Shown: positions 1 to 64,000 of the stretch, in pieces
Numbering within the stretch: the stretch's first letter is position 1
Layout: each line of letters starts with the position of its first letter
Assembly (NCBI GenBank): GCA_017431845.1
Contig: JAFRKG010000120.1
Coordinates: forward strand, 1 to 64,000
Source: Methanosphaera sp.
Lineage (GTDB): Archaea > Methanobacteriota > Methanobacteria > Methanobacteriales > Methanobacteriaceae
Reading direction: 5' to 3'
Length of the DNA: 64,000 nt
Notes under the pieces: generated by a model
The model's input: the letters and a program-made list of their open reading frames with translations, nothing else
Told to the model about the DNA's origin: nothing
The model's database searches: none
Translations under genes and position numbers: made by a program

Positions 1-131
1 TTATAGTTATTTTATTTTTAATTTATTATAATAAATTGGTTAATTATTTATATATTGTTTAATAAAATAATTATATGTTAATAAAAGTTTCAAGGAGTGA
101 ATAATCGAATATAAATCTTTTAAAACAAATT

Positions 132-575
132 ATGAATTTTGACAGAGACTACTATTACGTAAAATATGAAAACAACAATACACTATTTAACGAAATACAA
201 AATAAAAAAATAGACTTAATAAAAAACAATCAAATATACTCTCATTTAACAGAAAATTCCGAATATTTCTATCTAATTCTAAACGATGATGATTTAATAG
301 GATTCTTTTCACTAAATATTAAGAAGAAATACGTTATAATATCCTCATTATATGTTTGTAAAGAATACAGAAAAAAGGGTATTGCAACAGAAATAATTAA
401 TGATGTAATATTTGCAGTAAAATACAATATCAAATTTCATATCCATTGTATACTCGTGAATTCATACGCTGAATCTGCATTATTTTTCTTAAAAAGAGGA
501 TTTGATTTTTGTAAATTGAATAAAAAATTAAATTATAAAAAAAGGAATATAATTTTAATGAAAAAACATTTTTAA
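132..575 (+). CDS. GNAT-family N-acetyltransferase
   Basis: This 147-residue protein has the size and layout of a single-domain GNAT acetyltransferase, which moves an acetyl group from acetyl-CoA to an amine on a small molecule or protein. The acetyl-CoA pyrophosphate loop is seen at residues 80-86 (RKKGIAT, the R/Q-x-x-G-x-A/G motif) right after a beta-strand (residues 66-76). The usual C-terminal segment, SYAESALFFLKRGFDF at 111-126, follows. The substrate cannot be told. The stop overlaps the stop of the convergent U32 gene by 4 bases. The upstream 130 bases are AT-rich with no clear strong Shine-Dalgarno, so the start is only moderately certain. Confidence 0.8.
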   Translation: MNFDRDYYYVKYENNNTLFNEIQNKKIDLIKNNQIYSHLTENSEYFYLILNDDDLIGFFSLNIKKKYVIISSLYVCKEYRKKGIATEIINDVIFAVKYNIKFHIHCILVNSYAESALFFLKRGFDFCKLNKKLNYKKRNIILMKKHF

Positions 576-3121
576 CTTCTTTTCCTTTTTCTTTTACGTT
601 GGCTGTTTAAGTCTTCAAGGACTCTTTCATTGATATAATTACCTTTATTTAACTTAGAATAAGAGATGTTGTTAACACTCTCAGAATATTTGCGTTCAGG
701 ATTATTTTCACGTAAACGTTGAATATATAATGAAATAATCTTTGATAAGTATGTATCCTTAGTAAAACGTCCATCAATAGCTATGCTTTTTACACCCATC
801 TGTTTTAATTCATCAACCTCATCAATTAGGCATAACATGTCATTATTGAAGAAGTGGCTTTGCTGGTTATAATCGAAGTATATCTTATATTTTGCCTTGT
901 TCTCTTTATCTTCCAGTACAACATATTCTTCTGGTTCTATATCTAAGTCAAATCCTTCGTTAAGGTTTGAAAAGTTATCCTTGGATACCATTATTTCCTG
1001 GTTTCCTTGAACTATTAATTCTAGTTCTGTATCGTATGGTTGTGATTTTCGGACTAAGTCACGAATTTCTTCCTTGGATAATTCACTGGATATTGTTGTT
1101 GATTTGAAATTGTTTTTTGCTAACATTGCGACGCTGTATTCGTTCCATATGTTTAGGTTGTGTGATCCGTAAACCTTATTATTTGGGAATGATAATGTTA
1201 ATGAGGGTGAATCTCCCATTATGGAAATGTTTATGTTGTCTTTTTGAAGATTGTTGTTGATTTCTTTGATTTTTTCGAGATCTTCGTCTGATGTGAATGC
1301 TGAGATTACCCATACTAGTTCTTTGTCAACAGCTATTTGTCTTGCTTGTCGTAGAATGTTTTCTATGTTTTCAAAGTAATCTTTTTTGTTATTGTATATG
1401 TATGATGGGTCAAAGTATATGCTGTCTATTGGGTTTCTGTTTGCAATAGTTAGTAATTCAAGGTTATCCACATATACATTTAATTTCATATAATCTGTTT
1501 TTTCAATATGAGTGTTCTTATTTTTATTATCCTTTATATATTTCTTAATGTTTTTACGTAAACTACCTGCTTCGTTAGGGTTAGGTATAAAATACTCTAA
1601 GAGTTTCTGGGATGCAATCTCTAAAACATTTCTTCTAATATTATTAATCTTACCAATAGGCATAAACACATTCTCAGGCAAATCAGTAACCTTCACATTC
1701 TCAACAATAAATGGAGTATTTCCACTTTTCACCATCTGATTAACAATAGTCTCTTCATCCAAAGGTTTATTAATAGCATCATCAAACTTACGCTCAGACT
1801 TATAACCAAAACTAATAATATCATCATTAACCTTAAAACTAGCATTAACAATCATACTACGCTTCTTATTAGAAGTAATATCCATAGACAATGGAATATG
1901 TGGCTCTACACGTTCTTTCTGGAATTGCTTCTGCCTATCATGCAACTCCTTAGAATAACTAATATAAACCTCAGAACCAACCCTAATATCACGAGTAGTT
2001 TGAATATGAATAAAATCATCAGTTTGTTCAACAATCTTATCCAAATAAATACCACGAATATGATTATTATGCTTAAAACCAATACCATCTCCCTTCTGAA
2101 GAACAGGATGATCCTTACTATCAAAAGTTATGACAACATCCTCCCCATCAATAGACTTAATCTTACCCAAATACAATCCCTGATGGAAAGAACTTTTTCT
2201 ACCCATAACCTCCCCAGGAGTATCATTTAAAATATAACCATTAGTATAATACCGATTAAAAATTAAATTCAAATCTTCCTCAAGTTTCTTAACAAGATCA
2301 TCACATGAATCATCATTAATATGATCAATAATCCTCCTATAAGAATTAACCACCGTAGCAACATAATCCGCAGATTTCAATCGACCCTCAATTTTTAATG
2401 AAATAATTCCAGCATCAGATATGGCTTTAACATTCTTATAAGTGGCAAGATCATGGGTTGAAATAAGACAACCATTACTAATACTATGATTATGATACCT
2501 AAGCTTATACATGGACCTGCATGGCTGAGCACAAGCACCCCTATTAGCACTACGACCAGAAATAAAAGATGACATATAACAATCACCCGAAATACAGTAA
2601 CATAATGAACCATGACCAAATACTTCTAAATCCATAGGAATACTATCCTCTTCAAGCCTAGAAGAAATACTTTTAATCTCACCTATACTCATTTCACGAG
2701 GCAAAATAACTCTTTTAATCCCCTCATTATAAGCCCATAATACACTATTATAATCACGTAAAGTCATCTGAGTAGATGAATGAACCTCCATATCAGGTAA
2801 AAACTTATTAATCAAATACACTAATCCAATATCCTGAACAATAACCGCATCAACACCAATACGATACAAATACTGAACATACTTCAATACTTCAAGAACT
2901 TCATTACTATTAAAGAGAGTATTAACAGTAACATGAACGCTAGCCCCATTTAAATGAGCATAACTAACAGCTTTCTCCATATCCTCTGAAGTAAAATTAT
3001 GAGCAAAGGCTCTAGCACCATACCTCTCACCACCAATATACACGGCATCTGCACCAGCATTAACTGCTACAACAAGTATATCATAAGAACCAGCAGGTGC
3101 TAATAATTCTGATAAAACCAT
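572..3121 (-). CDS. Peptidase U32 family protein (RlhA/TrhP-like)
   Basis: An 849-residue U32-family protein. Despite the 'collagenase-like peptidase' name, characterised bacterial members (RlhA, TrhP) act in hydroxylation of rRNA or tRNA bases, so an RNA-modification role is more likely than proteolysis; this is family knowledge, not shown here. The N-terminal TIM-barrel start (LLAPAGS, residues 6-12) and the U32 signature around 166-184 (EVFGHGSLCYC...GDCYMS) are clear. Cysteines 174, 176, 181, 197 and 201 could hold an Fe-S cluster. The C-terminal half matches the long-form proteins with an extra DUF3656-like part. A GGAG lies 8 bases before the ATG. It is transcribed away from the MscS gene, with a 109-bp shared upstream region. 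Confidence 0.88.
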   Translation of the reverse strand: MVLSELLAPAGSYDILVVAVNAGADAVYIGGERYGARAFAHNFTSEDMEKAVSYAHLNGASVHVTVNTLFNSNEVLEVLKYVQYLYRIGVDAVIVQDIGLVYLINKFLPDMEVHSSTQMTLRDYNSVLWAYNEGIKRVILPREMSIGEIKSISSRLEEDSIPMDLEVFGHGSLCYCISGDCYMSSFISGRSANRGACAQPCRSMYKLRYHNHSISNGCLISTHDLATYKNVKAISDAGIISLKIEGRLKSADYVATVVNSYRRIIDHINDDSCDDLVKKLEEDLNLIFNRYYTNGYILNDTPGEVMGRKSSFHQGLYLGKIKSIDGEDVVITFDSKDHPVLQKGDGIGFKHNNHIRGIYLDKIVEQTDDFIHIQTTRDIRVGSEVYISYSKELHDRQKQFQKERVEPHIPLSMDITSNKKRSMIVNASFKVNDDIISFGYKSERKFDDAINKPLDEETIVNQMVKSGNTPFIVENVKVTDLPENVFMPIGKINNIRRNVLEIASQKLLEYFIPNPNEAGSLRKNIKKYIKDNKNKNTHIEKTDYMKLNVYVDNLELLTIANRNPIDSIYFDPSYIYNNKKDYFENIENILRQARQIAVDKELVWVISAFTSDEDLEKIKEINNNLQKDNINISIMGDSPSLTLSFPNNKVYGSHNLNIWNEYSVAMLAKNNFKSTTISSELSKEEIRDLVRKSQPYDTELELIVQGNQEIMVSKDNFSNLNEGFDLDIEPEEYVVLEDKENKAKYKIYFDYNQQSHFFNNDMLCLIDEVDELKQMGVKSIAIDGRFTKDTYLSKIISLYIQRLRENNPERKYSESVNNISYSKLNKGNYINERVLEDLNSQRKRKRKRS

Positions 3122-3230
3122 TTAAACTCTCCATAAAATTTTCATTAAAAATCAGTTAATACTATTATTTATTAATTTTTAAATACAAATATTTTAGTAA
3201 TTTCAACATGATAAATAATCATAACCAATT

Positions 3231-4004
3231 ATGAGGCTAACATATATGATACTAGACCAATATCCAGAATTATATTCAGGAATACTTCTTGTTATAAAGG
3301 TAGCTTTAGCAATCATTATACCAATAATAATATTCACAATAATTAACAAGACAATACAAAAATATAAATCATATAATTCAGTATCAAAAGGCTCTTTAGA
3401 AATATTATCAAAAATACTAAGATATTTAACATTTCTAATAATAATACTTGGAATATTAGATGTATTGGGAATTGATATTCATTCATTATTGGTAAGTGTA
3501 GGAATAGTGAGCCTAGCAGTAACACTAGCCGCAAAAGACACACTAAGCAACGTAATCTCAGGAGCAATAATAATCCTAGAAAAAAGATTTGTCGTAGGAG
3601 ATATGATTGAGATAGACGGCCATAAAGGAATTGTACAAAAAATAGGATTCAAATCAGTAGAATTATTATACAAGAAAAAATACATGGTAGTACCAAACGT
3701 ATTATTCACAACCAAACCATTCATCAATCATACAAGAAATGGATACTATGCAATATACTTTAATGTAACAATACTTAACCGATACAATTTTGACGAAAAA
3801 ATATCCCAATTAGAAAAAATACTAGACAATACTCCTTCAATATTAAAAGAACCAAAATATCTTATAATGATAAAAAACATCACAACATCAGGAGTAGATG
3901 TTAAAGTAAAAGCATATATTGAAGATCCAAACATGGATACAAAAACAGTGTCTGAAATAATTAAAAGAATAAAAAGAGAAATGGTATTGGATGATATGTA
4001 TTAA
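3231..4004 (+). CDS. Small-conductance mechanosensitive channel (MscS family)
   Basis: A 257-residue membrane protein with the short three-helix MscS plan: hydrophobic segments near residues 18-42, 62-83 and 88-110, then a soluble beta domain. The third helix is Gly/Ala rich (SLAVTLAAKDTLSNVISGAIII) and leads into the family's RF-VVGDMIEIDG-KGIV-KIGF motif at about 118-142, the most diagnostic part of MscS channels. Such channels open under membrane tension and release solutes after osmotic downshock. The ribosome binding site is weak, so the start could be a few codons later. It ends 5 bases before the convergent monooxygenase-like gene. Confidence 0.88.
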   Translation: MRLTYMILDQYPELYSGILLVIKVALAIIIPIIIFTIINKTIQKYKSYNSVSKGSLEILSKILRYLTFLIIILGILDVLGIDIHSLLVSVGIVSLAVTLAAKDTLSNVISGAIIILEKRFVVGDMIEIDGHKGIVQKIGFKSVELLYKKKYMVVPNVLFTTKPFINHTRNGYYAIYFNVTILNRYNFDEKISQLEKILDNTPSILKEPKYLIMIKNITTSGVDVKVKAYIEDPNMDTKTVSEIIKRIKREMVLDDMY

Positions 4005-4008
4005 TAAT

Positions 4009-4317
4009 TTATTTAGCTGCAGATTCATCAGTAAGTAATTCTGCAGTATAAATTTTTATTTCTAAATCTTTAGCAAATAAATCCTTTGTTTCCTGACCAA
4101 ACAATAAGAACTCTTCTGTTTTCATATGTTTCTGTAAAGCTTCAGATGACTGCCATTGTTCAACAAAAGTTAATGAATTATCCTGTACATTTTTATATAA
4201 GTTATAACTAATATTTCCTTCATGAGTTTTTGAAGCATTTATTAAAGGTTCTGCTTTTTCAAGAATTTCATCTAATTTTCCTTCCTTTGGTTCAAAAGTT
4301 GCATTTACAATAATCAT
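4009..4317 (-). CDS. Antibiotic biosynthesis monooxygenase (ABM)-like protein
   Basis: A 102-residue protein with the dimeric ferredoxin-like ABM fold pattern. It opens with a beta-strand (MIIVNATFEP), follows with a helix containing ANxSxxHEGNISYNLY-type residues, and has the typical FVEQWQSSEALQKHM segment, in which the Trp and His-Met are characteristic of YgiN-like and related proteins. Members act as quinol monooxygenases, haem-degrading enzymes or small-molecule oxygenases; in a strict anaerobe an oxygen-dependent reaction is doubtful, and detoxification or redox balance is only a guess. A good AGGAG lies upstream of the ATG. Confidence 0.78.
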   Translation of the reverse strand: MIIVNATFEPKEGKLDEILEKAEPLINASKTHEGNISYNLYKNVQDNSLTFVEQWQSSEALQKHMKTEEFLLFGQETKDLFAKDLEIKIYTAELLTDESAAK

Positions 4318-4417
4318 AATTATACACTCCTTTGTTTGAATATTTGTTTAATCAATATTTATACCTTTTCAAAAATTTAAAGAGTATATGAAAAATATAC
4401 TCTAAAAAAATATTATT

Positions 4418-7183
4418 CTAAACTGTAATAGTTTTTCTTGCTTCTAAAAAATTCTCATTTCCATAATAACAAGCACTAATACTGTTAATACTCAGAATAT
4501 TACTAATATCATACTCTATGTTATAACTTTCATTCACATCCATCTTGGGAAGAATTGTCTTATCATTAATCTTAATGGCAACTAATCCACTCTCAGGTAA
4601 AACATTATCCTCCCCAAGCATTTTGACAGATAAATATAACTTATCTGTAATAGTATAGTCTATGATAAAATGTACTGTTTTCTTAGATTCTTTCACGCTA
4701 ATATTGTTGTAATGTAAATTATACTTATTATTTCCAGTAAATGTTAATGAAATATCGTATTTATTATTATAATTACTTTTTAACTTATAATTTTCTAAAA
4801 CTACCATACCATTCTTTACTTTCAATATTTTCACGGTTTTACCATTAATTTTTAATGCAACCGAACCAGCATTAACATTATTATCATTTTCATCAACAAC
4901 CTTTACACTTAAATTCATATAGCTATTGGAAATATTGCAATTCATAAAACTATGAGTGTTGTATTTAATCACTGATACTAATGTTGTGTCAGAGAATTCT
5001 TCTAGGTTATCGTTGTCACAGATTATTTTTAACATATATTTTTTCTTTGTTAAGGATTCACTTAGTTTATATTTTTCAATAATTAAATAATTATCTTTAA
5101 AACTATATGTAATGTTCTTAATTTCCTTATAATTGAATATTACGTGGATATTGTCTATGCTGTTTTTGTTGTAATTATTAATGGTGGCAGTGATATTAGT
5201 CACATCACCAGGGTGTGAAATAAATGTATTGGTCCTGATTTCTGGTTTAATAAAGACTATATCTTCAAGGAATGTGTAAGTTTTATTCTCTTTTCTACTG
5301 TATATATTGAATTCTAAATTCAAATCTTCATACCTGTTTGGAAGTAAATAAAATGTAATGCTCCTGTTTTCATTAACTTCTAACAAACTTAGATGAAGTG
5401 TGTTATTTTCCTTATCGAAGTTATCAGTTGAATTAATATAGGTTAATTCCTTTGGCAATACATTATTTAATATGATATTTTTAACCTTGACATTTCCTGT
5501 GTTCCTAATCTTTATGTTAAATGTAATATTGTCTCCATATATGAATGATTTTGTTATGTTTGTAATTTCAAGGGTGTATTTCTCATCAAGGTATGATAAA
5601 TCAATAGGTAATGTCTTATTTCTAAAGTCAGTTACTCCATCATAGTTTAATATTAAGTTCCTTAATTCTTTGTTATACGGGTATTCTATGATAAATTCTG
5701 GTTTTAATACTTCTTCTTCACATAATTTGCTATTATTTTGATATAAATATAATTTTCCTGATTTAACACTTGTATTATATATCTTATCAGTTTCTAAACG
5801 GCCACTGATAACAAAATTATTTTCATTTGTTCCTAAGGAATTATTCAGGTATATTTTCAGATAGTTTCCTTTATACTCGTTACCAGTCACTTCCTGGAAA
5901 ACAGTTGTGCTTCCTTTAAATAAGTCCTCTGCTGTATTGTTAAAAAATTTAGTATTTTTTACATGCACATTTCCATTATAATCATATAATATTCCCTCAT
6001 CTAGTAAGGATGTATTATTTTTAAATAGAGATTCTTCTATAATTATTCTGGAATTTTCATACTCATTTTTTATTCCACAGGTTTTGTTTGCAGTATTGTC
6101 TTGTATTGTCATGTTTTTAGATTTGAATAATGATATTTCAGTATTATTTTCATTATAAATACTGTGGATTAATGTTTCATTAATGTAATTGCTGTAAATA
6201 CTGGTATTTTCTATAGTGGCATTGTTGCAATATTTTAGTATTGTGTTAACTTTGTTATTGTATATTTTTGAATTATTCAGAACAAGATTTCTGTTTGTTA
6301 GGATTGTATTGTTTATGTTGTTGTCATATATGAGGATGTTGTTAATGTTGCATTCGTTATCGTTGTTTATTATGTTGCTTGAATTTTCGTTTATAAATGA
6401 ACAGTTTGTTATGTTTAGTTGGGATAGTGTGTTTTTGATGATTGAATCGTTTGCATTTTCATTTATGAAGGTGGAATTTTGGATGTTTGTTATTGTTTGT
6501 CCTAATAATTTTATTGTAGATCCTTGTAGGGAGGTATTGTTTTGGAATGTGCAATTGATTATATTAATTACATTATTTTGATTAGTGTTTTCATTGATGT
6601 ATATTGTGCTGCCATCAATATGTTCTCCATTATTTTTGAAAGAACAATTTGTAATGTAAATTGAACTGTCTGTATATATTGCTCCTCCGCCTAGTGTTGG
6701 TTTGATTGTGTGACCTCTGTTGTTTTCGAAGTTCACATTTTCTAGTATTAGCATACCTGAATTTGTTAGTGCGGGTCCAAATTCACTTTTTGTGTTTATT
6801 ATTGTGAGATTGTTTATATTTAGGACTGCGTTTAAGGGGTTTCTTAGGAAACTGTATTTGTTTTGTCCGTCGATTATGGAATGGTTTCCGTTGATTGTAA
6901 TGTTATGTGGTGTTGATGAATATAAATCATTTGTGAATATGTTTGTTAATTTGTATGTGTTTTGTTTTAGGTTTATTTCGTGATTGGTAATATTTGATGA
7001 TTTGATTTTTGTTATTGTATCTCGTAGGTTATTATATGTGTTCACATTGCTTACTTCTTTGTTTATTGTGTTTGTTTCTTCGGGTGTGGTTGTGTTTTCT
7101 GTGTCTGTTGCGTATATAGCATTATTAAGTATTAATAATACTGTTAAAAGTATTAATATTTTTAAATATTTATTAAAACTCAT
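4418..7183 (-). CDS. Adhesin-like surface protein (beta-helix plus Ig-like repeats)
   Basis: A 921-residue secreted protein, very rich in Asn, Thr and Ile. A signal peptide is evident at residues 1-25 (a Lys, then a long Leu/Ile core ending AIYA). Residues 90-430 are a run of short imperfect repeats of the type 'NxSIxNCxFxNN', the signature of a right-handed parallel beta-helix as in archaeal adhesin-like proteins and polymorphic outer membrane proteins. Residues 530-640 resemble a CARDB/DUF11-like domain (FIYGDNITFNIKIRNTGNV). The C-terminus has two Ig-like units with 'VAIKINxKTI' strands. No LPXTG or second membrane anchor is seen at the C-terminus, so the anchoring mode is unclear. A surface binding role in the gut is inferred from the family. 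Confidence 0.85.
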   Translation of the reverse strand: MSFNKYLKILILLTVLLILNNAIYATDTENTTTPEETNTINKEVSNVNTYNNLRDTITKIKSSNITNHEINLKQNTYKLTNIFTNDLYSSTPHNITINGNHSIIDGQNKYSFLRNPLNAVLNINNLTIINTKSEFGPALTNSGMLILENVNFENNRGHTIKPTLGGGAIYTDSSIYITNCSFKNNGEHIDGSTIYINENTNQNNVINIINCTFQNNTSLQGSTIKLLGQTITNIQNSTFINENANDSIIKNTLSQLNITNCSFINENSSNIINNDNECNINNILIYDNNINNTILTNRNLVLNNSKIYNNKVNTILKYCNNATIENTSIYSNYINETLIHSIYNENNTEISLFKSKNMTIQDNTANKTCGIKNEYENSRIIIEESLFKNNTSLLDEGILYDYNGNVHVKNTKFFNNTAEDLFKGSTTVFQEVTGNEYKGNYLKIYLNNSLGTNENNFVISGRLETDKIYNTSVKSGKLYLYQNNSKLCEEEVLKPEFIIEYPYNKELRNLILNYDGVTDFRNKTLPIDLSYLDEKYTLEITNITKSFIYGDNITFNIKIRNTGNVKVKNIILNNVLPKELTYINSTDNFDKENNTLHLSLLEVNENRSITFYLLPNRYEDLNLEFNIYSRKENKTYTFLEDIVFIKPEIRTNTFISHPGDVTNITATINNYNKNSIDNIHVIFNYKEIKNITYSFKDNYLIIEKYKLSESLTKKKYMLKIICDNDNLEEFSDTTLVSVIKYNTHSFMNCNISNSYMNLSVKVVDENDNNVNAGSVALKINGKTVKILKVKNGMVVLENYKLKSNYNNKYDISLTFTGNNKYNLHYNNISVKESKKTVHFIIDYTITDKLYLSVKMLGEDNVLPESGLVAIKINDKTILPKMDVNESYNIEYDISNILSINSISACYYGNENFLEARKTITV

Positions 7184-7497
7184 TATTTAACTTTATAACT
7201 CCTATATATTTTATAAAAAATAACTAGTCATATTATACAATGACTAATAAATAATCTATATTAATGACTATTTATAATTATTGATAAGAAAAATTAATAT
7301 TACACTAAATACAAATATAAACATATAAAACAAATAGTATATACATAAATAACATCTAAAATACATAAAAAACAACAAAAATTAAAAAAAAATAATACAA
7401 ATAAAAATTAATCAAGAAACGATTAAAACAAAGCATACTACTACAAAAAAAATAAATCTATCAAAAAAAAACATGACAAAAAATAAGGAGTTATATT
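7184..7497. other. Divergent intergenic region, 314 bp
   Basis: This very AT-rich stretch separates the divergent adhesin-like gene and the ferredoxin-tailed aldo/keto reductase gene, so it must hold both promoters. TATA-like runs occur near 7205-7235 for the minus-strand gene. A clear AAGGAG lies 8 bases before the reductase ATG at 7498. No open reading frame, RNA gene or strong hairpin was seen. Confidence 0.6.
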
Positions 7498-8640
7498 ATG
7501 AAAAAAATGGGATTCGGAATGATGAGACTACCACAAACAGACAAAAACGATTTTAGCAATGTGGACCAAGAACAAGTAAATAAAATGGCAGATAAATTTA
7601 TAGAAGCAGGATACACATACTTCGACACAGCATACCCATACCATGATGGAAACAGTGAAGTAGCATTAAGAAAAGCAGTAGTAGAAAGATACCCACGAGA
7701 TTCATTTGTAATAGCAGATAAACTACCACTATTCGCAATAACCAAAGAAGAACAATTAGAACCAATATTCCAGGAACAACTAGAAAGATGCGGAGTAGAC
7801 TATTTCGACTACTACCTACTACACAATGCAAGCGGATTCTCAGAAGCAGGATTCATAGGAGTAAACTCATTCGAATTTGCAATACAAAAGAAAAAAGAAG
7901 GAAAAATAAAACATCTAGGACTATCATCACACGCAAATGCAGAATACATAGAAAACCTACTCAAAAAATATCCAGAAATGGAATTTATCCAACTACAAAT
8001 CAACTACCTAGACTGGGAAAATGAAGGAGTAGAAGCAAGAAAATGTTACGAAGTAGCAAGAAAATATGAACTTCCAATAGTCATAATGGAACCACTAAAA
8101 GGAGGATTCCTAGCAAACCTACCAGAAGAAGCACAAAAACTAATGAAACAATACAATGATGATAAACCAGTCGCATGGGCACTCAAATACGATGCAAGCT
8201 TAGAAGGTGTGTTCATGGTACTCAGTGGAGCAAGTAGTCTAGAACAAATGGAAGAAAACATAGAAATATTCGAAAACTTCGAACCAATCACAGAAGAACA
8301 ACAAGAAATAATAGACAAAGTAGTAAAAATAATCAACAGTCAAATAACAGTACCATGCACAAAATGCAAATACTGCATAAATGCATGTCCTAAAAACATA
8401 AACATACCAAAACTATTTGACTGGTATAATAACCAAAAAATAGAAAACGTCGATATATTCACAGCAGTAGGTAATGCATACGTTAACTATTCAAAAATAG
8501 AAGGTAACGGAATAGCGTCTGACTGTATAAGCTGCGGATTATGCGAAAAAGAATGTCCACAACACATTAAAATACCAGAAGTAATGAAGGATGTTAAAGA
8601 AACATTCGAAATTCCATTATATGGTTTTTCAAACGAATAA
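7498..8640 (+). CDS. Aldo/keto reductase with C-terminal 2x[4Fe-4S] ferredoxin domain
   Basis: A 380-residue oxidoreductase. Residues 1-280 are an aldo/keto reductase barrel (GFGMMRLP start, YFDTAYPYHDGNSE with the catalytic Asp/Tyr, a Lys in ADKL, and YYLLHN with the catalytic His). The C-terminal part has two CxxCxxCxxxC cluster motifs, at Cys287/290/293/297 and Cys343/346/349/353, so it should bind two [4Fe-4S] clusters. This fusion is common in anaerobes and probably lets ferredoxin or a flavin partner exchange electrons with a carbonyl substrate. The substrate is unknown. The ribosome binding site AAGGAG is strong. Codons are mostly A-ending. Confidence 0.9.
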   Translation: MKKMGFGMMRLPQTDKNDFSNVDQEQVNKMADKFIEAGYTYFDTAYPYHDGNSEVALRKAVVERYPRDSFVIADKLPLFAITKEEQLEPIFQEQLERCGVDYFDYYLLHNASGFSEAGFIGVNSFEFAIQKKKEGKIKHLGLSSHANAEYIENLLKKYPEMEFIQLQINYLDWENEGVEARKCYEVARKYELPIVIMEPLKGGFLANLPEEAQKLMKQYNDDKPVAWALKYDASLEGVFMVLSGASSLEQMEENIEIFENFEPITEEQQEIIDKVVKIINSQITVPCTKCKYCINACPKNINIPKLFDWYNNQKIENVDIFTAVGNAYVNYSKIEGNGIASDCISCGLCEKECPQHIKIPEVMKDVKETFEIPLYGFSNE

Positions 8641-8664
8641 TCATCCATTCCACACTCATTTTTT

Positions 8665-9447
8665 TCATATTTTAAAGAATTTACGAGTATTACTAGTAAC
8701 AATATCTCCTAATTCATCATAATCCATATTCATCTCTTTAGCAATTCTCTTTAAAATATGCGGTAAATATTTAGGATCATTCCTATTTTTCTTAGGTTTC
8801 GGAGATAAATCACGAGGTAACAAAAACGGACCATCCGTTTCAATCATCAACCGTTCAGGAGGAATAACCTTAATAGCCTTCAATAATTCATCATTCCTTC
8901 GTTCATCACAAATCCACCCCGTAACTCCAATATAACAACCAAGATCCAAGTAATCCTCAGCTTCATACTTAGTACCTGTAAAACAGTGAACAACACTTCT
9001 AGAAGCAACTTTAGAATGTTTACGCATAATCTTAGCAAAATCATCATAAGACTCACGATCATGGAGAAACAAGGGCATATCTAATTCTTCTGCTAACTCA
9101 ATCTGCTTTTCAAACCATTTTCTCTGAACAGGTTGTGGCGAAAAGTTTCTATTATAATCTAATCCACACTCACCAATAGCAACCACACAATCCTCTTCAG
9201 CAAGTTTTCTTAAAGTATCAATAGTATTTTCATCACAAGTTTTAGCATCATGAGGATGAACACCACAAGTAGCATAAACACAGGAATTGCCCCTAGCATA
9301 TTCAACAGCACTAATACTGGACCTTATACTACTTCCAGTAATAATTGATTTAGTCACACCAACTTTTCTAGCTTCTCTTAAAACATCCAACCTATCTTTA
9401 TCATAAGATTTATGCATCAAATTAAGACCAATATCTATTAATTCCAT
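8665..9447 (-). CDS. tatD: TatD-family 3'-5' DNase
   Basis: A 260-residue metal-dependent hydrolase that follows the true TatD subgroup closely, not the YcfH/YjjV branch. It starts with DIGLNL rather than the HxH of the other branch. It keeps CGVHPHD, IGECGLDYNRNF, FLHDR, VVHCFTG, GVTGWICDERR, ETDGPFLLPRD and LPHILKRIA, all typical of bacterial TatD, a magnesium-dependent 3'-5' exonuclease involved in DNA repair and degradation. It is downstream of the spoIIM-like gene with a 12-base gap, suggesting an operon. Such close likeness to bacterial TatD hints at lateral transfer; a phylogeny would settle this. Confidence 0.88.
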   Translation of the reverse strand: MELIDIGLNLMHKSYDKDRLDVLREARKVGVTKSIITGSSIRSSISAVEYARGNSCVYATCGVHPHDAKTCDENTIDTLRKLAEEDCVVAIGECGLDYNRNFSPQPVQRKWFEKQIELAEELDMPLFLHDRESYDDFAKIMRKHSKVASRSVVHCFTGTKYEAEDYLDLGCYIGVTGWICDERRNDELLKAIKVIPPERLMIETDGPFLLPRDLSPKPKKNRNDPKYLPHILKRIAKEMNMDYDELGDIVTSNTRKFFKI

Positions 9448-9459
9448 AAAATCAAACTC

Positions 9460-10509
9460 CTAAAAATTATATAAAAATGTTCCAATGGTTATAGTTAAAT
9501 TTGCTTCAATAAATGCAGCAACTAACAACATAATCACAATTAATATAATCAGTATGGCCACATCTATAAACATTTTAACAAAATTGTTACAAGCATCAGC
9601 AAAAATTTCTGACTTATTCTCCATATTTAATTTAATTCCATTTAACAACACAAGAAGTGCATGAGTAATTCTTAAACCAGCTGCACAAGATAATATTATT
9701 GCAAATAACTCAATTATTCCATGAGGTAAAGTAAATGCTAAGAAATATTTAATATTTGTAATAGCCCCTGAAAAACCTATAAATAATGCATTAAACACTA
9801 ACAGGTACACTGTATATGTACTAAGATAAAATCCGCTTAAAATCATATTCGCTGCAACAGAGAAATTATTGATAAATAAGGGGATTGTTTCCAATTTCAC
9901 TGTTCCTTCTTGAACACCATTATGTAAGTTTTCAACAGAAGGCATTACTAAAGGCTGAAATACTCCCGGATAAAAGTATCCTAAAATCAGAAATATTACA
10001 AATAACAGTAATGAAAGAAGAATATGATATTTTATCCTAGAAACAAAAGATTTTATATTAAAGTCATCATCATTCATGTTTGGATAATCATACCTGTTAT
10101 AATAAATCTCTTCTAAACATCTTGATACTAGAACACCAGTTAATGCTATTATAATAAATAATGCATAATTCTTACTAACAGAATAAACTATGATACCTGC
10201 TAAAACATAAAGAGGGTATGAATATTTAGCAAAACCTTGAATAACTGATTCAGTAAGTATCAATGTTAGAATGATTAGAAAAGGAAGTTCTAAATCAAGT
10301 ATTTCAACAAAACCTGCCTTAGTAGCCCATGCACATATTGAATAGATAAGAATTGAGATAATTACAGGAGCAATATATCGAGTTGCTTCTATTTTCTTAG
10401 GAGATGTTTGTACACTTTCTTGTTCTTCTTTAACATTTTCATTATTGGTGAAATATATTATGTTATGTTTATCACTTGTTAATCTTTGAGTTGAATTATT
10501 TTCATCCAT
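9460..10509 (-). CDS. SpoIIM (DUF95)-family integral membrane protein
   Basis: A 349-residue protein with about seven hydrophobic segments after a polar 45-residue N-terminus. The C-terminal half carries the stage II sporulation protein M family pattern: an amphipathic lead-in (NNFSVAANMILSGFYL), then FLAFTLPHGIIELFAIILSCAAGLRI, where the PHG-x-x-E motif is the family hallmark. Archaeal members are not linked to sporulation, and their role is unknown; a membrane remodelling or transport role is speculation. It is the first gene of a probable two-gene operon with tatD. The ATG follows a GGAGG-like site. Confidence 0.8.
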   Translation of the reverse strand: MDENNSTQRLTSDKHNIIYFTNNENVKEEQESVQTSPKKIEATRYIAPVIISILIYSICAWATKAGFVEILDLELPFLIILTLILTESVIQGFAKYSYPLYVLAGIIVYSVSKNYALFIIIALTGVLVSRCLEEIYYNRYDYPNMNDDDFNIKSFVSRIKYHILLSLLLFVIFLILGYFYPGVFQPLVMPSVENLHNGVQEGTVKLETIPLFINNFSVAANMILSGFYLSTYTVYLLVFNALFIGFSGAITNIKYFLAFTLPHGIIELFAIILSCAAGLRITHALLVLLNGIKLNMENKSEIFADACNNFVKMFIDVAILIILIVIMLLVAAFIEANLTITIGTFLYNF

Positions 10510-10638
10510 ATATTTCCTCCATAATTTTTTTCTCAGCAGTTTTTTTCTCTTAATAAATATATTGATATTATTGGTATAAATTAATTGTTAATTATATTAG
10601 TTATTTCTTAGATAAACTCTACTAGGGAGGACAAATGA

Positions 10639-11439
10639 ATGGAATTAATAATGTTGGGAACAGGGAATGCTTCAGTATTAAATTGTTATAATAGCTGTTT
10701 TTTACTGAAGGATGATAATAACCTCATACTAGTAGATGGTGGGGGAGGAAGTGGCATATTTAATCAATTGGATAAGGTAGGAATCAATTGGAAACAGATA
10801 CAAAATATTATAGTTACACATAAACACATGGATCATCTTATAGGGGTATTGTGGATAGTTAGAATGTTCTGTCAGCATACTAATCGTAACGAACACGAAG
10901 GAACTTTAAATATCTATTCTCACAATGAAGTCATATTCCTAATAAGAGACTTCATAGAAAAGTTCCTGGAAAAAAAAGACCTTCAATTATTGAATAAATC
11001 ATTATTTTTAATAGAAGTGAATGATGGCGAATCAAGAAATATATCTAATAAAGAAGTAACATTTTTTGATGTATGTTCAAATAAAGCAAAACAGTATGGA
11101 TTTAAGATTAATTATGAAGAAAACAAGAATTTAACTTGTTGTGGCGATGAACCATACAATAAAATTAATGAAAAACATGTTAAAAATAGTGACTGGTTAA
11201 TCCATGAAGCTTTTTGCCTAAAATCAGAAGAAAAATTGTTTAAAGCATACGAGAAAAATCATTCAACAGTTGCTGATGCATGTAGAGTAGCAGAAGAATT
11301 AGGGATAAAAAATCTGGTATTATATCATACTGAAGATAAAAATATTAAAAATAGGAAAGAATTATATCTTTCTGAAGGTAAAAAGATTTTCAAGGGAAAT
11401 TTGATTGTTCCCTATGATTTAGAAGAAATTTCCATTTAA
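10639..11439 (+). CDS. MBL-fold metallo-hydrolase (RNase Z-like)
   Basis: A 266-residue metallo-beta-lactamase-fold protein. The zinc motif HxHxDH is intact at residues 61-66 (HKHMDH), preceded by LVDGGGGSG. Further ligands appear in WLIHEAF and LYHTED near the C-terminus, and NHSTVADA matches the RNase Z/arylsulfatase-like branch. It may be a phosphodiesterase acting on RNA 3' ends or on a small molecule; it is smaller than canonical tRNase Z and its own flexible arm is not obvious, so I do not call it rnz. GGGAGG lies upstream of the start; an out-of-frame ATG at 10635 precedes the chosen ATG. It overlaps the end of the convergent Alba gene by 4 bases. Confidence 0.82.
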   Translation: MELIMLGTGNASVLNCYNSCFLLKDDNNLILVDGGGGSGIFNQLDKVGINWKQIQNIIVTHKHMDHLIGVLWIVRMFCQHTNRNEHEGTLNIYSHNEVIFLIRDFIEKFLEKKDLQLLNKSLFLIEVNDGESRNISNKEVTFFDVCSNKAKQYGFKINYEENKNLTCCGDEPYNKINEKHVKNSDWLIHEAFCLKSEEKLFKAYEKNHSTVADACRVAEELGIKNLVLYHTEDKNIKNRKELYLSEGKKIFKGNLIVPYDLEEISI

Positions 11440-11906
11440 TTTCTTTGTATAACTATTTCTATGGTTGATACATTGGTACTAGTTCCGTCTTCACGGAATA
11501 TTTCTTCAGTAGAAAGTTTCACATCATCATCATTTGCATCTGTAATAAATCTGTTTGTAACAATTTCTGCTACATCCACAGCTTTGCTGATGTTTTTTCC
11601 TCTTGATTTAACAGTAACTTTATCTAAACCTTCAAGCATTCTTGTGTTAATAGATAAAACATAATTCATGGTAGGTTTTTTTCCAATATACATTATGGAA
11701 TCGTTAAAATCAAAACTTCTTTTTTCAACTTTCTCTTCTGTACTTTTATTATCTTTAAGAGGTGCAGTTGTTTTATTTTCAATTTTTGAAGCACTTGTCT
11801 TTTCAGTAACTTTATCAGCATTGTTACTTGTTGTGTTGTTATTGTTAGCATCTGCAATTAATCCTAGTTTTCTTAATTCTTGTGTAAATGATAAATTTTC
11901 ACTCAT
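11436..11906 (-). CDS. albA: Alba DNA/RNA-binding chromatin protein with an N-terminal tail
   Basis: The C-terminal 88 residues (about 69-156) are an almost textbook Alba domain: MYIGKKPTMNYVLS, VTVKSRGKNISKAVD, AEIVTNRF and the closing VSTIEIVIQ. Alba coats and compacts archaeal DNA and also binds RNA. Lys76-Lys77 match the acetylation-regulated lysine pair of Sulfolobus Alba. Unlike ordinary Alba (about 90-100 residues), this protein has a 65-residue N-terminal extension rich in Asn, Thr, Lys and Ser and probably disordered. The long form is supported by a GAGGT ribosome binding site just before the ATG at 11906, and there is no good Met start next to the core domain. Confidence 0.9.
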   Translation of the reverse strand: MSENLSFTQELRKLGLIADANNNNTTSNNADKVTEKTSASKIENKTTAPLKDNKSTEEKVEKRSFDFNDSIMYIGKKPTMNYVLSINTRMLEGLDKVTVKSRGKNISKAVDVAEIVTNRFITDANDDDVKLSTEEIFREDGTSTNVSTIEIVIQRN

Positions 11907-11978
11907 TGTATTAAACCTCTAATATAATCCTATATTTATTTTTGTATTTACTAAGTAATAATATTTTTTTAATTATTT

Positions 11979-12329
11979 TTAGTAACCGTGATGTTCAAGA
12001 ACATGGAACATTTTATATCTTGGAACTTTTAGGATGTCATGTGTGTTCTGACGATTATATTCTATGGATAGTTCATTTAATTGTTTAAAAACTCTTCCTT
12101 CAGCAATACGTATAATAAATTTAATATCATCAACAGTCAATATTTCATCGGGATTTTCTAGTAATCTGTCAATTTCTTCATTAAATTTAATAATTTCAAC
12201 AGCTAATTTTCCATCATAGTGTAATTTATTGTCTATGCAATATGATAATAAGTATTTATAATAATATTTAAAAAAATTTAATTCCCGTGTAAAATCTAAA
12301 ATATTAAGTGTTAATTTTTTAGTATTCAT
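11979..12329 (-). CDS. Hypothetical helical protein
   Basis: A 116-residue protein I do not recognise. It is predicted all-helical, rich in Leu, Ile, Tyr and Lys, with no signal peptide, no cysteine pairs and no known motif; segments such as LLENPDEILTVDDIKFIIRIAEG suggest a bundle of amphipathic helices. It lies just upstream of the Alba gene on the same strand, with a 72-base gap, so the two might be cotranscribed. A GGAG lies 6 bases ahead of the ATG, which supports translation. Confidence 0.6.
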   Translation of the reverse strand: MNTKKLTLNILDFTRELNFFKYYYKYLLSYCIDNKLHYDGKLAVEIIKFNEEIDRLLENPDEILTVDDIKFIIRIAEGRVFKQLNELSIEYNRQNTHDILKVPRYKMFHVLEHHGY

Positions 12330-12453
12330 ATGATGAACTCCTAGTACTAATTATTTAGAATAATATTTAAATAATTTTACATTAACTGGATTATTAATAG
12401 TAATATTGATATAATTTATTGAATATATATAATAACAAGAATATAGGAGGAAA

Positions 12454-12684
12454 ATGGTGAATTATAAACAATTATTATGGAATCCGATTGCTTTTTTCAT
12501 TAGTTTCATGATGAGTATTATTATGCCTGTAATATTTGCTGTTCCTAGTGGTATGCCTTTAGAAATATGTTTCTTGTACTGGCCTTTAAGATGGGTTGTA
12601 GCATACTTTATAGTAACATTATTTGTTAATAAAATAGCATTTAGGCTAGCTCAAAAAGTATTTGGTTTTAAACCAGGGTTCTAA
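12454..12684 (+). CDS. Small two-helix membrane protein (DUF2798-like)
   Basis: A 76-residue membrane protein with two hydrophobic segments, at about residues 11-33 (PIAFFISFMMSIIMPVIFAV) and 43-62 (PLRWVVAYFIVTLFV), joined by a short loop, and a basic C-terminus. The spacing, the Phe-Met-rich first helix and the 'W-x-x-A-Y' in the second resemble DUF2798 proteins, which have no known function. A strong AGGAGG lies 5 bases before the ATG. The gene stands alone between divergent and co-directional neighbours. Confidence 0.65.
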   Translation: MVNYKQLLWNPIAFFISFMMSIIMPVIFAVPSGMPLEICFLYWPLRWVVAYFIVTLFVNKIAFRLAQKVFGFKPGF

Positions 12685-12781
12685 ACTACTATTTTTTTAT
12701 AATTTTATCTTTTTTATTGAAAACTTATTTATTTAATCATTTAAATATTTTTAAATAATCACAGAGTATTGGGGATATGAT

Positions 12782-13630
12782 ATGGTGAAAGATAAACATA
12801 TAATAGAAGCATTAGGTAAAGCAGAAGTAATTATAGAAAATGGTGAAATAACAAGTGTAAGTGAACCAGTTATAGATTACTGTCCAATATTTGGGAAATA
12901 TCATAATATTAAACAAATAACCAGGGAAGACATAAGAAAAAACATACAATACAGGATAGATGACTTTGGAATGTGTACAAAGGACAGAATCCTTAAAATG
13001 GATGACATGTTATCTGTAGGAATATCGGAAATACTTAGAAGTAATGTTGAAATAGGAAACATTGATTGTGTTGTAGGAGCATGTGATGGTGCAGGAACAG
13101 TACTGATGACTGATCCTGATATTGTGCAGGGAGTCGGTGGAAGAGTATCTGGACTTGTAAGTACAACACCGATACCTGAGATAATTGAAGGTTTAGGTAG
13201 TGAAAATGTTTTAAACCCTGAAACTGCAGAGTTAAATCAAATTAAAGGATTAAAAATGGCAGTAGAACGAGGTTTTAAAAATATTGCTGTGACTGTTATT
13301 CCGTCTGTTATGGTGCATGAAATAAGGGAATATGAAGTACCTGATGATGTAAATGTTTACATATTTGTTGCTCATACTACAGGTACAACAAGGCAAGAAG
13401 CAGAATCAATATTTGGGGATGCTGATATAATAACTGGTTGTGCATCTAAAGCTATTCTTGATGTTGCACAGTCCAAGAAACCTTATTATTATGGTGAATC
13501 TGTGCCTATTTTTGCAGTAACTGAGAGTGGTAGGAAGTTTTTGGATGACCGGTTACGTCATGTTAATAAATCGTTAAGTTTAAATGAATATCCGTTGGAT
13601 TTGGATAAAAAACCTAAACCTTTGATTTAA
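12782..13630 (+). CDS. Methanogenesis marker protein 8 (DUF2099)
   Basis: A 282-residue protein of the methanogenesis marker 8 family, found almost only in methanogens, function unproven. Recognisable parts are the start HIIEALGKAEVIIENGEI, then YCPIFGKY, DFGMCTKDR, GACDGAGTV, the conserved VQGVGGRVSGLVSTTPIPE, and ending CASKAILDVA and PIFAVTESG. The Gly-rich repeats and CDGAGT suggest nucleotide or cofactor binding, but that is inference. This is strong evidence that the host is a methanogen. It stands alone with about 100 bases of upstream AT-rich sequence. Confidence 0.88.
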   Translation: MVKDKHIIEALGKAEVIIENGEITSVSEPVIDYCPIFGKYHNIKQITREDIRKNIQYRIDDFGMCTKDRILKMDDMLSVGISEILRSNVEIGNIDCVVGACDGAGTVLMTDPDIVQGVGGRVSGLVSTTPIPEIIEGLGSENVLNPETAELNQIKGLKMAVERGFKNIAVTVIPSVMVHEIREYEVPDDVNVYIFVAHTTGTTRQEAESIFGDADIITGCASKAILDVAQSKKPYYYGESVPIFAVTESGRKFLDDRLRHVNKSLSLNEYPLDLDKKPKPLI

Positions 13631-13750
13631 AAAAATTATAAATTATCATGATAATTCATGATAAATTATATATACTAATCTAACCAAAATAATACTAGAA
13701 AATCATAAGACAACACTTATGAAAACCAAAAACAAACAAAAAGGATACAG

Positions 13751-14698
13751 ATGACAAAAATGAATATAAAAAAAGTAGTAGTAGCAGGTGGAGGAGTACT
13801 TGGAAGTCAAATAGCATTCCAAAGTGCATTTTCCGGATTCGATGTAACAATATGGTTAAGAAGCGAAGCATCTATAGAAAGAGCACAACCAAAATTAAAT
13901 AGGTTAAAAGAAATATATATAAATACAATGGAAGAAATGAAAACAAATCCACAAGCATACTGCAGAGGATTTACAGACAAGACAAAATTAACAAACGAAG
14001 AAATAGAACAACTAAAACAAAAGACAGAAACAGCCCATAAAAACATACAATTAACAACAAGTTATGAAGAAGCAGCAAAAGACGCTGATTTAATAATAGA
14101 AGCAATAGCAGAAGACCCAAAACAAAAAATTCCATTCTACCAAGAATTAGCAAAACACATGCCAGAAAAAACAATCTTAGTAACAAACTCATCAACACTA
14201 TTACCAAGCACATTCGCAGAATACACTGGCAGACCAGCTAAATACTTAGCATTACACTTCGCAAACGAAATATGGAAAAACAATACTGCAGAGGTAATGG
14301 GACACCCAGAAACCGAACAAAAATATTATGACGAAGTAGTAAAATTTGCAGAAGCAATAAACATGGTTCCATTACAACTTAAGAAAGAACAACCAGGATA
14401 CATACTAAACTCAATGTTAGTACCATTCTTAAGTGCAGCAGAAGCATTATATGCAAATGAAGTAGCAGATCCAGAAACAATAGACAAAACATGGATGCTA
14501 GCAACAGGAGCACCAAATGGACCATTCAGAATACTTGATGTGGTCGGATTAACCACAGCATATAATATAGTAATAATGAATCCAGAAGCTAAAGATCCAA
14601 CAACAACACCAGGAAAAATAGCAGCCAAATTAAAAGAAAAAATAGATCAAGGAAAAACAGGAATAAATGCAGGAGAAGGATTTTACAAATATAATTAA
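13751..14698 (+). CDS. 3-hydroxyacyl-CoA dehydrogenase family protein
   Basis: A 315-residue NAD-dependent dehydrogenase. The Rossmann motif is at residues 13-18 (GGGVLG, in place of the usual GxGxxG), followed by DVTIWLR. LIIEAIAEDPKQK, NSSTLLPS and LALHFANEIW supply the substrate and catalytic region; QPGYILNSMLVPFL starts the C-terminal helical domain. The family oxidises 3-hydroxyacyl-CoA or related hydroxy acids. The sequence reads like proteins of gut Firmicutes such as lactobacilli, so recent transfer from bacteria is likely (an impression, not a search). The codons are A-ending like the host's, so if transferred it is well ameliorated. GGAT precedes the ATG by 5 bases. Confidence 0.85.
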   Translation: MTKMNIKKVVVAGGGVLGSQIAFQSAFSGFDVTIWLRSEASIERAQPKLNRLKEIYINTMEEMKTNPQAYCRGFTDKTKLTNEEIEQLKQKTETAHKNIQLTTSYEEAAKDADLIIEAIAEDPKQKIPFYQELAKHMPEKTILVTNSSTLLPSTFAEYTGRPAKYLALHFANEIWKNNTAEVMGHPETEQKYYDEVVKFAEAINMVPLQLKKEQPGYILNSMLVPFLSAAEALYANEVADPETIDKTWMLATGAPNGPFRILDVVGLTTAYNIVIMNPEAKDPTTTPGKIAAKLKEKIDQGKTGINAGEGFYKYN

Positions 14699-14824
14699 AT
14701 AAAATCAAGAATTAAAACTCTTTTTATTTTATTATTTTTTTCACCAATCTCCTATATTAAATAAAAACTTTTCCTAATTTTAAACAAAAAAAACATAAAA
14801 AAATTTAACATAGGAGGGAATAAC

Positions 14825-15250
14825 ATGGCAAAACATGTAAGCTTAATGTTCGATAACAATTTTGAAGGAGTAGAAAAAGAAGTAGTAGACAAACTAGTTC
14901 AACTACAAAAAGCACTACTAAACAAAGACATAGAAAAACTAGATGAACTATTTGATGACTCATTCCTACTAATAAGAGGATCAGGAAGACAAGAAACAAA
15001 AACAGAATTCCTAAAAGACATATCCGAAGATGTTCTACATTACAGGGAATCCAAAATACAAATACCATCAATAAAACTCAAAGAAAACAAAGCATCCATA
15101 ATCACAATAGTAGACCTAAGAACATGTTTACTAGGAGTACAAAGCATATGGAACCTAGACTCAAAATTCAAACTAAGAAAAATTGATGGAGACTGGCGCT
15201 TCGTAAAATGGGACACATCATACACACCTAAAAAACACGAAGACGAATAA
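14825..15250 (+). CDS. NTF2-like/DUF4440 protein
   Basis: A 141-residue protein with the cone-shaped NTF2-like pattern: an N-terminal helix pair (LVQLQKALLNKDIEKLDELFDDSFLLI), then RGSGRQETKTEFLKDI and several strands ending DGDWRFVKWDTSY. Families of this kind are small-molecule-binding proteins or enzymes such as dehydratases and isomerases; no catalytic residue can be named. A near-perfect AGGAGG lies 8 bases before the ATG. It follows the hydroxyacyl-CoA dehydrogenase after 126 bases that include a T-rich terminator-like run, so it probably has its own promoter. Confidence 0.75.
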   Translation: MAKHVSLMFDNNFEGVEKEVVDKLVQLQKALLNKDIEKLDELFDDSFLLIRGSGRQETKTEFLKDISEDVLHYRESKIQIPSIKLKENKASIITIVDLRTCLLGVQSIWNLDSKFKLRKIDGDWRFVKWDTSYTPKKHEDE

Positions 15251-15285
15251 AAAAAATAGTACTAGTGGAAAATAACATTTTCCAT

Positions 15286-15807
15286 TCATTTAATATATTT
15301 TACCTTATTTTTATCAATCTCAGACAAAGTATGAGGTTCCAAATCAAACTCTTTAACTCCCAAAGATAAAATACCAACAATACGATACTTATTTTCTAAA
15401 GACAAAATATTTCTAACAACATCCTCAGATTTCACACCATCACCAGAAAATCTTAAATGAGACTGACACCAACAACAACCAATACCATAATAATTAGCCA
15501 TTAAATCCATATAAGCCATTGCAATAGAAGAATCTTCAATCCAAGTATCCGCCTTATCACTATCAGCAATAACAACAATAGCAACATTACAACCAGCAAG
15601 CATACCAGAACCAGAAGCCTTAGATTCAGACAACTGCTTTAAAACATCTTTATCCTTCACAACAATAAACTCACAAGGCTTCCTATTACGACTAGTAGGA
15701 GCAAGTAAACCAGCCTCTAAAATCCTATCTAAAACATCATCATCAATATCCTCATCAACATAATTACGAACACTTCTTCTACTAAGAATAACATCCATTA
15801 AATTCAT
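15286..15807 (-). CDS. Nitroreductase-family FMN oxidoreductase
   Basis: A 173-residue nitroreductase. The opening MDVILSRRSVRNY, with the FMN-phosphate-binding Arg-Arg/Ser-Arg, the GLLAPTSRNRKPCEFIVV motif, and GIGCCWCQSHLR later, are typical. The family uses FMN and NAD(P)H to reduce nitro groups, quinones or flavins. The physiological substrate is unknown. Two Met codons (positions 1 and 4) are possible starts; a GG near the first supports the longer form. The upstream 800 bases are noncoding. Confidence 0.85.
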   Translation of the reverse strand: MNLMDVILSRRSVRNYVDEDIDDDVLDRILEAGLLAPTSRNRKPCEFIVVKDKDVLKQLSESKASGSGMLAGCNVAIVVIADSDKADTWIEDSSIAMAYMDLMANYYGIGCCWCQSHLRFSGDGVKSEDVVRNILSLENKYRIVGILSLGVKEFDLEPHTLSEIDKNKVKYIK

Positions 15808-16603
15808 TTACAAATCCAACCTAATAATTCATTTTACAAATAAATATAAGACCATCATAACTAAAAAATATTTCCAGTAATAAAAATTAAACATTCACAT
15901 AACTATCAATACACACAACAATTATAACTCATGACAACATCTTATTATATTTATAATCAACAAAATTATAATTTACAATAAATATTTCATCATTTATTAC
16001 ATTTAATTAAATATCAGATAACATACTAAAAGATCAACTATTTTTACATAAACTTTCAATCAAAAAAAACATTTAACAATGTTTAATATTCAAAAAGATA
16101 CCTATACAATAAATAATATTTAAAATAAAGAACATAAACCAAATTATATATAATAAAAAGCACAAATACCTAACTGTAATAAATATAAAATATTAAACAC
16201 CAAAACATTAAAATTTATTTTATTAAAAAAAAAAATTTAGGAGGCAACAATACTACTAAACACAAAATATTTAACACGATAAAACCACCCTCCTTATTAC
16301 ATAGTGTTTCATATCCAACAAAAGAAGAAACACAAAACAGTCAACATATGACATAATAAGGAAAAAAACGAAATTAATATAAAAATAACTAAAGTTAGAT
16401 TATAAAAGAAAAACAGTTTGCTTAAGTTTCACTACAATAAAAGAGGGTAAAACTTTAAAATATACAGATGCATTTTTACCTCCACGAAATTTTACTTTAA
16501 ACAATCAGAGCCATGTGTTGTATAAAAATTATATAATTAATAATAATTCAAATAAATTATTTATTAAAATGGATAAACAAACAATTATAATTAATGTGAT
16601 ATA
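15808..16603. other. Long intergenic region, 796 bp
   Basis: The region lies between the divergent nitroreductase and adhesin-like genes. Most of it is extremely AT-rich with no gene. Two parts stand out: a folded element at 16239-16361 (listed separately), and a weaker hairpin with arms near 16447-16452 and 16474-16480 (GGTAAAA/TTTTACC). A TATA-like run near 16520-16535 is a plausible promoter for the adhesin-like gene. No open frame longer than about 30 codons has a good start. Confidence 0.6.
16239..16361. ncRNA. Candidate structured RNA or folded DNA element
   Basis: Within an AT-rich spacer there is a nested stem. CCTTATTACATA (16292-16303) pairs with TATG...TAATAAGG (16347-16350 and 16354-16361, with a 3-base bulge), and directly inside it GTGTTTC (16304-16310) pairs with GAAACAC (16327-16333). 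A further AGGAGG at 16239-16244 can pair with CCTCCT at 16289-16294, offering an alternative fold. The arms contain most of the G+C of the region. It could be a small RNA, a regulatory leader on either strand, or a relic of a mobile element end. No known RNA family was recognised. Confidence 0.3.
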
Positions 16604-18373
16604 ATGAAATATAAATTTTTAATGATTATTAGTATATTTTTATTGTTATCTTTATCTGTTATTAGTGCAGAATCTTTAAATTCTACTGATCATAAATCAA
16701 ACATTGATGAAGATACAATATCTGATGAAAATCAAAATGAAGATTATAATAATAAAATTATTGATAAACCGGTTAATAAACAAAATTTTTCTGAAAAAAA
16801 CAAAGTAATTAATAAAAGTTACAAAAATTACTATAAAAATGGTAAAGATGAAGGATATCTTACAGTAGATAATGAATCAAATCAGTTTTATGTTTTTTTT
16901 GATGAAGAGAAAGAAATTACAGTATACTTAATGAAAAATGAAAAAGAGATATGGAATAAATCAGGGGATATAAAATTTAGCATAACATATTTTCCAGCAC
17001 CTTGGCCTGGTAATCTTGTTGTAGATACAGTTGTTATAGGTCATTATCCATTAAAAAATGGAATATGTAAATTTAATTACACATTATACTGGGATGCATT
17101 CAATTGGGAAGGTTTATTTCCCGAAAATATACATTACGATTTTGAATATCATGATAAAATAACTAATAAAACTTATGATTATAGAGTTTATCATCTTGGC
17201 TTGAATAGAGATGATATACTGGATACAATTATATGGGCAGATGATAAAATTTCGGCACGTCCGGGTCAAAAAATTGTATTCAAAGCAAGAATTGTAGATA
17301 ATTTCATTAATCCTGTTAAAACGGGTAGAATTGCTATAAAAATAAATGGACGTACTATAAAATCGGACATATATTTAAATAATTGTGACGAATTCAGTTA
17401 TTCTTATACTATTCCTAAGAATTTCTCTGCTAAACATTATAATTTAGAATATGTATATGTGGGAAATGAAGTAAATCCTAGAGCTGTTAAAACTATTTCC
17501 TTAAACATTTTGAAAAAATCCGTTAAAATTTCAACAAAAAATATTACCGCTTATCCTGGACAAAATATTATTATAAATGGAAACGTTACACATAATAAAA
17601 AACCAATAACTGATGGGAGAATTGTAATAAAATTAAATGGTAAAACAATTAACGCAAACATTACTCCAAATAAATATGGAGAATTCAAACATATCTACAA
17701 AATACCTCCTAGTTTCAAAGCAAAAACATACAACATTACAACTATATACATAGAAAACAAAAAATATGCAAGAAAAGAAATTAACACAACTTTAACAATC
17801 AAAAAGCAAGCATCAAAAATAACAGTAAACAATATAACAAATTACCAGAACAAAACAGCACGTTTATCTATAAATATAACTGGAGTTAAAACAAAAATCA
17901 AAGCTACAAGTGGAAATGTCACAATAAAAATAAGAAACAAGCAATATGTCAAAAAGATAACTAAAGGTACAACAGTATTAAACTATAAAATACCATCATC
18001 ACTTAAAGCAGGCAAATATAAAATAACAATATTTTATTCTGGTGGAAAAAACTTATACAAAGCAAACACAACAACCTTTTTAACGGTTAAAGACAATACA
18101 ACCATTATACAATCAAAAAATATAAAAGCCACACGAGGAAAAACTATTAAAATTTCAGCTACAATCAATGACAGTATCGGATATATAAAAAGGGGTAATG
18201 CAACATTCAAAATAAACAACGAAACTATTGGATCAAGTAAAATTATTAATGGAAGTGCATCAATAAACTATAAGGTACCAGAAAGCTTTCATGGAAAATA
18301 TAAATTACAAATACTAGCTAAAGGAACTTACACGGATGTTAATGAAATACAAAGAAAATTAGTCATAGATTAA
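16604..18373 (+). CDS. Adhesin-like surface protein with Ig-like repeats
   Basis: A 589-residue secreted protein. A signal peptide is plain at residues 1-24 (MKYKFLMII... ending VISAES). An Asn/Lys/Asp-rich linker follows, then a unique region with several Trp (about 110-200), then four Ig-like units of about 90 residues, each with 'GRIxIKINGKTI' and 'YxIPxxFxAKxYNxxxxY' strands, typical of methanogen adhesin-like proteins. No C-terminal anchor is visible. GTGAT lies just before ATAATG, matching the local start-site style. Function as cell-surface binding is inferred from the family. The codon style changes from T-rich in the first half to A-rich in the second. Confidence 0.82.
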   Translation: MKYKFLMIISIFLLLSLSVISAESLNSTDHKSNIDEDTISDENQNEDYNNKIIDKPVNKQNFSEKNKVINKSYKNYYKNGKDEGYLTVDNESNQFYVFFDEEKEITVYLMKNEKEIWNKSGDIKFSITYFPAPWPGNLVVDTVVIGHYPLKNGICKFNYTLYWDAFNWEGLFPENIHYDFEYHDKITNKTYDYRVYHLGLNRDDILDTIIWADDKISARPGQKIVFKARIVDNFINPVKTGRIAIKINGRTIKSDIYLNNCDEFSYSYTIPKNFSAKHYNLEYVYVGNEVNPRAVKTISLNILKKSVKISTKNITAYPGQNIIINGNVTHNKKPITDGRIVIKLNGKTINANITPNKYGEFKHIYKIPPSFKAKTYNITTIYIENKKYARKEINTTLTIKKQASKITVNNITNYQNKTARLSINITGVKTKIKATSGNVTIKIRNKQYVKKITKGTTVLNYKIPSSLKAGKYKITIFYSGGKNLYKANTTTFLTVKDNTTIIQSKNIKATRGKTIKISATINDSIGYIKRGNATFKINNETIGSSKIINGSASINYKVPESFHGKYKLQILAKGTYTDVNEIQRKLVID

Positions 18374-18434
18374 CATTTAACATTCCTTTAACCCTCATCT
18401 TTTTTTTTAAAAACAGGTGGAGAATATTGGAAGT

Positions 18435-20279
18435 TTAACTTACTTCTCCTTCTGATTCAAATTGCTTATACAGTTTATTATAATAACCATCTGGTAATTC
18501 TATTAATTCTTCATGAGTTCCTACTTCAATTATTCTACCATCATCAATAACTAATATCTTATCAGCATTCTTTATAGTTGATAGTCTATGAGCAATAATA
18601 AAACTTGTTTTATTCTCTGTTAACCTGTCCATAGCATCTTGGATTAATTTTTCTGTCCTAGTATCTATACTGGAAGTAGCTTCATCCAGTATGAGAATTT
18701 TTTTATCAGACAGTATGGTTCTTGCAATAGTTATTAACTGTTTTTGACCTGCTGAAATATTATCAGTATCTTCATTTAAAACAGTATCGTACCCTTCAGG
18801 TAATTGTGTGATGAAATTATCAGCATATGCAATCTTTGCGGCACGCTTAATCTCTTCATCATTGGCTTCTAAATTTCCATACCTTATATTTTCTTTAATG
18901 GTATCACTAAACAACCAAGTATCTTGCAATACCATTCCAACCAGAGATCTTAAACTATTTTTATCATAACACTCTATATTCACACCATCTATTTTTATTT
19001 CTCCACCATCAACATCATAAAATCTCATTAATAGTTTTATGATAGTGGTTTTTCCAGCACCTGTATGACCAACTAATGCAATTTTTTCTCCCTTTTTTGC
19101 CTTGAATGTCAAATCATTAATCACTGGTGTGTCATCATAAGCAAATTCTACATGTTCGAATGATATTTCATCAGATATGTCTTTTATTTCTGAAATTGAA
19201 TTATTTTCTTCAATATTTATTTCTAGGAATTCAAATATTCTTTCTGTAGCTGCTAAAGCTGTTTGCACAAGATTCATTACTCTTGTAATCTGTTGTATTG
19301 GTTGTGTGAAATTCTGGATATACTGGAAGAATGCAAGAATGTCTCCTACAGCAATACTTCTTTCTAATACTAGTATTGCTCCAAGAACAGCTATTATAAC
19401 ATAGGATAAGTTGGAAATAAAATTTATTACAGGTCCCATTAAACTAGAATAGAACTGGGATTTCCATTCATAGTTGTACCATTTTTCATTATCCTTTTTG
19501 AATAATTTAACAGAATCTTTTTCTTGATTAAATGTTCGTATAATGTCATGTCCACTGAATGTTTCCTCAATTTGGGCATTTATCATTCCCTTGTATACTA
19601 GTTGATCCTTATAATATCTCTGTGAACGTTTCATAATGAAACTAATAATTATAAAGGATAATGGTACAAGTATTATTGTTAATAATGTAAGCATTACGTT
19701 AATGCTTATCATCATCAAGAACACGCCAATAATTGTAATTACTGCCGTCATAAACTGTAGAAATGTTGAAGTTATGCCTGTCTGTAAGGAATCTACATCA
19801 TTAGTTATTCTTGATAATATGTCTCCTCTTTTGTTTTTATCAAAATCTTTCATTGATAAATTATTAACTTTTTCTATTAACTTTTTTCTGAGATTATAAC
19901 CTACACTAGTTGATATCTGTGTTAAGAACCAACTTTGAAGGTATGTGAATACTGCACTAATCACATAAATGATTGCAGCAATAAAGAGCAGGTATGACAA
20001 TGTAACTACATCTATTGTACCTGTGCCATTTATCATTAAGTTAATACCATCAAAGATTACTGTTGTGGCACGACCGATAAGTAATGGTCCTATTACTGTG
20101 AATGAAGTGCTAATTAATGCACATATAAATGTTATAAATATTTTAAGTTTATAATCTTTCAATAATGAAAATACTTGTCTAATAGCTTTTTTCATATTAT
20201 TTGGTTTTGATACCATACGCCTGTCACGACGTACACGTGTATTTTCATGTTTAAGAGATAAAGACTTATCTTCACTCAT
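18435..20279 (-). CDS. ABC exporter half-transporter, canonical ATPase site
   Basis: A 614-residue type IV ABC exporter: a basic cytoplasmic N-terminus, six membrane helices (about 45-345), then an ATPase domain with Walker A GHTGAGKT (404-411), a slightly altered signature ISAGQ (508-512), Walker B LILDE with the catalytic Glu533, and the H-loop His564. It overlaps the end of the upstream partner gene by 8 bases, so the two are translated together and should form a heterodimer. In this pair this subunit gives the working Walker/catalytic residues, while its weak signature would complete the non-hydrolysing site. The substrate is unknown; multidrug or lipid export is typical of the family. 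Confidence 0.9.
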   Translation of the reverse strand: MSEDKSLSLKHENTRVRRDRRMVSKPNNMKKAIRQVFSLLKDYKLKIFITFICALISTSFTVIGPLLIGRATTVIFDGINLMINGTGTIDVVTLSYLLFIAAIIYVISAVFTYLQSWFLTQISTSVGYNLRKKLIEKVNNLSMKDFDKNKRGDILSRITNDVDSLQTGITSTFLQFMTAVITIIGVFLMMISINVMLTLLTIILVPLSFIIISFIMKRSQRYYKDQLVYKGMINAQIEETFSGHDIIRTFNQEKDSVKLFKKDNEKWYNYEWKSQFYSSLMGPVINFISNLSYVIIAVLGAILVLERSIAVGDILAFFQYIQNFTQPIQQITRVMNLVQTALAATERIFEFLEINIEENNSISEIKDISDEISFEHVEFAYDDTPVINDLTFKAKKGEKIALVGHTGAGKTTIIKLLMRFYDVDGGEIKIDGVNIECYDKNSLRSLVGMVLQDTWLFSDTIKENIRYGNLEANDEEIKRAAKIAYADNFITQLPEGYDTVLNEDTDNISAGQKQLITIARTILSDKKILILDEATSSIDTRTEKLIQDAMDRLTENKTSFIIAHRLSTIKNADKILVIDDGRIIEVGTHEELIELPDGYYNKLYKQFESEGEVS

Positions 20280-21987
20280 TCACATCACCTATACTGCCTA
20301 TTTGTGAAGAAATAATTTCTTGATAAAAATGACATCTTTCACGTAGTTCTTCATGTCTTCCTTTATCAACAATTTCACCCTTATTTAACACAATTATTTC
20401 ATCAGCATCTTTAATAGAACTTATACGTTGTGATACTATTAAAACTCCACTATTTCGAGTAATGCTCTTCAATTTATCTCTTAATAGTTTTTCTGTAGAA
20501 ACATCCAATGCAGAGAAGCAATCATCAAACAAGTAAAACTTATGTTCTCCTATGATTGCACGGGCAATGGATAATCTCTGTTTTTGTCCACCAGAAAAAT
20601 TTGATCCTCCCTGTGATACTTTCATATCTAAATTATCTATAAATTCACTTGCCTGTGCATTTTCTATAGCAGTATACATTTCTTTTTCATCAGCATCCTC
20701 CTTACCCATAAGAAGGTTGGATTTTACTGTTCCACTAAACAATATTGCTTTTTGAGGAGCCAATGATAATTTTTCTCTAAGGGATTGTAAGTTATATTTA
20801 TTAATATTAATATTGTTAATTAAAATTTCTCCAGAAGACACGTCCTGTAATCTTGGAATCAAATTCATAATGGTTGATTTTCCACTACCTGTTCCACCAA
20901 TTATTGCAGTAGTTTTACCGGGATAGAGTTTAAAGTTGATGTTATGTAAAGTCTCTTTTTCAGCTCCTGGATAAGTATATGATACATTCCTAAATTCTAA
21001 GATTTCATGTTCCGAGGAATCTTTTATTGTTCCATCGATTATTGTTTCATCTGTTTTAAGAACATCTTCGATACGATTTGCAGATACTAGCACACGGGGT
21101 AGCATGATAAGAAATCCGCCCATCATAATAAAAGAGGCTACCATCTGGGTTGAATATTGAACAAATGCAATTAGATCTCCAGTAAGTAGTAAACCATTTA
21201 GTGCATCGAAAGTTCCAAAGTATAATATAAGTACTATCATAAGGTTAAGAATCAAATTCATGGCAGGTATAAGAATCAGCATTGTCCTATATACGTGCAA
21301 GTTAACATTATAATAATCCTTGTTCTCTTTTTCAAATCGCTGATTCTCATATTTTTGTCTAACAAAAGCTTTTATAACTGGAATACCAATTAATATTTCT
21401 CGGGATACTCTGTTAATATTATCCACAATTTCCTGTGTTCTCTTAAAATAAGGAATAACTTTCCATATAACAACAATTAAGAGAATTACAACAGATATGA
21501 AAGCTAAGAATATAATCCATGAAAGGTTGGATTTGATTTCAAACACTTTAATCATACTGCCAAGTGCAAGGATAGGAGCAAATAGTAGTGTTCTGAACAT
21601 TATCCCAAGGATGTGTTGTATTTGACTTACATCATTAGTACTTCTGGTGATAAGTGAAGCTCTGGAAAACTTGTTTAATTCATGATTTGAAAACTTAAGA
21701 ATTTTCGAAAATAGTTCTTCTCTTAAATCTCTAGCATAAGATGATGAAAGAATACTTGACACATATGATACTACAATAGTGGCTAATACAGAGAAGGCAA
21801 CCATTAACATCATATTCATACCAATACTGGTAATAAGGTTAAAATCAGTATTTTGAATACCCCTGTTAACAATATCTGCAGTATATGAGGGTAATGTTAA
21901 GTCGCAGTATACTTCAATTATTAGAAAAATTACTATTAATATTAGTTTAAATAGTTGTCTATTAAAAATTTTAATAATGTTTTTCAT
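20272..21987 (-). CDS. ABC exporter half-transporter, degenerate ATPase site
   Basis: A 571-residue type IV ABC exporter: six membrane helices (about 12-300), then Walker A GGTGSGKS (364-371) and a normal signature FSGGQ (464-468). The Walker B end is FYLFDD, so Asp489 stands where the catalytic Glu should be, and the H-loop reads VSQRIS with Gln520 in place of His. Both changes are the hallmark of the degenerate partner in heterodimeric exporters (TM287/288, BmrCD, LmrCD). Its start has an unusual ribosome binding site with an 11-base G tract (listed separately). The SNF2 helicase gene ends 36 bases upstream, so the three genes may be one transcript. Confidence 0.9.
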   Translation of the reverse strand: MKNIIKIFNRQLFKLILIVIFLIIEVYCDLTLPSYTADIVNRGIQNTDFNLITSIGMNMMLMVAFSVLATIVVSYVSSILSSSYARDLREELFSKILKFSNHELNKFSRASLITRSTNDVSQIQHILGIMFRTLLFAPILALGSMIKVFEIKSNLSWIIFLAFISVVILLIVVIWKVIPYFKRTQEIVDNINRVSREILIGIPVIKAFVRQKYENQRFEKENKDYYNVNLHVYRTMLILIPAMNLILNLMIVLILYFGTFDALNGLLLTGDLIAFVQYSTQMVASFIMMGGFLIMLPRVLVSANRIEDVLKTDETIIDGTIKDSSEHEILEFRNVSYTYPGAEKETLHNINFKLYPGKTTAIIGGTGSGKSTIMNLIPRLQDVSSGEILINNININKYNLQSLREKLSLAPQKAILFSGTVKSNLLMGKEDADEKEMYTAIENAQASEFIDNLDMKVSQGGSNFSGGQKQRLSIARAIIGEHKFYLFDDCFSALDVSTEKLLRDKLKSITRNSGVLIVSQRISSIKDADEIIVLNKGEIVDKGRHEELRERCHFYQEIISSQIGSIGDVNE

Positions 21988-21989
21988 AA

Positions 21990-22007
21990 ATCACCCCCCC
22001 CCCCTCC
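21990..22007 (-). promoter_or_regulatory. Ribosome binding site with an 11-base G tract
   Basis: Read on the minus strand, the site is GGA, then a run of 11 G (21994-22004), then TGAT, then TT and the ATG at 21987. It looks like the ideal AGGAGGTGAT with its central G pair expanded. In so AT-rich a genome an 11-base G run is very unlikely by chance. Slippage would change the distance of the GGA part from the start and the structure of the leader, so it could tune or switch translation of the exporter. Confidence 0.6.
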
Positions 22008-22023
22008 ATTCATTATACTTGTT

Positions 22024-25000
22024 TTAATCTGTTTTTCTCAAGGTTAACATTTCTTTTAATTCATCATCATTCATTTCTGTAATGAATTTCTCACCACTAC
22101 TTACAGTAAGTTCTGCTAATTCTTCCTTATCCTTAATCATTTCATTAATTCTTTCTTCAAATGTACCATTTGTTATAAAACGATAAACCATAACATTATC
22201 TTTTTGTCCTATACGGTAAGCACGATCAGTAGCCTGATTTTCTACTGCAGGATTCCACCATAAATCATAGTGTATAACATTGCTTGCAGCCGTAAGGTTA
22301 AGACCAGTTCCTCCAGCTTTTAAGGATACGATAAATATTTTTGACTGAGAATTGTTCTGGAATTTGTTTACTAACTTGTCACGTTTATTACGTGAAAGAG
22401 ATCCATGTAAAAACAACACTTCCTCTTTTAATCTTTCTTCAATAAGTTTCTTCATAATATTTCCCATTTCAACATATTGAGTGAATATTAAAACTTTCTC
22501 ATTAGATTCTATAATATTCTCCAATATATTTATTAACACTTCCATCTTTCCGGATTCTTCAATACTATACTTATTGCTCTTAGTATACTGTGATGGATGA
22601 TTACAGATTTGTTTTAAGGAGTTAATTAATTTCAAAACAATTCCTTTTCTTTGAATTCCATCGGATTTATCTAATTCAAGTATTAATGTGTCAAGTGTTT
22701 CCTTATATATTGCTGCTTGATTCTTAGTTAAACTACAGTAAATATCATTAGTTATCTTATCTGGTAAGTCATTAATAATGTTCTTATCACTCTTCAAACG
22801 TCTGAGGATGAATGGCCTGGTAATAAGTTTAAAGTTGTCCAAAACATTCTGATTACGTTCTTTTTCTATTGGAACAATATAATTTTCTCTAAACTTCTTT
22901 AATGAAGTAAGATAACCCTTATTAATGAAATCAAAAATACTCCAATACTCTGATAACCTATTTTCCACAGGAGTTCCACTTAAAGCAATCTTATTTCTTG
23001 ATTTAATGGACTTAACTGCAAGAGTCTGTTGAGTGTTAGGATTTTTAATATTCTGAGCTTCATCAACAACCGTTAAAAACCATTTCTGTTCATTGAACTT
23101 TTCAACATCACGCCTAATCACACCATATGAAGTTAAATAAATATCATACTCTTTATCAGGAAACTTCCTCGAAGAACCATGATAAATATAACTGGATAAT
23201 GTTGGAGTAAACCTGTTAATCTCCTGTTGCCAATTTGTAAGCAAACTGGTAGGAGCAACAATCAAAATTTTACCCTTACTCAGCATTCCATTATTCTTAA
23301 GATACAAAACTGTTGTAAGAACTTGTAATGTCTTTCCAAGACCCATATCATCTGCTAGAATAGAACCAAAACCTGTTTTAATATTCTGTACAAGCCAAGA
23401 AAAACCAACTTCCTGGTAAGGTCTAAGCTGTGCATTAAGATTCTCCGGAATGTCCACGTCAATATTATTATTAAGATTTTCAAGCATATTGTTTATGTTA
23501 TCATCAACTTCAACTTCAGCATAATTAATCTGCTTACTAAGAACAGCCTTAAGAAGCTCATTTTTATTTAATTTCTGTGGAAGCTTTGCAATATGTTTAA
23601 TTAATGTCTTAGTCTCGTTTTCATCAAGAATAACATAATCATTAGCTATCTTAACCAAACCCCTAGATTTTTCAACTAATTCATTAAATTCTTCTATACT
23701 ACAATTAGTGCTGCCAAGAACAACCTTCCAATCAAACTTAACAATATCATTAAATGTCAAATAACTTTTTTCATTCTTGTTTGCAGCTATTTCTAAAGAT
23801 AATTTAGGTTTAAATATTTTGTTAAGATTTTTAGGAAGAATAATGTTTATTCCTAGAATTTCAAATAACGGCAAAGTATCCATAAAGAATTTTGAAAACT
23901 CATCTAAATCATAATTAACTTCCTTAAAGTTAAGCATGTTATTTACGTCTGGAAATACTTCATTAATGATATAAATATCACTCAACAATTGTAATTTTAT
24001 ATTATCATCACTTGTTTCACTGATAACTTCCTGAATATTTTTCATACCCTTGTCATTAAGGTTAACTTCAACATCCACTTTAAAAGAATCATTTTCTTCC
24101 TCATTAATTACAAGGTATAAATCATAGTCTCTTGAACTTAGTACAAACTTGGATAACCATTGATTTATAAGATTTTCATACCCTGATTCTTCAAATTTAC
24201 TGAAAGTCCTTGGTTCTCCAAGAAATAGTTTCACAACACTTTTTTCATATAATTTGTTCATTGCCTGTGTTAGGCCAAATCTCTTAAATTTATGGAATAA
24301 TCCGTTTATTATTAAGCTAACTAATGTTATAATTTGATCTTTTCGTGATAAGATACTATTATCATATGTAAGTAAGTCTTCCGGACAATTATTCGCAATA
24401 CTATTAATTATTTTGTTAATTTCTTCATCAAATACGGCTGGAATCCAGCGAATATGGTAATCATGGTTACTCTCAAATAATTCTGGAATAATTGAATGCT
24501 TTTTAACTAATTCTAGGCTAAATTGGTAGATTGTATTTAAGGTTTCAATATTTTTATTCATATTTTTATATTCTGTTTTACTTAGTTCAGTTAAAAATGT
24601 GAATAATAATTCTGCACCGGGGTATTCAGTGAGCAGCGAATCATTTCCTGTAACAATTTTATCAATGTTGTACTTATTATTTAGGTTAATTTGTAATGTT
24701 TCCCACTGATTAGGATAGTTCCATTCTTTTAGGAAAATATTATCTAAGAATGCAGTGATATCATCTACATTTTTATCAATATTAACAAATGTATGTCCAG
24801 AAAATCTATAATATGGTTCATAACCATTTGCTTCGTAGCGTTCATATTTATCAACAAACTTTTTCACAAAGCGTTCCATTGAAACATAGATACTGTTTAA
24901 TACTGTTTTAAAGTTTTTTTCAAAAAATAATGGATTATCATTTAATAAGAAAAATATGTTCTCTTTTAAATCTTTAATTCTTGAAAAATCTATTTCTTTT

Positions 25001-25569
25001 TCAATTGTTTCATTTTCATTGTCGTATATGAATAATTCGGATATGTTTTTTATATTGTTACTTGTAGATTTATATTCTAGTAATTTAAGTAAGTCACATC
25101 CCTGAAGTTTAAACACTTGAAATGGGTCCTTATCGACTTCATGGGATATCATGTAAATTACGCCAGCAATGTGTTTGCATATGTATGCATAATCTGGACA
25201 ATCACATTCAGGGTCTATGTATTCTATTGATGTGGGAAATACTTGTATTCCTTTTTCGTAAAGTGCTTCATGTAACTGTTTTGGTAGTTTATGATTTAAT
25301 AATGAGGATAGGATGTACTCATTTGATTTCACGGTTTCTAGTATAGTTTCTATTTGTTTTTCATTAAATGTTCTGAAACTTATTGTTACATCATAGTAAT
25401 TGTATGATTTTCCTGTTACTTTTGCTATAACAGTGTTATCATTTATTTCAATATCGTATACTTTACCAGTATTTGCATATGATTTTCCTCGGGGGATTCT
25501 GTTTGTTAGGTCAACTCCTTGTAGAGCATTTAACCAGTTTTCTCCCCACCAACTTAACCCAAATTTCAT
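22024..25569 (-). CDS. SWIM zinc-finger SNF2-family helicase
   Basis: An 1181-residue protein. A SWIM zinc motif is at residues 122-133 (CDCPDYAYICKH, CxCx6CxH), in the position usual for this family. A long central part of unknown fold follows. The C-terminal third is a complete SNF2 motor: ADDMGLGKT (motif I), VVAPTSLLTNW-type motif Ia, DEAQN (motif II), SGTPVENRL (motif III), FTQYVEMG, GGTGLNLT and ATDRAYRIGQ (motif VI). Such proteins use ATP to move along or remodel DNA-protein complexes, and SWIM-SNF2 proteins are often found in phage-defence and repair settings. It is likely the first gene of a unit with the exporter genes. The start is placed at MKFGLSWWGENW, a common N-terminus in this family. 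Confidence 0.9.
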   Translation of the reverse strand: MKFGLSWWGENWLNALQGVDLTNRIPRGKSYANTGKVYDIEINDNTVIAKVTGKSYNYYDVTISFRTFNEKQIETILETVKSNEYILSSLLNHKLPKQLHEALYEKGIQVFPTSIEYIDPECDCPDYAYICKHIAGVIYMISHEVDKDPFQVFKLQGCDLLKLLEYKSTSNNIKNISELFIYDNENETIEKEIDFSRIKDLKENIFFLLNDNPLFFEKNFKTVLNSIYVSMERFVKKFVDKYERYEANGYEPYYRFSGHTFVNIDKNVDDITAFLDNIFLKEWNYPNQWETLQINLNNKYNIDKIVTGNDSLLTEYPGAELLFTFLTELSKTEYKNMNKNIETLNTIYQFSLELVKKHSIIPELFESNHDYHIRWIPAVFDEEINKIINSIANNCPEDLLTYDNSILSRKDQIITLVSLIINGLFHKFKRFGLTQAMNKLYEKSVVKLFLGEPRTFSKFEESGYENLINQWLSKFVLSSRDYDLYLVINEEENDSFKVDVEVNLNDKGMKNIQEVISETSDDNIKLQLLSDIYIINEVFPDVNNMLNFKEVNYDLDEFSKFFMDTLPLFEILGINIILPKNLNKIFKPKLSLEIAANKNEKSYLTFNDIVKFDWKVVLGSTNCSIEEFNELVEKSRGLVKIANDYVILDENETKTLIKHIAKLPQKLNKNELLKAVLSKQINYAEVEVDDNINNMLENLNNNIDVDIPENLNAQLRPYQEVGFSWLVQNIKTGFGSILADDMGLGKTLQVLTTVLYLKNNGMLSKGKILIVAPTSLLTNWQQEINRFTPTLSSYIYHGSSRKFPDKEYDIYLTSYGVIRRDVEKFNEQKWFLTVVDEAQNIKNPNTQQTLAVKSIKSRNKIALSGTPVENRLSEYWSIFDFINKGYLTSLKKFRENYIVPIEKERNQNVLDNFKLITRPFILRRLKSDKNIINDLPDKITNDIYCSLTKNQAAIYKETLDTLILELDKSDGIQRKGIVLKLINSLKQICNHPSQYTKSNKYSIEESGKMEVLINILENIIESNEKVLIFTQYVEMGNIMKKLIEERLKEEVLFLHGSLSRNKRDKLVNKFQNNSQSKIFIVSLKAGGTGLNLTAASNVIHYDLWWNPAVENQATDRAYRIGQKDNVMVYRFITNGTFEERINEMIKDKEELAELTVSSGEKFITEMNDDELKEMLTLRKTD

Positions 25570-25695
25570 AAGTATATATTTGAATTATATTTGTTTTATT
25601 TTTTTTCTTTAAAAAAATTTTATAAGGGGGTAATGTTTATGATGGTGTGCAAAAAAAAGGATAATAATTTTTTTTTGATGTTAATCAAATTATTT

Positions 25696-25703
25696 GGGGG
25701 GGG
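25696..25703 (+). repeat. G8 homopolymer
   Basis: A run of eight G lies directly after the end of the DUF4411 gene (stop at 25705, minus strand), in the 135-bp gap before the SNF2 helicase gene. With A8 (25651-25658) and T9 (25668-25676) runs close by, the gap is rich in slippage-prone tracts. No function is evident. Confidence 0.4.
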
Positions 25704-25704
25704 A

Positions 25705-26247
25705 TTATTCCATTAATTTTTCTATTCTAATTAATTCTGTAAAGCATATGCATCCAAATCCGGAGGTATATGTTTCAATATTTTCTTTTTTATCTTTATT
25801 GTCTATGCATGTTCCACCTAATGATTCACATAGGTTAGGTATGTGGTACTTGTTGATATTGGATTGTCTGGTTGCTGTTGACTGGTATTCATCTTGTGTT
25901 ACTATGCATAAATTGTTATGATAGGCATATGTTATAATATATGGATCTGCATCATCTGGACTTTCTAATGCATAATTATTAAAGTAATCAGGGTATTTGC
26001 TACGTAGTGTATTGTATGTGTCTGAAATTTCATTATCTATACTGTCTTTAAAGCAGTATTCATGATCTTTACAGAAAATTTCATCGTCTAATTCGTTTTT
26101 AACTTTATCTATGGATACTGCTGTTCCTTCTTTTAGTAGTTTGATGAAGTTTTGGTATTGGGTTGGAAAACAGTCTTTATCGTATTGTTGACCGCTTTGG
26201 AATCTGAGGAAAATATTGGTATCAATCAAATATTTTGGATTGTTCAT
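25705..26247 (-). CDS. DUF4411 PIN-like protein (putative toxin)
   Basis: A 180-residue protein of the DUF4411/PIN-like type. The start YLIDTNIFLRF supplies the first acidic residue (Asp9). Later acidic positions fall in SIDKVKNELDDEIF and ESPDDADPYIITYA, with CIVTQDEYQS as the last conserved stretch. PIN-like proteins are usually RNases, and this family is commonly encoded with an XRE-ImmA protein as a predicted toxin-antitoxin pair. Here its ATG overlaps the stop of the upstream XRE-ImmA gene by 4 bases, so the two are coupled. The arrangement is as expected; toxicity is not shown by sequence. Confidence 0.8.
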   Translation of the reverse strand: MNNPKYLIDTNIFLRFQSGQQYDKDCFPTQYQNFIKLLKEGTAVSIDKVKNELDDEIFCKDHEYCFKDSIDNEISDTYNTLRSKYPDYFNNYALESPDDADPYIITYAYHNNLCIVTQDEYQSTATRQSNINKYHIPNLCESLGGTCIDNKDKKENIETYTSGFGCICFTELIRIEKLME

Positions 26248-27413
26248 CGTCTTCCTCCATTTAATTTGTTGATAACATATGGAATTACAGTATGTGGAAT
26301 TCCCAGTTCATTTGATAAGTCTAAGTCGTTTATTAGTTCTTCATCGTATGCTTCTAGTAGTAGTTCTACGAATAGGTGTCCGTTTTGGTTTAAATTTTTT
26401 GATGCCATTGTTTTCAGGCGTTGTTGTTTATAGTTTCTTTTCTTTTTAGGTTTATCTTTTTTAGGTTCTTCTTTTTCTTCAGGTTCTTCTTCAGTTTTGT
26501 TTTCGGTATCTTTGTTATATACTCTTTTTAGTAGTTGTTCTTCTAGTTCTTCATCGGTTAGGTAATTTAGTTTGTTTAGTCGGTATAATATGTTTTCCAT
26601 TCCTACATTATATCTTGTTGATATTATTCTGATTACTGAGTTGATATTGCTTATGTTTATTTTCTTTATTTCTTTTGCTGGGAGCAGTATTTCTGATGCG
26701 ATTGAGTTACATAGTTCTTCTTCTTTTTCTCTGTTATAGTCTCCGCTTATTCCATCTTTTCCTATGAGTAAGTGTGCGTATTCGTTGAATAGTGAGAATA
26801 TTTTTTCTTTATTTGAGTTTCTATTGTTTATTCCTATGATTGGTAATTTTTTGTTGTTAAATGCATATCCGTTTATGTCTTCTGGTTTTATGTTGTAGAA
26901 TTTGAATATGAGTATGTTTAATGATTCAAATTCTCGTATCCAATCGTCTATTGTGTATTCATTTAGTTTTACTGCATTTATGTCTAATGATTCTTTTATT
27001 GTGGATATTATTGTTGTTTTGTTTGGTGCTTTTTCTTGGTAGTATTTGAATGTTAGGTCTTTGTTTAAATTGTCTGCTATGTCTAGTAGTAGCATTCTTT
27101 TTCGTTTTGCGTGTTTTATTTCTTTCAGTATTTCTGGGCTTGATAGTATTCGTTTGTCGTTCATTGTTCGGTAGTCTTTGATGTATTGTTCTATTTCTGG
27201 TGGTGGGGTGTTGTTTAGAAAGAGTAGTGGGCTTACATCGTATAGTTTTGCTAGTTTGTTCATGTTTTTGTAGGTTAGTTCTCCTGTGGATTCCCATTGT
27301 GCGAGGGTGTATTCTGTTATTTTTAGTTTTTTGCTTGCTGATTTTAGGGTGTAGTTTAATGATTTTCTTGACCAGATTATCCATTCGGGATTTACGGTTA
27401 TGCTTTGTGACAT
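26244..27413 (-). CDS. XRE-family HTH plus ImmA/IrrE-like metallopeptidase domain (degenerate)
   Basis: A 389-residue two-domain protein. Residues 11-65 form an XRE helix-turn-helix (SASKKLKITEYTLAQWES). Residues 150-260 match the ImmA/IrrE zinc-peptidase domain, including PIIGINN, IFSLFNEYAHLL and the third-ligand helix EEELCNSIASEILLPA. The normal HExxH is here NEYAH (residues 210-214): the first zinc-binding His is Asn (AAC for CAC). Residues 290-345 are a Lys/Glu-rich linker, then a short C-terminal helical part. It probably represses its own operon and neutralises or controls the DUF4411 protein. Loss of one zinc ligand suggests it no longer cleaves. Confidence 0.85.
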   Translation of the reverse strand: MSQSITVNPEWIIWSRKSLNYTLKSASKKLKITEYTLAQWESTGELTYKNMNKLAKLYDVSPLLFLNNTPPPEIEQYIKDYRTMNDKRILSSPEILKEIKHAKRKRMLLLDIADNLNKDLTFKYYQEKAPNKTTIISTIKESLDINAVKLNEYTIDDWIREFESLNILIFKFYNIKPEDINGYAFNNKKLPIIGINNRNSNKEKIFSLFNEYAHLLIGKDGISGDYNREKEEELCNSIASEILLPAKEIKKINISNINSVIRIISTRYNVGMENILYRLNKLNYLTDEELEEQLLKRVYNKDTENKTEEEPEEKEEPKKDKPKKKRNYKQQRLKTMASKNLNQNGHLFVELLLEAYDEELINDLDLSNELGIPHTVIPYVINKLNGGRR

Positions 27414-27592
27414 ATTTTTTTCTCACTTTTATCTTGTTGGGATTATTTCTTATTATTGTATTTTATGTTTTTTCAACTATTTATTTTTAATATTTGATTA
27501 TTATCTTTTAATTCATTATATAACTATTTCCTAAGGAAACTATTTATATTATATAAACCAAAAATATCAATAACAAAAACAAAAGTGATAAA

Positions 27593-28432
27593 ATGGAACA
27601 CATAACATTAACAAACGGTACAAAAATACCACAACTAGGATTTGGAGTATTTCAAATACCACCAGAAAACACAAAAGAAATAGTAAAACAAGCAATAGAA
27701 GTAGGATACAGACACTTTGACACAGCACAAGCATACTTCAACGAAGCAGAACTCGGAGAAGCAATAAAAGAAAGCGGAATCAAAAGAGAAGAATTCTTCA
27801 TCACAACAAAAGTATGGCACACAAGCCACGGCTACCAAGAAACCAAAAAAGCATGCGAAGAATCATTAAAAAAACTAAAAACAAACTACATAGACCTATA
27901 CCTAATACATCAAAACATTGGAGACATATACTCAACATGGAAAGCATTAGAAGAATTATACAAAGAAAACAAAGTAAAAGCAATAGGAGTATGTAACTTC
28001 ACACCATCAAGATACGTAAACCTATCACTACACAGCCAAATAAAACCAATGATAAACCAAATAGAAATCAACCCATTCTATCAACAAGACCAAATAGAAA
28101 CATTCTACCAAAAAGATGCAACAACAGTAGAATCATTGGGACCACTAGCAGAAGGAAAAAACAACATATTTAACAATCAAACACTCAAAAAAATAGCACA
28201 AAAATATGAAAAAACAGTAGCACAAATAATATTAAGATGGATAATCCAAAGAGGAATAATAACATTCCCAAAATCAACCAAAAAAGAAAGAATGACAGAA
28301 AATATCAATATATTTGACTTCGAATTAAAAGAAGAAGATATGAAAAAAATAAAAGAATTAGAAACGGGAATACCAATAGCAGACATTGATAGTCCAGAAT
28401 TTGTAGAAACAATATCAAAATATGGAGCGTAG
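27593..28432 (+). CDS. Aldo/keto reductase (2,5-diketo-D-gluconate reductase type)
   Basis: A 279-residue NADPH-dependent carbonyl reductase. The catalytic tetrad is complete: Asp43 and Tyr48 in HFDTAQAYFNE, Lys73 in TTKVW and His106 in LIHQ. The C-terminal FPKSTKKERMTEN supplies the NADPH phosphate-binding part. It reduces aldehydes or ketones; the substrate is unknown. GTGAT precedes the ATG by 4 bases. The SDR pseudogene begins 7 bases after its stop, so the two were probably one operon. Codons are strongly A-ending. Confidence 0.9.
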   Translation: MEHITLTNGTKIPQLGFGVFQIPPENTKEIVKQAIEVGYRHFDTAQAYFNEAELGEAIKESGIKREEFFITTKVWHTSHGYQETKKACEESLKKLKTNYIDLYLIHQNIGDIYSTWKALEELYKENKVKAIGVCNFTPSRYVNLSLHSQIKPMINQIEINPFYQQDQIETFYQKDATTVESLGPLAEGKNNIFNNQTLKKIAQKYEKTVAQIILRWIIQRGIITFPKSTKKERMTENINIFDFELKEEDMKKIKELETGIPIADIDSPEFVETISKYGA

Positions 28433-28438
28433 ATAAAA

Positions 28439-29293
28439 ATGAAATTTGACTTAAATGAAGATAAAGAAGTAGTAGTATTACTAGGTGCAGGAGACATGGG
28501 ATAAGCCATAATAAAAAGAATCTCAGCAGGAAAAAAAATATTACTAGCCGATATCAATGAAGAAAAACTAGAAACACTACAAAAAGAACCTACATACTCA
28601 GGATATGATGTAGAAACACAAGTAACAAATGCAATAGAAGAAAAATCAATAAAACAATTAGCACAAAAAGCAGCATCATTAGGAAAAGTAATGTACTTCA
28701 TAGATACAGCAGGAGCATCACCCTCCCAAGCAACACCAGAACACATAATAAACCTAGACCTTATAGGAACATCATATGCAATAGATGAATTCGGAAAAGT
28801 CATGGCAAAAGGAGGAGCAGGATTAATAATATCCTCAATGACAGGATACATGCCATCACAACTAACACAAGAAGACGAAAATCAACTAAGAACCACAGAA
28901 ACAAGTAAATTGAAAAATTTAAACTGTCTAAAAGAAGAAATAATAACTAACTCTGGAATAGCATATGTAGTATCTAAAAAAGCAAACCAACTAAGAGTAC
29001 AATATGCTTCTGCAACTTCATGGGCAGAACGAGGAGTGAGAATAAATTCAATAAGTCCTGGTATAATAGTAACACCATTAGCCTATGATGAATTTAACAC
29101 TTCAGGCGAAGGATACCAAAGAATGATAGATGTATGTGGAGCAAAAAGAGTAGGAACATCTGATGAAATAGCATTTGCAAGTGAATTCTTATTAAGTAAC
29201 AAAACAGGATTTGTAACAGGAATATACTTACTAATCGATGGAGGAACCATAGCTTCCATAAATAGTGGAGTAATGGACATAGAAATTCATTAA
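28439..29293 (+). pseudogene. Short-chain dehydrogenase/reductase interrupted by an ochre codon
   Basis: The frame opening at 28439 reads an SDR start (EVVVLLGAGDMG), then a TAA at 28502-28504, then continues in the same frame for another 263 codons to 29293. The stop falls inside the nucleotide-binding GxxxGxG motif, where Gln (CAA) is a plausible ancestor. The rest is a complete SDR: LLADINE, FIDTAGAS, LIISSM, the catalytic Tyr-x-x-x-Lys in AYVVSKKAN, INSISPGIIVTPL and the C-terminal TGIYLLIDGG. The 200-residue open frame from ATG 28691 lacks the NAD-binding half and should be inactive. It follows the aldo/keto reductase gene closely. Confidence 0.82.
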
Positions 29294-29502
29294 TCCTATT
29301 ATTTAACTTTTTTTTTAAAATTTTTAATTCAATTCTTATAATATATTATATAAATTTCAAGCCACAACATCAACAAAATTAATTATTTAATAAAAAAACT
29401 AAAAAAGGCATGATAAAAAATAATATAAAACCTAATAAATGAAAGGTACAAATATCAGAAAAAATATATTAACAAATTAACAAAAATGAGGGATAATATC
29501 AT

Positions 29503-30117
29503 ATGAAACAAAAAATAATAAGTATATTAATAATACTCATTATACTTGGTTGTGGAATAACAACACTAAATGCAGCTACAAATGAAGAAACAACAGCAAA
29601 TCAGATACTAAACCAGAAAAACACAGAAGATTCAAAGGTACTGGTAGCTTATTTCTCAAGAACAGGAGAAAACTATAATGTAGGAAATACAGAAGTAGGA
29701 AACACGGCAATGATAGCATCATACATTAAAGAATACCTGAAAGCAGACAGCTACGAAATAATACCAGTAAACAAATACCCAACAGGATACGATGAATGCC
29801 TAGAAATAGCAAAAAAAGAACAACAGGAAAATGCCCGACCAGAAATACAAAACAAAGTGGAAAACATAGACAAATATGATACAATAATCATAGGATATCC
29901 AATATGGTATGGTGACACGCCAATGATAATTAACACATTCCTGGAACAAAATAATCTTGAAGGAAAAAACATATTATTATTCAACACACATGAAGGATCA
30001 CAAGATGCAGGAACATACAAGAAAATAGCAGATAAAATGTCATCATCAAAAGTAAACACAAACGGATTAGCAGTACAAGGACAAACAGCAAGAACAAATG
30101 AAACAACAAACAATTGA
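29503..30117 (+). CDS. Secreted or lipid-anchored flavodoxin, C-terminus frameshifted
   Basis: A 204-residue protein with a hydrophobic N-terminus (residues 4-24, with a Gly-Cys that could be a lipoprotein site) and a flavodoxin-4-type domain: LVAYFSRTGEN (FMN phosphate loop), GYPIWYGDTP and FNTHEGS. It would carry electrons on FMN outside the cytoplasm. The expected C-terminal helix is missing in this frame, which ends TNETTNN. It is found instead in the +1 frame, from CAA at 30089 to TAA at 30140-30142, ending TIEWLKQQGY. One inserted base (or two lost) near 30080-30090 explains this. The next gene encodes a haem-type membrane protein, a sensible partner. Confidence 0.78.
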   Translation: MKQKIISILIILIILGCGITTLNAATNEETTANQILNQKNTEDSKVLVAYFSRTGENYNVGNTEVGNTAMIASYIKEYLKADSYEIIPVNKYPTGYDECLEIAKKEQQENARPEIQNKVENIDKYDTIIIGYPIWYGDTPMIINTFLEQNNLEGKNILLFNTHEGSQDAGTYKKIADKMSSSKVNTNGLAVQGQTARTNETTNN

Positions 30118-30163
30118 ATGGCTAAAACAACAAGGATACTAAGAAGATGAGTAGGAATATGCA

Positions 30164-30784
30164 ATGACAAAAAGAATCATCATAAACACATTACTATTAA
30201 CACTAACATTAATAGAATTCTCAAAAACATACCTAATACCAGAAATACATGAAATTATTGGAATAACACTCATAATCCTAATCATAATTCACCTAATACA
30301 AAACAGGAGATACTTACAAACAAGACAAAATATCAGCATACTCAGTATAACAAACACTCTCCTACTAATAACATTCATAGCAACAATAATAACAGGATTA
30401 CTATCCAGTCAACTAATCCCAATACTAAATATACATCAAATATCAACCAATTACTTACACAAAATTCTAGCATATATCACATTATTAATAATCTCAGTAC
30501 ATCTAGGATTAAACATTAACAAAATGATAAACAGAGCAGATAATCAAATAAAAAACAAGCACATAAAACAAGCAATATCCATAATCATAATAATATTGGG
30601 CATAATATCATTCATACAGTTAGATTATTTTAACCATCTGACAGGAAATATAGGATTCTCAGCAAATAATACTAATCTGATCATAAACATATTACAATAC
30701 CTGAGTATAGTACTAGCAATTACGCTGATAACACATTATATAAACAATAACATCAAAAAACAAAATTCTACAAAAAAAGAATAG
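30164..30784 (+). CDS. DUF4405-like membrane protein (cytochrome b561-type)
   Basis: A 206-residue protein with about six hydrophobic helices. Histidines occur in helix-edge positions typical of DUF4405/flavinylation-associated cytochromes: HEIIG and IIHLIQNRRYL in the first helix pair, LHKILAY and VHLGLN in the next. Four such His could hold two b haems. This fold often passes electrons across the membrane to extracytoplasmic flavoproteins, which fits the preceding secreted flavodoxin (22 bases from its frameshifted end). Haem use in Methanosphaera is uncertain, so the function is tentative. Confidence 0.65.
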   Translation: MTKRIIINTLLLTLTLIEFSKTYLIPEIHEIIGITLIILIIIHLIQNRRYLQTRQNISILSITNTLLLITFIATIITGLLSSQLIPILNIHQISTNYLHKILAYITLLIISVHLGLNINKMINRADNQIKNKHIKQAISIIIIILGIISFIQLDYFNHLTGNIGFSANNTNLIINILQYLSIVLAITLITHYINNNIKKQNSTKKE

Positions 30785-30792
30785 ATTTAAAG

Positions 30793-31011
30793 TTATTCAT
30801 TAACATTAAAATCTATTAAATCCCCATTTTCTTTAACAATCTTAGCAATAGATTCTTCAGCAGAAGACAATTTATCATTACAATTTTTTACTAATTTCAT
30901 TGCATTATTAAATTCATCAATAGCCTCATCTAAAGGCACGTCTCCATTCTCTAATTTGTTAACAATCTCTTCTAACATTTCTAAACTTTCTTCAAAACTT
31001 AAATCATTCAT
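30793..31011 (-). CDS. xseB: Exodeoxyribonuclease VII small subunit
   Basis: A 72-residue acidic helical protein with the XseB signature: SFEESLEMLEEIVNKLENGDVPLDEAI, then a second helix with the NAMKLVKNC and KLSSAEE positions. It binds the large subunit XseA to form exonuclease VII, which cuts single-stranded DNA from both ends into short oligomers in repair. The ATG directly follows the TAA of xseA with no gap, so the two are coupled. Exonuclease VII is a bacterial enzyme, and its presence in this archaeal setting suggests transfer into the lineage. Confidence 0.9.
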   Translation of the reverse strand: MNDLSFEESLEMLEEIVNKLENGDVPLDEAIDEFNNAMKLVKNCNDKLSSAEESIAKIVKENGDLIDFNVNE

Positions 31012-32265
31012 TTAAATCACCTTAGTATTAACTTCTCCATCATCAAACCTAATTATAAGTTCGTCACCTTGATTAACATCTTTAACACTAGAAACAACAG
31101 TATCTTCCTTTTTAGCTATAGAATATCCTCTTTTCAATGTTAAAAGAGGATTTAAAATTTCTAATTTTCCAAGATTTCTTATAAAACGTTCCTTTTTCTT
31201 ATCAATTAAAGAATCTGGTTTTCTTAAAACAGGGGAATTCTCTAACTTGAACAGTTTGTTCCTATTTTCATTAATAATATTCTTCGAAATATAATCAAAA
31301 CGACCTAATAAATTATCTAAATGCATCCTCTTAATATCATAAATATGTGTAGGACTTTTAAACAACTGTTTATTAGAAATATCCTCTAATCTATTCTTGT
31401 AATAAAAAATCATCTCATTAATGCTATTATTTGCCCTAATATTATACTGTTTAACTTTATCCTTTAATTCCTTAATATCTGGTACGGCTCGTTCTGCAGC
31501 AGCGGTGGGTGTTGCAGCTCTTAAATCAGCAACAAAATCACTGATAGTAAAATCAATTTCATGTCCAACAGCACTAATGACTGGAGTTTCACATTCAAAT
31601 ATTGCTCTGGCAACTATTTCTTCATTAAATGGCCATAAATCTTCAATACTTCCACCACCACGACCAACAATTAAAGTATCCAAATCATATCCATCAGCCT
31701 TCTGTATCTGTTCCACTATCTGGAACTTAGCCAGGTCTCCCTGAACTAATGTAGAAAATACTAAAACTTCACATAAGGGATATCTTCTTTTAATGGTGGT
31801 GATAATGTCACGTATGGCAGCACCTGTCTGGGCTGTAACTGCTCCAATACGTTTGGGATATCTTGGAATTTGCTTCTTATGTGACTCATCGAATAATCCT
31901 TCATCATCTAATTTCTTTTTTAACTGTTCATATGCGATATGTAATTCTCCCAGACCATCCTCGGTTATCTTTTTAGCATGTAACTGGTATTGACCATTTT
32001 TTTCATATACTTCGATGTTACCTCGGATAATTACTTTCATACCATCTTTGGGCTCAAATTTAAGGTATTGTCGGAAACCATAAAACATCACTGCACTAAT
32101 TTGTGAATTTTTATCCTTAAGTGTAAAATAGCTATGTCCACTAGGATATGTTTTATAATTAGATATTTCACCTCTAATATTGATGTCACTAAGTTGTTCA
32201 TCCAGTTTCATCTTATTATTGATGTATCTGTTTATCTGGGTAACTGTGACAGGTTTTTCATTCAT
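31012..32265 (-). CDS. xseA: Exodeoxyribonuclease VII large subunit
   Basis: A 417-residue XseA. An N-terminal OB-fold (VTQINRYINNKMKLDEQLSDINIRGEISNYK, residues 6-36, then GHSYFTLKD) binds single-stranded DNA. The catalytic core carries IGAVTAQTGAAIRDI, the GRGGGSIEDLWPFNEE motif and VISAVGHEIDFTISDFVADLRAATPTAAAE, all diagnostic. A coiled-coil region (about 270-370) and the C-terminal RGYSIAKK follow, where XseB would bind. Normal length is about 400-450. GGTGA lies 4 bases before the ATG. It is the first gene of the xseAB operon. Confidence 0.93.
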   Translation of the reverse strand: MNEKPVTVTQINRYINNKMKLDEQLSDINIRGEISNYKTYPSGHSYFTLKDKNSQISAVMFYGFRQYLKFEPKDGMKVIIRGNIEVYEKNGQYQLHAKKITEDGLGELHIAYEQLKKKLDDEGLFDESHKKQIPRYPKRIGAVTAQTGAAIRDIITTIKRRYPLCEVLVFSTLVQGDLAKFQIVEQIQKADGYDLDTLIVGRGGGSIEDLWPFNEEIVARAIFECETPVISAVGHEIDFTISDFVADLRAATPTAAAERAVPDIKELKDKVKQYNIRANNSINEMIFYYKNRLEDISNKQLFKSPTHIYDIKRMHLDNLLGRFDYISKNIINENRNKLFKLENSPVLRKPDSLIDKKKERFIRNLGKLEILNPLLTLKRGYSIAKKEDTVVSSVKDVNQGDELIIRFDDGEVNTKVI

Positions 32266-32471
32266 AAATTCACCTTAAATAAAATTTATAGTATAATTTA
32301 TGTATTTAATATAATTTAACACTATTTTTTTTCTAATCAATTAAAAAATTAGTCTTTTATAAAAATAGGTTGGATGGGGGAGAGGATGTGTTTTAATACT
32401 ATTTAACGAAATGATTTTTATTATCACTATCATATAATTCATTTAATCATATGAAAAATATTATCCAATAA

Positions 32472-33506
32472 TTATTGACCATATAAACTATACTTAATAA
32501 TTCTATCAGATAGTTTATCAATAACACCTGCAGGTATTCTTGTTTGAATAATATTCATAGGTAAATTATTGTCATTCAAACTATATGCACCCATATGCAC
32601 AATATTTTCCTGAAAAGTTCCATTACCTTTCTCTTCTTCAAGTCGAGCACTTCTAATCTGATTACTTGTAAGTGCCCTAATTTTCACACGCATCTTTTTA
32701 TTATCCATTTTTATCAGAATATGTTTGGGAATATCAGTACCAACAATTTCTTCCTCGTTAACATAATCAACAAAGTCCACGGTATTGTCTTCTATTTCAT
32801 TATTATCATATTCATTTTCAGATGCATTTGCTTCATGAGCATCAATAACTTTACCATCACGAACAGTAATTATCTTATCAGCTTGATTAGCGACGGCAGG
32901 ATCATGGGTAACTACAATAAGTGTAACGTTACGTTCCTCATGTAATTTTTTCAACAAATCCATAATAACCTGACTAGTTTTAGTATCCAGAGCTCCGGTA
33001 GGTTCATCAGCAATAATGATGGACGGTTCATTAATTAAAGCTCTTGCAATGGCCACACGTTGTCTTTGTCCACCAGACATTTTTGTAGGATTTTGATGAA
33101 TTTTATCCTCTAAACCCACACTTTTTAATAATTCCTCAGCTCTTTGTTTTTGCTTTCGATTTACACGGAGATGTTTTCCAATTAATGGAATCTGAACATT
33201 TTCGATAACACTTAGATTTGGAATTAAATTATGTAACTGAAAGATAAATCCAATCTTTTCTGAACGAAACTTGGATAAATTCTCTTTGGAATTGTTGAGG
33301 TCAATACCATCTACAATTATTCTGCCACTATCTGGTATATCTAAAGCTCCAATCATGTTAAGAAGGGTGGATTTACCACTTCCTGAAGGTCCAATAATTG
33401 ATACAAATTCTCCATCTCGTATATCAAGGTTTATTCCATTCAAAGCCTTAGTTTCACCATTATCATAGAATTTCTTCAAATCCCTAATACTAACAATATT
33501 TGACAT
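32472..33506 (-). CDS. MacB/LolD-type ABC transporter ATPase with a C-terminal extension
   Basis: A 344-residue protein. Residues 1-225 are a full ABC ATPase: Walker A GPSGSGKST, MSGGQRQRVAIARALI signature, Walker B IIADEPTGALD and H-loop VTHD, all typical of the MacB/LolD branch that powers FtsX-like permeases. After an acidic linker (about 228-262, many Glu, Asp and Asn), residues 265-344 form an extra domain not found in ordinary LolD/MacB ATPases (PKHILIKMDNKKMRVKIRALTSNQIRSAR and on). It may bind a regulator or lock the ATPase to its permease; this is speculation. The permease gene lies 20 bases upstream. Confidence 0.88.
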   Translation of the reverse strand: MSNIVSIRDLKKFYDNGETKALNGINLDIRDGEFVSIIGPSGSGKSTLLNMIGALDIPDSGRIIVDGIDLNNSKENLSKFRSEKIGFIFQLHNLIPNLSVIENVQIPLIGKHLRVNRKQKQRAEELLKSVGLEDKIHQNPTKMSGGQRQRVAIARALINEPSIIIADEPTGALDTKTSQVIMDLLKKLHEERNVTLIVVTHDPAVANQADKIITVRDGKVIDAHEANASENEYDNNEIEDNTVDFVDYVNEEEIVGTDIPKHILIKMDNKKMRVKIRALTSNQIRSARLEEEKGNGTFQENIVHMGAYSLNDNNLPMNIIQTRIPAGVIDKLSDRIIKYSLYGQ

Positions 33507-33526
33507 ACTTATAATTCTCCTCCAAA

Positions 33527-34657
33527 CTATTCATAACGTAATGCTTCTGTAGGTGATAATCGTGAAGCTTTAATAGCAGGATATAATCCACCAATAATTC
33601 CAACACTTAACGCAACAGCGAAAGCCTTGATAAATACAACTGTATTAAATATGAGGGTCATATCATCACCAGTAAATTTGAACAAAATTATAACTGCCAG
33701 TACTCCTAAAACAGATCCAATAATACCAGAGAGAATGGTTAAAACAATAGATTCACCCATAATCATGGCCAATATTCTTTTTTTAGTCCAACCAACAGAT
33801 TTTAATACGCCAATTTCACGAGTTCTTTCAAATACTGTCATCATCATAGTATTAATAACACCAAGACCACCAATAATTATAGCTAATGCCTCAATAGCAG
33901 TGGTTGCTGAATTAATCATACCTAAAGTATCATCAATAGTTTGTGACATTTCTTCTGTTGTAATAGTACTTAAAGTGTTATTATATTCACTTTTAATTTT
34001 ATCATTAACTGTGGTTAAATTAGCATCCTTTTTTATCTTTATGGATATACTGGATATTTCTCCTTCATTGTCGGTAATGTTCTGTAATCTTTCAAGATTA
34101 GTATACATTGCACTATCATAAAATATGGATCCTGTTTCGTATATACCTGTAATCTTAAACTCATTACCATAAACGTCTATGGTATCACCGATGGTATAAT
34201 TCTCTTCATCAGCAAGACTTTTTCCAACAATTAATTCATCTTTACTTTCATCAAATATGCTGCCGTTAACATTATTTATACCAACAATACTTAAATCATC
34301 CTTTTTGGCTCCATATAATGTATTACCAAAACGATTTGATTCATTAGTGTTTGATGTATCAATAACTCTACTTTCAAGCATTCCAGCAGTCTTTTCAACA
34401 CCTTCTATCTTTGATAATTCTTCGACATAACTTTCATTAAGATTTCCAGAGGATGTACTCATAGAACTACCAATCTTTGTGGCAGTTATCTCTGCTGAGC
34501 CATCTTTTAATGTTGTTTCAGTAGAATCCTCTAAAGAAACTGTAATCATGCCTAAGGCAACAATGGTAGCAATACCTATTGCAATACCAACAATAGCTAG
34601 AAAGCTACGGGTTTTATTTCTAAAGGGATTCTTTAATATTAATTTAAAATAATTCAT
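33527..34657 (-). CDS. MacB/FtsX-type ABC transporter permease
   Basis: A 376-residue permease with one N-terminal membrane helix (about 17-40, RSFLAIVGIAIGIATIVALGMI), an extracytoplasmic MacB-PCD-type domain (about 45-250), and three C-terminal helices in an FtsX domain (IEALAIIIGGLGVINTMMMTVFERTREIGVLKSVG, then two more). The family works by mechanotransmission, helping move lipids, peptides or toxins rather than passing them through a channel. It is in a probable three-gene operon, after the tocopherol-cyclase-like gene and before the ATPase gene. Confidence 0.88.
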   Translation of the reverse strand: MNYFKLILKNPFRNKTRSFLAIVGIAIGIATIVALGMITVSLEDSTETTLKDGSAEITATKIGSSMSTSSGNLNESYVEELSKIEGVEKTAGMLESRVIDTSNTNESNRFGNTLYGAKKDDLSIVGINNVNGSIFDESKDELIVGKSLADEENYTIGDTIDVYGNEFKITGIYETGSIFYDSAMYTNLERLQNITDNEGEISSISIKIKKDANLTTVNDKIKSEYNNTLSTITTEEMSQTIDDTLGMINSATTAIEALAIIIGGLGVINTMMMTVFERTREIGVLKSVGWTKKRILAMIMGESIVLTILSGIIGSVLGVLAVIILFKFTGDDMTLIFNTVVFIKAFAVALSVGIIGGLYPAIKASRLSPTEALRYE

Positions 34658-34675
34658 ACATTTAACCTTTAATTT

Positions 34676-35809
34676 TTAGGATTGTTTGTCATATTCTCCA
34701 TACTCACAACCAGCGTTTTCCATTTTAACATGGTCTATGAGTGTACCATCTTTTTTATATAATTTTATTTCTCCATATCCTGTTCCACCATTCCATAAAC
34801 GGTTATGTAATTTAAGTCCATTTGGTGCCTCATAATTAAATAACATCATTTCGTCACGTTTACAGTATAATACCATGTCTATATATGAGTCTTTATTTGA
34901 TGCGTGGATGGTCCAGGTATGAACGTCGTCTCCTTCAACAAAGTCGAAATCTATTTTTACTAGATTCCAGAATCTAGCGAAGTTGTATTCATACATTTTT
35001 CCTTCGTAATAAAATCCAATGAGCAATTTTCTTGGAATTTCAATTCCAAATGCTTTGGGTCTGCCACCACCGGCTTCAAAAGCTGAGTTTTCTAATTTTT
35101 TGCCGGTAATTAAACTGGTAATATTACATGATGATATCCAAAGCCAAGGACTTGTAAAGTCTCCACCCCAATTTTTATCGGCATATCCGTATGATTTTTC
35201 GGGTATGACTTCATATTCGATGCCGTCTAATGTAATTGTTCCACTGTATTCTGTTTTAATTCCTTCTGCATGCCAGAACATTTCGAATGAATTGAGTTTT
35301 CTGAATAATTTGCTGGCACCGTATCCTACATTAAATGTTATCTGTTTGTTGATATCTAGGTTCCAGGACATACTGCCTGCATCACACATGTACTCTGGAT
35401 GGTCTATTGCTTCTTTTTCGGTTACTTCGCATGATCCTTCCATATGTGTTTCAGTTAGGGTACAATTTCCGACTTTAACGTCTAGTTTATTGTCTGGACA
35501 ATAGAAATCTTTCATGGAATAAAAGTTATGGATTTGTTTTGGATTTTCTCCCCAGCTTCCGACTTTTATCATGCAATATGATGGTTTTTTTCCTGATTTT
35601 TTATTTTGTGGGTCTTGACCTAATGTTGGTTTGTCTTCTGCGAGGGCGGGGTTGCATACGAAGTATTCTATGAAAAATGCTTTTGGTTCTTTAGTTTCTT
35701 TGTTATATGCGGTTAAGGAATGCCACCACCAGTCATATCCTTTTTTTGCTAATGGTCCATGTAACATATAATGATTTCTTGTTATATCGCTTTTATTCAA
35801 TGGTATCAC
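34676..35809 (-). CDS. Tocopherol cyclase-like protein
   Basis: A 377-residue soluble protein that matches the tocopherol cyclase-like family known in some Firmicutes and plants. Telling parts are DWWWHSLTAYNKETKEPKAFF, WHAEGI, SYGYADKNWGGDFTSPWLWISSC, GRPKAFGIEIPRKLLIGFYYEG and, near the end, NYEAPNGLKLHNRLWNGGTGYG and NAGCEYGEYDKQ. Plant members close the chroman ring of vitamin E; bacterial homologues are uncharacterised, and tocopherol synthesis is not expected here. It may act on or bind a lipid. Its stop is 18 bases before the MacB-type permease start, implying one operon. Confidence 0.8.
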   Translation of the reverse strand: MIPLNKSDITRNHYMLHGPLAKKGYDWWWHSLTAYNKETKEPKAFFIEYFVCNPALAEDKPTLGQDPQNKKSGKKPSYCMIKVGSWGENPKQIHNFYSMKDFYCPDNKLDVKVGNCTLTETHMEGSCEVTEKEAIDHPEYMCDAGSMSWNLDINKQITFNVGYGASKLFRKLNSFEMFWHAEGIKTEYSGTITLDGIEYEVIPEKSYGYADKNWGGDFTSPWLWISSCNITSLITGKKLENSAFEAGGGRPKAFGIEIPRKLLIGFYYEGKMYEYNFARFWNLVKIDFDFVEGDDVHTWTIHASNKDSYIDMVLYCKRDEMMLFNYEAPNGLKLHNRLWNGGTGYGEIKLYKKDGTLIDHVKMENAGCEYGEYDKQS

Positions 35810-36191
35810 ATCATTTTTAGTTATGTTCTTAAAATAATTTTATTTTTATTTATATTATTATTGTGTTTTTTATGTTTTTTCTATTTTTTTATATATTATT
35901 TTAAATTTTGTTACTTTTTTAATTTTTGTACTGTTTTTTTAGAATGTTTTCATTATTTTTTATTTTAAAAAATTAAATATGGTTTTATGGGGTGTTATGT
36001 GTTGTTTTGAGTGTTTTTGTATGGTTAAATGTTTATTGTTTTGATTATTGTTTTTTTCTTTTTTTCTATAAGTTTATATACTATAATATTCAAAGTATGA
36101 AGTAGGAAGCATATTTCCGATATGATTATTTTTATCAATAATCACATAATCATTCAAAAAAATATGTATAATAAACAAAATAGGTGAGTTA
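35810..36191. other. Intergenic region holding the glnA control elements
   Basis: This 382-bp gap separates the divergent tocopherol-cyclase-like gene and glnA. The first 230 bases are T-rich with no visible gene. The right part holds the glnA TATA box and NrpR-type operator, listed separately, followed by a 73-base leader and the AGGTGAG ribosome binding site. Confidence 0.6.
36073..36118 (+). promoter_or_regulatory. glnA promoter with NrpR-type operator
   Basis: A TATA box (TTTATATA, 36073-36080) is followed by GGAAGCATATTTCC at 36105-36118, an exact match to the GGAA-N6-TTCC operator of NrpR, the nitrogen repressor of methanogens. The operator begins 32 bases after the TATA start, so it should cover the transcription start, where a bound repressor would block initiation. 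2-oxoglutarate releases NrpR, so glnA would be on when nitrogen is limiting. The NrpR gene itself is not in this window. Confidence 0.85.
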
Positions 36192-37529
36192 ATGTCAACA
36201 AAAGATGAAAAAATAGACAGCATAATTAAACAAATAGATGAATTCGACTATAAATTCTTAAGATTACAATTTTCAGATATTCATGGTATCCCAAAAAGTA
36301 TGGCAGTATCATTAAAAAAACCAGATGACATAGAAGATATAATCGAAGAGGGATTATTGTTTGATGGATCATCAGTACCAGGTTTTGTAGGTATAAACGA
36401 TAGTGATTTATTATTAAAACCAGACATCAATACATTCTCCACATTACCATGGAGACCAGAAGAAAAAGGTGCTTGCAGATTTATATGTGACATTTATAAT
36501 ACTGATGGAAGCCCATTTGAAGGAGATCCAAGAGGAGTACTAAAAAAATCCTTAAAAAAAGCAGAAGAAAGAGGATATCAATTTAATATGGGTCCAGAAC
36601 CAGAATTTTTCATAATCGAACAAGATGAACATGGAAACTACATGCCTGCAGACCAAGCAGATTACTTTGATGTTGAACCACTCGACAAAGGAACAGATAT
36701 AAGAAGAGAAATAGTACTGGGATTAGAAAAACTGGATTTCAACATAGAAGTAAGCCATCACGAAGTAGCACCAGGACAACATGAAATTGACTTCAGATTT
36801 GCTGATGCATTAAAAACAGCAGATGCAGTAATAACATTTAAACAAGCTATTAAAGCATTAGTTCATAATTTAGGATACGATGTAACATTTATGCCTAAAC
36901 CATTCTTTGGAGTAAACGGTAGTGGAATGCATTGTAACCAAAGTTTATTTAAAGATGGAAAAAACATTTTCTATGATCCAGATACTGAAAGTCAATTATC
37001 ACAAGAAGCATTATACTTTATAGGTGGACTGTTAAAACATGCTCCAGCATTATCATGTATTCTATCTCCAACCGTAAACTCTTATAAACGTTTAGTACCT
37101 GGATACGAAGCACCATGTTATATTGCATACGGACTAAAAAATAGGTCTACTTTACTAAGAATTCCTGCATCAAGAGGTATTGGAACAAGAATTGAATGTC
37201 GTTCTGCAGATCCATCATGTAACCCTTATTTGGCATTTGCAGTATTGTTAGAAGCAGGATTAGATGGAATGGATAATAAAATTGATCCTGGAGAACCAAC
37301 AGAATTCAATGCTTTCGCATATACTCCTGAAGAGCTAGAAGAAAAAGGTATTAAAACTTTACCAACAAGTTTATGGGAAGCATATCATTCATTAGAAAAA
37401 GATGATGTAGTTAAAAATGCATTAGGGGACTATGTGTATAATCAGTTTTATAACATTAAACGTCAAGAATGGGATGATTATAGAATACAAGTATTTGATT
37501 ATGAACGTGAAAAATACTTAAACATATAA
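36192..37529 (+). CDS. glnA: Glutamine synthetase type I
   Basis: A 445-residue GS that makes glutamine from glutamate, ammonia and ATP. Seen in order: FDGSSVPGF (substrate loop), [10 protein letters not shown] with metal-binding Glu, [13 protein letters not shown] (metal-binding residues), [12 protein letters not shown] (with the ATP/metal His), [13 protein letters not shown] (glutamate/ATP binding) and [15 protein letters not shown]. There is no tyrosine adenylylation loop, consistent with the short GSI-alpha form, so control would be by transcription and effectors. An NrpR-type operator lies upstream. AGGTGAG precedes the ATG. The glutamate synthase genes follow, completing the GS-GOGAT route. 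Confidence 0.96.
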
Positions 37530-37584
37530 TTAATTTTTCTTGAACATTGTTTTTTAAATTGGTATTATACTTGTCACTTATATA

Positions 37585-37629
37585 TTTATATATAACTTAT
37601 GACATATGTTATATCGGAAGTATATTTCC
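37585..37629 (+). promoter_or_regulatory. Second promoter with NrpR-type operator
   Basis: TTTATATATA at 37585-37594 is followed by GGAAGTATATTTCC at 37616-37629, again an exact GGAA-N6-TTCC. TATA-to-operator distance is 31 bases, against 32 at glnA, and the two operators differ at one base only. It lies 520 bases ahead of the first glutamate synthase gene. It either drives that operon through a long leader or drives a separate small RNA. Confidence 0.8.
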
Positions 37630-37857
37630 TATTTCCTATAATAAGAAAAATATTAAAACAAACACAAACTTTAAAAAAAGAATTAAAAGAGGCAAAAAAT
37701 AAAAGCATAATCAAAAAAACGAAATCATAAGACACATAAAAATTAATAAAAAATAAATACATATCATTCAAAAAAAAATAAGCAATATAACATAAAAACT
37801 AATAAAATAAAAACACATTTTATTAAAAATCAAAAAGAACACAAAACTAGAACATCT

Positions 37858-37921
37858 GGGGTGATGTATTGTAATTGACATTATACTAAAATTAATAAAA
37901 TTAAAATCTCCTCATCACCCC
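37858..37921 (+). ncRNA. Hairpin in the leader ahead of the glutamate synthase operon
   Basis: GGGGTGATG (37858-37866) and CATCACCCC (37913-37921) are perfect 9-bp complements with a 46-base AT-rich loop, followed at once by TTTT. This is the most G+C-rich stem in the spacer. It could end a roughly 300-base RNA starting at the upstream NrpR-type promoter, act as an attenuator, or bind a protein. Because the left arm carries GGTGAT, the stem might also mimic or hide a ribosome binding site. No known RNA family was recognised. Confidence 0.4.
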
Positions 37922-38148
37922 TTTTAAAATTCTATACAAAACATCACAAAATTCAAATCATTATTATTTTTCATTTTATGTATCTATTTTTTCACTAAAT
38001 TTCTTAAAATAACAAAAATTTTCAATTTAATAAAAATATGAAAAAAAATGTTCATAATATAACTTTTCTTTTAACAAAAAAGGGTACTTGGAAGTTATAA
38101 ACTATAATTGAAAGTATATTCTATTAAAATAAACAAAGAGGTAATAAC

Positions 38149-39066
38149 ATGTGTGGAATTGCAGGACTAATATATAAAGATAAAAAAACACACAGTGTGG
38201 GAAAATCATTAACTTCAATGCTAGGATCTTTACAGCATAGAGGACCAGACTCAGCAGGATTTGCAATATATGGTGGTTTAAATCTTCCAAAAAATCATTA
38301 TCAACTAAATATAGAAATAAAAAATAAAAACAAACTATTAAATCAAGTTAAAACCACTTTAACACAATCAAGCAAAATTTTTAACGAAGAAATAATAAAA
38401 TCTGACGAAAAATATAACATCTACCGATGCGAAATAAAACTAGAAAACTACTCAATGCTAAAACAATTAATCACCACATTAGACGAAATAGAAGACATAC
38501 AAGTAATAAACGGCTCACAATCATTTGAAATGATAAAAGACATAGGAAAAGTAAAAGACATATCCAAACGATACAACGTATCAAAAAGAAAAGGAACACA
38601 CGGAATAGGACATACAAGATTCGCAACAGAAAGTGGAATAGACAGATACCATGCACACCCATATCAAAGCTATATCACACCAGATATCACCGTAGTACAT
38701 AATGGACAAATAACAAATTACTGGAAAATCAGAGACCCATTAGAAAGAAAAGGACACGTCTTCAAAACATTAAACGACACAGAATGCATCGTACACTACA
38801 TAGCAGAAAAACTATCACAAGGATACAAACTAGAAGAAACATTAGAAGCAGCAGTAAAAGACTTAGACGGTCCATTTTCCATACTAGTAGGAACACCAAA
38901 CGGAATTGGAATAGCAAAAGACAAACTAGGACTAAGACCAGGAGTAATGGCAGAAAATGATGATATATTCGCAATAGCATCCGAAGAAATGTCATTACAA
39001 AATGTAGTGAACACCGAACATGTAGAACAAATTGCACCTGGAGAAACAAGATCATACACAATATAA
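38149..39066 (+). CDS. Glutamate synthase, glutaminase (amidotransferase) subunit
   Basis: A 305-residue class II glutamine amidotransferase. It begins MCGIAGL, so Cys2 becomes the catalytic N-terminal nucleophile. It also has QHRGPDSAGFAIY, GTHGIGHTRFATES, HPYQSY, VVHNGQI and NDTECIVHYI, and DGPFSILVGTPNGIGIAKDKLGLRPG. It releases ammonia from glutamine for the synthase. In archaea the domains of bacterial GltB are separate genes; this is the first of four in order. AGAGGT precedes the ATG. The stop is 8 bases before the next gene. Confidence 0.92.
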   Translation: MCGIAGLIYKDKKTHSVGKSLTSMLGSLQHRGPDSAGFAIYGGLNLPKNHYQLNIEIKNKNKLLNQVKTTLTQSSKIFNEEIIKSDEKYNIYRCEIKLENYSMLKQLITTLDEIEDIQVINGSQSFEMIKDIGKVKDISKRYNVSKRKGTHGIGHTRFATESGIDRYHAHPYQSYITPDITVVHNGQITNYWKIRDPLERKGHVFKTLNDTECIVHYIAEKLSQGYKLEETLEAAVKDLDGPFSILVGTPNGIGIAKDKLGLRPGVMAENDDIFAIASEEMSLQNVVNTEHVEQIAPGETRSYTI

Positions 39067-39074
39067 AAAAAAAT

Positions 39075-39761
39075 ATGGGAAGTTATAATATGAGTGAGTA
39101 TACTATAGATGCAAAAAACATGGAAGAAAAAGATTTAACCCGTTCAATAAAAGAACACGCATTAAATTATGATAAACTAATCATCAAAAATCCTCAATCC
39201 AGACACAATATTGCTGCAGGAGTAACAGAAGAAGTAAAAATAGAAATAGATGGTTCAGCAGGATATTTCATAGGAACAATGATAGATGGCCCAAAAATAC
39301 ATGTGAAAAATAATGCAGGATGGTTCGCAGGAGACAACATGACCAAGGGCGAACTAATAATCGATGGAAGTGCAGGTGACGGAGTAGGACAAGGAATATA
39401 CGGGGGAACAGTAGTAGTAAGAGGCGATGCAGGTTCACGTACAGGAGAAATCATGAAAGGAGGAACAGTCATCATAGGAGGAAACAGTGGTTTCATGACA
39501 GGACTACTAATGATGGGAGGACAACTAATAGTACTCGGAGACGTAACCAATGATGCTGGAGAATCAATCATGAGAGGAACAATATACGTTCTAGGAGAAG
39601 TAAAAAGTCTTGGAAAAAATGCTAAAATGGAACAAACAACATTAGAAGACCAAAAAGAACTAAAAACACTATTAACAAAATACGGATTTGAAATAACAGA
39701 TATAGATTATACAAATTTCAAAAAAATAACAAACAAATCCGAAAAACCATTAACGGAGTGA
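39075..39761 (+). CDS. Glutamate synthase, GXGXG (alpha C-terminal) subunit
   Basis: A 228-residue protein made of the right-handed beta-helix found at the C-terminus of bacterial GltB. Repeats such as DGSAGYFIG, NNAGWFAGD, DGSAGDGVGQGIYGGTV, GDAGSRTGEIMKGGTV and GGNSGFMTGLLMMGGQ form the GXGXG ladder, which bridges the glutaminase and synthase sites. Residues 1-60 hold the lead-in IDAKNMEEKDL. The next gene starts 7 bases after its stop, so it is the second gene of the operon. It starts at ATG 39075 (MGSYNMSEY); a start at the second ATG (39090), which begins MSEYTIDA, is equally possible. Confidence 0.9.
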   Translation: MGSYNMSEYTIDAKNMEEKDLTRSIKEHALNYDKLIIKNPQSRHNIAAGVTEEVKIEIDGSAGYFIGTMIDGPKIHVKNNAGWFAGDNMTKGELIIDGSAGDGVGQGIYGGTVVVRGDAGSRTGEIMKGGTVIIGGNSGFMTGLLMMGGQLIVLGDVTNDAGESIMRGTIYVLGEVKSLGKNAKMEQTTLEDQKELKTLLTKYGFEITDIDYTNFKKITNKSEKPLTE

Positions 39762-39768
39762 TCAAAAC

Positions 39769-40845
39769 ATGTCAGAAGACAAAATAGCAATAGTAGGAAC
39801 TCCTTGTGAAATAATGGCAGCATCAAAAATACAACACTACACTCAAACACCAATCGACTTCAAAATAGGACTATTCTGCATGGAAAACTTTTCATACTCC
39901 TACTTTGTAAAACTACTAAAAACAATGGATTTAACAATGGAAGAAATAGAAAAATTCAGAATAGAAAAAGGATACGCATTCCTAAACCTAAAAAACGGAA
40001 AACAAGTAAAAATATCATTATCAAAAGCAAAAACAGTAGTAAGAAAAAACTGCAATATCTGTGCAGAATTAACATCAGAAACCTCAGACATATCAGTAGG
40101 ATCAATAGGCTCAGAAAACGGATGGTCAACAATAATAATAAGAACAGAAAAAGGAGAAAAAATAATAGAAGATGCAATCAAACAAAAATACCTAAAAGCC
40201 AAAGAATTAACACCATCCCAACTAAAATTATTAGAACGAATATCATCAAATAAAACAAAAACAAATTATGAAAACATAGAATCCAGAGAATCAAGAGCAA
40301 GACCAGTACTATACTTAAGAGACAAAACAGACGAAAGCATCATGGAAGAAATACTAGAATCAAACTTTGATGACCTAAGAGCAAACGTAATAAACGTAGG
40401 AGCATGCGTACTATGCGGAGCATGTGAATACGTATGTCCGGATGATCTAATACTAATAAAGAACACAAAACCAAGAAAAAAACGAAAAAAATGTCCCGAA
40501 GACTGTCACATGTGTTTCACAGTCTGTCCAAGAACATTCATACCAACAGACCTAAGAAACAATTTAACAAAAACAATCGGAGACTACAAAAAAATCTTAA
40601 CAGTAAAATCATTAAAACATAATGAAGGTCAAGACGGTGTGGTAGTAACTACAATACTTGACTACTTATTATCTAATAATATAGTAACACAAACATTAGT
40701 AGTAGATAAAAAAGAAAACTTAGCCTGGAAACCTTATGCAAAACTCACAAAAGACGTGGATGAAATAGTTAAAGCTTCAGGAACAAAATATTCTGTCTGC
40801 CCAGTATTTAAACCACTAAAACAATTAAAAAGGGATGTGAATTAA
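39769..40845 (+). CDS. F420 hydrogenase/dehydrogenase beta-type (FrhB-like) subunit of glutamate synthase
   Basis: A 358-residue flavoprotein of the FrhB/FpoF family. The start IAIVGTPCEIMAASKIQ and the KNCNICAELTSETSDISVGSIGS stretch are family hallmarks. Two ferredoxin-type motifs follow, CVLCGACEYVCP (about residues 214-225) and CPEDCHMCFTVCP, for Fe-S clusters. FrhB-type subunits bind FAD and exchange hydride with coenzyme F420. Its place between the GXGXG and FMN subunits implies that this glutamate synthase draws its electrons from F420H2 instead of NADPH or ferredoxin; this is inference from context. The stop touches the next ATG. Confidence 0.88.
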   Translation: MSEDKIAIVGTPCEIMAASKIQHYTQTPIDFKIGLFCMENFSYSYFVKLLKTMDLTMEEIEKFRIEKGYAFLNLKNGKQVKISLSKAKTVVRKNCNICAELTSETSDISVGSIGSENGWSTIIIRTEKGEKIIEDAIKQKYLKAKELTPSQLKLLERISSNKTKTNYENIESRESRARPVLYLRDKTDESIMEEILESNFDDLRANVINVGACVLCGACEYVCPDDLILIKNTKPRKKRKKCPEDCHMCFTVCPRTFIPTDLRNNLTKTIGDYKKILTVKSLKHNEGQDGVVVTTILDYLLSNNIVTQTLVVDKKENLAWKPYAKLTKDVDEIVKASGTKYSVCPVFKPLKQLKRDVN

Positions 40846-42336
40846 ATGCCATTTGACGTCAATAGAAGATCAGAAATATGTAAAAGAAACAATAATCGAC
40901 CAGGATGTTGTTGGTATTTATGTGACAATCCTAAAGAATCATTATGTAAACATTGTTACAGCTGTTATAGCAACTGTCCACATGGAGTATATGAAATAAT
41001 CAACGATGAACCACAACCAGTACACCAAGAAAATTGTGTAGGATGTAAAATCTGTGAAGAAATGTGTCCAAACAATGCAATATATGTAACACCACTACCA
41101 GATGAAAACAGAGGAATATGGTCAAACTATACAATGCTAGAAATAAAACGAAAATCCAGAGAAGGAACATACAAAGTAAGAGGATGTGGAGCAACACGTC
41201 ATGTACCATCATTTGACGACTTAACAATACTACCAGCACAAGTATCAAGACCACCAATAGACAAATACAGGGAACCATGTAACTCAGAAGTAGTATTGGG
41301 TGATAGATTTGCAGAAAATCCAATAAAAATATCAACACCTATAATGATTGGAGCAATGTCATTTGGAGCAATTAGTAAAGAAGCAAAAATGGCATTAGCA
41401 AGAGGATCAAAACTTGCAGGAACCATTACAAATACTGGTGAAGGAGGAATGCTCCCAGAAGAAAGGCATTATGCTGACAAATTAATTGCTCAATATGCGT
41501 CAGGAAGATTTGGAGTATCAGCAAATTACCTGAATAATGCAGATGCAATTGAAATCAAAATAGGACAAGGTTCAAAAGCAGGAATGGGTGGACACTTACT
41601 AGCAGAAAAAGTAACAGCAGAAGTAGCAAAAATTAGGAATATACCAGAGGGGACCGATGCTTTAAGTCCTGCAAGACATATGGATATAGTAGGTCCAGAA
41701 GATTTAAGATTAAAAATCAATCAATTACGTGATATAACAGATTGGAAAATACCTATTATGGTAAAATTCACTTCGGGTAGAGTAGAACAAGATGTAAAAA
41801 TAGCTGCAAAAGCTGGAGCAGACATAATTGTTGTAGATGGTATGCAAGGTGGAACTGGTGCAGGACCAGAAGTTGTAACGGAACATTCAGGAATTCCTAC
41901 AATACAAGCAATACTTGAAGCAGATCAAACTCTTAGGGAAATTAACTTAAGAGAAGAAGTTAGTCTCGTAGCAGCAGGTGGAATACGTTCAGGAGCAGAT
42001 GTAGCAAAAGCAATAGCATTAGGTGCAGATGCAGCATATATTGGAACAGCAGCATTAATATCATTAGGATGTAAAGTCTGTCAGGGATGCAGTAAAGGAA
42101 CATGTCCAAAAGGAATTGCAACACAAAATAGATTGTTCAGAAGACGTCTGGATCCAGTAAGAGGTGGAGAATATGTTGCAAATTATATTAAAGTAATGAC
42201 TGAAGAAGCAAAAATGTTAACCCAACAAGCAGGAAATACTGATATTCAAAAACTAGAAAAAGAAGATTTAGTTGCATTAACTATGGAAGCATCTCACATT
42301 ACAGGAGTACCACTGGTAAGAAAAGGATTCAGATAA
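40846..42336 (+). CDS. Glutamate synthase, FMN-binding catalytic subunit with ferredoxin domain
   Basis: A 496-residue protein. The N-terminus has Cys-rich motifs, CKHCYSCYSNCP and CVGCKICEEMCP (two [4Fe-4S] clusters). Residues 100-490 are the FMN barrel of glutamate synthase: MIGAMSFGAISKEAKMALARG, NTGEGGM, ISPARHMD-like ALSPARHMDI, VKFTSGRVEQDV, IIVVDGMQGGTGAGP, LVAAGGIRSGADVAKAIALGADA and the cluster segment CKVCQGCSKGTCPKGIATQ. It makes glutamate from 2-oxoglutarate and ammonia. It is the last gene of the four-gene unit and is followed by a T-rich terminator-like run (42341-42365). Confidence 0.93.
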   Translation: MPFDVNRRSEICKRNNNRPGCCWYLCDNPKESLCKHCYSCYSNCPHGVYEIINDEPQPVHQENCVGCKICEEMCPNNAIYVTPLPDENRGIWSNYTMLEIKRKSREGTYKVRGCGATRHVPSFDDLTILPAQVSRPPIDKYREPCNSEVVLGDRFAENPIKISTPIMIGAMSFGAISKEAKMALARGSKLAGTITNTGEGGMLPEERHYADKLIAQYASGRFGVSANYLNNADAIEIKIGQGSKAGMGGHLLAEKVTAEVAKIRNIPEGTDALSPARHMDIVGPEDLRLKINQLRDITDWKIPIMVKFTSGRVEQDVKIAAKAGADIIVVDGMQGGTGAGPEVVTEHSGIPTIQAILEADQTLREINLREEVSLVAAGGIRSGADVAKAIALGADAAYIGTAALISLGCKVCQGCSKGTCPKGIATQNRLFRRRLDPVRGGEYVANYIKVMTEEAKMLTQQAGNTDIQKLEKEDLVALTMEASHITGVPLVRKGFR

Positions 42337-42436
42337 AAAAATCCATTTTTCTATTATTTTTTTTATAATTTGTATGAATTAAACAGAATGGATAAAGAAG
42401 TATTATCAAACAAATTTGGATAAAGGAGTAATTTAC

Positions 42437-45085
42437 ATGGCAGCTTTTGATCGAGCAAAAAGTGGAATTGAAAAATTAGACGAAACGCTTGATAACATAC
42501 GCTTGGGTGATAATGTTGTATGGCAAGTAACAAACCTTAAAGAATTCATGTATTTTGTCAATCCATTTATTCAACAAGCATTAAAAGACAATAGAAACCT
42601 AATTTACATAAATTTTGGGCAACATGAACCATTAATACCTATGACAGATGAGGATTTTGATCAATTAGAGAAAGAAAGACAAAATCTAGACACGAAATTT
42701 GCAATGATAAAAAGAAATGGTATAAAAATTTACAAAGTAGATCCAATGAAACAGTTTGAATCATTCACCCTTGAAGTACATAATATTATTTCAAAGGAAG
42801 GTTTTGATGCATTCTATGTTTTTGATTGTTTATCTGACCTACAGGCAATATGGTCTACAGACCTTATGATGGGAAACTTCTTCAGAGTTACATGCCCATA
42901 CTTATTTATACTTGATACAATAGCATATTTTCCAATAATAAGAGGAAAACATTCCTTTGATGCAATAGCAAAAATAAGAGAAACTACTCAACTATTTTTA
43001 GATGTATACTCGGATAATGATGAAGAAATATATGTTCATCCATTAAAAGTATGGAAAAGATACTCTCAAAGTATGTTTCTTAATCACAAATATAATCCAA
43101 ACACTGGAGATATGCAAGCATTAACTGATGGATTAGAAGTAAGTAAGTTTTATAAGTTGCTAAATGAATCTCAACAAGATGAAGAACAACAAAGTACAGA
43201 CAGTTGGGAAAGGTTTTTTGCTTCAACAAAATTATTGCATGATAATGGGGTAGATGTACAAGACCGTTGTAATCAAATGTGCAATATGATGTTATCAAAA
43301 GATAAAAGAGTAGTGGATAAAATTAGGGAATATTTTGACTATAAAGATTATATTAATATTTATCATAGATTAGTTGGTAGTGGTATGATTGGTGGAAAAG
43401 CATGTGGAATGTTACTTGCCCGGAAAATCATAGAAAAGGATAGGCCAGATATTTATGAAAAATTTGAAGCTGATGACTCATTTTACATTGGTTCAGATCT
43501 TTTTTATACTTACATAGTATCAAATGACCTGTGGAACATAAGAGTTAAACATAGAACAAAAGAAGGATATTATGAAGCAGGATTAGAACTAGAAAAAGGT
43601 ATTAAAAAAGGTACTTTCTCTGATGAACTTAAAAACAAGTTCATACGAATCCTAGATTACTATGGACAAAGTCCTATTATAGTAAGAAGCAGTAGTTTAC
43701 TGGAAGATGGTTTTGGCAATGCATTTGCCGGAAAATATGAATCAGTATTCTGTGTCAATCAAGGCACTCTCGAAGAAAGATTAGAAGCATTTGAAGAAGC
43801 TGTGAAAACAGTGTATGCTAGTACAATGAACATTTCAGCTCTTGAATATCGTGTTCTAAACAACTTGGATGATAAAGATGAACAAATGGGATTGCTTGTT
43901 CAAAGAGTATCAGGATCAGTATTTGATAAGTATTTCTTCCCAACACTTGCAGGAGTAGGATTTTCATACAGTCCCTATTCACCAACTCCGGATATGGGAC
44001 ATAATAATGGAATGTTAAGGCTAGTAATGGGACTTGGAACAAAAGCTGTTGACAGAACAAAAAAAGATTATCCACGTATAATTAATTTAGACCGTCCAAG
44101 AGCAATGGAATATGCAAACGTAGCTCAAAGACACAGATATTCACAACATTCATTAGATATTCTTGACTTAGATGAAGTGACAATACATGAAATTCCCGTT
44201 GAAGAGGGACTTAAAATTATTCCAAGATATGCTAAAAATCCTGTAATAGAACACGATTACGATGCAGAAAAAAGATTACAAGAAAGAGGACAATATCGTG
44301 AAATAGTATTTGTAAACTGTAATGGTATAGTCAATAACAATGAATTCACTACATTAATGAAAGAATTACTTAAAACAATAGAAAAAGCATATGATTACCC
44401 CGTTGATATTGAATATACTGTAAATGTTGGAAGTGATAAATCCTTTTTAGTAAATCTCTTACAATGCAGACCACTACAAATTTCCACTACAAAAGAACAA
44501 ATTGAAATACCCCAAGAAAAAGGTAAAACATACTTCCATATTAAGAATGCTTCAATGGGAAGAAGTAGAAAAGATAATATTAATACTCTTGTATACGTAA
44601 ATCCTCGTATCTATTATGAGTATCCATACGCTAAAAAAAGCTCCATTGCAAGAATAATTGGTCAAATAAATGATTACTGTAAAAAAGATGATAAAAAAGC
44701 CATGCTTATCGTACCAGGACGTATAGGCACATCATCCCCAGAACTAGGAATTCCAGTCGTATTTGCTGAAATCAGCAAATTTATTGCAATTCTTGAAGAA
44801 TCATTTAGTGAAGTCGGATATGTTCCAGAACTTTCCTTTGGAAGTCACATGTTCCAAGATCTTGTAGAAGCTAACATATACTATGGAGCATTGTTTGAAA
44901 ATGAAAAAAGGTTAGAATTCAATAAACAAATAATATATAATTATCCTAACCAACTACAACATATCAATCCTAATCTGGATGATGAAATATATGACATGAT
45001 ACACGTAATAGACTTTAAGGAAGATACTCTTGAATTATATCATGACATGAAAAAAGATGAAAGTAAATGTATTTTAAATACTTAA
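42437..45085 (+). CDS. PEP/pyruvate-binding domain protein with a KaiC-like N-terminus
   Basis: An 882-residue protein from the ATG at 42437, which has AAAGGAG 8 bases upstream; an ATG 21 bases earlier lacks such a site. Residues 8-200 look like a RecA/KaiC-type fold (SGIEKLDETLDNIRLGDNVVW), but the P-loop GxxxxGK(T/S) is missing. The rest is the ATP-grasp-like N-terminal domain of PEP synthase/pyruvate phosphate dikinase: GSGMIGGKACGMLLARKI, SPIIVRSSSLLEDGFGNAFAGKYESVFC and LLVQRVSG. The phosphohistidine and PEP-binding domains are absent, so it is not a PEP synthase. It may be an ATP-dependent phosphotransferase of unknown target. Confidence 0.82.
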   Translation: MAAFDRAKSGIEKLDETLDNIRLGDNVVWQVTNLKEFMYFVNPFIQQALKDNRNLIYINFGQHEPLIPMTDEDFDQLEKERQNLDTKFAMIKRNGIKIYKVDPMKQFESFTLEVHNIISKEGFDAFYVFDCLSDLQAIWSTDLMMGNFFRVTCPYLFILDTIAYFPIIRGKHSFDAIAKIRETTQLFLDVYSDNDEEIYVHPLKVWKRYSQSMFLNHKYNPNTGDMQALTDGLEVSKFYKLLNESQQDEEQQSTDSWERFFASTKLLHDNGVDVQDRCNQMCNMMLSKDKRVVDKIREYFDYKDYINIYHRLVGSGMIGGKACGMLLARKIIEKDRPDIYEKFEADDSFYIGSDLFYTYIVSNDLWNIRVKHRTKEGYYEAGLELEKGIKKGTFSDELKNKFIRILDYYGQSPIIVRSSSLLEDGFGNAFAGKYESVFCVNQGTLEERLEAFEEAVKTVYASTMNISALEYRVLNNLDDKDEQMGLLVQRVSGSVFDKYFFPTLAGVGFSYSPYSPTPDMGHNNGMLRLVMGLGTKAVDRTKKDYPRIINLDRPRAMEYANVAQRHRYSQHSLDILDLDEVTIHEIPVEEGLKIIPRYAKNPVIEHDYDAEKRLQERGQYREIVFVNCNGIVNNNEFTTLMKELLKTIEKAYDYPVDIEYTVNVGSDKSFLVNLLQCRPLQISTTKEQIEIPQEKGKTYFHIKNASMGRSRKDNINTLVYVNPRIYYEYPYAKKSSIARIIGQINDYCKKDDKKAMLIVPGRIGTSSPELGIPVVFAEISKFIAILEESFSEVGYVPELSFGSHMFQDLVEANIYYGALFENEKRLEFNKQIIYNYPNQLQHINPNLDDEIYDMIHVIDFKEDTLELYHDMKKDESKCILNT

Positions 45086-45688
45086 TTATTAAACTTTTAG
45101 AATTAATCTTTTATCAATCCATCACTCTATTTTTTTTAAAATTCTAAATTTTTAGTATTAGTTAAAGTATACTATAAAAAATTATATCTGGCTGTAGGAA
45201 TAAACTCCTTATTTATCCTATTTAATTTCTAGCCATTTTTCAGTATTTTTTTTCTTTATTTCCTATTTTTAATATTTGATGTATTATATATTTTAGTACA
45301 TACTACTTTTTTTAGTATGTTTGAATTGTATTATGTTTTTTTATTATGTACTAATTTTTTTATTATATTTCTTATTAGTCAAAATTTTTTTCTTAATAAA
45401 AATTCACAATTATCTAATTTTTAATATATTTCATATATATGTCATGTTCATTATTGGAATTTTGTAAATTTTATCAATATCTACTTTCATAGGTTGAAAT
45501 TAAACATTAACTATTATCTTCTGCCAATAACCACAAATTAAAATTTGAACTAAAACTAACTTAGACATAGATTATTATTTATATATAATTTTCTTCATTG
45601 GTATAAAAATTATTTTATTAATTATTTAAATATAGAATTTTAAAATTATAAAAATTTATATTTATAAAGTAATATATTATATATAAAG
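45086..45688. other. Intergenic region, 603 bp
   Basis: This AT-rich gap has a nested hairpin at 45189-45235 (probable terminator, listed separately) and a perfect short inverted repeat ACATACTA/TAGTATGT at 45298-45320. The part from about 45300 to 45465 resembles the sequence at 46400-46495 beyond the toxin-antitoxin pair (see findings). No gene was seen. Confidence 0.5.
45189..45240 (+). terminator. Hairpin and T-run downstream of the PEP/pyruvate-binding gene
   Basis: TGGCT (45189-45193) pairs with AGCCA (45231-45235), and inside it TAGGAATAAA (45195-45204) nearly pairs with TTTATCCTA (45212-45220). A run of T follows at 45236-45240 and continues downstream. It lies about 100 bases after the stop codon, fitting a transcription end, though a regulatory RNA cannot be ruled out. 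Confidence 0.4.
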
Positions 45689-45928
45689 ATGATTATTATG
45701 ACTACAACAAATATATATAAAGGATTCCAATTACATATTCCTAAAGAAATTAGAGAAAAACATAATATAACAGAAGATGATCAAATCTCTTGGAGAAGTG
45801 AAGGGGAAGATATAATTTTAAATGTCAAAAAACAAAGAAGTTTAAGAGATTTAGTTGGTTTGGCTACTGCAAAAAAAGAATTTGATCCAGTTAAATTAAA
45901 AAAACGTAGCCAACGTGGTGATATTTAA
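45689..45928 (+). CDS. AbrB/MazE-type antitoxin
   Basis: A 79-residue protein with a SpoVT-AbrB swapped-hairpin N-terminus (IYKGFQLHIPKEIREKHNITEDDQISW) and a charged C-terminal tail (LVGLATAKKEFDPVKLKKRSQRGD) typical of antitoxins that bind a PIN toxin. It would repress its operon and block the toxin. An ATG at residue 4 (45698) is another possible start. Its stop TAA overlaps the ATG of the toxin gene (TAATG), so translation is coupled. Confidence 0.82.
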   Translation: MIIMTTTNIYKGFQLHIPKEIREKHNITEDDQISWRSEGEDIILNVKKQRSLRDLVGLATAKKEFDPVKLKKRSQRGDI

Positions 45929-46317
45929 TGATTTTCTTAGATAGTTGTTTTTTAATATCCTTGATATCTGATAAATCAAGTAAACATGTTGATGCTTTAG
46001 AATTGTTAAATTATGTTGACAATGAACATAAAGTTATCAATAGTTTAGTTTTATCTGAAACATTAAACGGAATACATAGATGTGAAAAAAGAAAAAGTTT
46101 AGAAGAAATATATGATATACTGTGTGAAACGGCAGATATAATTTATTTAAAACAAAAAGATTATCTTGAAGCTATTAGTTTAAGTATACATTATAATAAT
46201 GCCATAAATTATTCAGATTTTATAATTCTAAAAACTATGCAAGACAAAAAAATAAATAAAATAGTAAGTTTTGATGGTGGATTTGACAAAATTAAAGGAA
46301 TTAATCGAGTATATTGA
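45928..46317 (+). CDS. PIN-domain toxin (VapC-like)
   Basis: A 129-residue PIN RNase. The acidic active-site set is complete: Asp5 (MIFLDSC), Glu44 (LVLSETLNG), Asp97 (NYSDFIIL) and Asp116 (SFDGGFD). VapC toxins cut tRNA or rRNA and stall translation when the antitoxin is lost. It is paired with the AbrB-type antitoxin just upstream. Downstream is a noncoding region with an inverted repeat. Confidence 0.85.
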   Translation: MIFLDSCFLISLISDKSSKHVDALELLNYVDNEHKVINSLVLSETLNGIHRCEKRKSLEEIYDILCETADIIYLKQKDYLEAISLSIHYNNAINYSDFIILKTMQDKKINKIVSFDGGFDKIKGINRVY

Positions 46318-46724
46318 TAGATAATATTCATGATATTTTTTTTATAACTTTATTGAAATATTATTTTTTTGATTAAATTTTTTATTATAATTTTTTTATG
46401 ATGATCTCATTTTTAGTGATTTTTCCATTTTTGACTACTTTTCATTTTTGAGTATGTTTCATCTATATGTCGTGGTTGATTTTTGGTATTTTTCACATAT
46501 TGTTTTAGGCTACTTTTTTTGATATTGAATTGTGGATAATTTTACTTCGTAATACTACCGTATAACGAAGTAAATCATATAGTAAAATACACTAATTGTG
46601 AACAAAAAGTGTTAATAATAAGAACAAAAAAATGATAGTTATGAAATGTTTTTATATTAACATTAATTATTAACTATTTTAAAAAAAGTAATACTTAAAT
46701 ATATTAAAAAATAAAGTAATAATT
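46318..46724. other. Intergenic region, 407 bp
   Basis: AT-rich gap between the toxin gene and the GNAT pseudogene. Its main feature is the long inverted repeat at 46542-46573, listed separately. A segment near 46456-46495 resembles one at 45429-45463 on the other side of the toxin-antitoxin pair. No gene was seen. Confidence 0.5.
46542..46573. repeat. Near-perfect inverted repeat (32 bp)
   Basis: TTACTTCGT, A, ATAC, the 4-base centre TACC, then GTAT, A, ACGAAGTAA: thirteen of fourteen arm positions pair. It sits about 150-180 bases before the GNAT pseudogene. A related half-site (ACGAAGTA) occurs near 47850. It may be an operator for a dimeric regulator or an RNA hairpin. Confidence 0.55.
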
Positions 46725-47228
46725 ATGAAGTTTAATAGTAATAATTTAAAAATTCATAAATTAAATCTGGAAGATTCTCTTGAAAAATTTGATTTTGATT
46801 GTGGTGATGAAGATCTTAATAATTTTCTATTCATTGATTCTTTTAAATATATACAAAATAATTAGTCGATAATTTATTTAATCTTTTTCCAAGAAGAATT
46901 GGTAGGATATTTTTCATTATCTTCAGATGCAATAAAAATTAATAAAACCTTAGAAATCAAACATGGATTTTATCCAGCAGTAAAAATTGGTCGACTAGCA
47001 GTTAATAAAAAATATCAAAATCAAGGAATAGGTTCTTTCATTATAAAATCTGCTATTTCTATAATATTAAGAACTAGAAATGATAGGGGGATACGTTTTT
47101 TATCGATAGATGCTTATAATGATAATAAAGTAATTCATTTTTATTCTAAATTTGAATTTGAAACCTTACTTAAAATAAAAAATAGAAGGAATATCCCTAT
47201 GTATTTGGATATAAATATGTTAAGGTAA
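46725..47228 (+). pseudogene. GNAT acetyltransferase (TA-toxin-like) interrupted by an amber codon
   Basis: The frame opens at ATG 46725 with a typical GNAT-toxin start (LEKFDFDCGDEDLNNFL), reads to a TAG at 46863-46865, and goes on in the same frame to 47228. The rest holds IYLIFFQEELVGYFSLSSDAI, the acetyl-CoA loop NKKYQNQGIGSFII and the final FYSKFEFE. Leu (TTG) is a plausible ancestor of the amber codon. The open part from 46899 lacks the substrate-binding start and would not be active. The type resembles TacT/AtaT-like toxins that acetylate aminoacyl-tRNA. Confidence 0.78.
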
Positions 47229-47381
47229 TTCATCAATAAATACTAATTTTTTATACATTTCTTTAGCTTCGTTTATTAATTTAATTTTTTTATCACTAGC
47301 TGGTTTTTTCATATTTTCTAAAAATCTATCTAAATCTTCTTGAGTATTAATTTCAGGTGTGGATTCTATTGGTCTTGCCAT
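47220..47381 (-). CDS. Small 53-residue protein, possible antitoxin
   Basis: A short open frame that starts MARPIESTPEINTQE, continues with DLDRFLENMKKP, and ends LVFIDELP. GTGAT lies 4 bases before the ATG, in the local start-site style, and a TATA-like TTTATATA (minus strand, plus positions 47441-47448) is about 60 bases upstream, so it is likely expressed. Composition is charged and helical. It overlaps the tail of the facing GNAT pseudogene by 9 bases. It may be an antitoxin; that is inference from size and place. Confidence 0.55.
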   Translation of the reverse strand: MARPIESTPEINTQEDLDRFLENMKKPASDKKIKLINEAKEMYKKLVFIDELP

Positions 47382-48027
47382 TTTAATCACTTTTGTAATA
47401 TTAATTTATTTTTGATTACTAATATATTTATTTGTATTACTATATAAAATATATGTAATACTTTTAAGTCGGTTAGAATATATTCCATATAGCAATAGTA
47501 ATAAAACACGACACAAACCAACAAATAACACGACAACAACGAAAAAACAACAAACACCATTACAAAGAATACTCAGCAAACTTCAACATAGCAGTAAGAC
47601 TAGTAAAAAAGAATTACTCAAACTATTAGACCTAAATAAACAAAAATACGACAACCAAAAGATTATGGACACAAATTCCACGACAACACCCAAAATGATT
47701 GGTAAAAAAATTCTCCTGAACCTCATCAGGATAAATACGAACAATAAAACTCTTATACATAACAACTATCAAAAAAACACACCAAGAATAATAAAATAAT
47801 AAATATAAATAATAAAATATTACTCAGGGTATATTTAATAATTTATTTAACGAAGTATCTAACTATTTTGATGAAAGTATTACTTTTCACAGTTTTTTCA
47901 TAGGATTTCCACAGAGCCTAAAAATCAAAAAGAAGTAGAAGATAAAGAAAGAATAAATGTATTATTTAATCCAAAATAATAACACTTCTTTATTTTTAGA
48001 AATTTTAAATATTTAAGATTTAATAAC
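47382..48027. other. Intergenic region with mobile element debris, 646 bp
   Basis: The left part holds the promoter of the 53-residue gene. The middle (47632-47760) holds a recognisable TnpB N-terminus on the minus strand, listed separately. The stretch 47460-47630 is probably more of the same decayed element, but no reading frame could be matched. A 35-codon startless frame near 47885-47980 was not identified. Confidence 0.5.
47632..47760 (-). mobile_element. Remnant of TnpB (IS200/IS605 OrfB)
   Basis: On the minus strand from the ATG at 47760, the frame reads MYKSFIVRIYPDEVQENFF, then TNHFGCCR. This is the standard N-terminus of TnpB, where the conserved pieces are 'R-I-Y-P-x-x-x-Q-x-x-F-F' and 'H-F-G-C-x-R'. 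The reading breaks up right after, and the frame ends in TAG at 47632-47634. The remaining 350 or so codons are gone. TnpB is an RNA-guided DNA nuclease carried by IS200/IS605-type transposons and an ancestor of Cas12. No tnpA or clear element ends are seen. Confidence 0.7.
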
Positions 48028-49050
48028 CTATTTTTCATAATATTTTCTTTTAACACAACTTAATATTTTGTTGAATTTGTCTATAAATTTTTCTGTGGGA
48101 TTTATAGTTATTTTACCATTTTCTTGGATTATTATATCTTCATATGATATTTTATCATCTATTTTTAATAGTTTATTCGCGTCATATTTGTTTTTTAGAT
48201 TTTCATATGTTTTTTCTCTATCTATAGGGTTAGGTAATTGATGGTAATATTTTCCAGTTTCATCTATTTTGTATATTAGTTCTGTTTTTTCATAACCTGT
48301 TATGTCAAGGAATACTTTGGAATATCCTAATTCTTGTAGTTTGTCACGTAATTTCTTAATTAATTTTTCATCTAATATTTTTAATGGTTCATCTACACTT
48401 ATTGTTGCATTATTTTTGTCTGTTCTTACTCTTATATTTTCTTGTTTTACATTTTTTCTAACAAATTGTTCTGCTTTGTATATCTTGGTTAGTTTTTCTC
48501 TGTTTACTTGTTGGTTAGTTTTTACACGTGTTGCTAGGCATGTTGTATCATAGGAATATTCTAAATCGAAGTATTTGATCATTTGGAATACTTCTTCTTT
48601 TGTAATATTGCATTCTACTAGTGGGCTTATCATATTATATTTGTCTAGAACTAGTATTCCTGGTCTGTCTTCAAGTAGATCTGTGAGGTTTGTTCCTTCT
48701 ATGAAGTAGTCATAATCGTTGAATTCGGGTAATTGTTGGATATTATAGTACATTAGGTTACGGCATTCATAGCATCTTTCTTTTGTATTGTTTTTGAATG
48801 TTTCATGTGTTAAGAAGTCTAGATTTATTACTTTGTGTTTTAGGTTAAATTTTTTTGCTTGTGTTTTTGTGTATTCGATAAATTCTTTTGGCATCATGTT
48901 ATTGTTTATTGTTACTAGTATAGATTCTGTACTTACTTTTGATAGTATGTATGCTAGTAGTGTACTGTCTGAGCCTGCACTAAATCCGAGTATTGACTTT
49001 TTGTTTCTTAGGTATTCTTCTAGTTTACCTATTTTTTCTTCTATTTTCAT
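48028..49050 (-). CDS. LarE-like ATP-dependent sulfur transferase (PP-loop)
   Basis: A 340-residue N-type ATP pyrophosphatase. The PP-loop is at residues 22-29 as GFSAGSDS (usual SGGxDS). RCYECR (Cys93, Cys96), EGTNLTDLLEDRPG, SPLVECNITKEEV and CLATR (Cys171) match LarE, which adenylates and thiolates a nicotinate-derived nickel pincer cofactor. Three cysteines in these places fit the subgroup that uses an Fe-S cluster as sulfur donor. No larB or larC is nearby, so the target may differ. The C-terminal 100 residues are a family-specific extension. Residues 176-265 resemble the second half of LarE. Confidence 0.78.
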   Translation of the reverse strand: MKIEEKIGKLEEYLRNKKSILGFSAGSDSTLLAYILSKVSTESILVTINNNMMPKEFIEYTKTQAKKFNLKHKVINLDFLTHETFKNNTKERCYECRNLMYYNIQQLPEFNDYDYFIEGTNLTDLLEDRPGILVLDKYNMISPLVECNITKEEVFQMIKYFDLEYSYDTTCLATRVKTNQQVNREKLTKIYKAEQFVRKNVKQENIRVRTDKNNATISVDEPLKILDEKLIKKLRDKLQELGYSKVFLDITGYEKTELIYKIDETGKYYHQLPNPIDREKTYENLKNKYDANKLLKIDDKISYEDIIIQENGKITINPTEKFIDKFNKILSCVKRKYYEK

Positions 49051-49228
49051 TTAAGATATTCCTTTTCTTGTTTGGGTGTTTATGTGGATGCTCTTTTATG
49101 TATATAATAAAATTTATTAACACTGTTATATAATTTTATTGGAGATTCTCCTATTGAATAACATCCCAGACAATAAAACAGTTTATATCATAAAGTATCA
49201 AAAAAATAATAAAAGAAACTAGTAATGC

Positions 49229-51136
49229 TCAGTACATAGCATTCTTAACTAGTTTATAATAAGTTTTATTACTATTTAAAGTATCACTATTTCCAACAAT
49301 TATAAGCTTTCTTTTAGCACGGGTAATAGCAACATTCAATCTACGAAGATCATTTAAAAAACCAAGCTCACCATCATCATTACTTCTAACAGTAGAAATA
49401 ATAATTATCTCCTTCTCTCGTCCTTGAAAACCATCAACAGTCTTAACTTCAACACCCGTTTTTTCCGAAATAATTTTAACCTGATCAGCATAAGGACTAA
49501 TAATACCAATATCCTTTTCATCAATGCCTCGCCCTAAATATTCATCAACCAAATTCAAACAAATATCAGCTTCTAATGGGTTAATTCTTGATTTCGAATC
49601 ATTCAATCGTTTCTCCTCATTATTCTCCATATGAGAAGTATCAACAAATGTTAAAACATTATCATCATCAACAATTATATCACTTAAAGTAATATTCTCA
49701 TTAGATTCATCACTAACTAACTGATTACCATAAAATTCCTGGTTAGGAAACTTCATCAACACACTATTCATACGATACTGAACATTTAACAATAAAGATT
49801 TATGAGCATACTTTTCAATCAACGATTCAAACAATGTATCCTGTAACTGATATGCATCATCACTAAGAATTGTTGGAGGCAACTGTTTATGATCACCAGC
49901 TAAAATAAAACGATGAGCCTTCGCAATAGGAATTAACACGCTAGGAATAGTAGTTTGACTAGCCTCATCAATCACAGCAACATCAAACTTAGTATCATGA
50001 ATACTTTCAAGAGCTGCAGATGAATTAGTGGAAACAATAACATCACTATCCTCAATAATCTCAGAAATTATCTTTCTTTCTAGTTTATCAATTTTCTCAT
50101 AAAATTCATTAATTTTATTGTTATAATCAATCCACCGGGCCATGGACTTAATAATATCAGATTTTACTCCACGACTACTTTTTCCACGATTTGCATATTG
50201 CACTATCTGATTATCACTCATCCCCCTACGATACTGCTGAGTAGGCTTAGTATAATATTTCCTCTCTTCAACATACTCATCAATAACATTATAATAACTT
50301 TCAATATTACTACTAAGTGGATGTTTTTCAACCTTATAAGCTAATGTGTATTGCTTGTTTTCATGAGATACCCTCTGTGGATGACCAAGTCGGGTAACTT
50401 TAATCTTATCATTTTCTGCCACCCTTTCTAAAAGGTTATCTACGGCAGTATTACTTTCAGCTGTAGCTAATACTTTACGGTCTTGTCTTACTTCCTGATA
50501 TATTAATTCTACAAGTGTTCTTGTTTTACCCGTACCGAATGGTCCATGAATCAGGTAAAAGTCTGGAGTAGACAATGCATGTTGTACGGCAGTTTTCTGT
50601 GAATCATTAAGTGTTTCATCAATATATTCAATGTAATGTTCATATGTACTGTTTTTAGGATTTTTCTGATTTAAATGATATTCCAACGCATTTCGTCCTT
50701 TAATCGATAAGCTTCTAAGGTTATCCTCCATTCTTCTGAAAGTAATGTCATTCACATATAAATCCATTCTAACCTTTTTCTTCAATGCCCACTTTGGAAT
50801 TTTTTTATCAAAGGCCACTTTAATGTATCGTAATCCTTTCTCTGTAACAGTTCCTGTTAACTGGCTTTTAAGTGGATTATCTGAACTGATAAGTACCACA
50901 TCATTCACACTAATCTCTGTGTCAATACTTTTTGATCTTCCATATTGAACTATTGTGGATCCAAGTTCTTTACCTAACTTCTTACCTTTCAATCCATTAA
51001 CTGCTCTACCAACATGCTCTCTTTCATAGGCAGTCATTTTCTTAATTTCATTAATCATCAGGGAAATTTCTGCTTCCCTTTCATAGTTGATTAGTTTTAT
51101 TAATTTTTCAATATATTTCTTCATAAGAAATCCCAT
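49229..51136 (-). CDS. Superfamily I helicase, IGHMBP2/Upf1-like
   Basis: A 635-residue helicase. A beta-barrel (about 75-130) precedes the RecA domains. Motif I is GPFGTGKTR (198-206), motif II VIDEASQTTIPS, then LAGDHKQLPPTILS (motif III), LLNVQYRMNS (motif IV), GFQGREKEIIIIS (motif V) and NVAITRAKRKLIIVG (motif VI). These are the marks of the Upf1/SMUBP2 group, 5'-3' motors on RNA or DNA. The upstream flavin reductase gene ends one base before its start, so the two are an operon. MKKYIEK at residue 5 is another possible start. Confidence 0.9.
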   Translation of the reverse strand: MGFLMKKYIEKLIKLINYEREAEISLMINEIKKMTAYEREHVGRAVNGLKGKKLGKELGSTIVQYGRSKSIDTEISVNDVVLISSDNPLKSQLTGTVTEKGLRYIKVAFDKKIPKWALKKKVRMDLYVNDITFRRMEDNLRSLSIKGRNALEYHLNQKNPKNSTYEHYIEYIDETLNDSQKTAVQHALSTPDFYLIHGPFGTGKTRTLVELIYQEVRQDRKVLATAESNTAVDNLLERVAENDKIKVTRLGHPQRVSHENKQYTLAYKVEKHPLSSNIESYYNVIDEYVEERKYYTKPTQQYRRGMSDNQIVQYANRGKSSRGVKSDIIKSMARWIDYNNKINEFYEKIDKLERKIISEIIEDSDVIVSTNSSAALESIHDTKFDVAVIDEASQTTIPSVLIPIAKAHRFILAGDHKQLPPTILSDDAYQLQDTLFESLIEKYAHKSLLLNVQYRMNSVLMKFPNQEFYGNQLVSDESNENITLSDIIVDDDNVLTFVDTSHMENNEEKRLNDSKSRINPLEADICLNLVDEYLGRGIDEKDIGIISPYADQVKIISEKTGVEVKTVDGFQGREKEIIIISTVRSNDDGELGFLNDLRRLNVAITRAKRKLIIVGNSDTLNSNKTYYKLVKNAMY

Positions 51137-51137
51137 T

Positions 51138-51719
51138 TTATCTTAGTTTTAATCCTGGCTTGAATGCATCACTTTTCTTTTCGCCTACTTCAAAGTAATC
51201 ATAGAGTACATCATCATAAACTATAGGATCCAATAGTTCTAAGGAGATTTTTCCTTCACTTGTTAATATTTCTTCATCTGCTATGATGTTTACTATTTCA
51301 CCTGTTATTTGTGTATGGCTACCCACGTCATCTACGATGTTTACAACTTTACATTCTACTGATACATTTAGTTCGTTAATTACTGGTGCATCTACATGTT
51401 CTGCTTTTGTTGTGGTCCATGATATTTTTTCTAGTTTGTCTTCATCATATCCTGATATCATTCCAAGGTAGTCTGTTTCTGGTATCTGTTTCGTGTCGGG
51501 AAAGCCCAGTACAAATTCTTTTCGTTCAAGTATGTCTTTTAGTGTTTTTCTTTTAGCTGTTGTGTTTATAGCTATCATTACGCATGGTGGGTGGTGGCTG
51601 CACATGGTTGCAAATGCGAGTGTACATGCATCTGCTTTGTTGTTTTCATCATATGCTGATACTATGACTGCCGGGGCAGGATACATTAGTGTTCTTGGTT
51701 TCAGGTTCTGTTTTGTCAT
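51138..51719 (-). CDS. Flavin reductase-like (flavoredoxin) protein
   Basis: A 193-residue FMN-binding split-barrel protein. YPAPAVIVSAYDENNKADACTLAFATMCSHHPPCVMIAI is the typical N-terminal pattern (residues 13-50, quoted here in outline), followed by RKEFVLGFPD and, after a variable loop, an ECKVVNI strand and HTQITGEIVNI. Members pass electrons between NAD(P)H or ferredoxin and flavins or sulfur compounds. It is the first gene of a two-gene unit with the helicase, an unexplained pairing. The gene stands divergent from the Fe-S protein gene at 51821. Confidence 0.82.
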   Translation of the reverse strand: MTKQNLKPRTLMYPAPAVIVSAYDENNKADACTLAFATMCSHHPPCVMIAINTTAKRKTLKDILERKEFVLGFPDTKQIPETDYLGMISGYDEDKLEKISWTTTKAEHVDAPVINELNVSVECKVVNIVDDVGSHTQITGEIVNIIADEEILTSEGKISLELLDPIVYDDVLYDYFEVGEKKSDAFKPGLKLR

Positions 51720-51820
51720 AATTTTTCACTATTATTATTTTATATTTTTCATAACTAAAAAATTTTAGTTTTCATTTTCTATTAAAAGTTTATTAATGTT
51801 TTCTGAAAGATATATTAATT

Positions 51821-52525
51821 ATGAGTAGGTTAGAAAAGATAAGAAATAATGTTTTTAGTAAGGGAAACTCTTATGGAGCTGATGTGGAAATAGTTGATGA
51901 TGGGGAATGTCATGAAGTGGTTTTACATAGGGGTTGTACTAGCAGGTTTCGTGAGAATGAGTTAATTGATTCTGTGTCTAGTTGTTTGGAAAAGCTGGGT
52001 GTTGATTTTTCTGTTTTGTCTGATGAGACTTGTTGTGGTTTGATGTTGTATGATTTAGGTGATGAAGAATCAGGAAATATTATTGTGAAGAAAAATATTG
52101 AGAAGTTTAAGGGGCATGGTGTTAAGAAGATAATTACTATTTGTCCGGGTTGTTATGAGTCATTTACTAAGTATTATTCGAGGAATCCTGATTTTGATGT
52201 TGAAGTGATTTTTGCATTGGATTTGTTTAATGATTTTGGTGTGGATGGTACTGGTTTTACTGTTCATGATCCTTGTCATGCTCTTGAGAGGAGTGGTCAG
52301 GTTAGGTCTATTGTGAGGAATGTTCCTGTTGGGCGTGCTAATTCTTGTTGTGGTTTTGGTGTTGGTTTGAAGACGGGGGATAAGAGTTTGGCGTTGGAGG
52401 CTTCTAAGAAAGCTTTAAGTCATGGTAAGGTCATTACTTATTGTCCTTCTTGTTATCATACGCTTAATCGGGTTGATTCTGAGAGGACTTTTGATATTTT
52501 TTCATTGATTGATGAATCTTTATAA
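51821..52525 (+). CDS. CCG-domain Fe-S protein (HdrB-like)
   Basis: A 234-residue protein with two cysteine-rich CCG domains as in heterodisulfide reductase subunit B and related proteins. The first has LHRGCTSRF, DETCCGLM and CPGCYESF; the second HDPCHAL, NSCCGFG and CPSCYHTL. Each may bind a noncubane cluster that acts on disulfides or transfers electrons. No HdrA or HdrC gene is nearby. Its codons are T- and G-ending (GTT, GGT, GAT, TTG), very unlike the A-ending codons of its neighbours. There is no strong ribosome binding site. Confidence 0.82.
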   Translation: MSRLEKIRNNVFSKGNSYGADVEIVDDGECHEVVLHRGCTSRFRENELIDSVSSCLEKLGVDFSVLSDETCCGLMLYDLGDEESGNIIVKKNIEKFKGHGVKKIITICPGCYESFTKYYSRNPDFDVEVIFALDLFNDFGVDGTGFTVHDPCHALERSGQVRSIVRNVPVGRANSCCGFGVGLKTGDKSLALEASKKALSHGKVITYCPSCYHTLNRVDSERTFDIFSLIDESL

Positions 52526-52672
52526 TTTCTTTTTTTATTAATTTTTTCTTGTTTTCATATGGTTTTGTAATACTTTTGTTAGGTTTATATATTACTTTTT
52601 ACAAAATAATAATTAATAAGAATAATAATTAAAGTAATACTATTCTTATTAAAACAATAATAATGTGGTAAT

Positions 52673-53209
52673 ATGAATATCCAAGTAATGCAATTACAAC
52701 CAGAACTAATAAAAAAATATAATGTAATAGACTTTTTGTTTTCAATGATAAAAACTTGTTATGGATTAGATTACGTTCCCGAATACCATTATGATGTAAT
52801 GAACATAGAACAATATTACTTAACCCCTGAACGAAGTAATTTCTATATAGCAGTCGATAAAGATAAAGGAAAACTAGTTGGTACTTCTGCTATAAGAGGA
52901 TATGACAAGGATTACCACATAAAAAATAAAAATTATACAATTGACAAAACCGCAAGTATATACAGAATGTTTGTAGACGAAAAATATAGAAGATGCAAAA
53001 TTGCTTCAAACTTATTATATAGCATTGAAACATTCTGCAGAGAAAAAAAATATTCAGAAATTTACTTACACACTCAAAAACATAGTTGTGGCGCTTTACC
53101 CTTCTGGTTAAAGAACAATTATATAATAACAGAAGATGTTCATAACAAAAGAGGAACAATCCACATGGAAAAAATAATAACATCAGATGCTCAAACTACA
53201 GAAAAGTAG
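52673..53209 (+). CDS. GNAT-family N-acetyltransferase
   Basis: A 178-residue GNAT protein. GKLVGTSAIRGYD is beta4, YRMFVDEKYRRCKIASNLL is beta4-alpha3 with the acetyl-CoA loop (R-R-C-K-I-A, with Cys replacing the usual Gly), and IYLHTQKHSCGALPFWLKNNY is the C-terminal part. The substrate is not known. GTGGT precedes the ATG. A hairpin terminator follows. It is a different GNAT subtype from those at 132 and 46725. Confidence 0.75.
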   Translation: MNIQVMQLQPELIKKYNVIDFLFSMIKTCYGLDYVPEYHYDVMNIEQYYLTPERSNFYIAVDKDKGKLVGTSAIRGYDKDYHIKNKNYTIDKTASIYRMFVDEKYRRCKIASNLLYSIETFCREKKYSEIYLHTQKHSCGALPFWLKNNYIITEDVHNKRGTIHMEKIITSDAQTTEK

Positions 53210-53221
53210 TGAAACAATAAG

Positions 53222-53260
53222 TTTGGAAGAATATAATCTTCCAGCATGTTTCCTTTTATT
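53222..53260. terminator. Hairpin between convergent genes
   Basis: GGAAGA (53224-53229) and TCTTCC (53236-53241) form a 6-bp stem with a 6-base loop, followed by a T-rich stretch. It lies between the convergent ends of the GNAT gene and the radical SAM gene. It resembles a GGAA/TTCC operator but the spacing does not fit NrpR. Confidence 0.45.
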
Positions 53261-53286
53261 AAACTCTTTTTCAAAAAATAAAATAA

Positions 53287-54177
53287 TTATACGGAATCCC
53301 TAGACATTTTAGAATATAAAACATCATGCCTGTTTTCTTCAAAATCTGCCAGTTTATCATTTATTTTATTAATAATCCTATCTTTATACTTAAAATGATC
53401 ACTAACACCAATAAGATTATTCAAATGACTACCAAAGAAATAACAGTTATCATCCATATCTAATTTTTCAAGCAACAATAACTCTTCCTCAACAATTTCC
53501 TTCTCTGTTAACTGTACAAACTCACCATCTTCAACCATTTTCATTAATGGAGTACCAGGTGCAATGGCAGTAGTAATGACAGAAACCATTCTCGGCTTAT
53601 AAGTGTTTAGTAATTTTGCTGTTTCAGTGACACTTGCTTCAGAATTTCCCTGTCCGGCAACGCCCAACATTAAAAGAGCAATATAATTAATACCTGCTTC
53701 ATTAATCTTTCTTAATTGTTCATATTCATCTTCACGGGTGTATCCCTTATTCATCTGTTTAAGAGCAGGAGGATAAGCAGTTTCTAAGCCAATATAAATA
53801 TCATTAAACTTTGCTTCTGATAACTGTTTCAGTTCATCTAATGATTTACTTTTAATGTTACGAACAGAAGCTTGACAAGATAATCTACGAACCTCTGGAA
53901 AATATTCTCTGATTAAATCACTTATTTCCAACAATTTATTACTTGGCAGAACAAATGGATCACCATTTACTAACACAATATTCTTTAAAGATTTTGGATA
54001 AATTGCACTCATTTCCTGTAAATCTTCTTCAATATCAGATAGGGGTGATGCATTAAATCTAACAGACTTGTACATATTACAGAATGAACATTTGTTCCAT
54101 GAACAGCCATAAGTAATTTCTAGGAGTGGAGTATTAATTTCTAATGGATGTCTATAAACAGGACCTGTATAATGCAA
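53287..54177 (-). CDS. Radical SAM protein
   Basis: A 296-residue radical SAM enzyme. The [4Fe-4S] motif is YGCSWNKCSFC (Cys25, Cys30, Cys33; CX4CX2C as in Elp3-like and related groups). It continues with VNGDPFVLPSNKLLEI, LSCQASVRNIKS, YIGLETAYPPALKQMNKGY and LMLGVAGQGN, all usual SAM-barrel strands. It lacks a B12 domain. The reaction is unknown; it is coexpressed with a Cys-rich flavodoxin (6-base gap), which could supply electrons for SAM cleavage. Confidence 0.87.
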   Translation of the reverse strand: MHYTGPVYRHPLEINTPLLEITYGCSWNKCSFCNMYKSVRFNASPLSDIEEDLQEMSAIYPKSLKNIVLVNGDPFVLPSNKLLEISDLIREYFPEVRRLSCQASVRNIKSKSLDELKQLSEAKFNDIYIGLETAYPPALKQMNKGYTREDEYEQLRKINEAGINYIALLMLGVAGQGNSEASVTETAKLLNTYKPRMVSVITTAIAPGTPLMKMVEDGEFVQLTEKEIVEEELLLLEKLDMDDNCYFFGSHLNNLIGVSDHFKYKDRIINKINDKLADFEENRHDVLYSKMSRDSV

Positions 54178-54183
54178 TATTTT

Positions 54184-54828
54184 TCACCTACCTGCTATTG
54201 TCACACCTAAATTGAATGCATCATCTAGGTCTTTTGGGAATTGTTCTTCCTTAACTTTTCGTTTATGTTCCTCAGTGAAAATTTCATTCTCGTATAAATC
54301 ATAGTTAACAAATTGGTATGTGTCATATACTTTTAATATTTCAGGTTTACTGAAGCATTTTTCAATAAAATCATTTATTGGATTAAATATTGTTTCATCA
54401 TAAAGTAGTCCACCATTTTCAGGGTTAAGGTTCATTGAAACGATTAAACCTATTGGAAGGTCTTTTGTCATGATTTTTCCTTCACCATAACGGAATTTTG
54501 GAAACAGTAATCGTTCAATGAATGATCTCATTTGTCCTGATAAATTACCGAAATATACTGGAGAACCTAGAATTATTCCTTCGGAATCCCACATTTTTTC
54601 TAATAATTCTTTTAAATCATCATTGATTGGACATTTACTATAAAATGGGCCATTTTTTACTTTACAACTAAAACATCCTCTGCATCCCGTATAGTTTAAT
54701 TGGTATAAATCGATTTCTTCAATTTCAGCATCTTTTTTTATGCTTTTTATTCCTTCTATGCTTTTTTCAAGTAATTGTTTTGTATTAAAATTATTTCTTG
54801 GACTTCCATTAACTATATAATATGTCAT
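54184..54828 (-). CDS. NAD(P)H-dependent FMN reductase / iron-sulfur flavoprotein-like
   Basis: A flavodoxin-fold protein of 214 residues from ATG 54828, which has GGTGAT 4 bases upstream; a GTG 9 bases earlier overlaps this site and is unlikely. The N-terminus IVNGSPRNNFNTKQLLE is the FMN phosphate loop. TGCRGCFSCKVKN...KCP gives four cysteines (C49, C52, C55, C66 in this numbering), as in iron-sulfur flavoproteins of methanogens, although the last spacing is longer. GIILGSPVYFGNLSGQMRSFIER is the second FMN segment. It reduces quinones, nitro groups or oxygen species in known relatives. It is the first gene of an operon with the radical SAM enzyme. Confidence 0.83.
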   Translation of the reverse strand: MTYYIVNGSPRNNFNTKQLLEKSIEGIKSIKKDAEIEEIDLYQLNYTGCRGCFSCKVKNGPFYSKCPINDDLKELLEKMWDSEGIILGSPVYFGNLSGQMRSFIERLLFPKFRYGEGKIMTKDLPIGLIVSMNLNPENGGLLYDETIFNPINDFIEKCFSKPEILKVYDTYQFVNYDLYENEIFTEEHKRKVKEEQFPKDLDDAFNLGVTIAGR

Positions 54829-54942
54829 AGTAATCACCTATAGCCTTATCTTTATGAAAAGAGTAATATGAATAAATTGTTAGTTTAAACTAACTATCTT
54901 TTGATATATCATTTAAAACAATATATTAATAGGGAGATATAT

Positions 54943-55335
54943 ATGTTGGTAGGAAAACCTGGAGAAAAAGCATGTCCAGTTAATGGAGTAATAAATTTAC
55001 TAAGTAGAAAATGGGTGTTTGGAATATTGAAGGATATATTCATGGGAAAAACACATTTCAGTGAATTTAAAGAGGATAAACCAGAATTAAGTAATGTGGT
55101 TTTAACAGATACCTTAAATTTTCTGTAAAAAGAAGAACTAATCTATAAAATAACAAATACAAATTCACATAAGAAATCAGAATACCATCTCACACCCAAA
55201 GGAGAAAAATTCAATAAAGTATTATATGAAATGGTAATGTATGGATTATATGTTCTAGAAGACGATTTACGCAGTGATAAACTAAAAAAACAAATAGAAA
55301 CAGAATACAAAGAAATATTAAGTATCAAACCTTGA
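54943..55335 (+). pseudogene. HxlR-family transcriptional regulator interrupted by an ochre codon
   Basis: From ATG 54943 (GGGAGAT 5 bases upstream) the frame reads KACPVNGVINLLSRKWVFGIL, then MGKTHFSEFKE and LSNVVLTDTLNFL, then TAA at 55126-55128, then goes on in frame KEELIYKITN...SEYHLTPKGEKFNKVLYEM and ends at 55335. The winged-helix HxlR pattern is complete apart from that stop; Glu (GAA) is the likely ancestor, since the intact paralogue at 61615 has Glu there (KYMEQNDLI). It is divergent from the flavoprotein gene and probably once regulated it. Confidence 0.85.
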
Positions 55336-55418
55336 TGTTACGGAATAAATTAAATTAAAAATAAAATATTTATACTATTTTAAACATATATCTATTTTTA
55401 TATTAAGGAGTTATTATT

Positions 55419-56126
55419 ATAACATCAAGAAAAAGTGAATTTATATATGGATTTAAGAAAGCAATCCCAATAACAATGGGATACATACCAATGGGTATAG
55501 GCTATGCTGCTCTAGCAATAAAAGCAGGATTCAATCCATTACAAACAGTCTCCTTCTCAATATTTGTATATGCGGGTGCAGGCGAAATAATAGCAGCATC
55601 CATGCTAGCAAATGGAGCAAGTGCAATAGCAATAATACTTACTAATTTTGTAGTTAACCTAAGATACTTTGTAATGAACGTTTGCGTATATAACAAGGCC
55701 GAAAAATCATCACCACTATTAAATGCACTATCTGCCCACTTAGTAACTGATGAATCATTCGCCCTTTTTTCATTAATGAAAGATTCATCCATATGGACAT
55801 ATATAGGAATCTCATTAACATCATGGTTATCATGGATACTTGGTGCAATAATAGGAGTCATTATATTAGACTTACTGCCAGTAATAGTAGCAAACAGTTT
55901 CAACATATCATTATATGCATTATTTGTTGCAATATTAGTACCTTCAATTAAGGAAAATAAGCAAATTGGGTTACTGGTACTGGTAACCGCATTGATTAAC
56001 ATTGTTTTACAATTTATCATAGGAAACTGGTCATTAATCGTAGCAACATTACTTGGTGCATTAATTGGAGTGTACATAGTGGATGATGAGTATATACTAA
56101 ATGAATTTGAGGGAGTAAGTGATTAA
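55419..56126 (+). CDS. azlC: AzlC-type branched-chain amino acid exporter subunit, ATA start
   Basis: A full AzlC: RKSEFIYGFKKAIPITMGYIP begins the first helix and is followed by about five more hydrophobic segments (YAGAGEIIAASML, AIAIILTNFVVNLRYFVMN, SLTSWLSWILGAIIGVII and so on). With AzlD it exports branched-chain amino acids. The expected start codon, 8 bases after a strong AAGGAG (55405-55410), is ATA at 55419-55421; an in-frame TAA at 55404 shows no earlier start is possible. The first ATG (55476) lies inside helix one and lacks a binding site. Either ATA or a nearby ATT is used, or the gene is poorly expressed. Confidence 0.78.
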   Translation: MTSRKSEFIYGFKKAIPITMGYIPMGIGYAALAIKAGFNPLQTVSFSIFVYAGAGEIIAASMLANGASAIAIILTNFVVNLRYFVMNVCVYNKAEKSSPLLNALSAHLVTDESFALFSLMKDSSIWTYIGISLTSWLSWILGAIIGVIILDLLPVIVANSFNISLYALFVAILVPSIKENKQIGLLVLVTALINIVLQFIIGNWSLIVATLLGALIGVYIVDDEYILNEFEGVSD

Positions 56127-56127
56127 A

Positions 56128-56442
56128 ATGAACACAGTAAACCTAATAATACTTGGATGTGCCATTGTAACATTTATTCCCAGATTAATACCAGCAATAT
56201 TTGTTGGACGAATAAATTTCACCCGAAAACAGGAAAAATTTCTAGGTTTAATACCATACACAGCACTAAGTGCTCTGATTATTCCAGGAGTTCTAACAGT
56301 AGATAATCAGTTATGGTATATTGGACTAATAGGTGCAATAGTAGCAGCAGGAATGGCCTGGAAGAAAGTACCATTAGGAGCTATAGTAATATTAACAGTA
56401 ATCATATTAATTGCCGTGTACTCTATTGTACCGTTAATTTAA
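56128..56442 (+). CDS. azlD: AzlD-type branched-chain amino acid exporter subunit
   Basis: A 104-residue protein with four hydrophobic helices (NLIILGCAIVTFIPRLIPAI, YTALSALIIPGVL, YIGLIGAIVAAGMAW and GAIVILTVIILIAVYSIVPLI), the small partner of AzlC. RLIPAIFV and YTALSAL match the family. The start at ATG 56128 is chosen because GTGAT (56119-56123) lies 4 bases ahead of it, as in many genes here; the GTG at 56119 is part of that site. The ATG comes 1 base after the azlC stop, so the pair is coupled. Confidence 0.85.
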   Translation: MNTVNLIILGCAIVTFIPRLIPAIFVGRINFTRKQEKFLGLIPYTALSALIIPGVLTVDNQLWYIGLIGAIVAAGMAWKKVPLGAIVILTVIILIAVYSIVPLI

Positions 56443-56526
56443 CTTTTTTTTCATATTTTTAGTAATCTATACATTATTAATTCTATTTCTTACATAACTA
56501 AATACATAAAAGGTTGGTTATATCCT

Positions 56527-58608
56527 ATGACAAATATTGATTTCAAATACAGAGAAAATGGTGGAAAAACCATAGAAAAAAATACTACAAAAATTAACAT
56601 CATAGAACTACTAAAAAAGGATTATTCATACATCTATGAGTCCATAAATAATAGTAGTTTTAAAATAAGATTAAACGAATGCGATCAGTTTAAGGAATTA
56701 ATCTTTAATGAAAAAGTAGTGGGCTTTGTAACATACGATGAACTTAACAAATCACATAAACTACTAACAAATATCTATATACTAGAAGGATACAGAAGAT
56801 ATAGATTATTCTCAAAAGAAATTAAACAAGAATATGAAAATGCTCATAGAATAAGCATATATGAACCAAACAAACTATTAGTTGATGTATTAATAAAATT
56901 AGGATATGCAAAACAATTAACTGATAGACTACTAGTCAGTGCAATAAATTTCTACATACAACTATCAACAGCACAATCAAACAAAACAGAAGAAATACAG
57001 GACAAACTCAAACAAACTAATATCTATGATCCAAACATATGTGCAACATTATCTTTCAAAATTTTCAATAAAACAAATTTCACAGTATATTATACTAATA
57101 TACGTGACGAAGATAAGAATAAATGTGAAATTGCACGAAAAAATATGGAAGAAAACTATTTTGAGGACATAGTTTCCACTATTATAGATCAAGACATGGA
57201 AATACAACGATGGTTATTCCTACTAAGACACAACCTTCCAAGGAAACAAAACAGCATAGAAGAAATAATAGGAACAGTTGATTCACCATCACAAATATTA
57301 AAAGAAAACATTGAAGAAAACATAATAACCTCAAAAGAAGCAAGAAATATACAAAACCAAATCCAATTAGAACTTAGAACAAATAAGGTAGACCAAGACT
57401 CCATAAAACTAAGACTGGAATACTTAATAAATAACAAAAACACAGGAATAACTAAGAAAACTATTATTGGAGAGTACTGCCCATACTGCTTTGAAAACAA
57501 GCCTTTCCTTGAAAACTATTGTACAACCTGTGGATACAAATTATTTGACTTGGATGAAATAACAGAAGAAAAATATGTATATGAATATATGTTAAAAGAA
57601 AAACAATCTTATAAACATTCCTTAACAGGTAAAAAAGAGAAGATAGGCTATCATAATGCAGAATATTTAACTAAATTAGCAACATTTGAAGTAATAAAAA
57701 AATTAATGTTCCATAATTATGGTGATGAAATATTTCATACCATTGCAAGAGAACATAACTTAAATTATAAAGATCTTCAAAATTATATGATAAACGAAGA
57801 ATATGTAACATTCAATATGAATCCAAAAAAATTGGAAAACGAGGCAACAAATTACTTAAATAAAGAACTAAAAGCTATTCTTAAAAAACATAACTGTAAA
57901 ATATCAGGAACAAAGTATGAATTAATACAAAGAATCAAAAAGGAAGTACCATTAGAAAATATCCAATCAGACATACTCGAATTAACACAGAAGGGTCAAA
58001 ATTATTTTAAAGAAAACAGGCACATGGATATACTTAACAATATACTTCAAAAGTTCATATATGAAGAATATGAGGATTATATACAAAAAAGTAAAAATGA
58101 TGATATCTTTGATAATGTAATAAATTTTTTCCAAAAACACATAGAAATGGCTATAAAAAGCAAAAATCATGATCAATTAGTTGAATCTTTAATAGCTCAA
58201 TCACAAACATACACTTACACTAATGATTTTACAAAGTTCTTGGAAAATGAAGTTAAAATCGTAATAATAAATCTAAACATGTATTTTATTGATTCACATT
58301 ATATTCCATACTATAAACCGGTAGAAAAATTGTCCTGGGATGTATTAAATGATTTTCAAGGACATTTTACTAATGAACAAGTAATTGATGCAATAAATAA
58401 TGCTTACGAATTCCTAGACAATGACTTATTAAAAGTACAAAAATATGATGTGATTGAAGTATTTAATGACATATTTAAACATTATAGTTTAACAGGAATA
58501 AATGGAAGAATACAAAGAAAATACTATAAAAGAGCATATAACATAATAAAAGATAGTAAAAAAAGAAAGAATAATAATAATGTTATAACTTTAGATAAAT
58601 TCTTCTAA
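56527..58608 (+). CDS. Multi-domain protein: GNAT-like, zinc ribbon and SAP-like motif
   Basis: A 693-residue protein I cannot assign to a family. Residues 57-140 resemble a degenerate GNAT core (ELIFNEKVVGFVTYD, LLTNIYILEGYRRYRLFSKE). Residues 318-335 are a zinc ribbon, CPYC...CTTC (Cys318, 321, 332, 335). Residues 444-476 look like a SAP DNA-binding helix pair (KAILKKHNCKISGTKYELIQRI). The rest is helical, Lys- and Asn-rich. A nucleic-acid-binding role is suggested, but any enzyme activity is unknown. It is a stand-alone gene with a weak start signal. AzlD ends 84 bases upstream. Confidence 0.7.
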   Translation: MTNIDFKYRENGGKTIEKNTTKINIIELLKKDYSYIYESINNSSFKIRLNECDQFKELIFNEKVVGFVTYDELNKSHKLLTNIYILEGYRRYRLFSKEIKQEYENAHRISIYEPNKLLVDVLIKLGYAKQLTDRLLVSAINFYIQLSTAQSNKTEEIQDKLKQTNIYDPNICATLSFKIFNKTNFTVYYTNIRDEDKNKCEIARKNMEENYFEDIVSTIIDQDMEIQRWLFLLRHNLPRKQNSIEEIIGTVDSPSQILKENIEENIITSKEARNIQNQIQLELRTNKVDQDSIKLRLEYLINNKNTGITKKTIIGEYCPYCFENKPFLENYCTTCGYKLFDLDEITEEKYVYEYMLKEKQSYKHSLTGKKEKIGYHNAEYLTKLATFEVIKKLMFHNYGDEIFHTIAREHNLNYKDLQNYMINEEYVTFNMNPKKLENEATNYLNKELKAILKKHNCKISGTKYELIQRIKKEVPLENIQSDILELTQKGQNYFKENRHMDILNNILQKFIYEEYEDYIQKSKNDDIFDNVINFFQKHIEMAIKSKNHDQLVESLIAQSQTYTYTNDFTKFLENEVKIVIINLNMYFIDSHYIPYYKPVEKLSWDVLNDFQGHFTNEQVIDAINNAYEFLDNDLLKVQKYDVIEVFNDIFKHYSLTGINGRIQRKYYKRAYNIIKDSKKRKNNNNVITLDKFF

Positions 58609-58610
58609 AC

Positions 58611-59162
58611 TTATTTTTCAAACTTTTCTTTATCTAATGTTTTCACAACTCTTGCAGGAGTGCCCACTACAACAGCATAATCCGGCACATCCTTAGTAAC
58701 CACAGCACAAGCTCCCACAATAGCATATTTACCAACACTTACTCCGGGTAATATTGTAGCACCTGCTCCAATCCAAGCACCTTCCTTAATTAGTACTGGT
58801 TTACATGTAAGTACCTGCCGGTCATATTCATCATGATTGTTAGAAATAACCTGAACGTTAGCTGCAAGCATCACGTTGTCTTCAATAGTTATTCCACCTC
58901 TGGCCATTAATAATGAATTACTGTTAATAAATACATTATTGCCTATCTTAATATGGTCATAGGCAGCTCCAGATATTGGAGCAACAATGTTACTATTTTC
59001 TCCAATATTATCACCAAGAAGCTCTTTTAACAATTTATTATATTCTTCACTGCCTGGCATTGTGTTATTTAGCTTAAATACAATTTCGTTCATTTTAACT
59101 GCTTGTTGTAATTCTTCACCAGACATTTCTCTCATATCTACACGTACTTCTTCACAATCCAT
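58611..59162 (-). CDS. Maltose O-acetyltransferase-type hexapeptide acyltransferase
   Basis: A 183-residue left-handed beta-helix acetyltransferase. A helical N-terminus (MREMSGEELQQAVKMNE) precedes hexapeptide repeats: IKIGNNVFINSN, ITIEDNVMLAANVQVIS with NNHD (the catalytic His), VLIKEGAWIGAGATILPGVSVGKYAIVGACAVVTKDVPDYAVVVGTPAR (given in outline). Members acetylate sugars or their nucleotide forms. It is transcribed away from a paralogue at 59246. Later Met codons (10 and 13) are also possible starts. Confidence 0.85.
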   Translation of the reverse strand: MDCEEVRVDMREMSGEELQQAVKMNEIVFKLNNTMPGSEEYNKLLKELLGDNIGENSNIVAPISGAAYDHIKIGNNVFINSNSLLMARGGITIEDNVMLAANVQVISNNHDEYDRQVLTCKPVLIKEGAWIGAGATILPGVSVGKYAIVGACAVVTKDVPDYAVVVGTPARVVKTLDKEKFEK

Positions 59163-59245
59163 AATATCATACCAATATTTTTTTCTTATTAATTATATAT
59201 ATGGTTAAATAAACATATAAATAACGAAAATAGGGGATTAATTAT

Positions 59246-59818
59246 ATGGATTTAGAACAATTCTATGAAGATATGAAAAACCAGAAAGAAATAGACTCAA
59301 CTTCAGAAGATCATGTGTTTTTTGATGAAATGCTACAGGAAGCATTAAAAATTACGATGAAAATAAACAATGAATACCATACACTCGAAGAAATAAGGGA
59401 AATGTTCTCAGAACTAACAAATCAACCAGTAAATGATACATTACGTTTAATACCTCCATTTAATACTGATTGTGGAAAAAATATTCATATTGGTGAAAAT
59501 GTATTCATAAATGCAGGATGTAAAATGCAGGACCAGGGAGGAATATACATAGGTGATGATTGTCTCATAGGACATAATGCTGTTTTTGCAACATTAAATC
59601 ATGAAATGAATCCTGAACATAGAGGAAATTTACATCCAAAACCAATCAGGTTAGGAAACAAAGTATGGATAGGTTCTAATGTAACAATACTTCAGGGAGT
59701 AACAATTGGTGACGGAGCAGTAGTAGCTGCAGGAGCAGTTGTAACAAGGGATGTTCCTGAAAACACAGTAGTTGCAGGAGTACCGGCTAAATTTATTAAA
59801 AAAATAGAAACTGAATAA
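59246..59818 (+). CDS. Maltose/galactoside O-acetyltransferase-type enzyme
   Basis: A 190-residue hexapeptide acetyltransferase. The first 90 residues include the Mac domain-like EEIREMFSELTNQPVNDTLRLIPPFNTDCGKNIHIGEN; then NAGCKMQDQGGIYIGDDCLIGHNAVFATLNH (catalytic His in LNHEMNP), KVWIGSNVTILQGVTIGDG and PENTVVAGVPAKFI follow. It acetylates a sugar hydroxyl from acetyl-CoA. GGGGAT precedes the ATG. It is first in a likely operon with a HAD hydrolase, a PNPOx-like protein and ung, with gaps of 21, 18 and 6 bases. Confidence 0.88.
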   Translation: MDLEQFYEDMKNQKEIDSTSEDHVFFDEMLQEALKITMKINNEYHTLEEIREMFSELTNQPVNDTLRLIPPFNTDCGKNIHIGENVFINAGCKMQDQGGIYIGDDCLIGHNAVFATLNHEMNPEHRGNLHPKPIRLGNKVWIGSNVTILQGVTIGDGAVVAAGAVVTRDVPENTVVAGVPAKFIKKIETE

Positions 59819-59839
59819 AAAAAAAGTAAAGGTTTTCTT

Positions 59840-60451
59840 ATGAAAAAATATTATATCTTTGATTTTGATGGAACACTAGTAAACACATTCTATGATTCAG
59901 TAATTGCATATAACAAAGCACTCAGACAACATAATCTACCCGAATATGAATATGAATCATTAAGTGATATAGATTATACAGATTTCACGACAAATATGAC
60001 AGAAGATATGGATGTACTAGTAACTTATGGTGAAAATCTAGAAAATGATGAAAAGAAATACACGAAACCATATCCTGGAGTAAAAAAAGTATTAAAACAA
60101 TTAACCAGTGAAGGTAATGAAGTTGCAATATGCTCAAATAGGTCAGAAAAACAATTAAATGAATCTGTTGAAAAGTTTTTTAATGAAATACCATTCACAC
60201 ACGTAATAGGATACACTCCAGATGGAGGATTTAAACCACAACCAGTGGTAATAAACAGAATATTAAATGATGTTTCATACAACAAAGAAGAAATACTATA
60301 CATAGGGGACAAACAAGAAGACATACAAACAGCCAAGAATGTTGATATAGATGCAGTAATAGTAACGTGGGGACAAGGAAACAAAGAAACATATAATGAT
60401 GAATATCCAATAAAAATAATAGATAACATCAATCAACTACTAGAAATATAA
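59840..60451 (+). CDS. HAD-family hydrolase (phosphoglycolate phosphatase-like)
   Basis: A 203-residue HAD phosphatase. Motif I is FDFDGTLVNT (residues 6-15, nucleophile Asp7, acid/base Asp9), motif II is AICSNRS, the Lys is in GFKPQP and motif IV is ILYIGDKQEDIQTAKN. A helical cap lies between residues 20 and 80. It removes phosphate from a small metabolite; the substrate is not known. It lies in a four-gene run with the acetyltransferase upstream and the PNPOx-like gene downstream. Confidence 0.88.
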   Translation: MKKYYIFDFDGTLVNTFYDSVIAYNKALRQHNLPEYEYESLSDIDYTDFTTNMTEDMDVLVTYGENLENDEKKYTKPYPGVKKVLKQLTSEGNEVAICSNRSEKQLNESVEKFFNEIPFTHVIGYTPDGGFKPQPVVINRILNDVSYNKEEILYIGDKQEDIQTAKNVDIDAVIVTWGQGNKETYNDEYPIKIIDNINQLLEI

Positions 60452-60469
60452 ATCAAAGGTATTGGTACC

Positions 60470-60940
60470 ATGTTCAGAAAGATGAGAAGAAACAAACAGG
60501 AACTATCCAACAAAGAATGCATACAAATCCTAGAAAATCAACAAAGAGGTTTTCTGGCAGTGAGTGGAGAAAATGAATATCCATACACCCTACCCATGAA
60601 CTATGTATACTATGATAAAAAAATAATATTTCACTCTGCAAGGGAAGGACATAAGATAGATTCCATAAAAAAACATGAAAAAGTATCATTCAGTGTAATA
60701 AATGAAGGCGAAAAAGTAGAAAATGACTGGTACTATATATTCAAGAGTGTAATAGTATTTGGTAAAATACGCATAATCCAAGATGAAAAAGAGAAATATG
60801 AAAAATTAACCATCTTGGGAGATAAATATTTCCCATCCAAGGAATATACTAAGATGGAAATGGACGCAGCATTTGACCAGGCATTAGTACTAGAATTAGA
60901 AATAGACCATATGACTGGAAAAATTGTAACAGAAAAGTGA
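60470..60940 (+). CDS. Pyridoxamine 5'-phosphate oxidase-like (NimA-type) flavin protein
   Basis: A 156-residue split-barrel flavoprotein. It begins MRRNKQELS-x-x-ECIQIL, then GFLAVSGENEYPYTLPMNYVYYDKKIIFHSAREGHKID (in outline), where the H-S-A-x-x-G-x-K part is the FMN site of NimA-like proteins. VSFSVI, VIVFGKIRII and LELEIDHMTGK complete it. NimA relatives reduce nitroimidazole drugs; in this organism the true substrate is unknown. It sits between the HAD and ung genes in an apparent operon. Confidence 0.85.
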   Translation: MFRKMRRNKQELSNKECIQILENQQRGFLAVSGENEYPYTLPMNYVYYDKKIIFHSAREGHKIDSIKKHEKVSFSVINEGEKVENDWYYIFKSVIVFGKIRIIQDEKEKYEKLTILGDKYFPSKEYTKMEMDAAFDQALVLELEIDHMTGKIVTEK

Positions 60941-60946
60941 TGAAAA

Positions 60947-61618
60947 ATGTTAAATAAAAAACTAGATAATGACTGGGACGAATTTCTAGAAAAACAGTAT
61001 GAACACTTATATTTCCAGAAAATAGAAGCATTTGTTAAAAAAGAATACGAAACAAAAACAATTTACCCACCATACGATGATATATTCAATGCATTTAAGT
61101 ATACACCATTGTCCAAAATAAAAGTAGTGATATTAGGTCAAGATCCATATCATGAACCAGGACAAGCACATGGTTTATCATTTTCAACTCCTGTAGGAAA
61201 ACCAATACCAAGATCATTATCAAACATTTTCAAAGAAATAATGGATGAATATGGGTATGAAATACCAGATAATGGTTGTCTAGAAAAATGGGCAAAACAA
61301 GGAGTATTCCTATTAAATACTGTGTTAACAGTAGAAAAATCTAATGCAAATTCACATAGCAAATGTGGATGGCAAACATTCACAGATAATGTGATTAAAG
61401 AAATAAATAAACAAGAACAACCCATCGTATTCATGTTATGGGGAAAACAAGCAGAGAAAAAGAAAGAATTGCTTACAAATCCAAATCATTTAGTATTAAT
61501 AACATCTCATCCAAGTCCTTTTTCTGCAAGAAGAGGATTTATGGGATGTAATCATTTTAAACTAGCAAATAATTTCTTAAAAGAAAACAATATAGAAGAA
61601 ATAGATTGGAAACTTTAA
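60947..61618 (+). CDS. ung: Uracil-DNA glycosylase family 1
   Basis: A 223-residue UDG, the family 1 enzyme that removes uracil from DNA. The catalytic water-activating loop GQDPYHEPGQAHGLSFS (residues 64-80, Asp66) is intact, as are VFLLNTVLTV, FMLWGKQA (uracil-specific) and the DNA intercalation loop SHPSPFSARRGF with its catalytic His. Family 1 is rare in archaea, which mostly use families 4 and 5, so this gene is probably of bacterial origin. GTGATG precedes the ATG by 4 bases. It ends the operon and overlaps the end of the convergent HxlR gene by 4 bases. Confidence 0.94.
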   Translation: MLNKKLDNDWDEFLEKQYEHLYFQKIEAFVKKEYETKTIYPPYDDIFNAFKYTPLSKIKVVILGQDPYHEPGQAHGLSFSTPVGKPIPRSLSNIFKEIMDEYGYEIPDNGCLEKWAKQGVFLLNTVLTVEKSNANSHSKCGWQTFTDNVIKEINKQEQPIVFMLWGKQAEKKKELLTNPNHLVLITSHPSPFSARRGFMGCNHFKLANNFLKENNIEEIDWKL

Positions 61619-61992
61619 TTAATGCCGAGTGATTTCTTATACTCTTTAAATATTTCTTCTTTTTTATCAGAACTTAATTCACTACACTCTAATTCTTCCA
61701 GAGAAAATAATGTCATTTCATATAAGATTCTATTCACTTTTTTACCCTTTGATGTTAAAGAATACTCAGTATTCAATCTATTATTTTCATCCTGAATTTT
61801 AATGATTAAATCATTCTGTTCCATATATTTCAATGTTTGAGCAAGAGTAAAATTATTTAAGGACGGATTTGATTCCTGAAACTCTGAAAAATGTTTATTT
61901 CCCCTGAACATGTCCATAAGTATACATAATATCCATTTTCTATTAAAAAATTCTAATGTATCAACTACTGGACAAATATCCTCATTCTTCAT
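61615..61992 (-). CDS. HxlR-family transcriptional regulator
   Basis: A 125-residue winged-helix protein of the HxlR type, MarR-like in fold. ICPVVDTLEFFNRKWILCILMDMF is the first helix group with the conserved Cys-Pro; NKHFSEFQESNPSLNNFTLAQTLKYME gives the recognition helix, and LTSKGKKVN is the wing. HxlR proteins often sense electrophiles or redox state through the N-terminal Cys (here Cys7). It is divergent from the NTF2-like gene at 62111, the probable target. It is a clear paralogue of the broken copy at 54943. Confidence 0.88.
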   Translation of the reverse strand: MKNEDICPVVDTLEFFNRKWILCILMDMFRGNKHFSEFQESNPSLNNFTLAQTLKYMEQNDLIIKIQDENNRLNTEYSLTSKGKKVNRILYEMTLFSLEELECSELSSDKKEEIFKEYKKSLGIN

Positions 61993-62110
61993 AATTACAC
62001 CTATATTCTATTATTCTATTCTATCATTTAAAAATATATTTGGTAATTCTGGAATTACAAAATATAATTATAGTTTATCTAATAAACTCAGTGTAAGAGG
62101 AAAAAAAATT

Positions 62111-62491
62111 ATGAGATCAAAAATTGAAGAATATGAAGCAGTTGAAAAAGCTGCAATGAAATTTGTTAAAAGTGTAGCAGAAGGAGACAGTACTTACGCT
62201 AAAGAATTATTTATCGACGAAGCAGTATTGTTCGGATATCTTGATGGAGAATTAGAACATGGTTCTATTGAACAATTCTATAATAATGTAGATACAGTAT
62301 CTGCAGGTGATAACTTCAATGCAAGAATTGACGTGTTATTACTTGAAGAAACATTAGCAGTTGTCCGTGTTTTAGAAGAAGGATGGGGAAGTAGAATAGA
62401 TTTTACTGATGTTTTATTACTTCTGAAAATGGATGGCGAATGGAAATGTGTGGCAAAAGCATATAATCAGAATTCTGATACAATTAATTAA
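62111..62491 (+). CDS. NTF2-like (SnoaL/lumazine-binding-like) protein
   Basis: A 126-residue protein from ATG 62111, preceded by AGAGGA; the open frame extends upstream, but that part overlaps the regulator on the other strand and its promoter. The helices KIEEYEAVEKAAMKFVKSVAEGD and ELFIDEAVLFGYLDGELEHG, then VLLLEETLAVVRVLEEGWG and VLLLLKMDGEWKCVAKAYNQ, have the form of an NTF2-like cone, as in putative lumazine-binding or SnoaL-like proteins. No active site can be named. It is divergent from the HxlR regulator gene, implying control by it. Confidence 0.8.
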   Translation: MRSKIEEYEAVEKAAMKFVKSVAEGDSTYAKELFIDEAVLFGYLDGELEHGSIEQFYNNVDTVSAGDNFNARIDVLLLEETLAVVRVLEEGWGSRIDFTDVLLLLKMDGEWKCVAKAYNQNSDTIN

Positions 62492-62497
62492 TTATTT

Positions 62498-63272
62498 CTA
62501 AAATTCTAGTTCTAATGTTACAGGGCAGTGATCAGAACCAAATACCTGGTCTAATATTTCTGCCTTTTTAACATTATCCTTAATTTCTTCGTTAACATAG
62601 AAATAATCTAGTCTCCACCCAGCATTTCTATCTCTTGCTCGTGTACGATAACTCCACCAAGTAAAATTGTTTTCTCCTTCATCAAACATTCTGAATGTAT
62701 CAACAAATCCTGCTTCTTCCAGTTTATCAAGCCATGCTCTTTCTTCCGGTAAGTAACCTGATTTTCCTTCACAATTTGCCGGATTATACACATCAATTGG
62801 GTGATGTGCTATATTATAATCACCAGTTATCACAACATTTTTTCCACTATTTTTCAACTCTAAAACAATATCAAGTAATGCATCACAGAATTCTACCTTG
62901 TAGTCAAGTCTTTTAGCACCAGTACCACTATTTGGGAAATAAATGTTAAATAGGATAAAGTCAGGATATTCTATTTTAAGAACTCTGCCTTCATTATCTA
63001 ATTCTTCTATTCCCAGTCCTTTCTCGATAGTGACTGGTTCAATTTTAGTATATGTTCCAACACCACTATAACCTTTTTTTTTCTGCTTCGTTAAAATGAT
63101 GGGAGAAACCTTCAGTGTTTAATAGCTTTTTAGGTATTTTCTCTTCTTCTGCACGTACTTCCTGAAAATTTATGATGTCTGCATCAGTATTTTCAAACCA
63201 TGTCCAGAATTCTTCTTTTTTACTTACTGCTCGTATTCCATTTACATTCCATGATACTAATTTTATTGACAT
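62498..63272 (-). pseudogene. xth: Exodeoxyribonuclease III (AP endonuclease), frameshifted at A9
   Basis: From ATG 63272 the frame gives SWNVNGIRAV, DIINFQEVRA and HFNEAEKKR, and stops at a TAG at 63066. The continuation KGYSGVGTYTKIEP, YFPNSG, VVITGDYNIAH, FTWWSYR...DYFYV and GSDHCPVTLELE lies in another frame, running to 62498. The shift is at a run of nine A (minus strand; plus positions 63074-63082); eight A restore one 258-codon frame. Active-site residues are all present once joined. The enzyme repairs abasic sites. The change may be a real loss, slippage variation or a sequence error. Confidence 0.85.
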
Positions 63273-63518
63273 ATATTTATTCCTCTATAAAACTATGGTT
63301 ATACTTTGTTTTTTAATTCTTTTATCTTTTATTTTTATGATTACTTTTTAGTATATTAATATTACTTTAAATGTTTTTTAAAAAATTAGAGAAGTAATGA
63401 AAATTTTTTACTGAGTATTTATGCTAATAAATAAATATTGAAAGAAACATAACTATTATCAATAGATTAGATTTCTTTTCTATTAATCATATTATAAATT
63501 ATATATGGTGTTTTTTAA

Positions 63519-64000
63519 ATGAAAAAAATAGGAATATTAGTAGGAGTTTTAGTACTTATCCTCGCATTAGTAGCAGGAGTAAGTGCTGAAGGATCTGCTG
63601 CAAACGATGATAAAACATTTATCGTAGGTTTCGATGCAGAATTCCCTCCTTATGGATATAAAGCAGAAGATGGATCCTACACAGGATTTGACTTAGAATT
63701 AGCACAAGAAGTATGTAAAAGAAATGGATGGACTTTCAAAGCACAACCAATAGACTGGGATGCAAAAGACAGTGAACTAAGTTCTGGAACAATCGACTGT
63801 ATCTGGAATGGATTCAGTATAACTGATGACAGAAAAGACAAATACACATGGTCAAAACCATACATAGACAACAAACAAGTTGTAGTTGTAAAATCAGATT
63901 CAGGAATTAACAGTTTAGCTGACTTAAAAGATAAACAAGTGGAAACACAAAAAGATTCATCAGCATTAAGTGCACTTGAAGGTGACAATAAAACAATTGC
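63519..64000 (+). CDS. Amino acid ABC transporter substrate-binding protein, partial
   Basis: A 160-residue partial protein, open at the end of the window. A signal peptide runs over residues 1-22 (MKKIGILVGVLVLILALVAGVSA). The mature part is a type 3 solute-binding protein: FIVGFDAEFPPYGYKAEDGSYTGFDLELAQEVCKRNGW (in outline), then DCIWNGFSITDDRKDKYTWSKPY, and LADLKDKQVETQKDSSA. It captures a polar amino acid outside the cell for an ABC importer, whose genes should follow. GGTG lies upstream of the ATG. A TATA-like run is near 63490-63505. Confidence 0.9.
   Translation, partial: MKKIGILVGVLVLILALVAGVSAEGSAANDDKTFIVGFDAEFPPYGYKAEDGSYTGFDLELAQEVCKRNGWTFKAQPIDWDAKDSELSSGTIDCIWNGFSITDDRKDKYTWSKPYIDNKQVVVVKSDSGINSLADLKDKQVETQKDSSALSALEGDNKTI

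Follow-up and report, generated by a model that had tools for sequence, protein, structure and literature searches.

A tract of eleven guanines lies within the Shine-Dalgarno (SD) region of an ABC exporter gene in Methanosphaera sp., and with moderate confidence we interpret it as a slippage hotspot seeded by the SD, whose length makes little difference to ribosome binding. The source genome is a 203-contig, 2.48-Mb Methanosphaera draft, from which a 64,000-nucleotide stretch (the window) was analyzed. Read directly on the minus strand from 22007 to 21985, the leader is GGA GGGGGGGGGGG TGAT TT ATG, and Table 1 places the tract among its neighboring features. The placement of a G11 tract in the ribosome binding site of the exporter, as described in the initial annotation, is confirmed, with exactly 11 G read at 21994-22004 and a start backed by orthologues. 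Exporter orthologues in other Methanosphaera and in Methanobrevibacter are 60-77% identical, most with the same ATG start, and since they align from residue 1 the exporter start codon is right and the SD is therefore well placed. The helicase stop codon lies 36 nt upstream of the exporter ATG, which puts the tract in the short space between two genes of a probable operon. The exporter is conserved and composed of two subunits. Close to the 3′ end of the exporter gene, at window position 20296, a 2-bp indel between two genomes alters the last residues of the exporter, just ahead of the overlap with the second half-transporter.

Table 1. The G11 tract and neighboring features in the window (positions within the 64,000-nucleotide stretch)
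Feature	Position	Strand	Basis
G11 homopolymer tract	21994..22004	-	Direct reading; four overlapping G8 matches concur
Expanded Shine-Dalgarno region GGA-G11-TGAT, 2 nt 5′ of ATG	21990..22007	-	Sequence and predicted canonical anti-SD duplex
ABC exporter half-transporter, 571 aa, ABC_membrane + ABC_tran, ATG at 21987	20272..21987	-	ORF, Pfam, orthologues
Second ABC exporter half-transporter, 614 aa, 8-nt overlap with the first	18435..20279	-	ORF, Pfam
SNF2-family helicase with SWIM zinc finger, upstream gene	22024..25569	-	ORF, Pfam
C8 tract (in the sense of gene 25705-26247(-)), 1 nt past its stop codon	25696..25703	+	

Within the species, tract length varies. The same-species genome used for comparison has replicons of 2,506,044 and 174,118 bp (2,680,162 bp in total) and corresponds in size to Methanosphaera sp. 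ISO3-F5, which was isolated from sheep rumen and carries a megaplasmid besides its chromosome (PMC11008217). In this genome the orthologous leader reads GGA-G5-TGAT-TT-ATG with flanks that are 99% identical, so that the two genomes carry G11 and G5, the two alleles known. Uniform tract length had been named beforehand as the outcome that would speak against phase variation; across the two genomes compared, length is not uniform. A search of genome contigs returned three Methanobrevibacter relatives, one distant bacterial match and no further same-species allele. In other species the leaders of the exporter orthologues have SDs without long tracts, and conservation of the tract among orthologues is thus ruled out.

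The effect of tract length on ribosome pairing was modeled with the canonical archaeal anti-SD, which was assumed for Methanosphaera, and with duplex energies that ignore initiation factors and mRNA structure; a pattern search for the 16S 3′ end gave no match in four genomes. In this model the anti-SD AUCACCUCCU is predicted to pair with GGGGGGUGAU via two G:U wobbles. A leader with two guanines in the run (GGAGGUGAU) is predicted to form a duplex of -15.6 kcal/mol, whereas three and four guanines give -11.8 and -11.5 kcal/mol, the weaker values arising because the run has then lost the original register yet is too short to cover the anti-SD in full. At every tested length from 5 to 16 guanines the predicted energy returns to between -15.4 and -15.5 kcal/mol, a constancy explained by the ability of G to wobble-pair with U. 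Growth of the tract 5′ of GGTGAT also leaves the GGTGAT-TT-ATG part and the distance to the ATG constant, and both the reading frame and the SD-ATG spacing are the same at G5 and G11. On these predicted energies, the G5 and G11 leaders should bind the ribosome equally, and the duplex model shows no weakening of SD pairing or shift of spacing with longer tracts. As for the suggestion that the leader is AGGAGGTGAT with its G pair expanded, the letters fit this derivation, but GGAGGTGA is rare at starts: it occurs in the start region of 1 of 347 called genes, and GGAGG in 48. The broader proposal of phase variation at the level of translation stands in so far as the tract is polymorphic, within an SD and in an archaeon, but control by length finds no support from pairing or spacing.

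The sole length-dependent feature that we found is a predicted RNA structure. When G-quadruplex terms were included in folding, none was predicted for runs of two to seven guanines, and a two-layer quadruplex was predicted from eight upward. One could imagine translational phase variation, in which GGA and a run of at least G8 would fold into a two-layer RNA G-quadruplex in competition with ribosome binding at the SD, G5 being unable to form one, and slippage across the threshold would turn the exporter down or up. The known alleles do lie on opposite sides of this threshold, and phase variation is plausible for an exporter gene. Against this, the folding model rewards two-layer quadruplexes very heavily, probably too heavily, so that their stability is probably exaggerated; at 11 guanines the quadruplex may occupy the 5′ part of the run and keep GGG-UGAU accessible (-8.3 kcal/mol), which means that strong repression is not required; and no other tract of either genome is located in a called SD. 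A quadruplex threshold is the principal route by which the tract could still work as a switch, and we regard such a switch as unlikely; RNA structure may have a secondary influence on translation when the tract is long.

Length differences are not confined to this leader. Among 15 source-genome tracts that could be aligned to the same-species genome, 1 kept its exact length and the others differ, are interrupted or are lost; the tracts were picked as long in one genome, which biases the comparison toward shorter partners, and three partners are nonetheless longer. Over a 20-kb syntenic alignment, the length difference is 6 nt for one of the two long G/C tracts and 3 nt for the other, and of 11 A/T runs of at least 8 nt, 6 differ, by 1-3 nt, although part of these small A/T differences may be sequencing error. 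The same concern extends to the G11/G5 difference itself, since a 203-contig draft is being compared with a PacBio CLR/Flye assembly for which short-read polishing is unreported (PMC11008217), making small homopolymer errors likely, and two tracts of the latter assembly (L096 and L107) have an undefined base directly where the G run ends, which may reflect mixed or uncertain read lengths. However, a difference of 6 nt is large, collapse is unexpected where tracts of 11-14 G (G13 and G14 included) survive in the same assembly, and several orthologous tracts are interrupted by substitutions, which does not resemble homopolymer-length error. A sequencing or assembly artefact is accordingly improbable as the source of the difference. 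Additionally, three long G tracts of the same-species genome (L108, L109 and L129) apparently lie in or beside coding sequence, where they could shift the frame; in the cases of L108 and L109, an overlapping open frame terminates soon after the tract.

Long G/C runs are far more frequent than expected by chance. Statistics were based on pattern counts and on a 464-kb sample made up of the window and 20 stretches of the same-species genome. Under a first-order model, approximately 0.0005 G/C runs of at least 11 nt are expected per 64 kb. A third-order model, with extrapolation from G3/G4 and C3/C4 in the 464-kb sample, gives per-genome expectations of 3.6 runs of at least 8 nt, 0.7 of at least 9 and 0.03 of at least 11. 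In the source genome we counted 23, 15 and 4 such runs respectively, an approximately 6-fold excess for the first class and a larger one for the second, and the 4 runs of at least 11 nt show the repeat tracts longer than chance that mark contingency loci. The same-species genome holds 39 runs of at least 8 nt, and every Methanosphaera genome searched contains at least one run of at least 9 nt (range 1 to 28), where a few runs of 20-53 nt at draft contig ends are probably assembly artefacts. The rarity that the initial annotation ascribed to the tract is thus correct with respect to chance, but the tract is not alone, being one of the 23 such runs of its genome.

The location of the other tracts also bears on their possible function. 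Over both genomes, 1 of 62 tracts of at least 8 nt falls within a called SD, namely the G11 tract, where approximately 2.2 would be expected by chance, and SD-located tracts as a class are thereby ruled out. Three SD-like cases (L101, L094 and L120) were also rejected, as they lie behind the stop codon of an opposite-strand gene with no convincing gene ahead. Gene ends present a different picture: 28 of the 62 tracts are C-runs, in the sense of the gene, within 60 nt past a stop codon, against 8.6% of random intergenic sites (nominal p ~1e-14, with a handful of tracts common to both genomes and hence not all independent). G-runs show no excess after stop codons among the 62 tracts of the two genomes. 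At lower lengths, C-runs of at least 5 nt follow 12 of the 174 genes with free downstream space in the sample, and G-runs follow 3. Long C-runs of 8-14 nt directly past stops are found at window 25696-25703 and at L069, L072, L076, L086, L094, L098, L113 and L120. The window example, C8 in the source genome and C11 in the same-species genome, comes after the last stop codon of a pair (25705-27413, minus strand) in which a DUF4411 protein overlaps a protein with HTH and IrrE/M78 peptidase domains, a toxin-antitoxin-like layout. Judged by size and C-terminal sequence, the genes before post-stop tracts are mixed, and the tracts are mostly intergenic; with such mixed genes, post-stop C-runs are as a group unlikely to be surface-antigen switches. 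From their position it is possible that they are linked to formation of transcript 3′ ends, and a literature search found no paper tying C-rich 3′ ends to archaeal FttA termination. Separately, a unit ggtaagtaatca-G8-10-tcttgataagtaat occurs at three separate intergenic sites of the same-species genome (L091, L095 and L104), once in tandem with unequal G lengths. Because nearly every long G/C run varies, including those after the stops of mixed genes, a variable length does not by itself point to a switch.

The abundance of C-runs raises the weakest alternative, antisense control in the manner of Helicobacter pylori RepG/tlpB, in which base-pairing between a C-rich RNA and the G run causes repression to a degree set by tract length. 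Repression by RepG occurs with tracts of 7-12 G but is absent at 6 G (PMC8295292), so that G11 and G5 would straddle its window, and the many C8-C14 runs past stops, presumably at mRNA 3′ ends, could pair with the tract, but these runs come after unrelated genes and drift in length themselves, and the H. pylori tract is described in a leader and not as part of an SD, which leaves this explanation very improbable, slightly more so than an artefact.

The repair genes of Methanosphaera offer a source for the drift. NucS (EndoMS) is present with both domains, whereas no match to MutL was detected in four Methanosphaera genomes by a search that exceeds its threshold for 11 of the 14 genomes used as controls. 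The sole MutS-like protein, an ATPase, shows weak domain V only and no detectable mismatch-recognition domain; it scores 37.7 bits, where the mutS1 cut-off is 641.7, and there is no true MutS1. In M. smegmatis, NucS leaves indels of 1-2 bp unrepaired, which its authors connect to homopolymer phase variation (PMC11551767). By analogy, we infer that Methanosphaera NucS may likewise leave small indels unrepaired, and such a NucS background without MutL or MutS1 would account for slippage. As an SD-seeded slippage hotspot, the tract would have arisen from the G-run of a Shine-Dalgarno sequence; slippage during replication in long G/C runs would go unrepaired and tract length would drift. Judging from the pairing energies, this length would be largely neutral for ribosome binding, since the tract grows 5′ of GGTGAT, the spacing to the ATG is fixed, and wobble pairing lets runs of at least five guanines pair with the full anti-SD. 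Selection would then retain GGTGAT and not tract length. The tract therefore resembles a tolerated site of frequent mutation rather than an established on/off switch.

We give a low probability to the combined alternative in which a length-variable G tract in an archaeal SD serves as a translational rheostat for the exporter, through a quadruplex at about G8 or through C-run pairing, enabled by NucS-only repair that ignores indels. If true, the tract would count among the first archaeal cases of phase variation by homopolymer. Bacterial homopolymer switches have received much study and descriptions from archaea are scarce; our literature search found no specific archaeal example of homopolymer phase variation. 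Here a gut methanogen has the raw material, with many long, length-variable G/C tracts and a repair set not expected to fix indels. Should the tract alter expression, slippage could be a means for methanogens in the gut to vary their transport or surface traits; should it be without effect, it shows an SD absorbing a hypermutable tract harmlessly.

Several known systems provide points of comparison. In Campylobacter, Neisseria and Helicobacter, such tracts are located within coding sequence or promoters, where they switch frame or promoter strength. Unlike at those contingency loci, frame and SD-ATG spacing are both unaltered in the exporter leader. The resemblance to poly-G phase variation at the homopolymer contingency loci of these genera (PMC6321876, PMC3639595) is in the long, length-polymorphic poly-G. 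A 2010 survey of homopolymeric tracts asked the same question of 81 bacteria and 18 archaea, and in the portion of that source available it concerns coding sequences, reports findings on poly-A and poly-T, and does not treat long intergenic poly-G/C (PMC2831843). In H. pylori, the G-repeat in the tlpB-hp0102 leader is targeted by the sRNA RepG (PMC8295292). The exporter mRNA leader likewise contains a variable G-repeat: in both systems a variable G homopolymer lies in the leader of a two-gene operon, its length differs between strains, and 11 G is within the RepG-responsive range. The H. pylori system, however, needs a C/U-rich sRNA, whereas here the tract is within the SD, and in an archaeon. 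The likeness to mycobacteria would be in the background, NucS-type and MutSL-less, that by analogy leaves homopolymers free to slip; the mycobacterial tracts considered in that work silence genes (PMC11551767), whereas the tract described here is in a ribosome-binding site.

Follow-up and report, generated by a model that had tools for sequence, protein, structure and literature searches.

A probable relic amtB-glnK operon between glnA and the glutamate synthase operon of Methanosphaera

The spacer between glnA and the glutamate synthase (glt) operon in Methanosphaera genome G000 most probably contains an emptied amtB-glnK operon, of which the promoter, the leader and the end hairpin appear to be left and the coding genes to be lost. 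The window analysed was a 64,000-nucleotide stretch of contig 25, and the putative relic lies at 37585-37992 within a glnA-gltB1 spacer of 619 bases (Table 1). Comparison with relatives established what both ends of this unit are, in which order and on which strand they lie, and that the middle is missing. Because its parts are homologous to both ends of amtB-glnK, we regard the element as a decayed operon and not as a dedicated sRNA gene. With the Methanosphaera amtB-glnK operon the unit shares the triple half-site promoter, the A-rich leader, the final glnK codons, the stop-codon hairpin, and the order and strand of these parts; it differs in lacking ~1.6 kb of coding sequence and in being placed between glnA and glt.

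Table 1. Positions of features in and around the glnA-gltB1 spacer of the window.
Feature	Position	Strand
glnA, glutamine synthetase, glt-linked copy	36192..37529	+
T runs T5 and T6 just past the glnA stop, likely glnA terminator	37534..37555	+
TATA box TTTATATA of the orphan promoter	37585..37592	+
NrpR operator GGAAGTATATTTCC (37616-37629) and third half-site TTCC (37633-37636), the amtB-promoter signature	37616..37636	+
Probable remains of the A-rich leader of amtB, with AAAAGCATAATC where amtB leaders have GGAAGCATAACC	37637..37741	+
A-rich stretch of no recognisable origin, without residual amtB or glnK coding similarity	37742..37842	+
Probable relic of the glnK 3' end, ...GGT GAT GTA TTG TAA, G-D-V-L-stop (glnK: G-D-D-A-L-stop)	37843..37874	+
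Hairpin GGGGTGATG/CATCACCCC, homologous to the glnK-stop hairpin of three relatives and the post-glnA hairpin of three others	37858..37921	+
T runs T5, T4 and T6, where an RNA started at the orphan promoter likely ends	37967..37992	+
Own promoter of the glt operon: TATA-like TTATAAACTA and decayed NrpR operator GAAAGTATATTC	38095..38121	+
Glutamate synthase operon, four genes, gltB1 start at 38149	38149..42336	+

NrpR operators were recognised as GGAA-N6-TTCC near a TATA box, the consensus being taken from PMC2723118. The spacer carries such an operator behind a TATA box, with a gap of 23 nt between them (~25 nt in amtB promoters), which bears out the original prediction of an NrpR-type promoter 520 bp ahead of the glt operon, a distance exceeding that of a normal leader. 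A single 572-codon frame of G000 (G000:C118) holds two NRD domains and is the nrpR gene; the second glnA copy of this genome lies next to it. The triple half-site pattern GGAAN6TTCCNANTTCC gave 26 matches in 20 Methanosphaera genomes. They were amtB promoters, reversed glnA promoters (G005, G008, G009, G017 and G019) or the orphan site, which occurred in G000 and G010 only, two strains of one species. Every genome in which amtB was found had a match at amtB, and the control had no matches. The amtB promoters of the genus typically consist of TTTATATA, ~25 bases and CGGAAGTGTATTTCCTACTTCCG, followed by an A-rich leader in which several species carry a GGAAGCATAACC-like motif; the window shows the same order with AAAAGCATAATC. 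A profile of amtB upstream regions, built without the window species, had its best match in the window at 37612-37653 (+ strand, E 3.8e-7), a better match than that at the real glnA promoter, and the profiles of glnA and glt promoters gave lower + strand scores at these positions than the amtB profile. The orphan region also aligned with nine amtB leaders from the TATA box to beyond the operator, and each of these alignments beat all 200 shuffles. Collectively, these results point to a promoter and leader of the amtB type at the orphan site. As a separate observation, Methanosphaera amtB messages have A-rich leaders of ~100-200 nt (L271-L290), and the GGAAGCATAACC-like motif recurs in many of them between operator and ribosome-binding site, where it could be a 5' leader element.

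The other end of the unit is marked by a hairpin in which GGGGTGATG (37858-37866) pairs perfectly with CATCACCCC (37913-37921) over 9 bp, and its fold had z = -3.1 to -3.5 relative to dinucleotide shuffles. The stem is as originally predicted; the T run reported beside it amounts to TTTT only, and U-tracts lie at 37967-37971 and 37987-37992, some 46-71 bases beyond the stem. A BLAST search returned a near-exact match in G010, from the same species, and a short match just 3' of glnA in G008. When 139 genomes of the family were searched with the pattern GGTGAT-N30-60-CTCCTC-N0-2-ATCACC, five had a match, always after the glt-linked glnA, and the reversed pattern used as a control had none in the same 139 genomes. 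A mobile element was rejected as the source of the hairpin, which is single-copy per genome. In G008, G009 and G019, the hairpin shares the strand of glnA, starts a few tens of bases past the glnA stop codon and has T runs of 7-9 behind it; glnA is convergent to glt in these three genomes. This arrangement would fit a hairpin that is a reused 3' end of the glnA message, acting as a terminator or protecting structure and possibly as a 3'UTR sRNA like GlnZ, with the orphan promoter being incidental. GlnZ is released from the enterobacterial glnA 3'UTR (PMC9731577), and the present case shares with it a nitrogen-controlled RNA structure on the 3' side of glnA, but the structure here descends from glnK and has its own promoter in the window. 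We consider such a glnA 3' end an unlikely explanation for the window, where the hairpin starts 328 nt past the stop codon of glnA, behind two T runs and a promoter, and so is unlikely to be present in most glnA messages.

The homology of the hairpin to the 3' end of glnK supports the relic operon. A covariance model built from five hairpin copies had one further strong match, in G015 (E 5e-6), and weak ones in G014 and G007 (E 0.17 and 0.21), all three at the glnK 3' end of an amtB-glnK operon. The 5' arm of the hairpin is coding in these three relatives and reads AGG GGT GAT GAC GCA TTG TAA (R-G-D-D-A-L-stop) in G014 and G007, and the window keeps GGT GAT GTA TTG TAA at this place. A profile of three glnK 3' ends had its sole significant match in the window at 37843-37922 (+ strand, E 1e-4), and pairwise alignment of the glnK 3' end with the window was clear for G015 but no better than with shuffled sequences for G014 and G007. 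This suggests that a glnK 3' end lies downstream of the orphan promoter on the same strand. The relocated glnK copies of G000, G010, G008 and G019 are without the hairpin. The stem is conserved in relatives, either after glnA or at the 3' end of glnK, and it does not lead glt there. A start-stop micro-ORF, in which ATG or TTG and an immediate stop follow GGTGAT in four species, was considered as a ribosome decoy and is explained by the Leu-stop of glnK. In G016, G003 and G011, too, the glnK stop is overlapped by a hairpin, with altered arms, and tests of the helix in single genomes were mostly weak (p 0.003-0.17). The arms of glnK-stop hairpins differ by species, among them GGGGTGAT/ATCACCCC, GGGGAG/CTCCCC and GGGGG/CCCCC (L244-L246, L249, L253, L258), and C-rich repeats such as CTTAACCTCCC occur 3' of the glnK hairpin (L244, L245).

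Gene order in relatives places the relic at an ancestral amtB-glnK position next to glt. Five genomes (G016, G014, G007, G003 and G002) have amtB-glnK convergent with glt, and the place of amtB-glnK beside glt is occupied in G008, G009 and G019 by glnA and a hairpin of the glnK type. Intact amtB-glnK was found elsewhere in the genomes of G000, G010, G008 and G019. Neither amtB nor glnK was found in G009, a genome rated 95% complete, which may use other ammonium uptake or may be missing a contig. The full unit from promoter to hairpin was present in G000 and G010 only; its occurrence in G010, a two-contig assembly, argues against an assembly error, and the two spacers differ by 1.3% substitutions, too few to separate decay from constraint. 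In the simplest history, the ancestor would have had NrpR-controlled genes for an ammonium transporter and PII where the glt-linked glnA now sits, a glnA copy would have entered beside amtB-glnK, and the operon would have persisted elsewhere. Coding DNA would then have been lost from the old site, leaving the promoter, the A-rich leader, the last glnK codons and the stop-codon hairpin. Three species (G008, G009 and G019) would have kept the hairpin alone at the old site, and in the window species glt would also have ended up behind the relic and codirectional with it. The stretch between operator and stem is A-rich (63% A, 20% T) and without long T runs. No residual coding sequence of amtB, or of glnK apart from its final codons, was found in it, and 37730-37845 did not score above shuffles against amtB-glnK. 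With no coding remnant inside, we infer the deletion from the two ends only; residual coding sequence is an expected trace and no requirement, since a clean deletion leaves none.

Transcription of the relic under nitrogen limitation is likely because NrpR is encoded and both the operator and the TATA box are intact. On nitrogen limitation, NrpR would release the promoter, transcription would start near 37615, and the RNA would pass the hairpin and stop at the U-tracts of 37967-37992. Archaeal termination is described in PMC8716108 as dictated by U-tracts together with aCPSF1. A nitrogen-controlled non-coding RNA of ~350 nt ending at 37967-37992 is therefore plausible as a prediction, and the RNA of roughly 300 bases originally proposed is upheld as a plausible non-coding transcript of 300-380 nt, with its end moved from the T run at the stem to the U-tracts. 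A small protein was rejected, as no ORF on the + strand of 37611-38000 is longer than 6 codons. None of the RNA families described in Rfam reached its gathering score in the window, and matches in the spacer were at chance level only.

Such an RNA could be functional, with the gutted operon's shell of promoter, leader and terminator now serving as an NrpR-controlled regulatory RNA that could bind ribosome-binding sites through CUCCUC, which is unpaired next to the 3' arm. The layout is complete from promoter to terminator and has no ORF, UCUCCUC and AUCACC are invariant in the four species with the hairpin after glnA, and there is a precedent in sRNA154, which masks the glnA2 ribosome-binding site via loop 2 (PMC5867862). 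Like sRNA154 of Methanosarcina mazei, the unit would be nitrogen-controlled and non-coding and it carries an anti-RBS-like CUCCUC, but its parts derive from amtB-glnK. We judge this function very unlikely. Descent from amtB-glnK explains every recognisable part, and the body of the unit is restricted to the window species: within the genus it was confined to G000 and G010, and ~39 Methanobrevibacter-type glnA-glt spacers had neither the exact operator nor the stem. Covariation, proposed as a check, was not seen in the glnA-linked set of hairpins because the six core stem pairs are the same throughout. What survives of the sRNA154 analogue first suggested is a plausible non-coding transcript; the dedicated sRNA gene does not.

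The decayed operon reading leaves the expression of glt, which would come mainly from its own promoter at ~38095. A nearer promoter for glt had been anticipated at a site near 38055; there is a better TATA at ~38095-38104, which can be aligned to glt promoters in relatives, with a decayed operator behind it at 38110-38121. An intact operator lies ~40 nt before the glt start in G008, G009, G014, G017 and G019, but in G000 it has decayed to GAAAGTATATTC. Because glt has kept a TATA box and lost its operator, capture of the old promoter is a serious rival, and the main one for the present use of the relic: the old amtB promoter would drive glt through a leader of ~530 nt, replacing the decayed glt operator, and the hairpin and U-tracts would act as a partial stop. 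The orphan promoter does face glt, and no T run of at least 5 was found at 37556-37966, over the ~410 nt that follow the glnA T runs. Against this, a TATA-like site is kept just upstream of glt, and transcription from the orphan promoter would have to cross the hairpin and the T5 and T6 runs behind it to reach glt. We treat capture as a tentative possibility. Outside the genus, four genomes labelled Methanobrevibacter (L089-L093 except L092) have two NrpR operators, ~45 and 97 bases before gltB1, and most others have none.

Together, these results suggest that the orphan NrpR site and the conserved hairpin are explained by descent from an amtB-glnK operon, where a plain regulon scan or an sRNA screen would misread them as a new sRNA gene. 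If the relic did act as a regulatory RNA, it would show a small RNA arising from an operon that has lost its genes. The genomes offer a series of states, from intact amtB-glnK through its replacement by glnA with the hairpin to the emptied shell, and this series allows a test between two fates of an abandoned promoter and terminator: turning into a regulatory RNA, or being taken over by the operon that follows.
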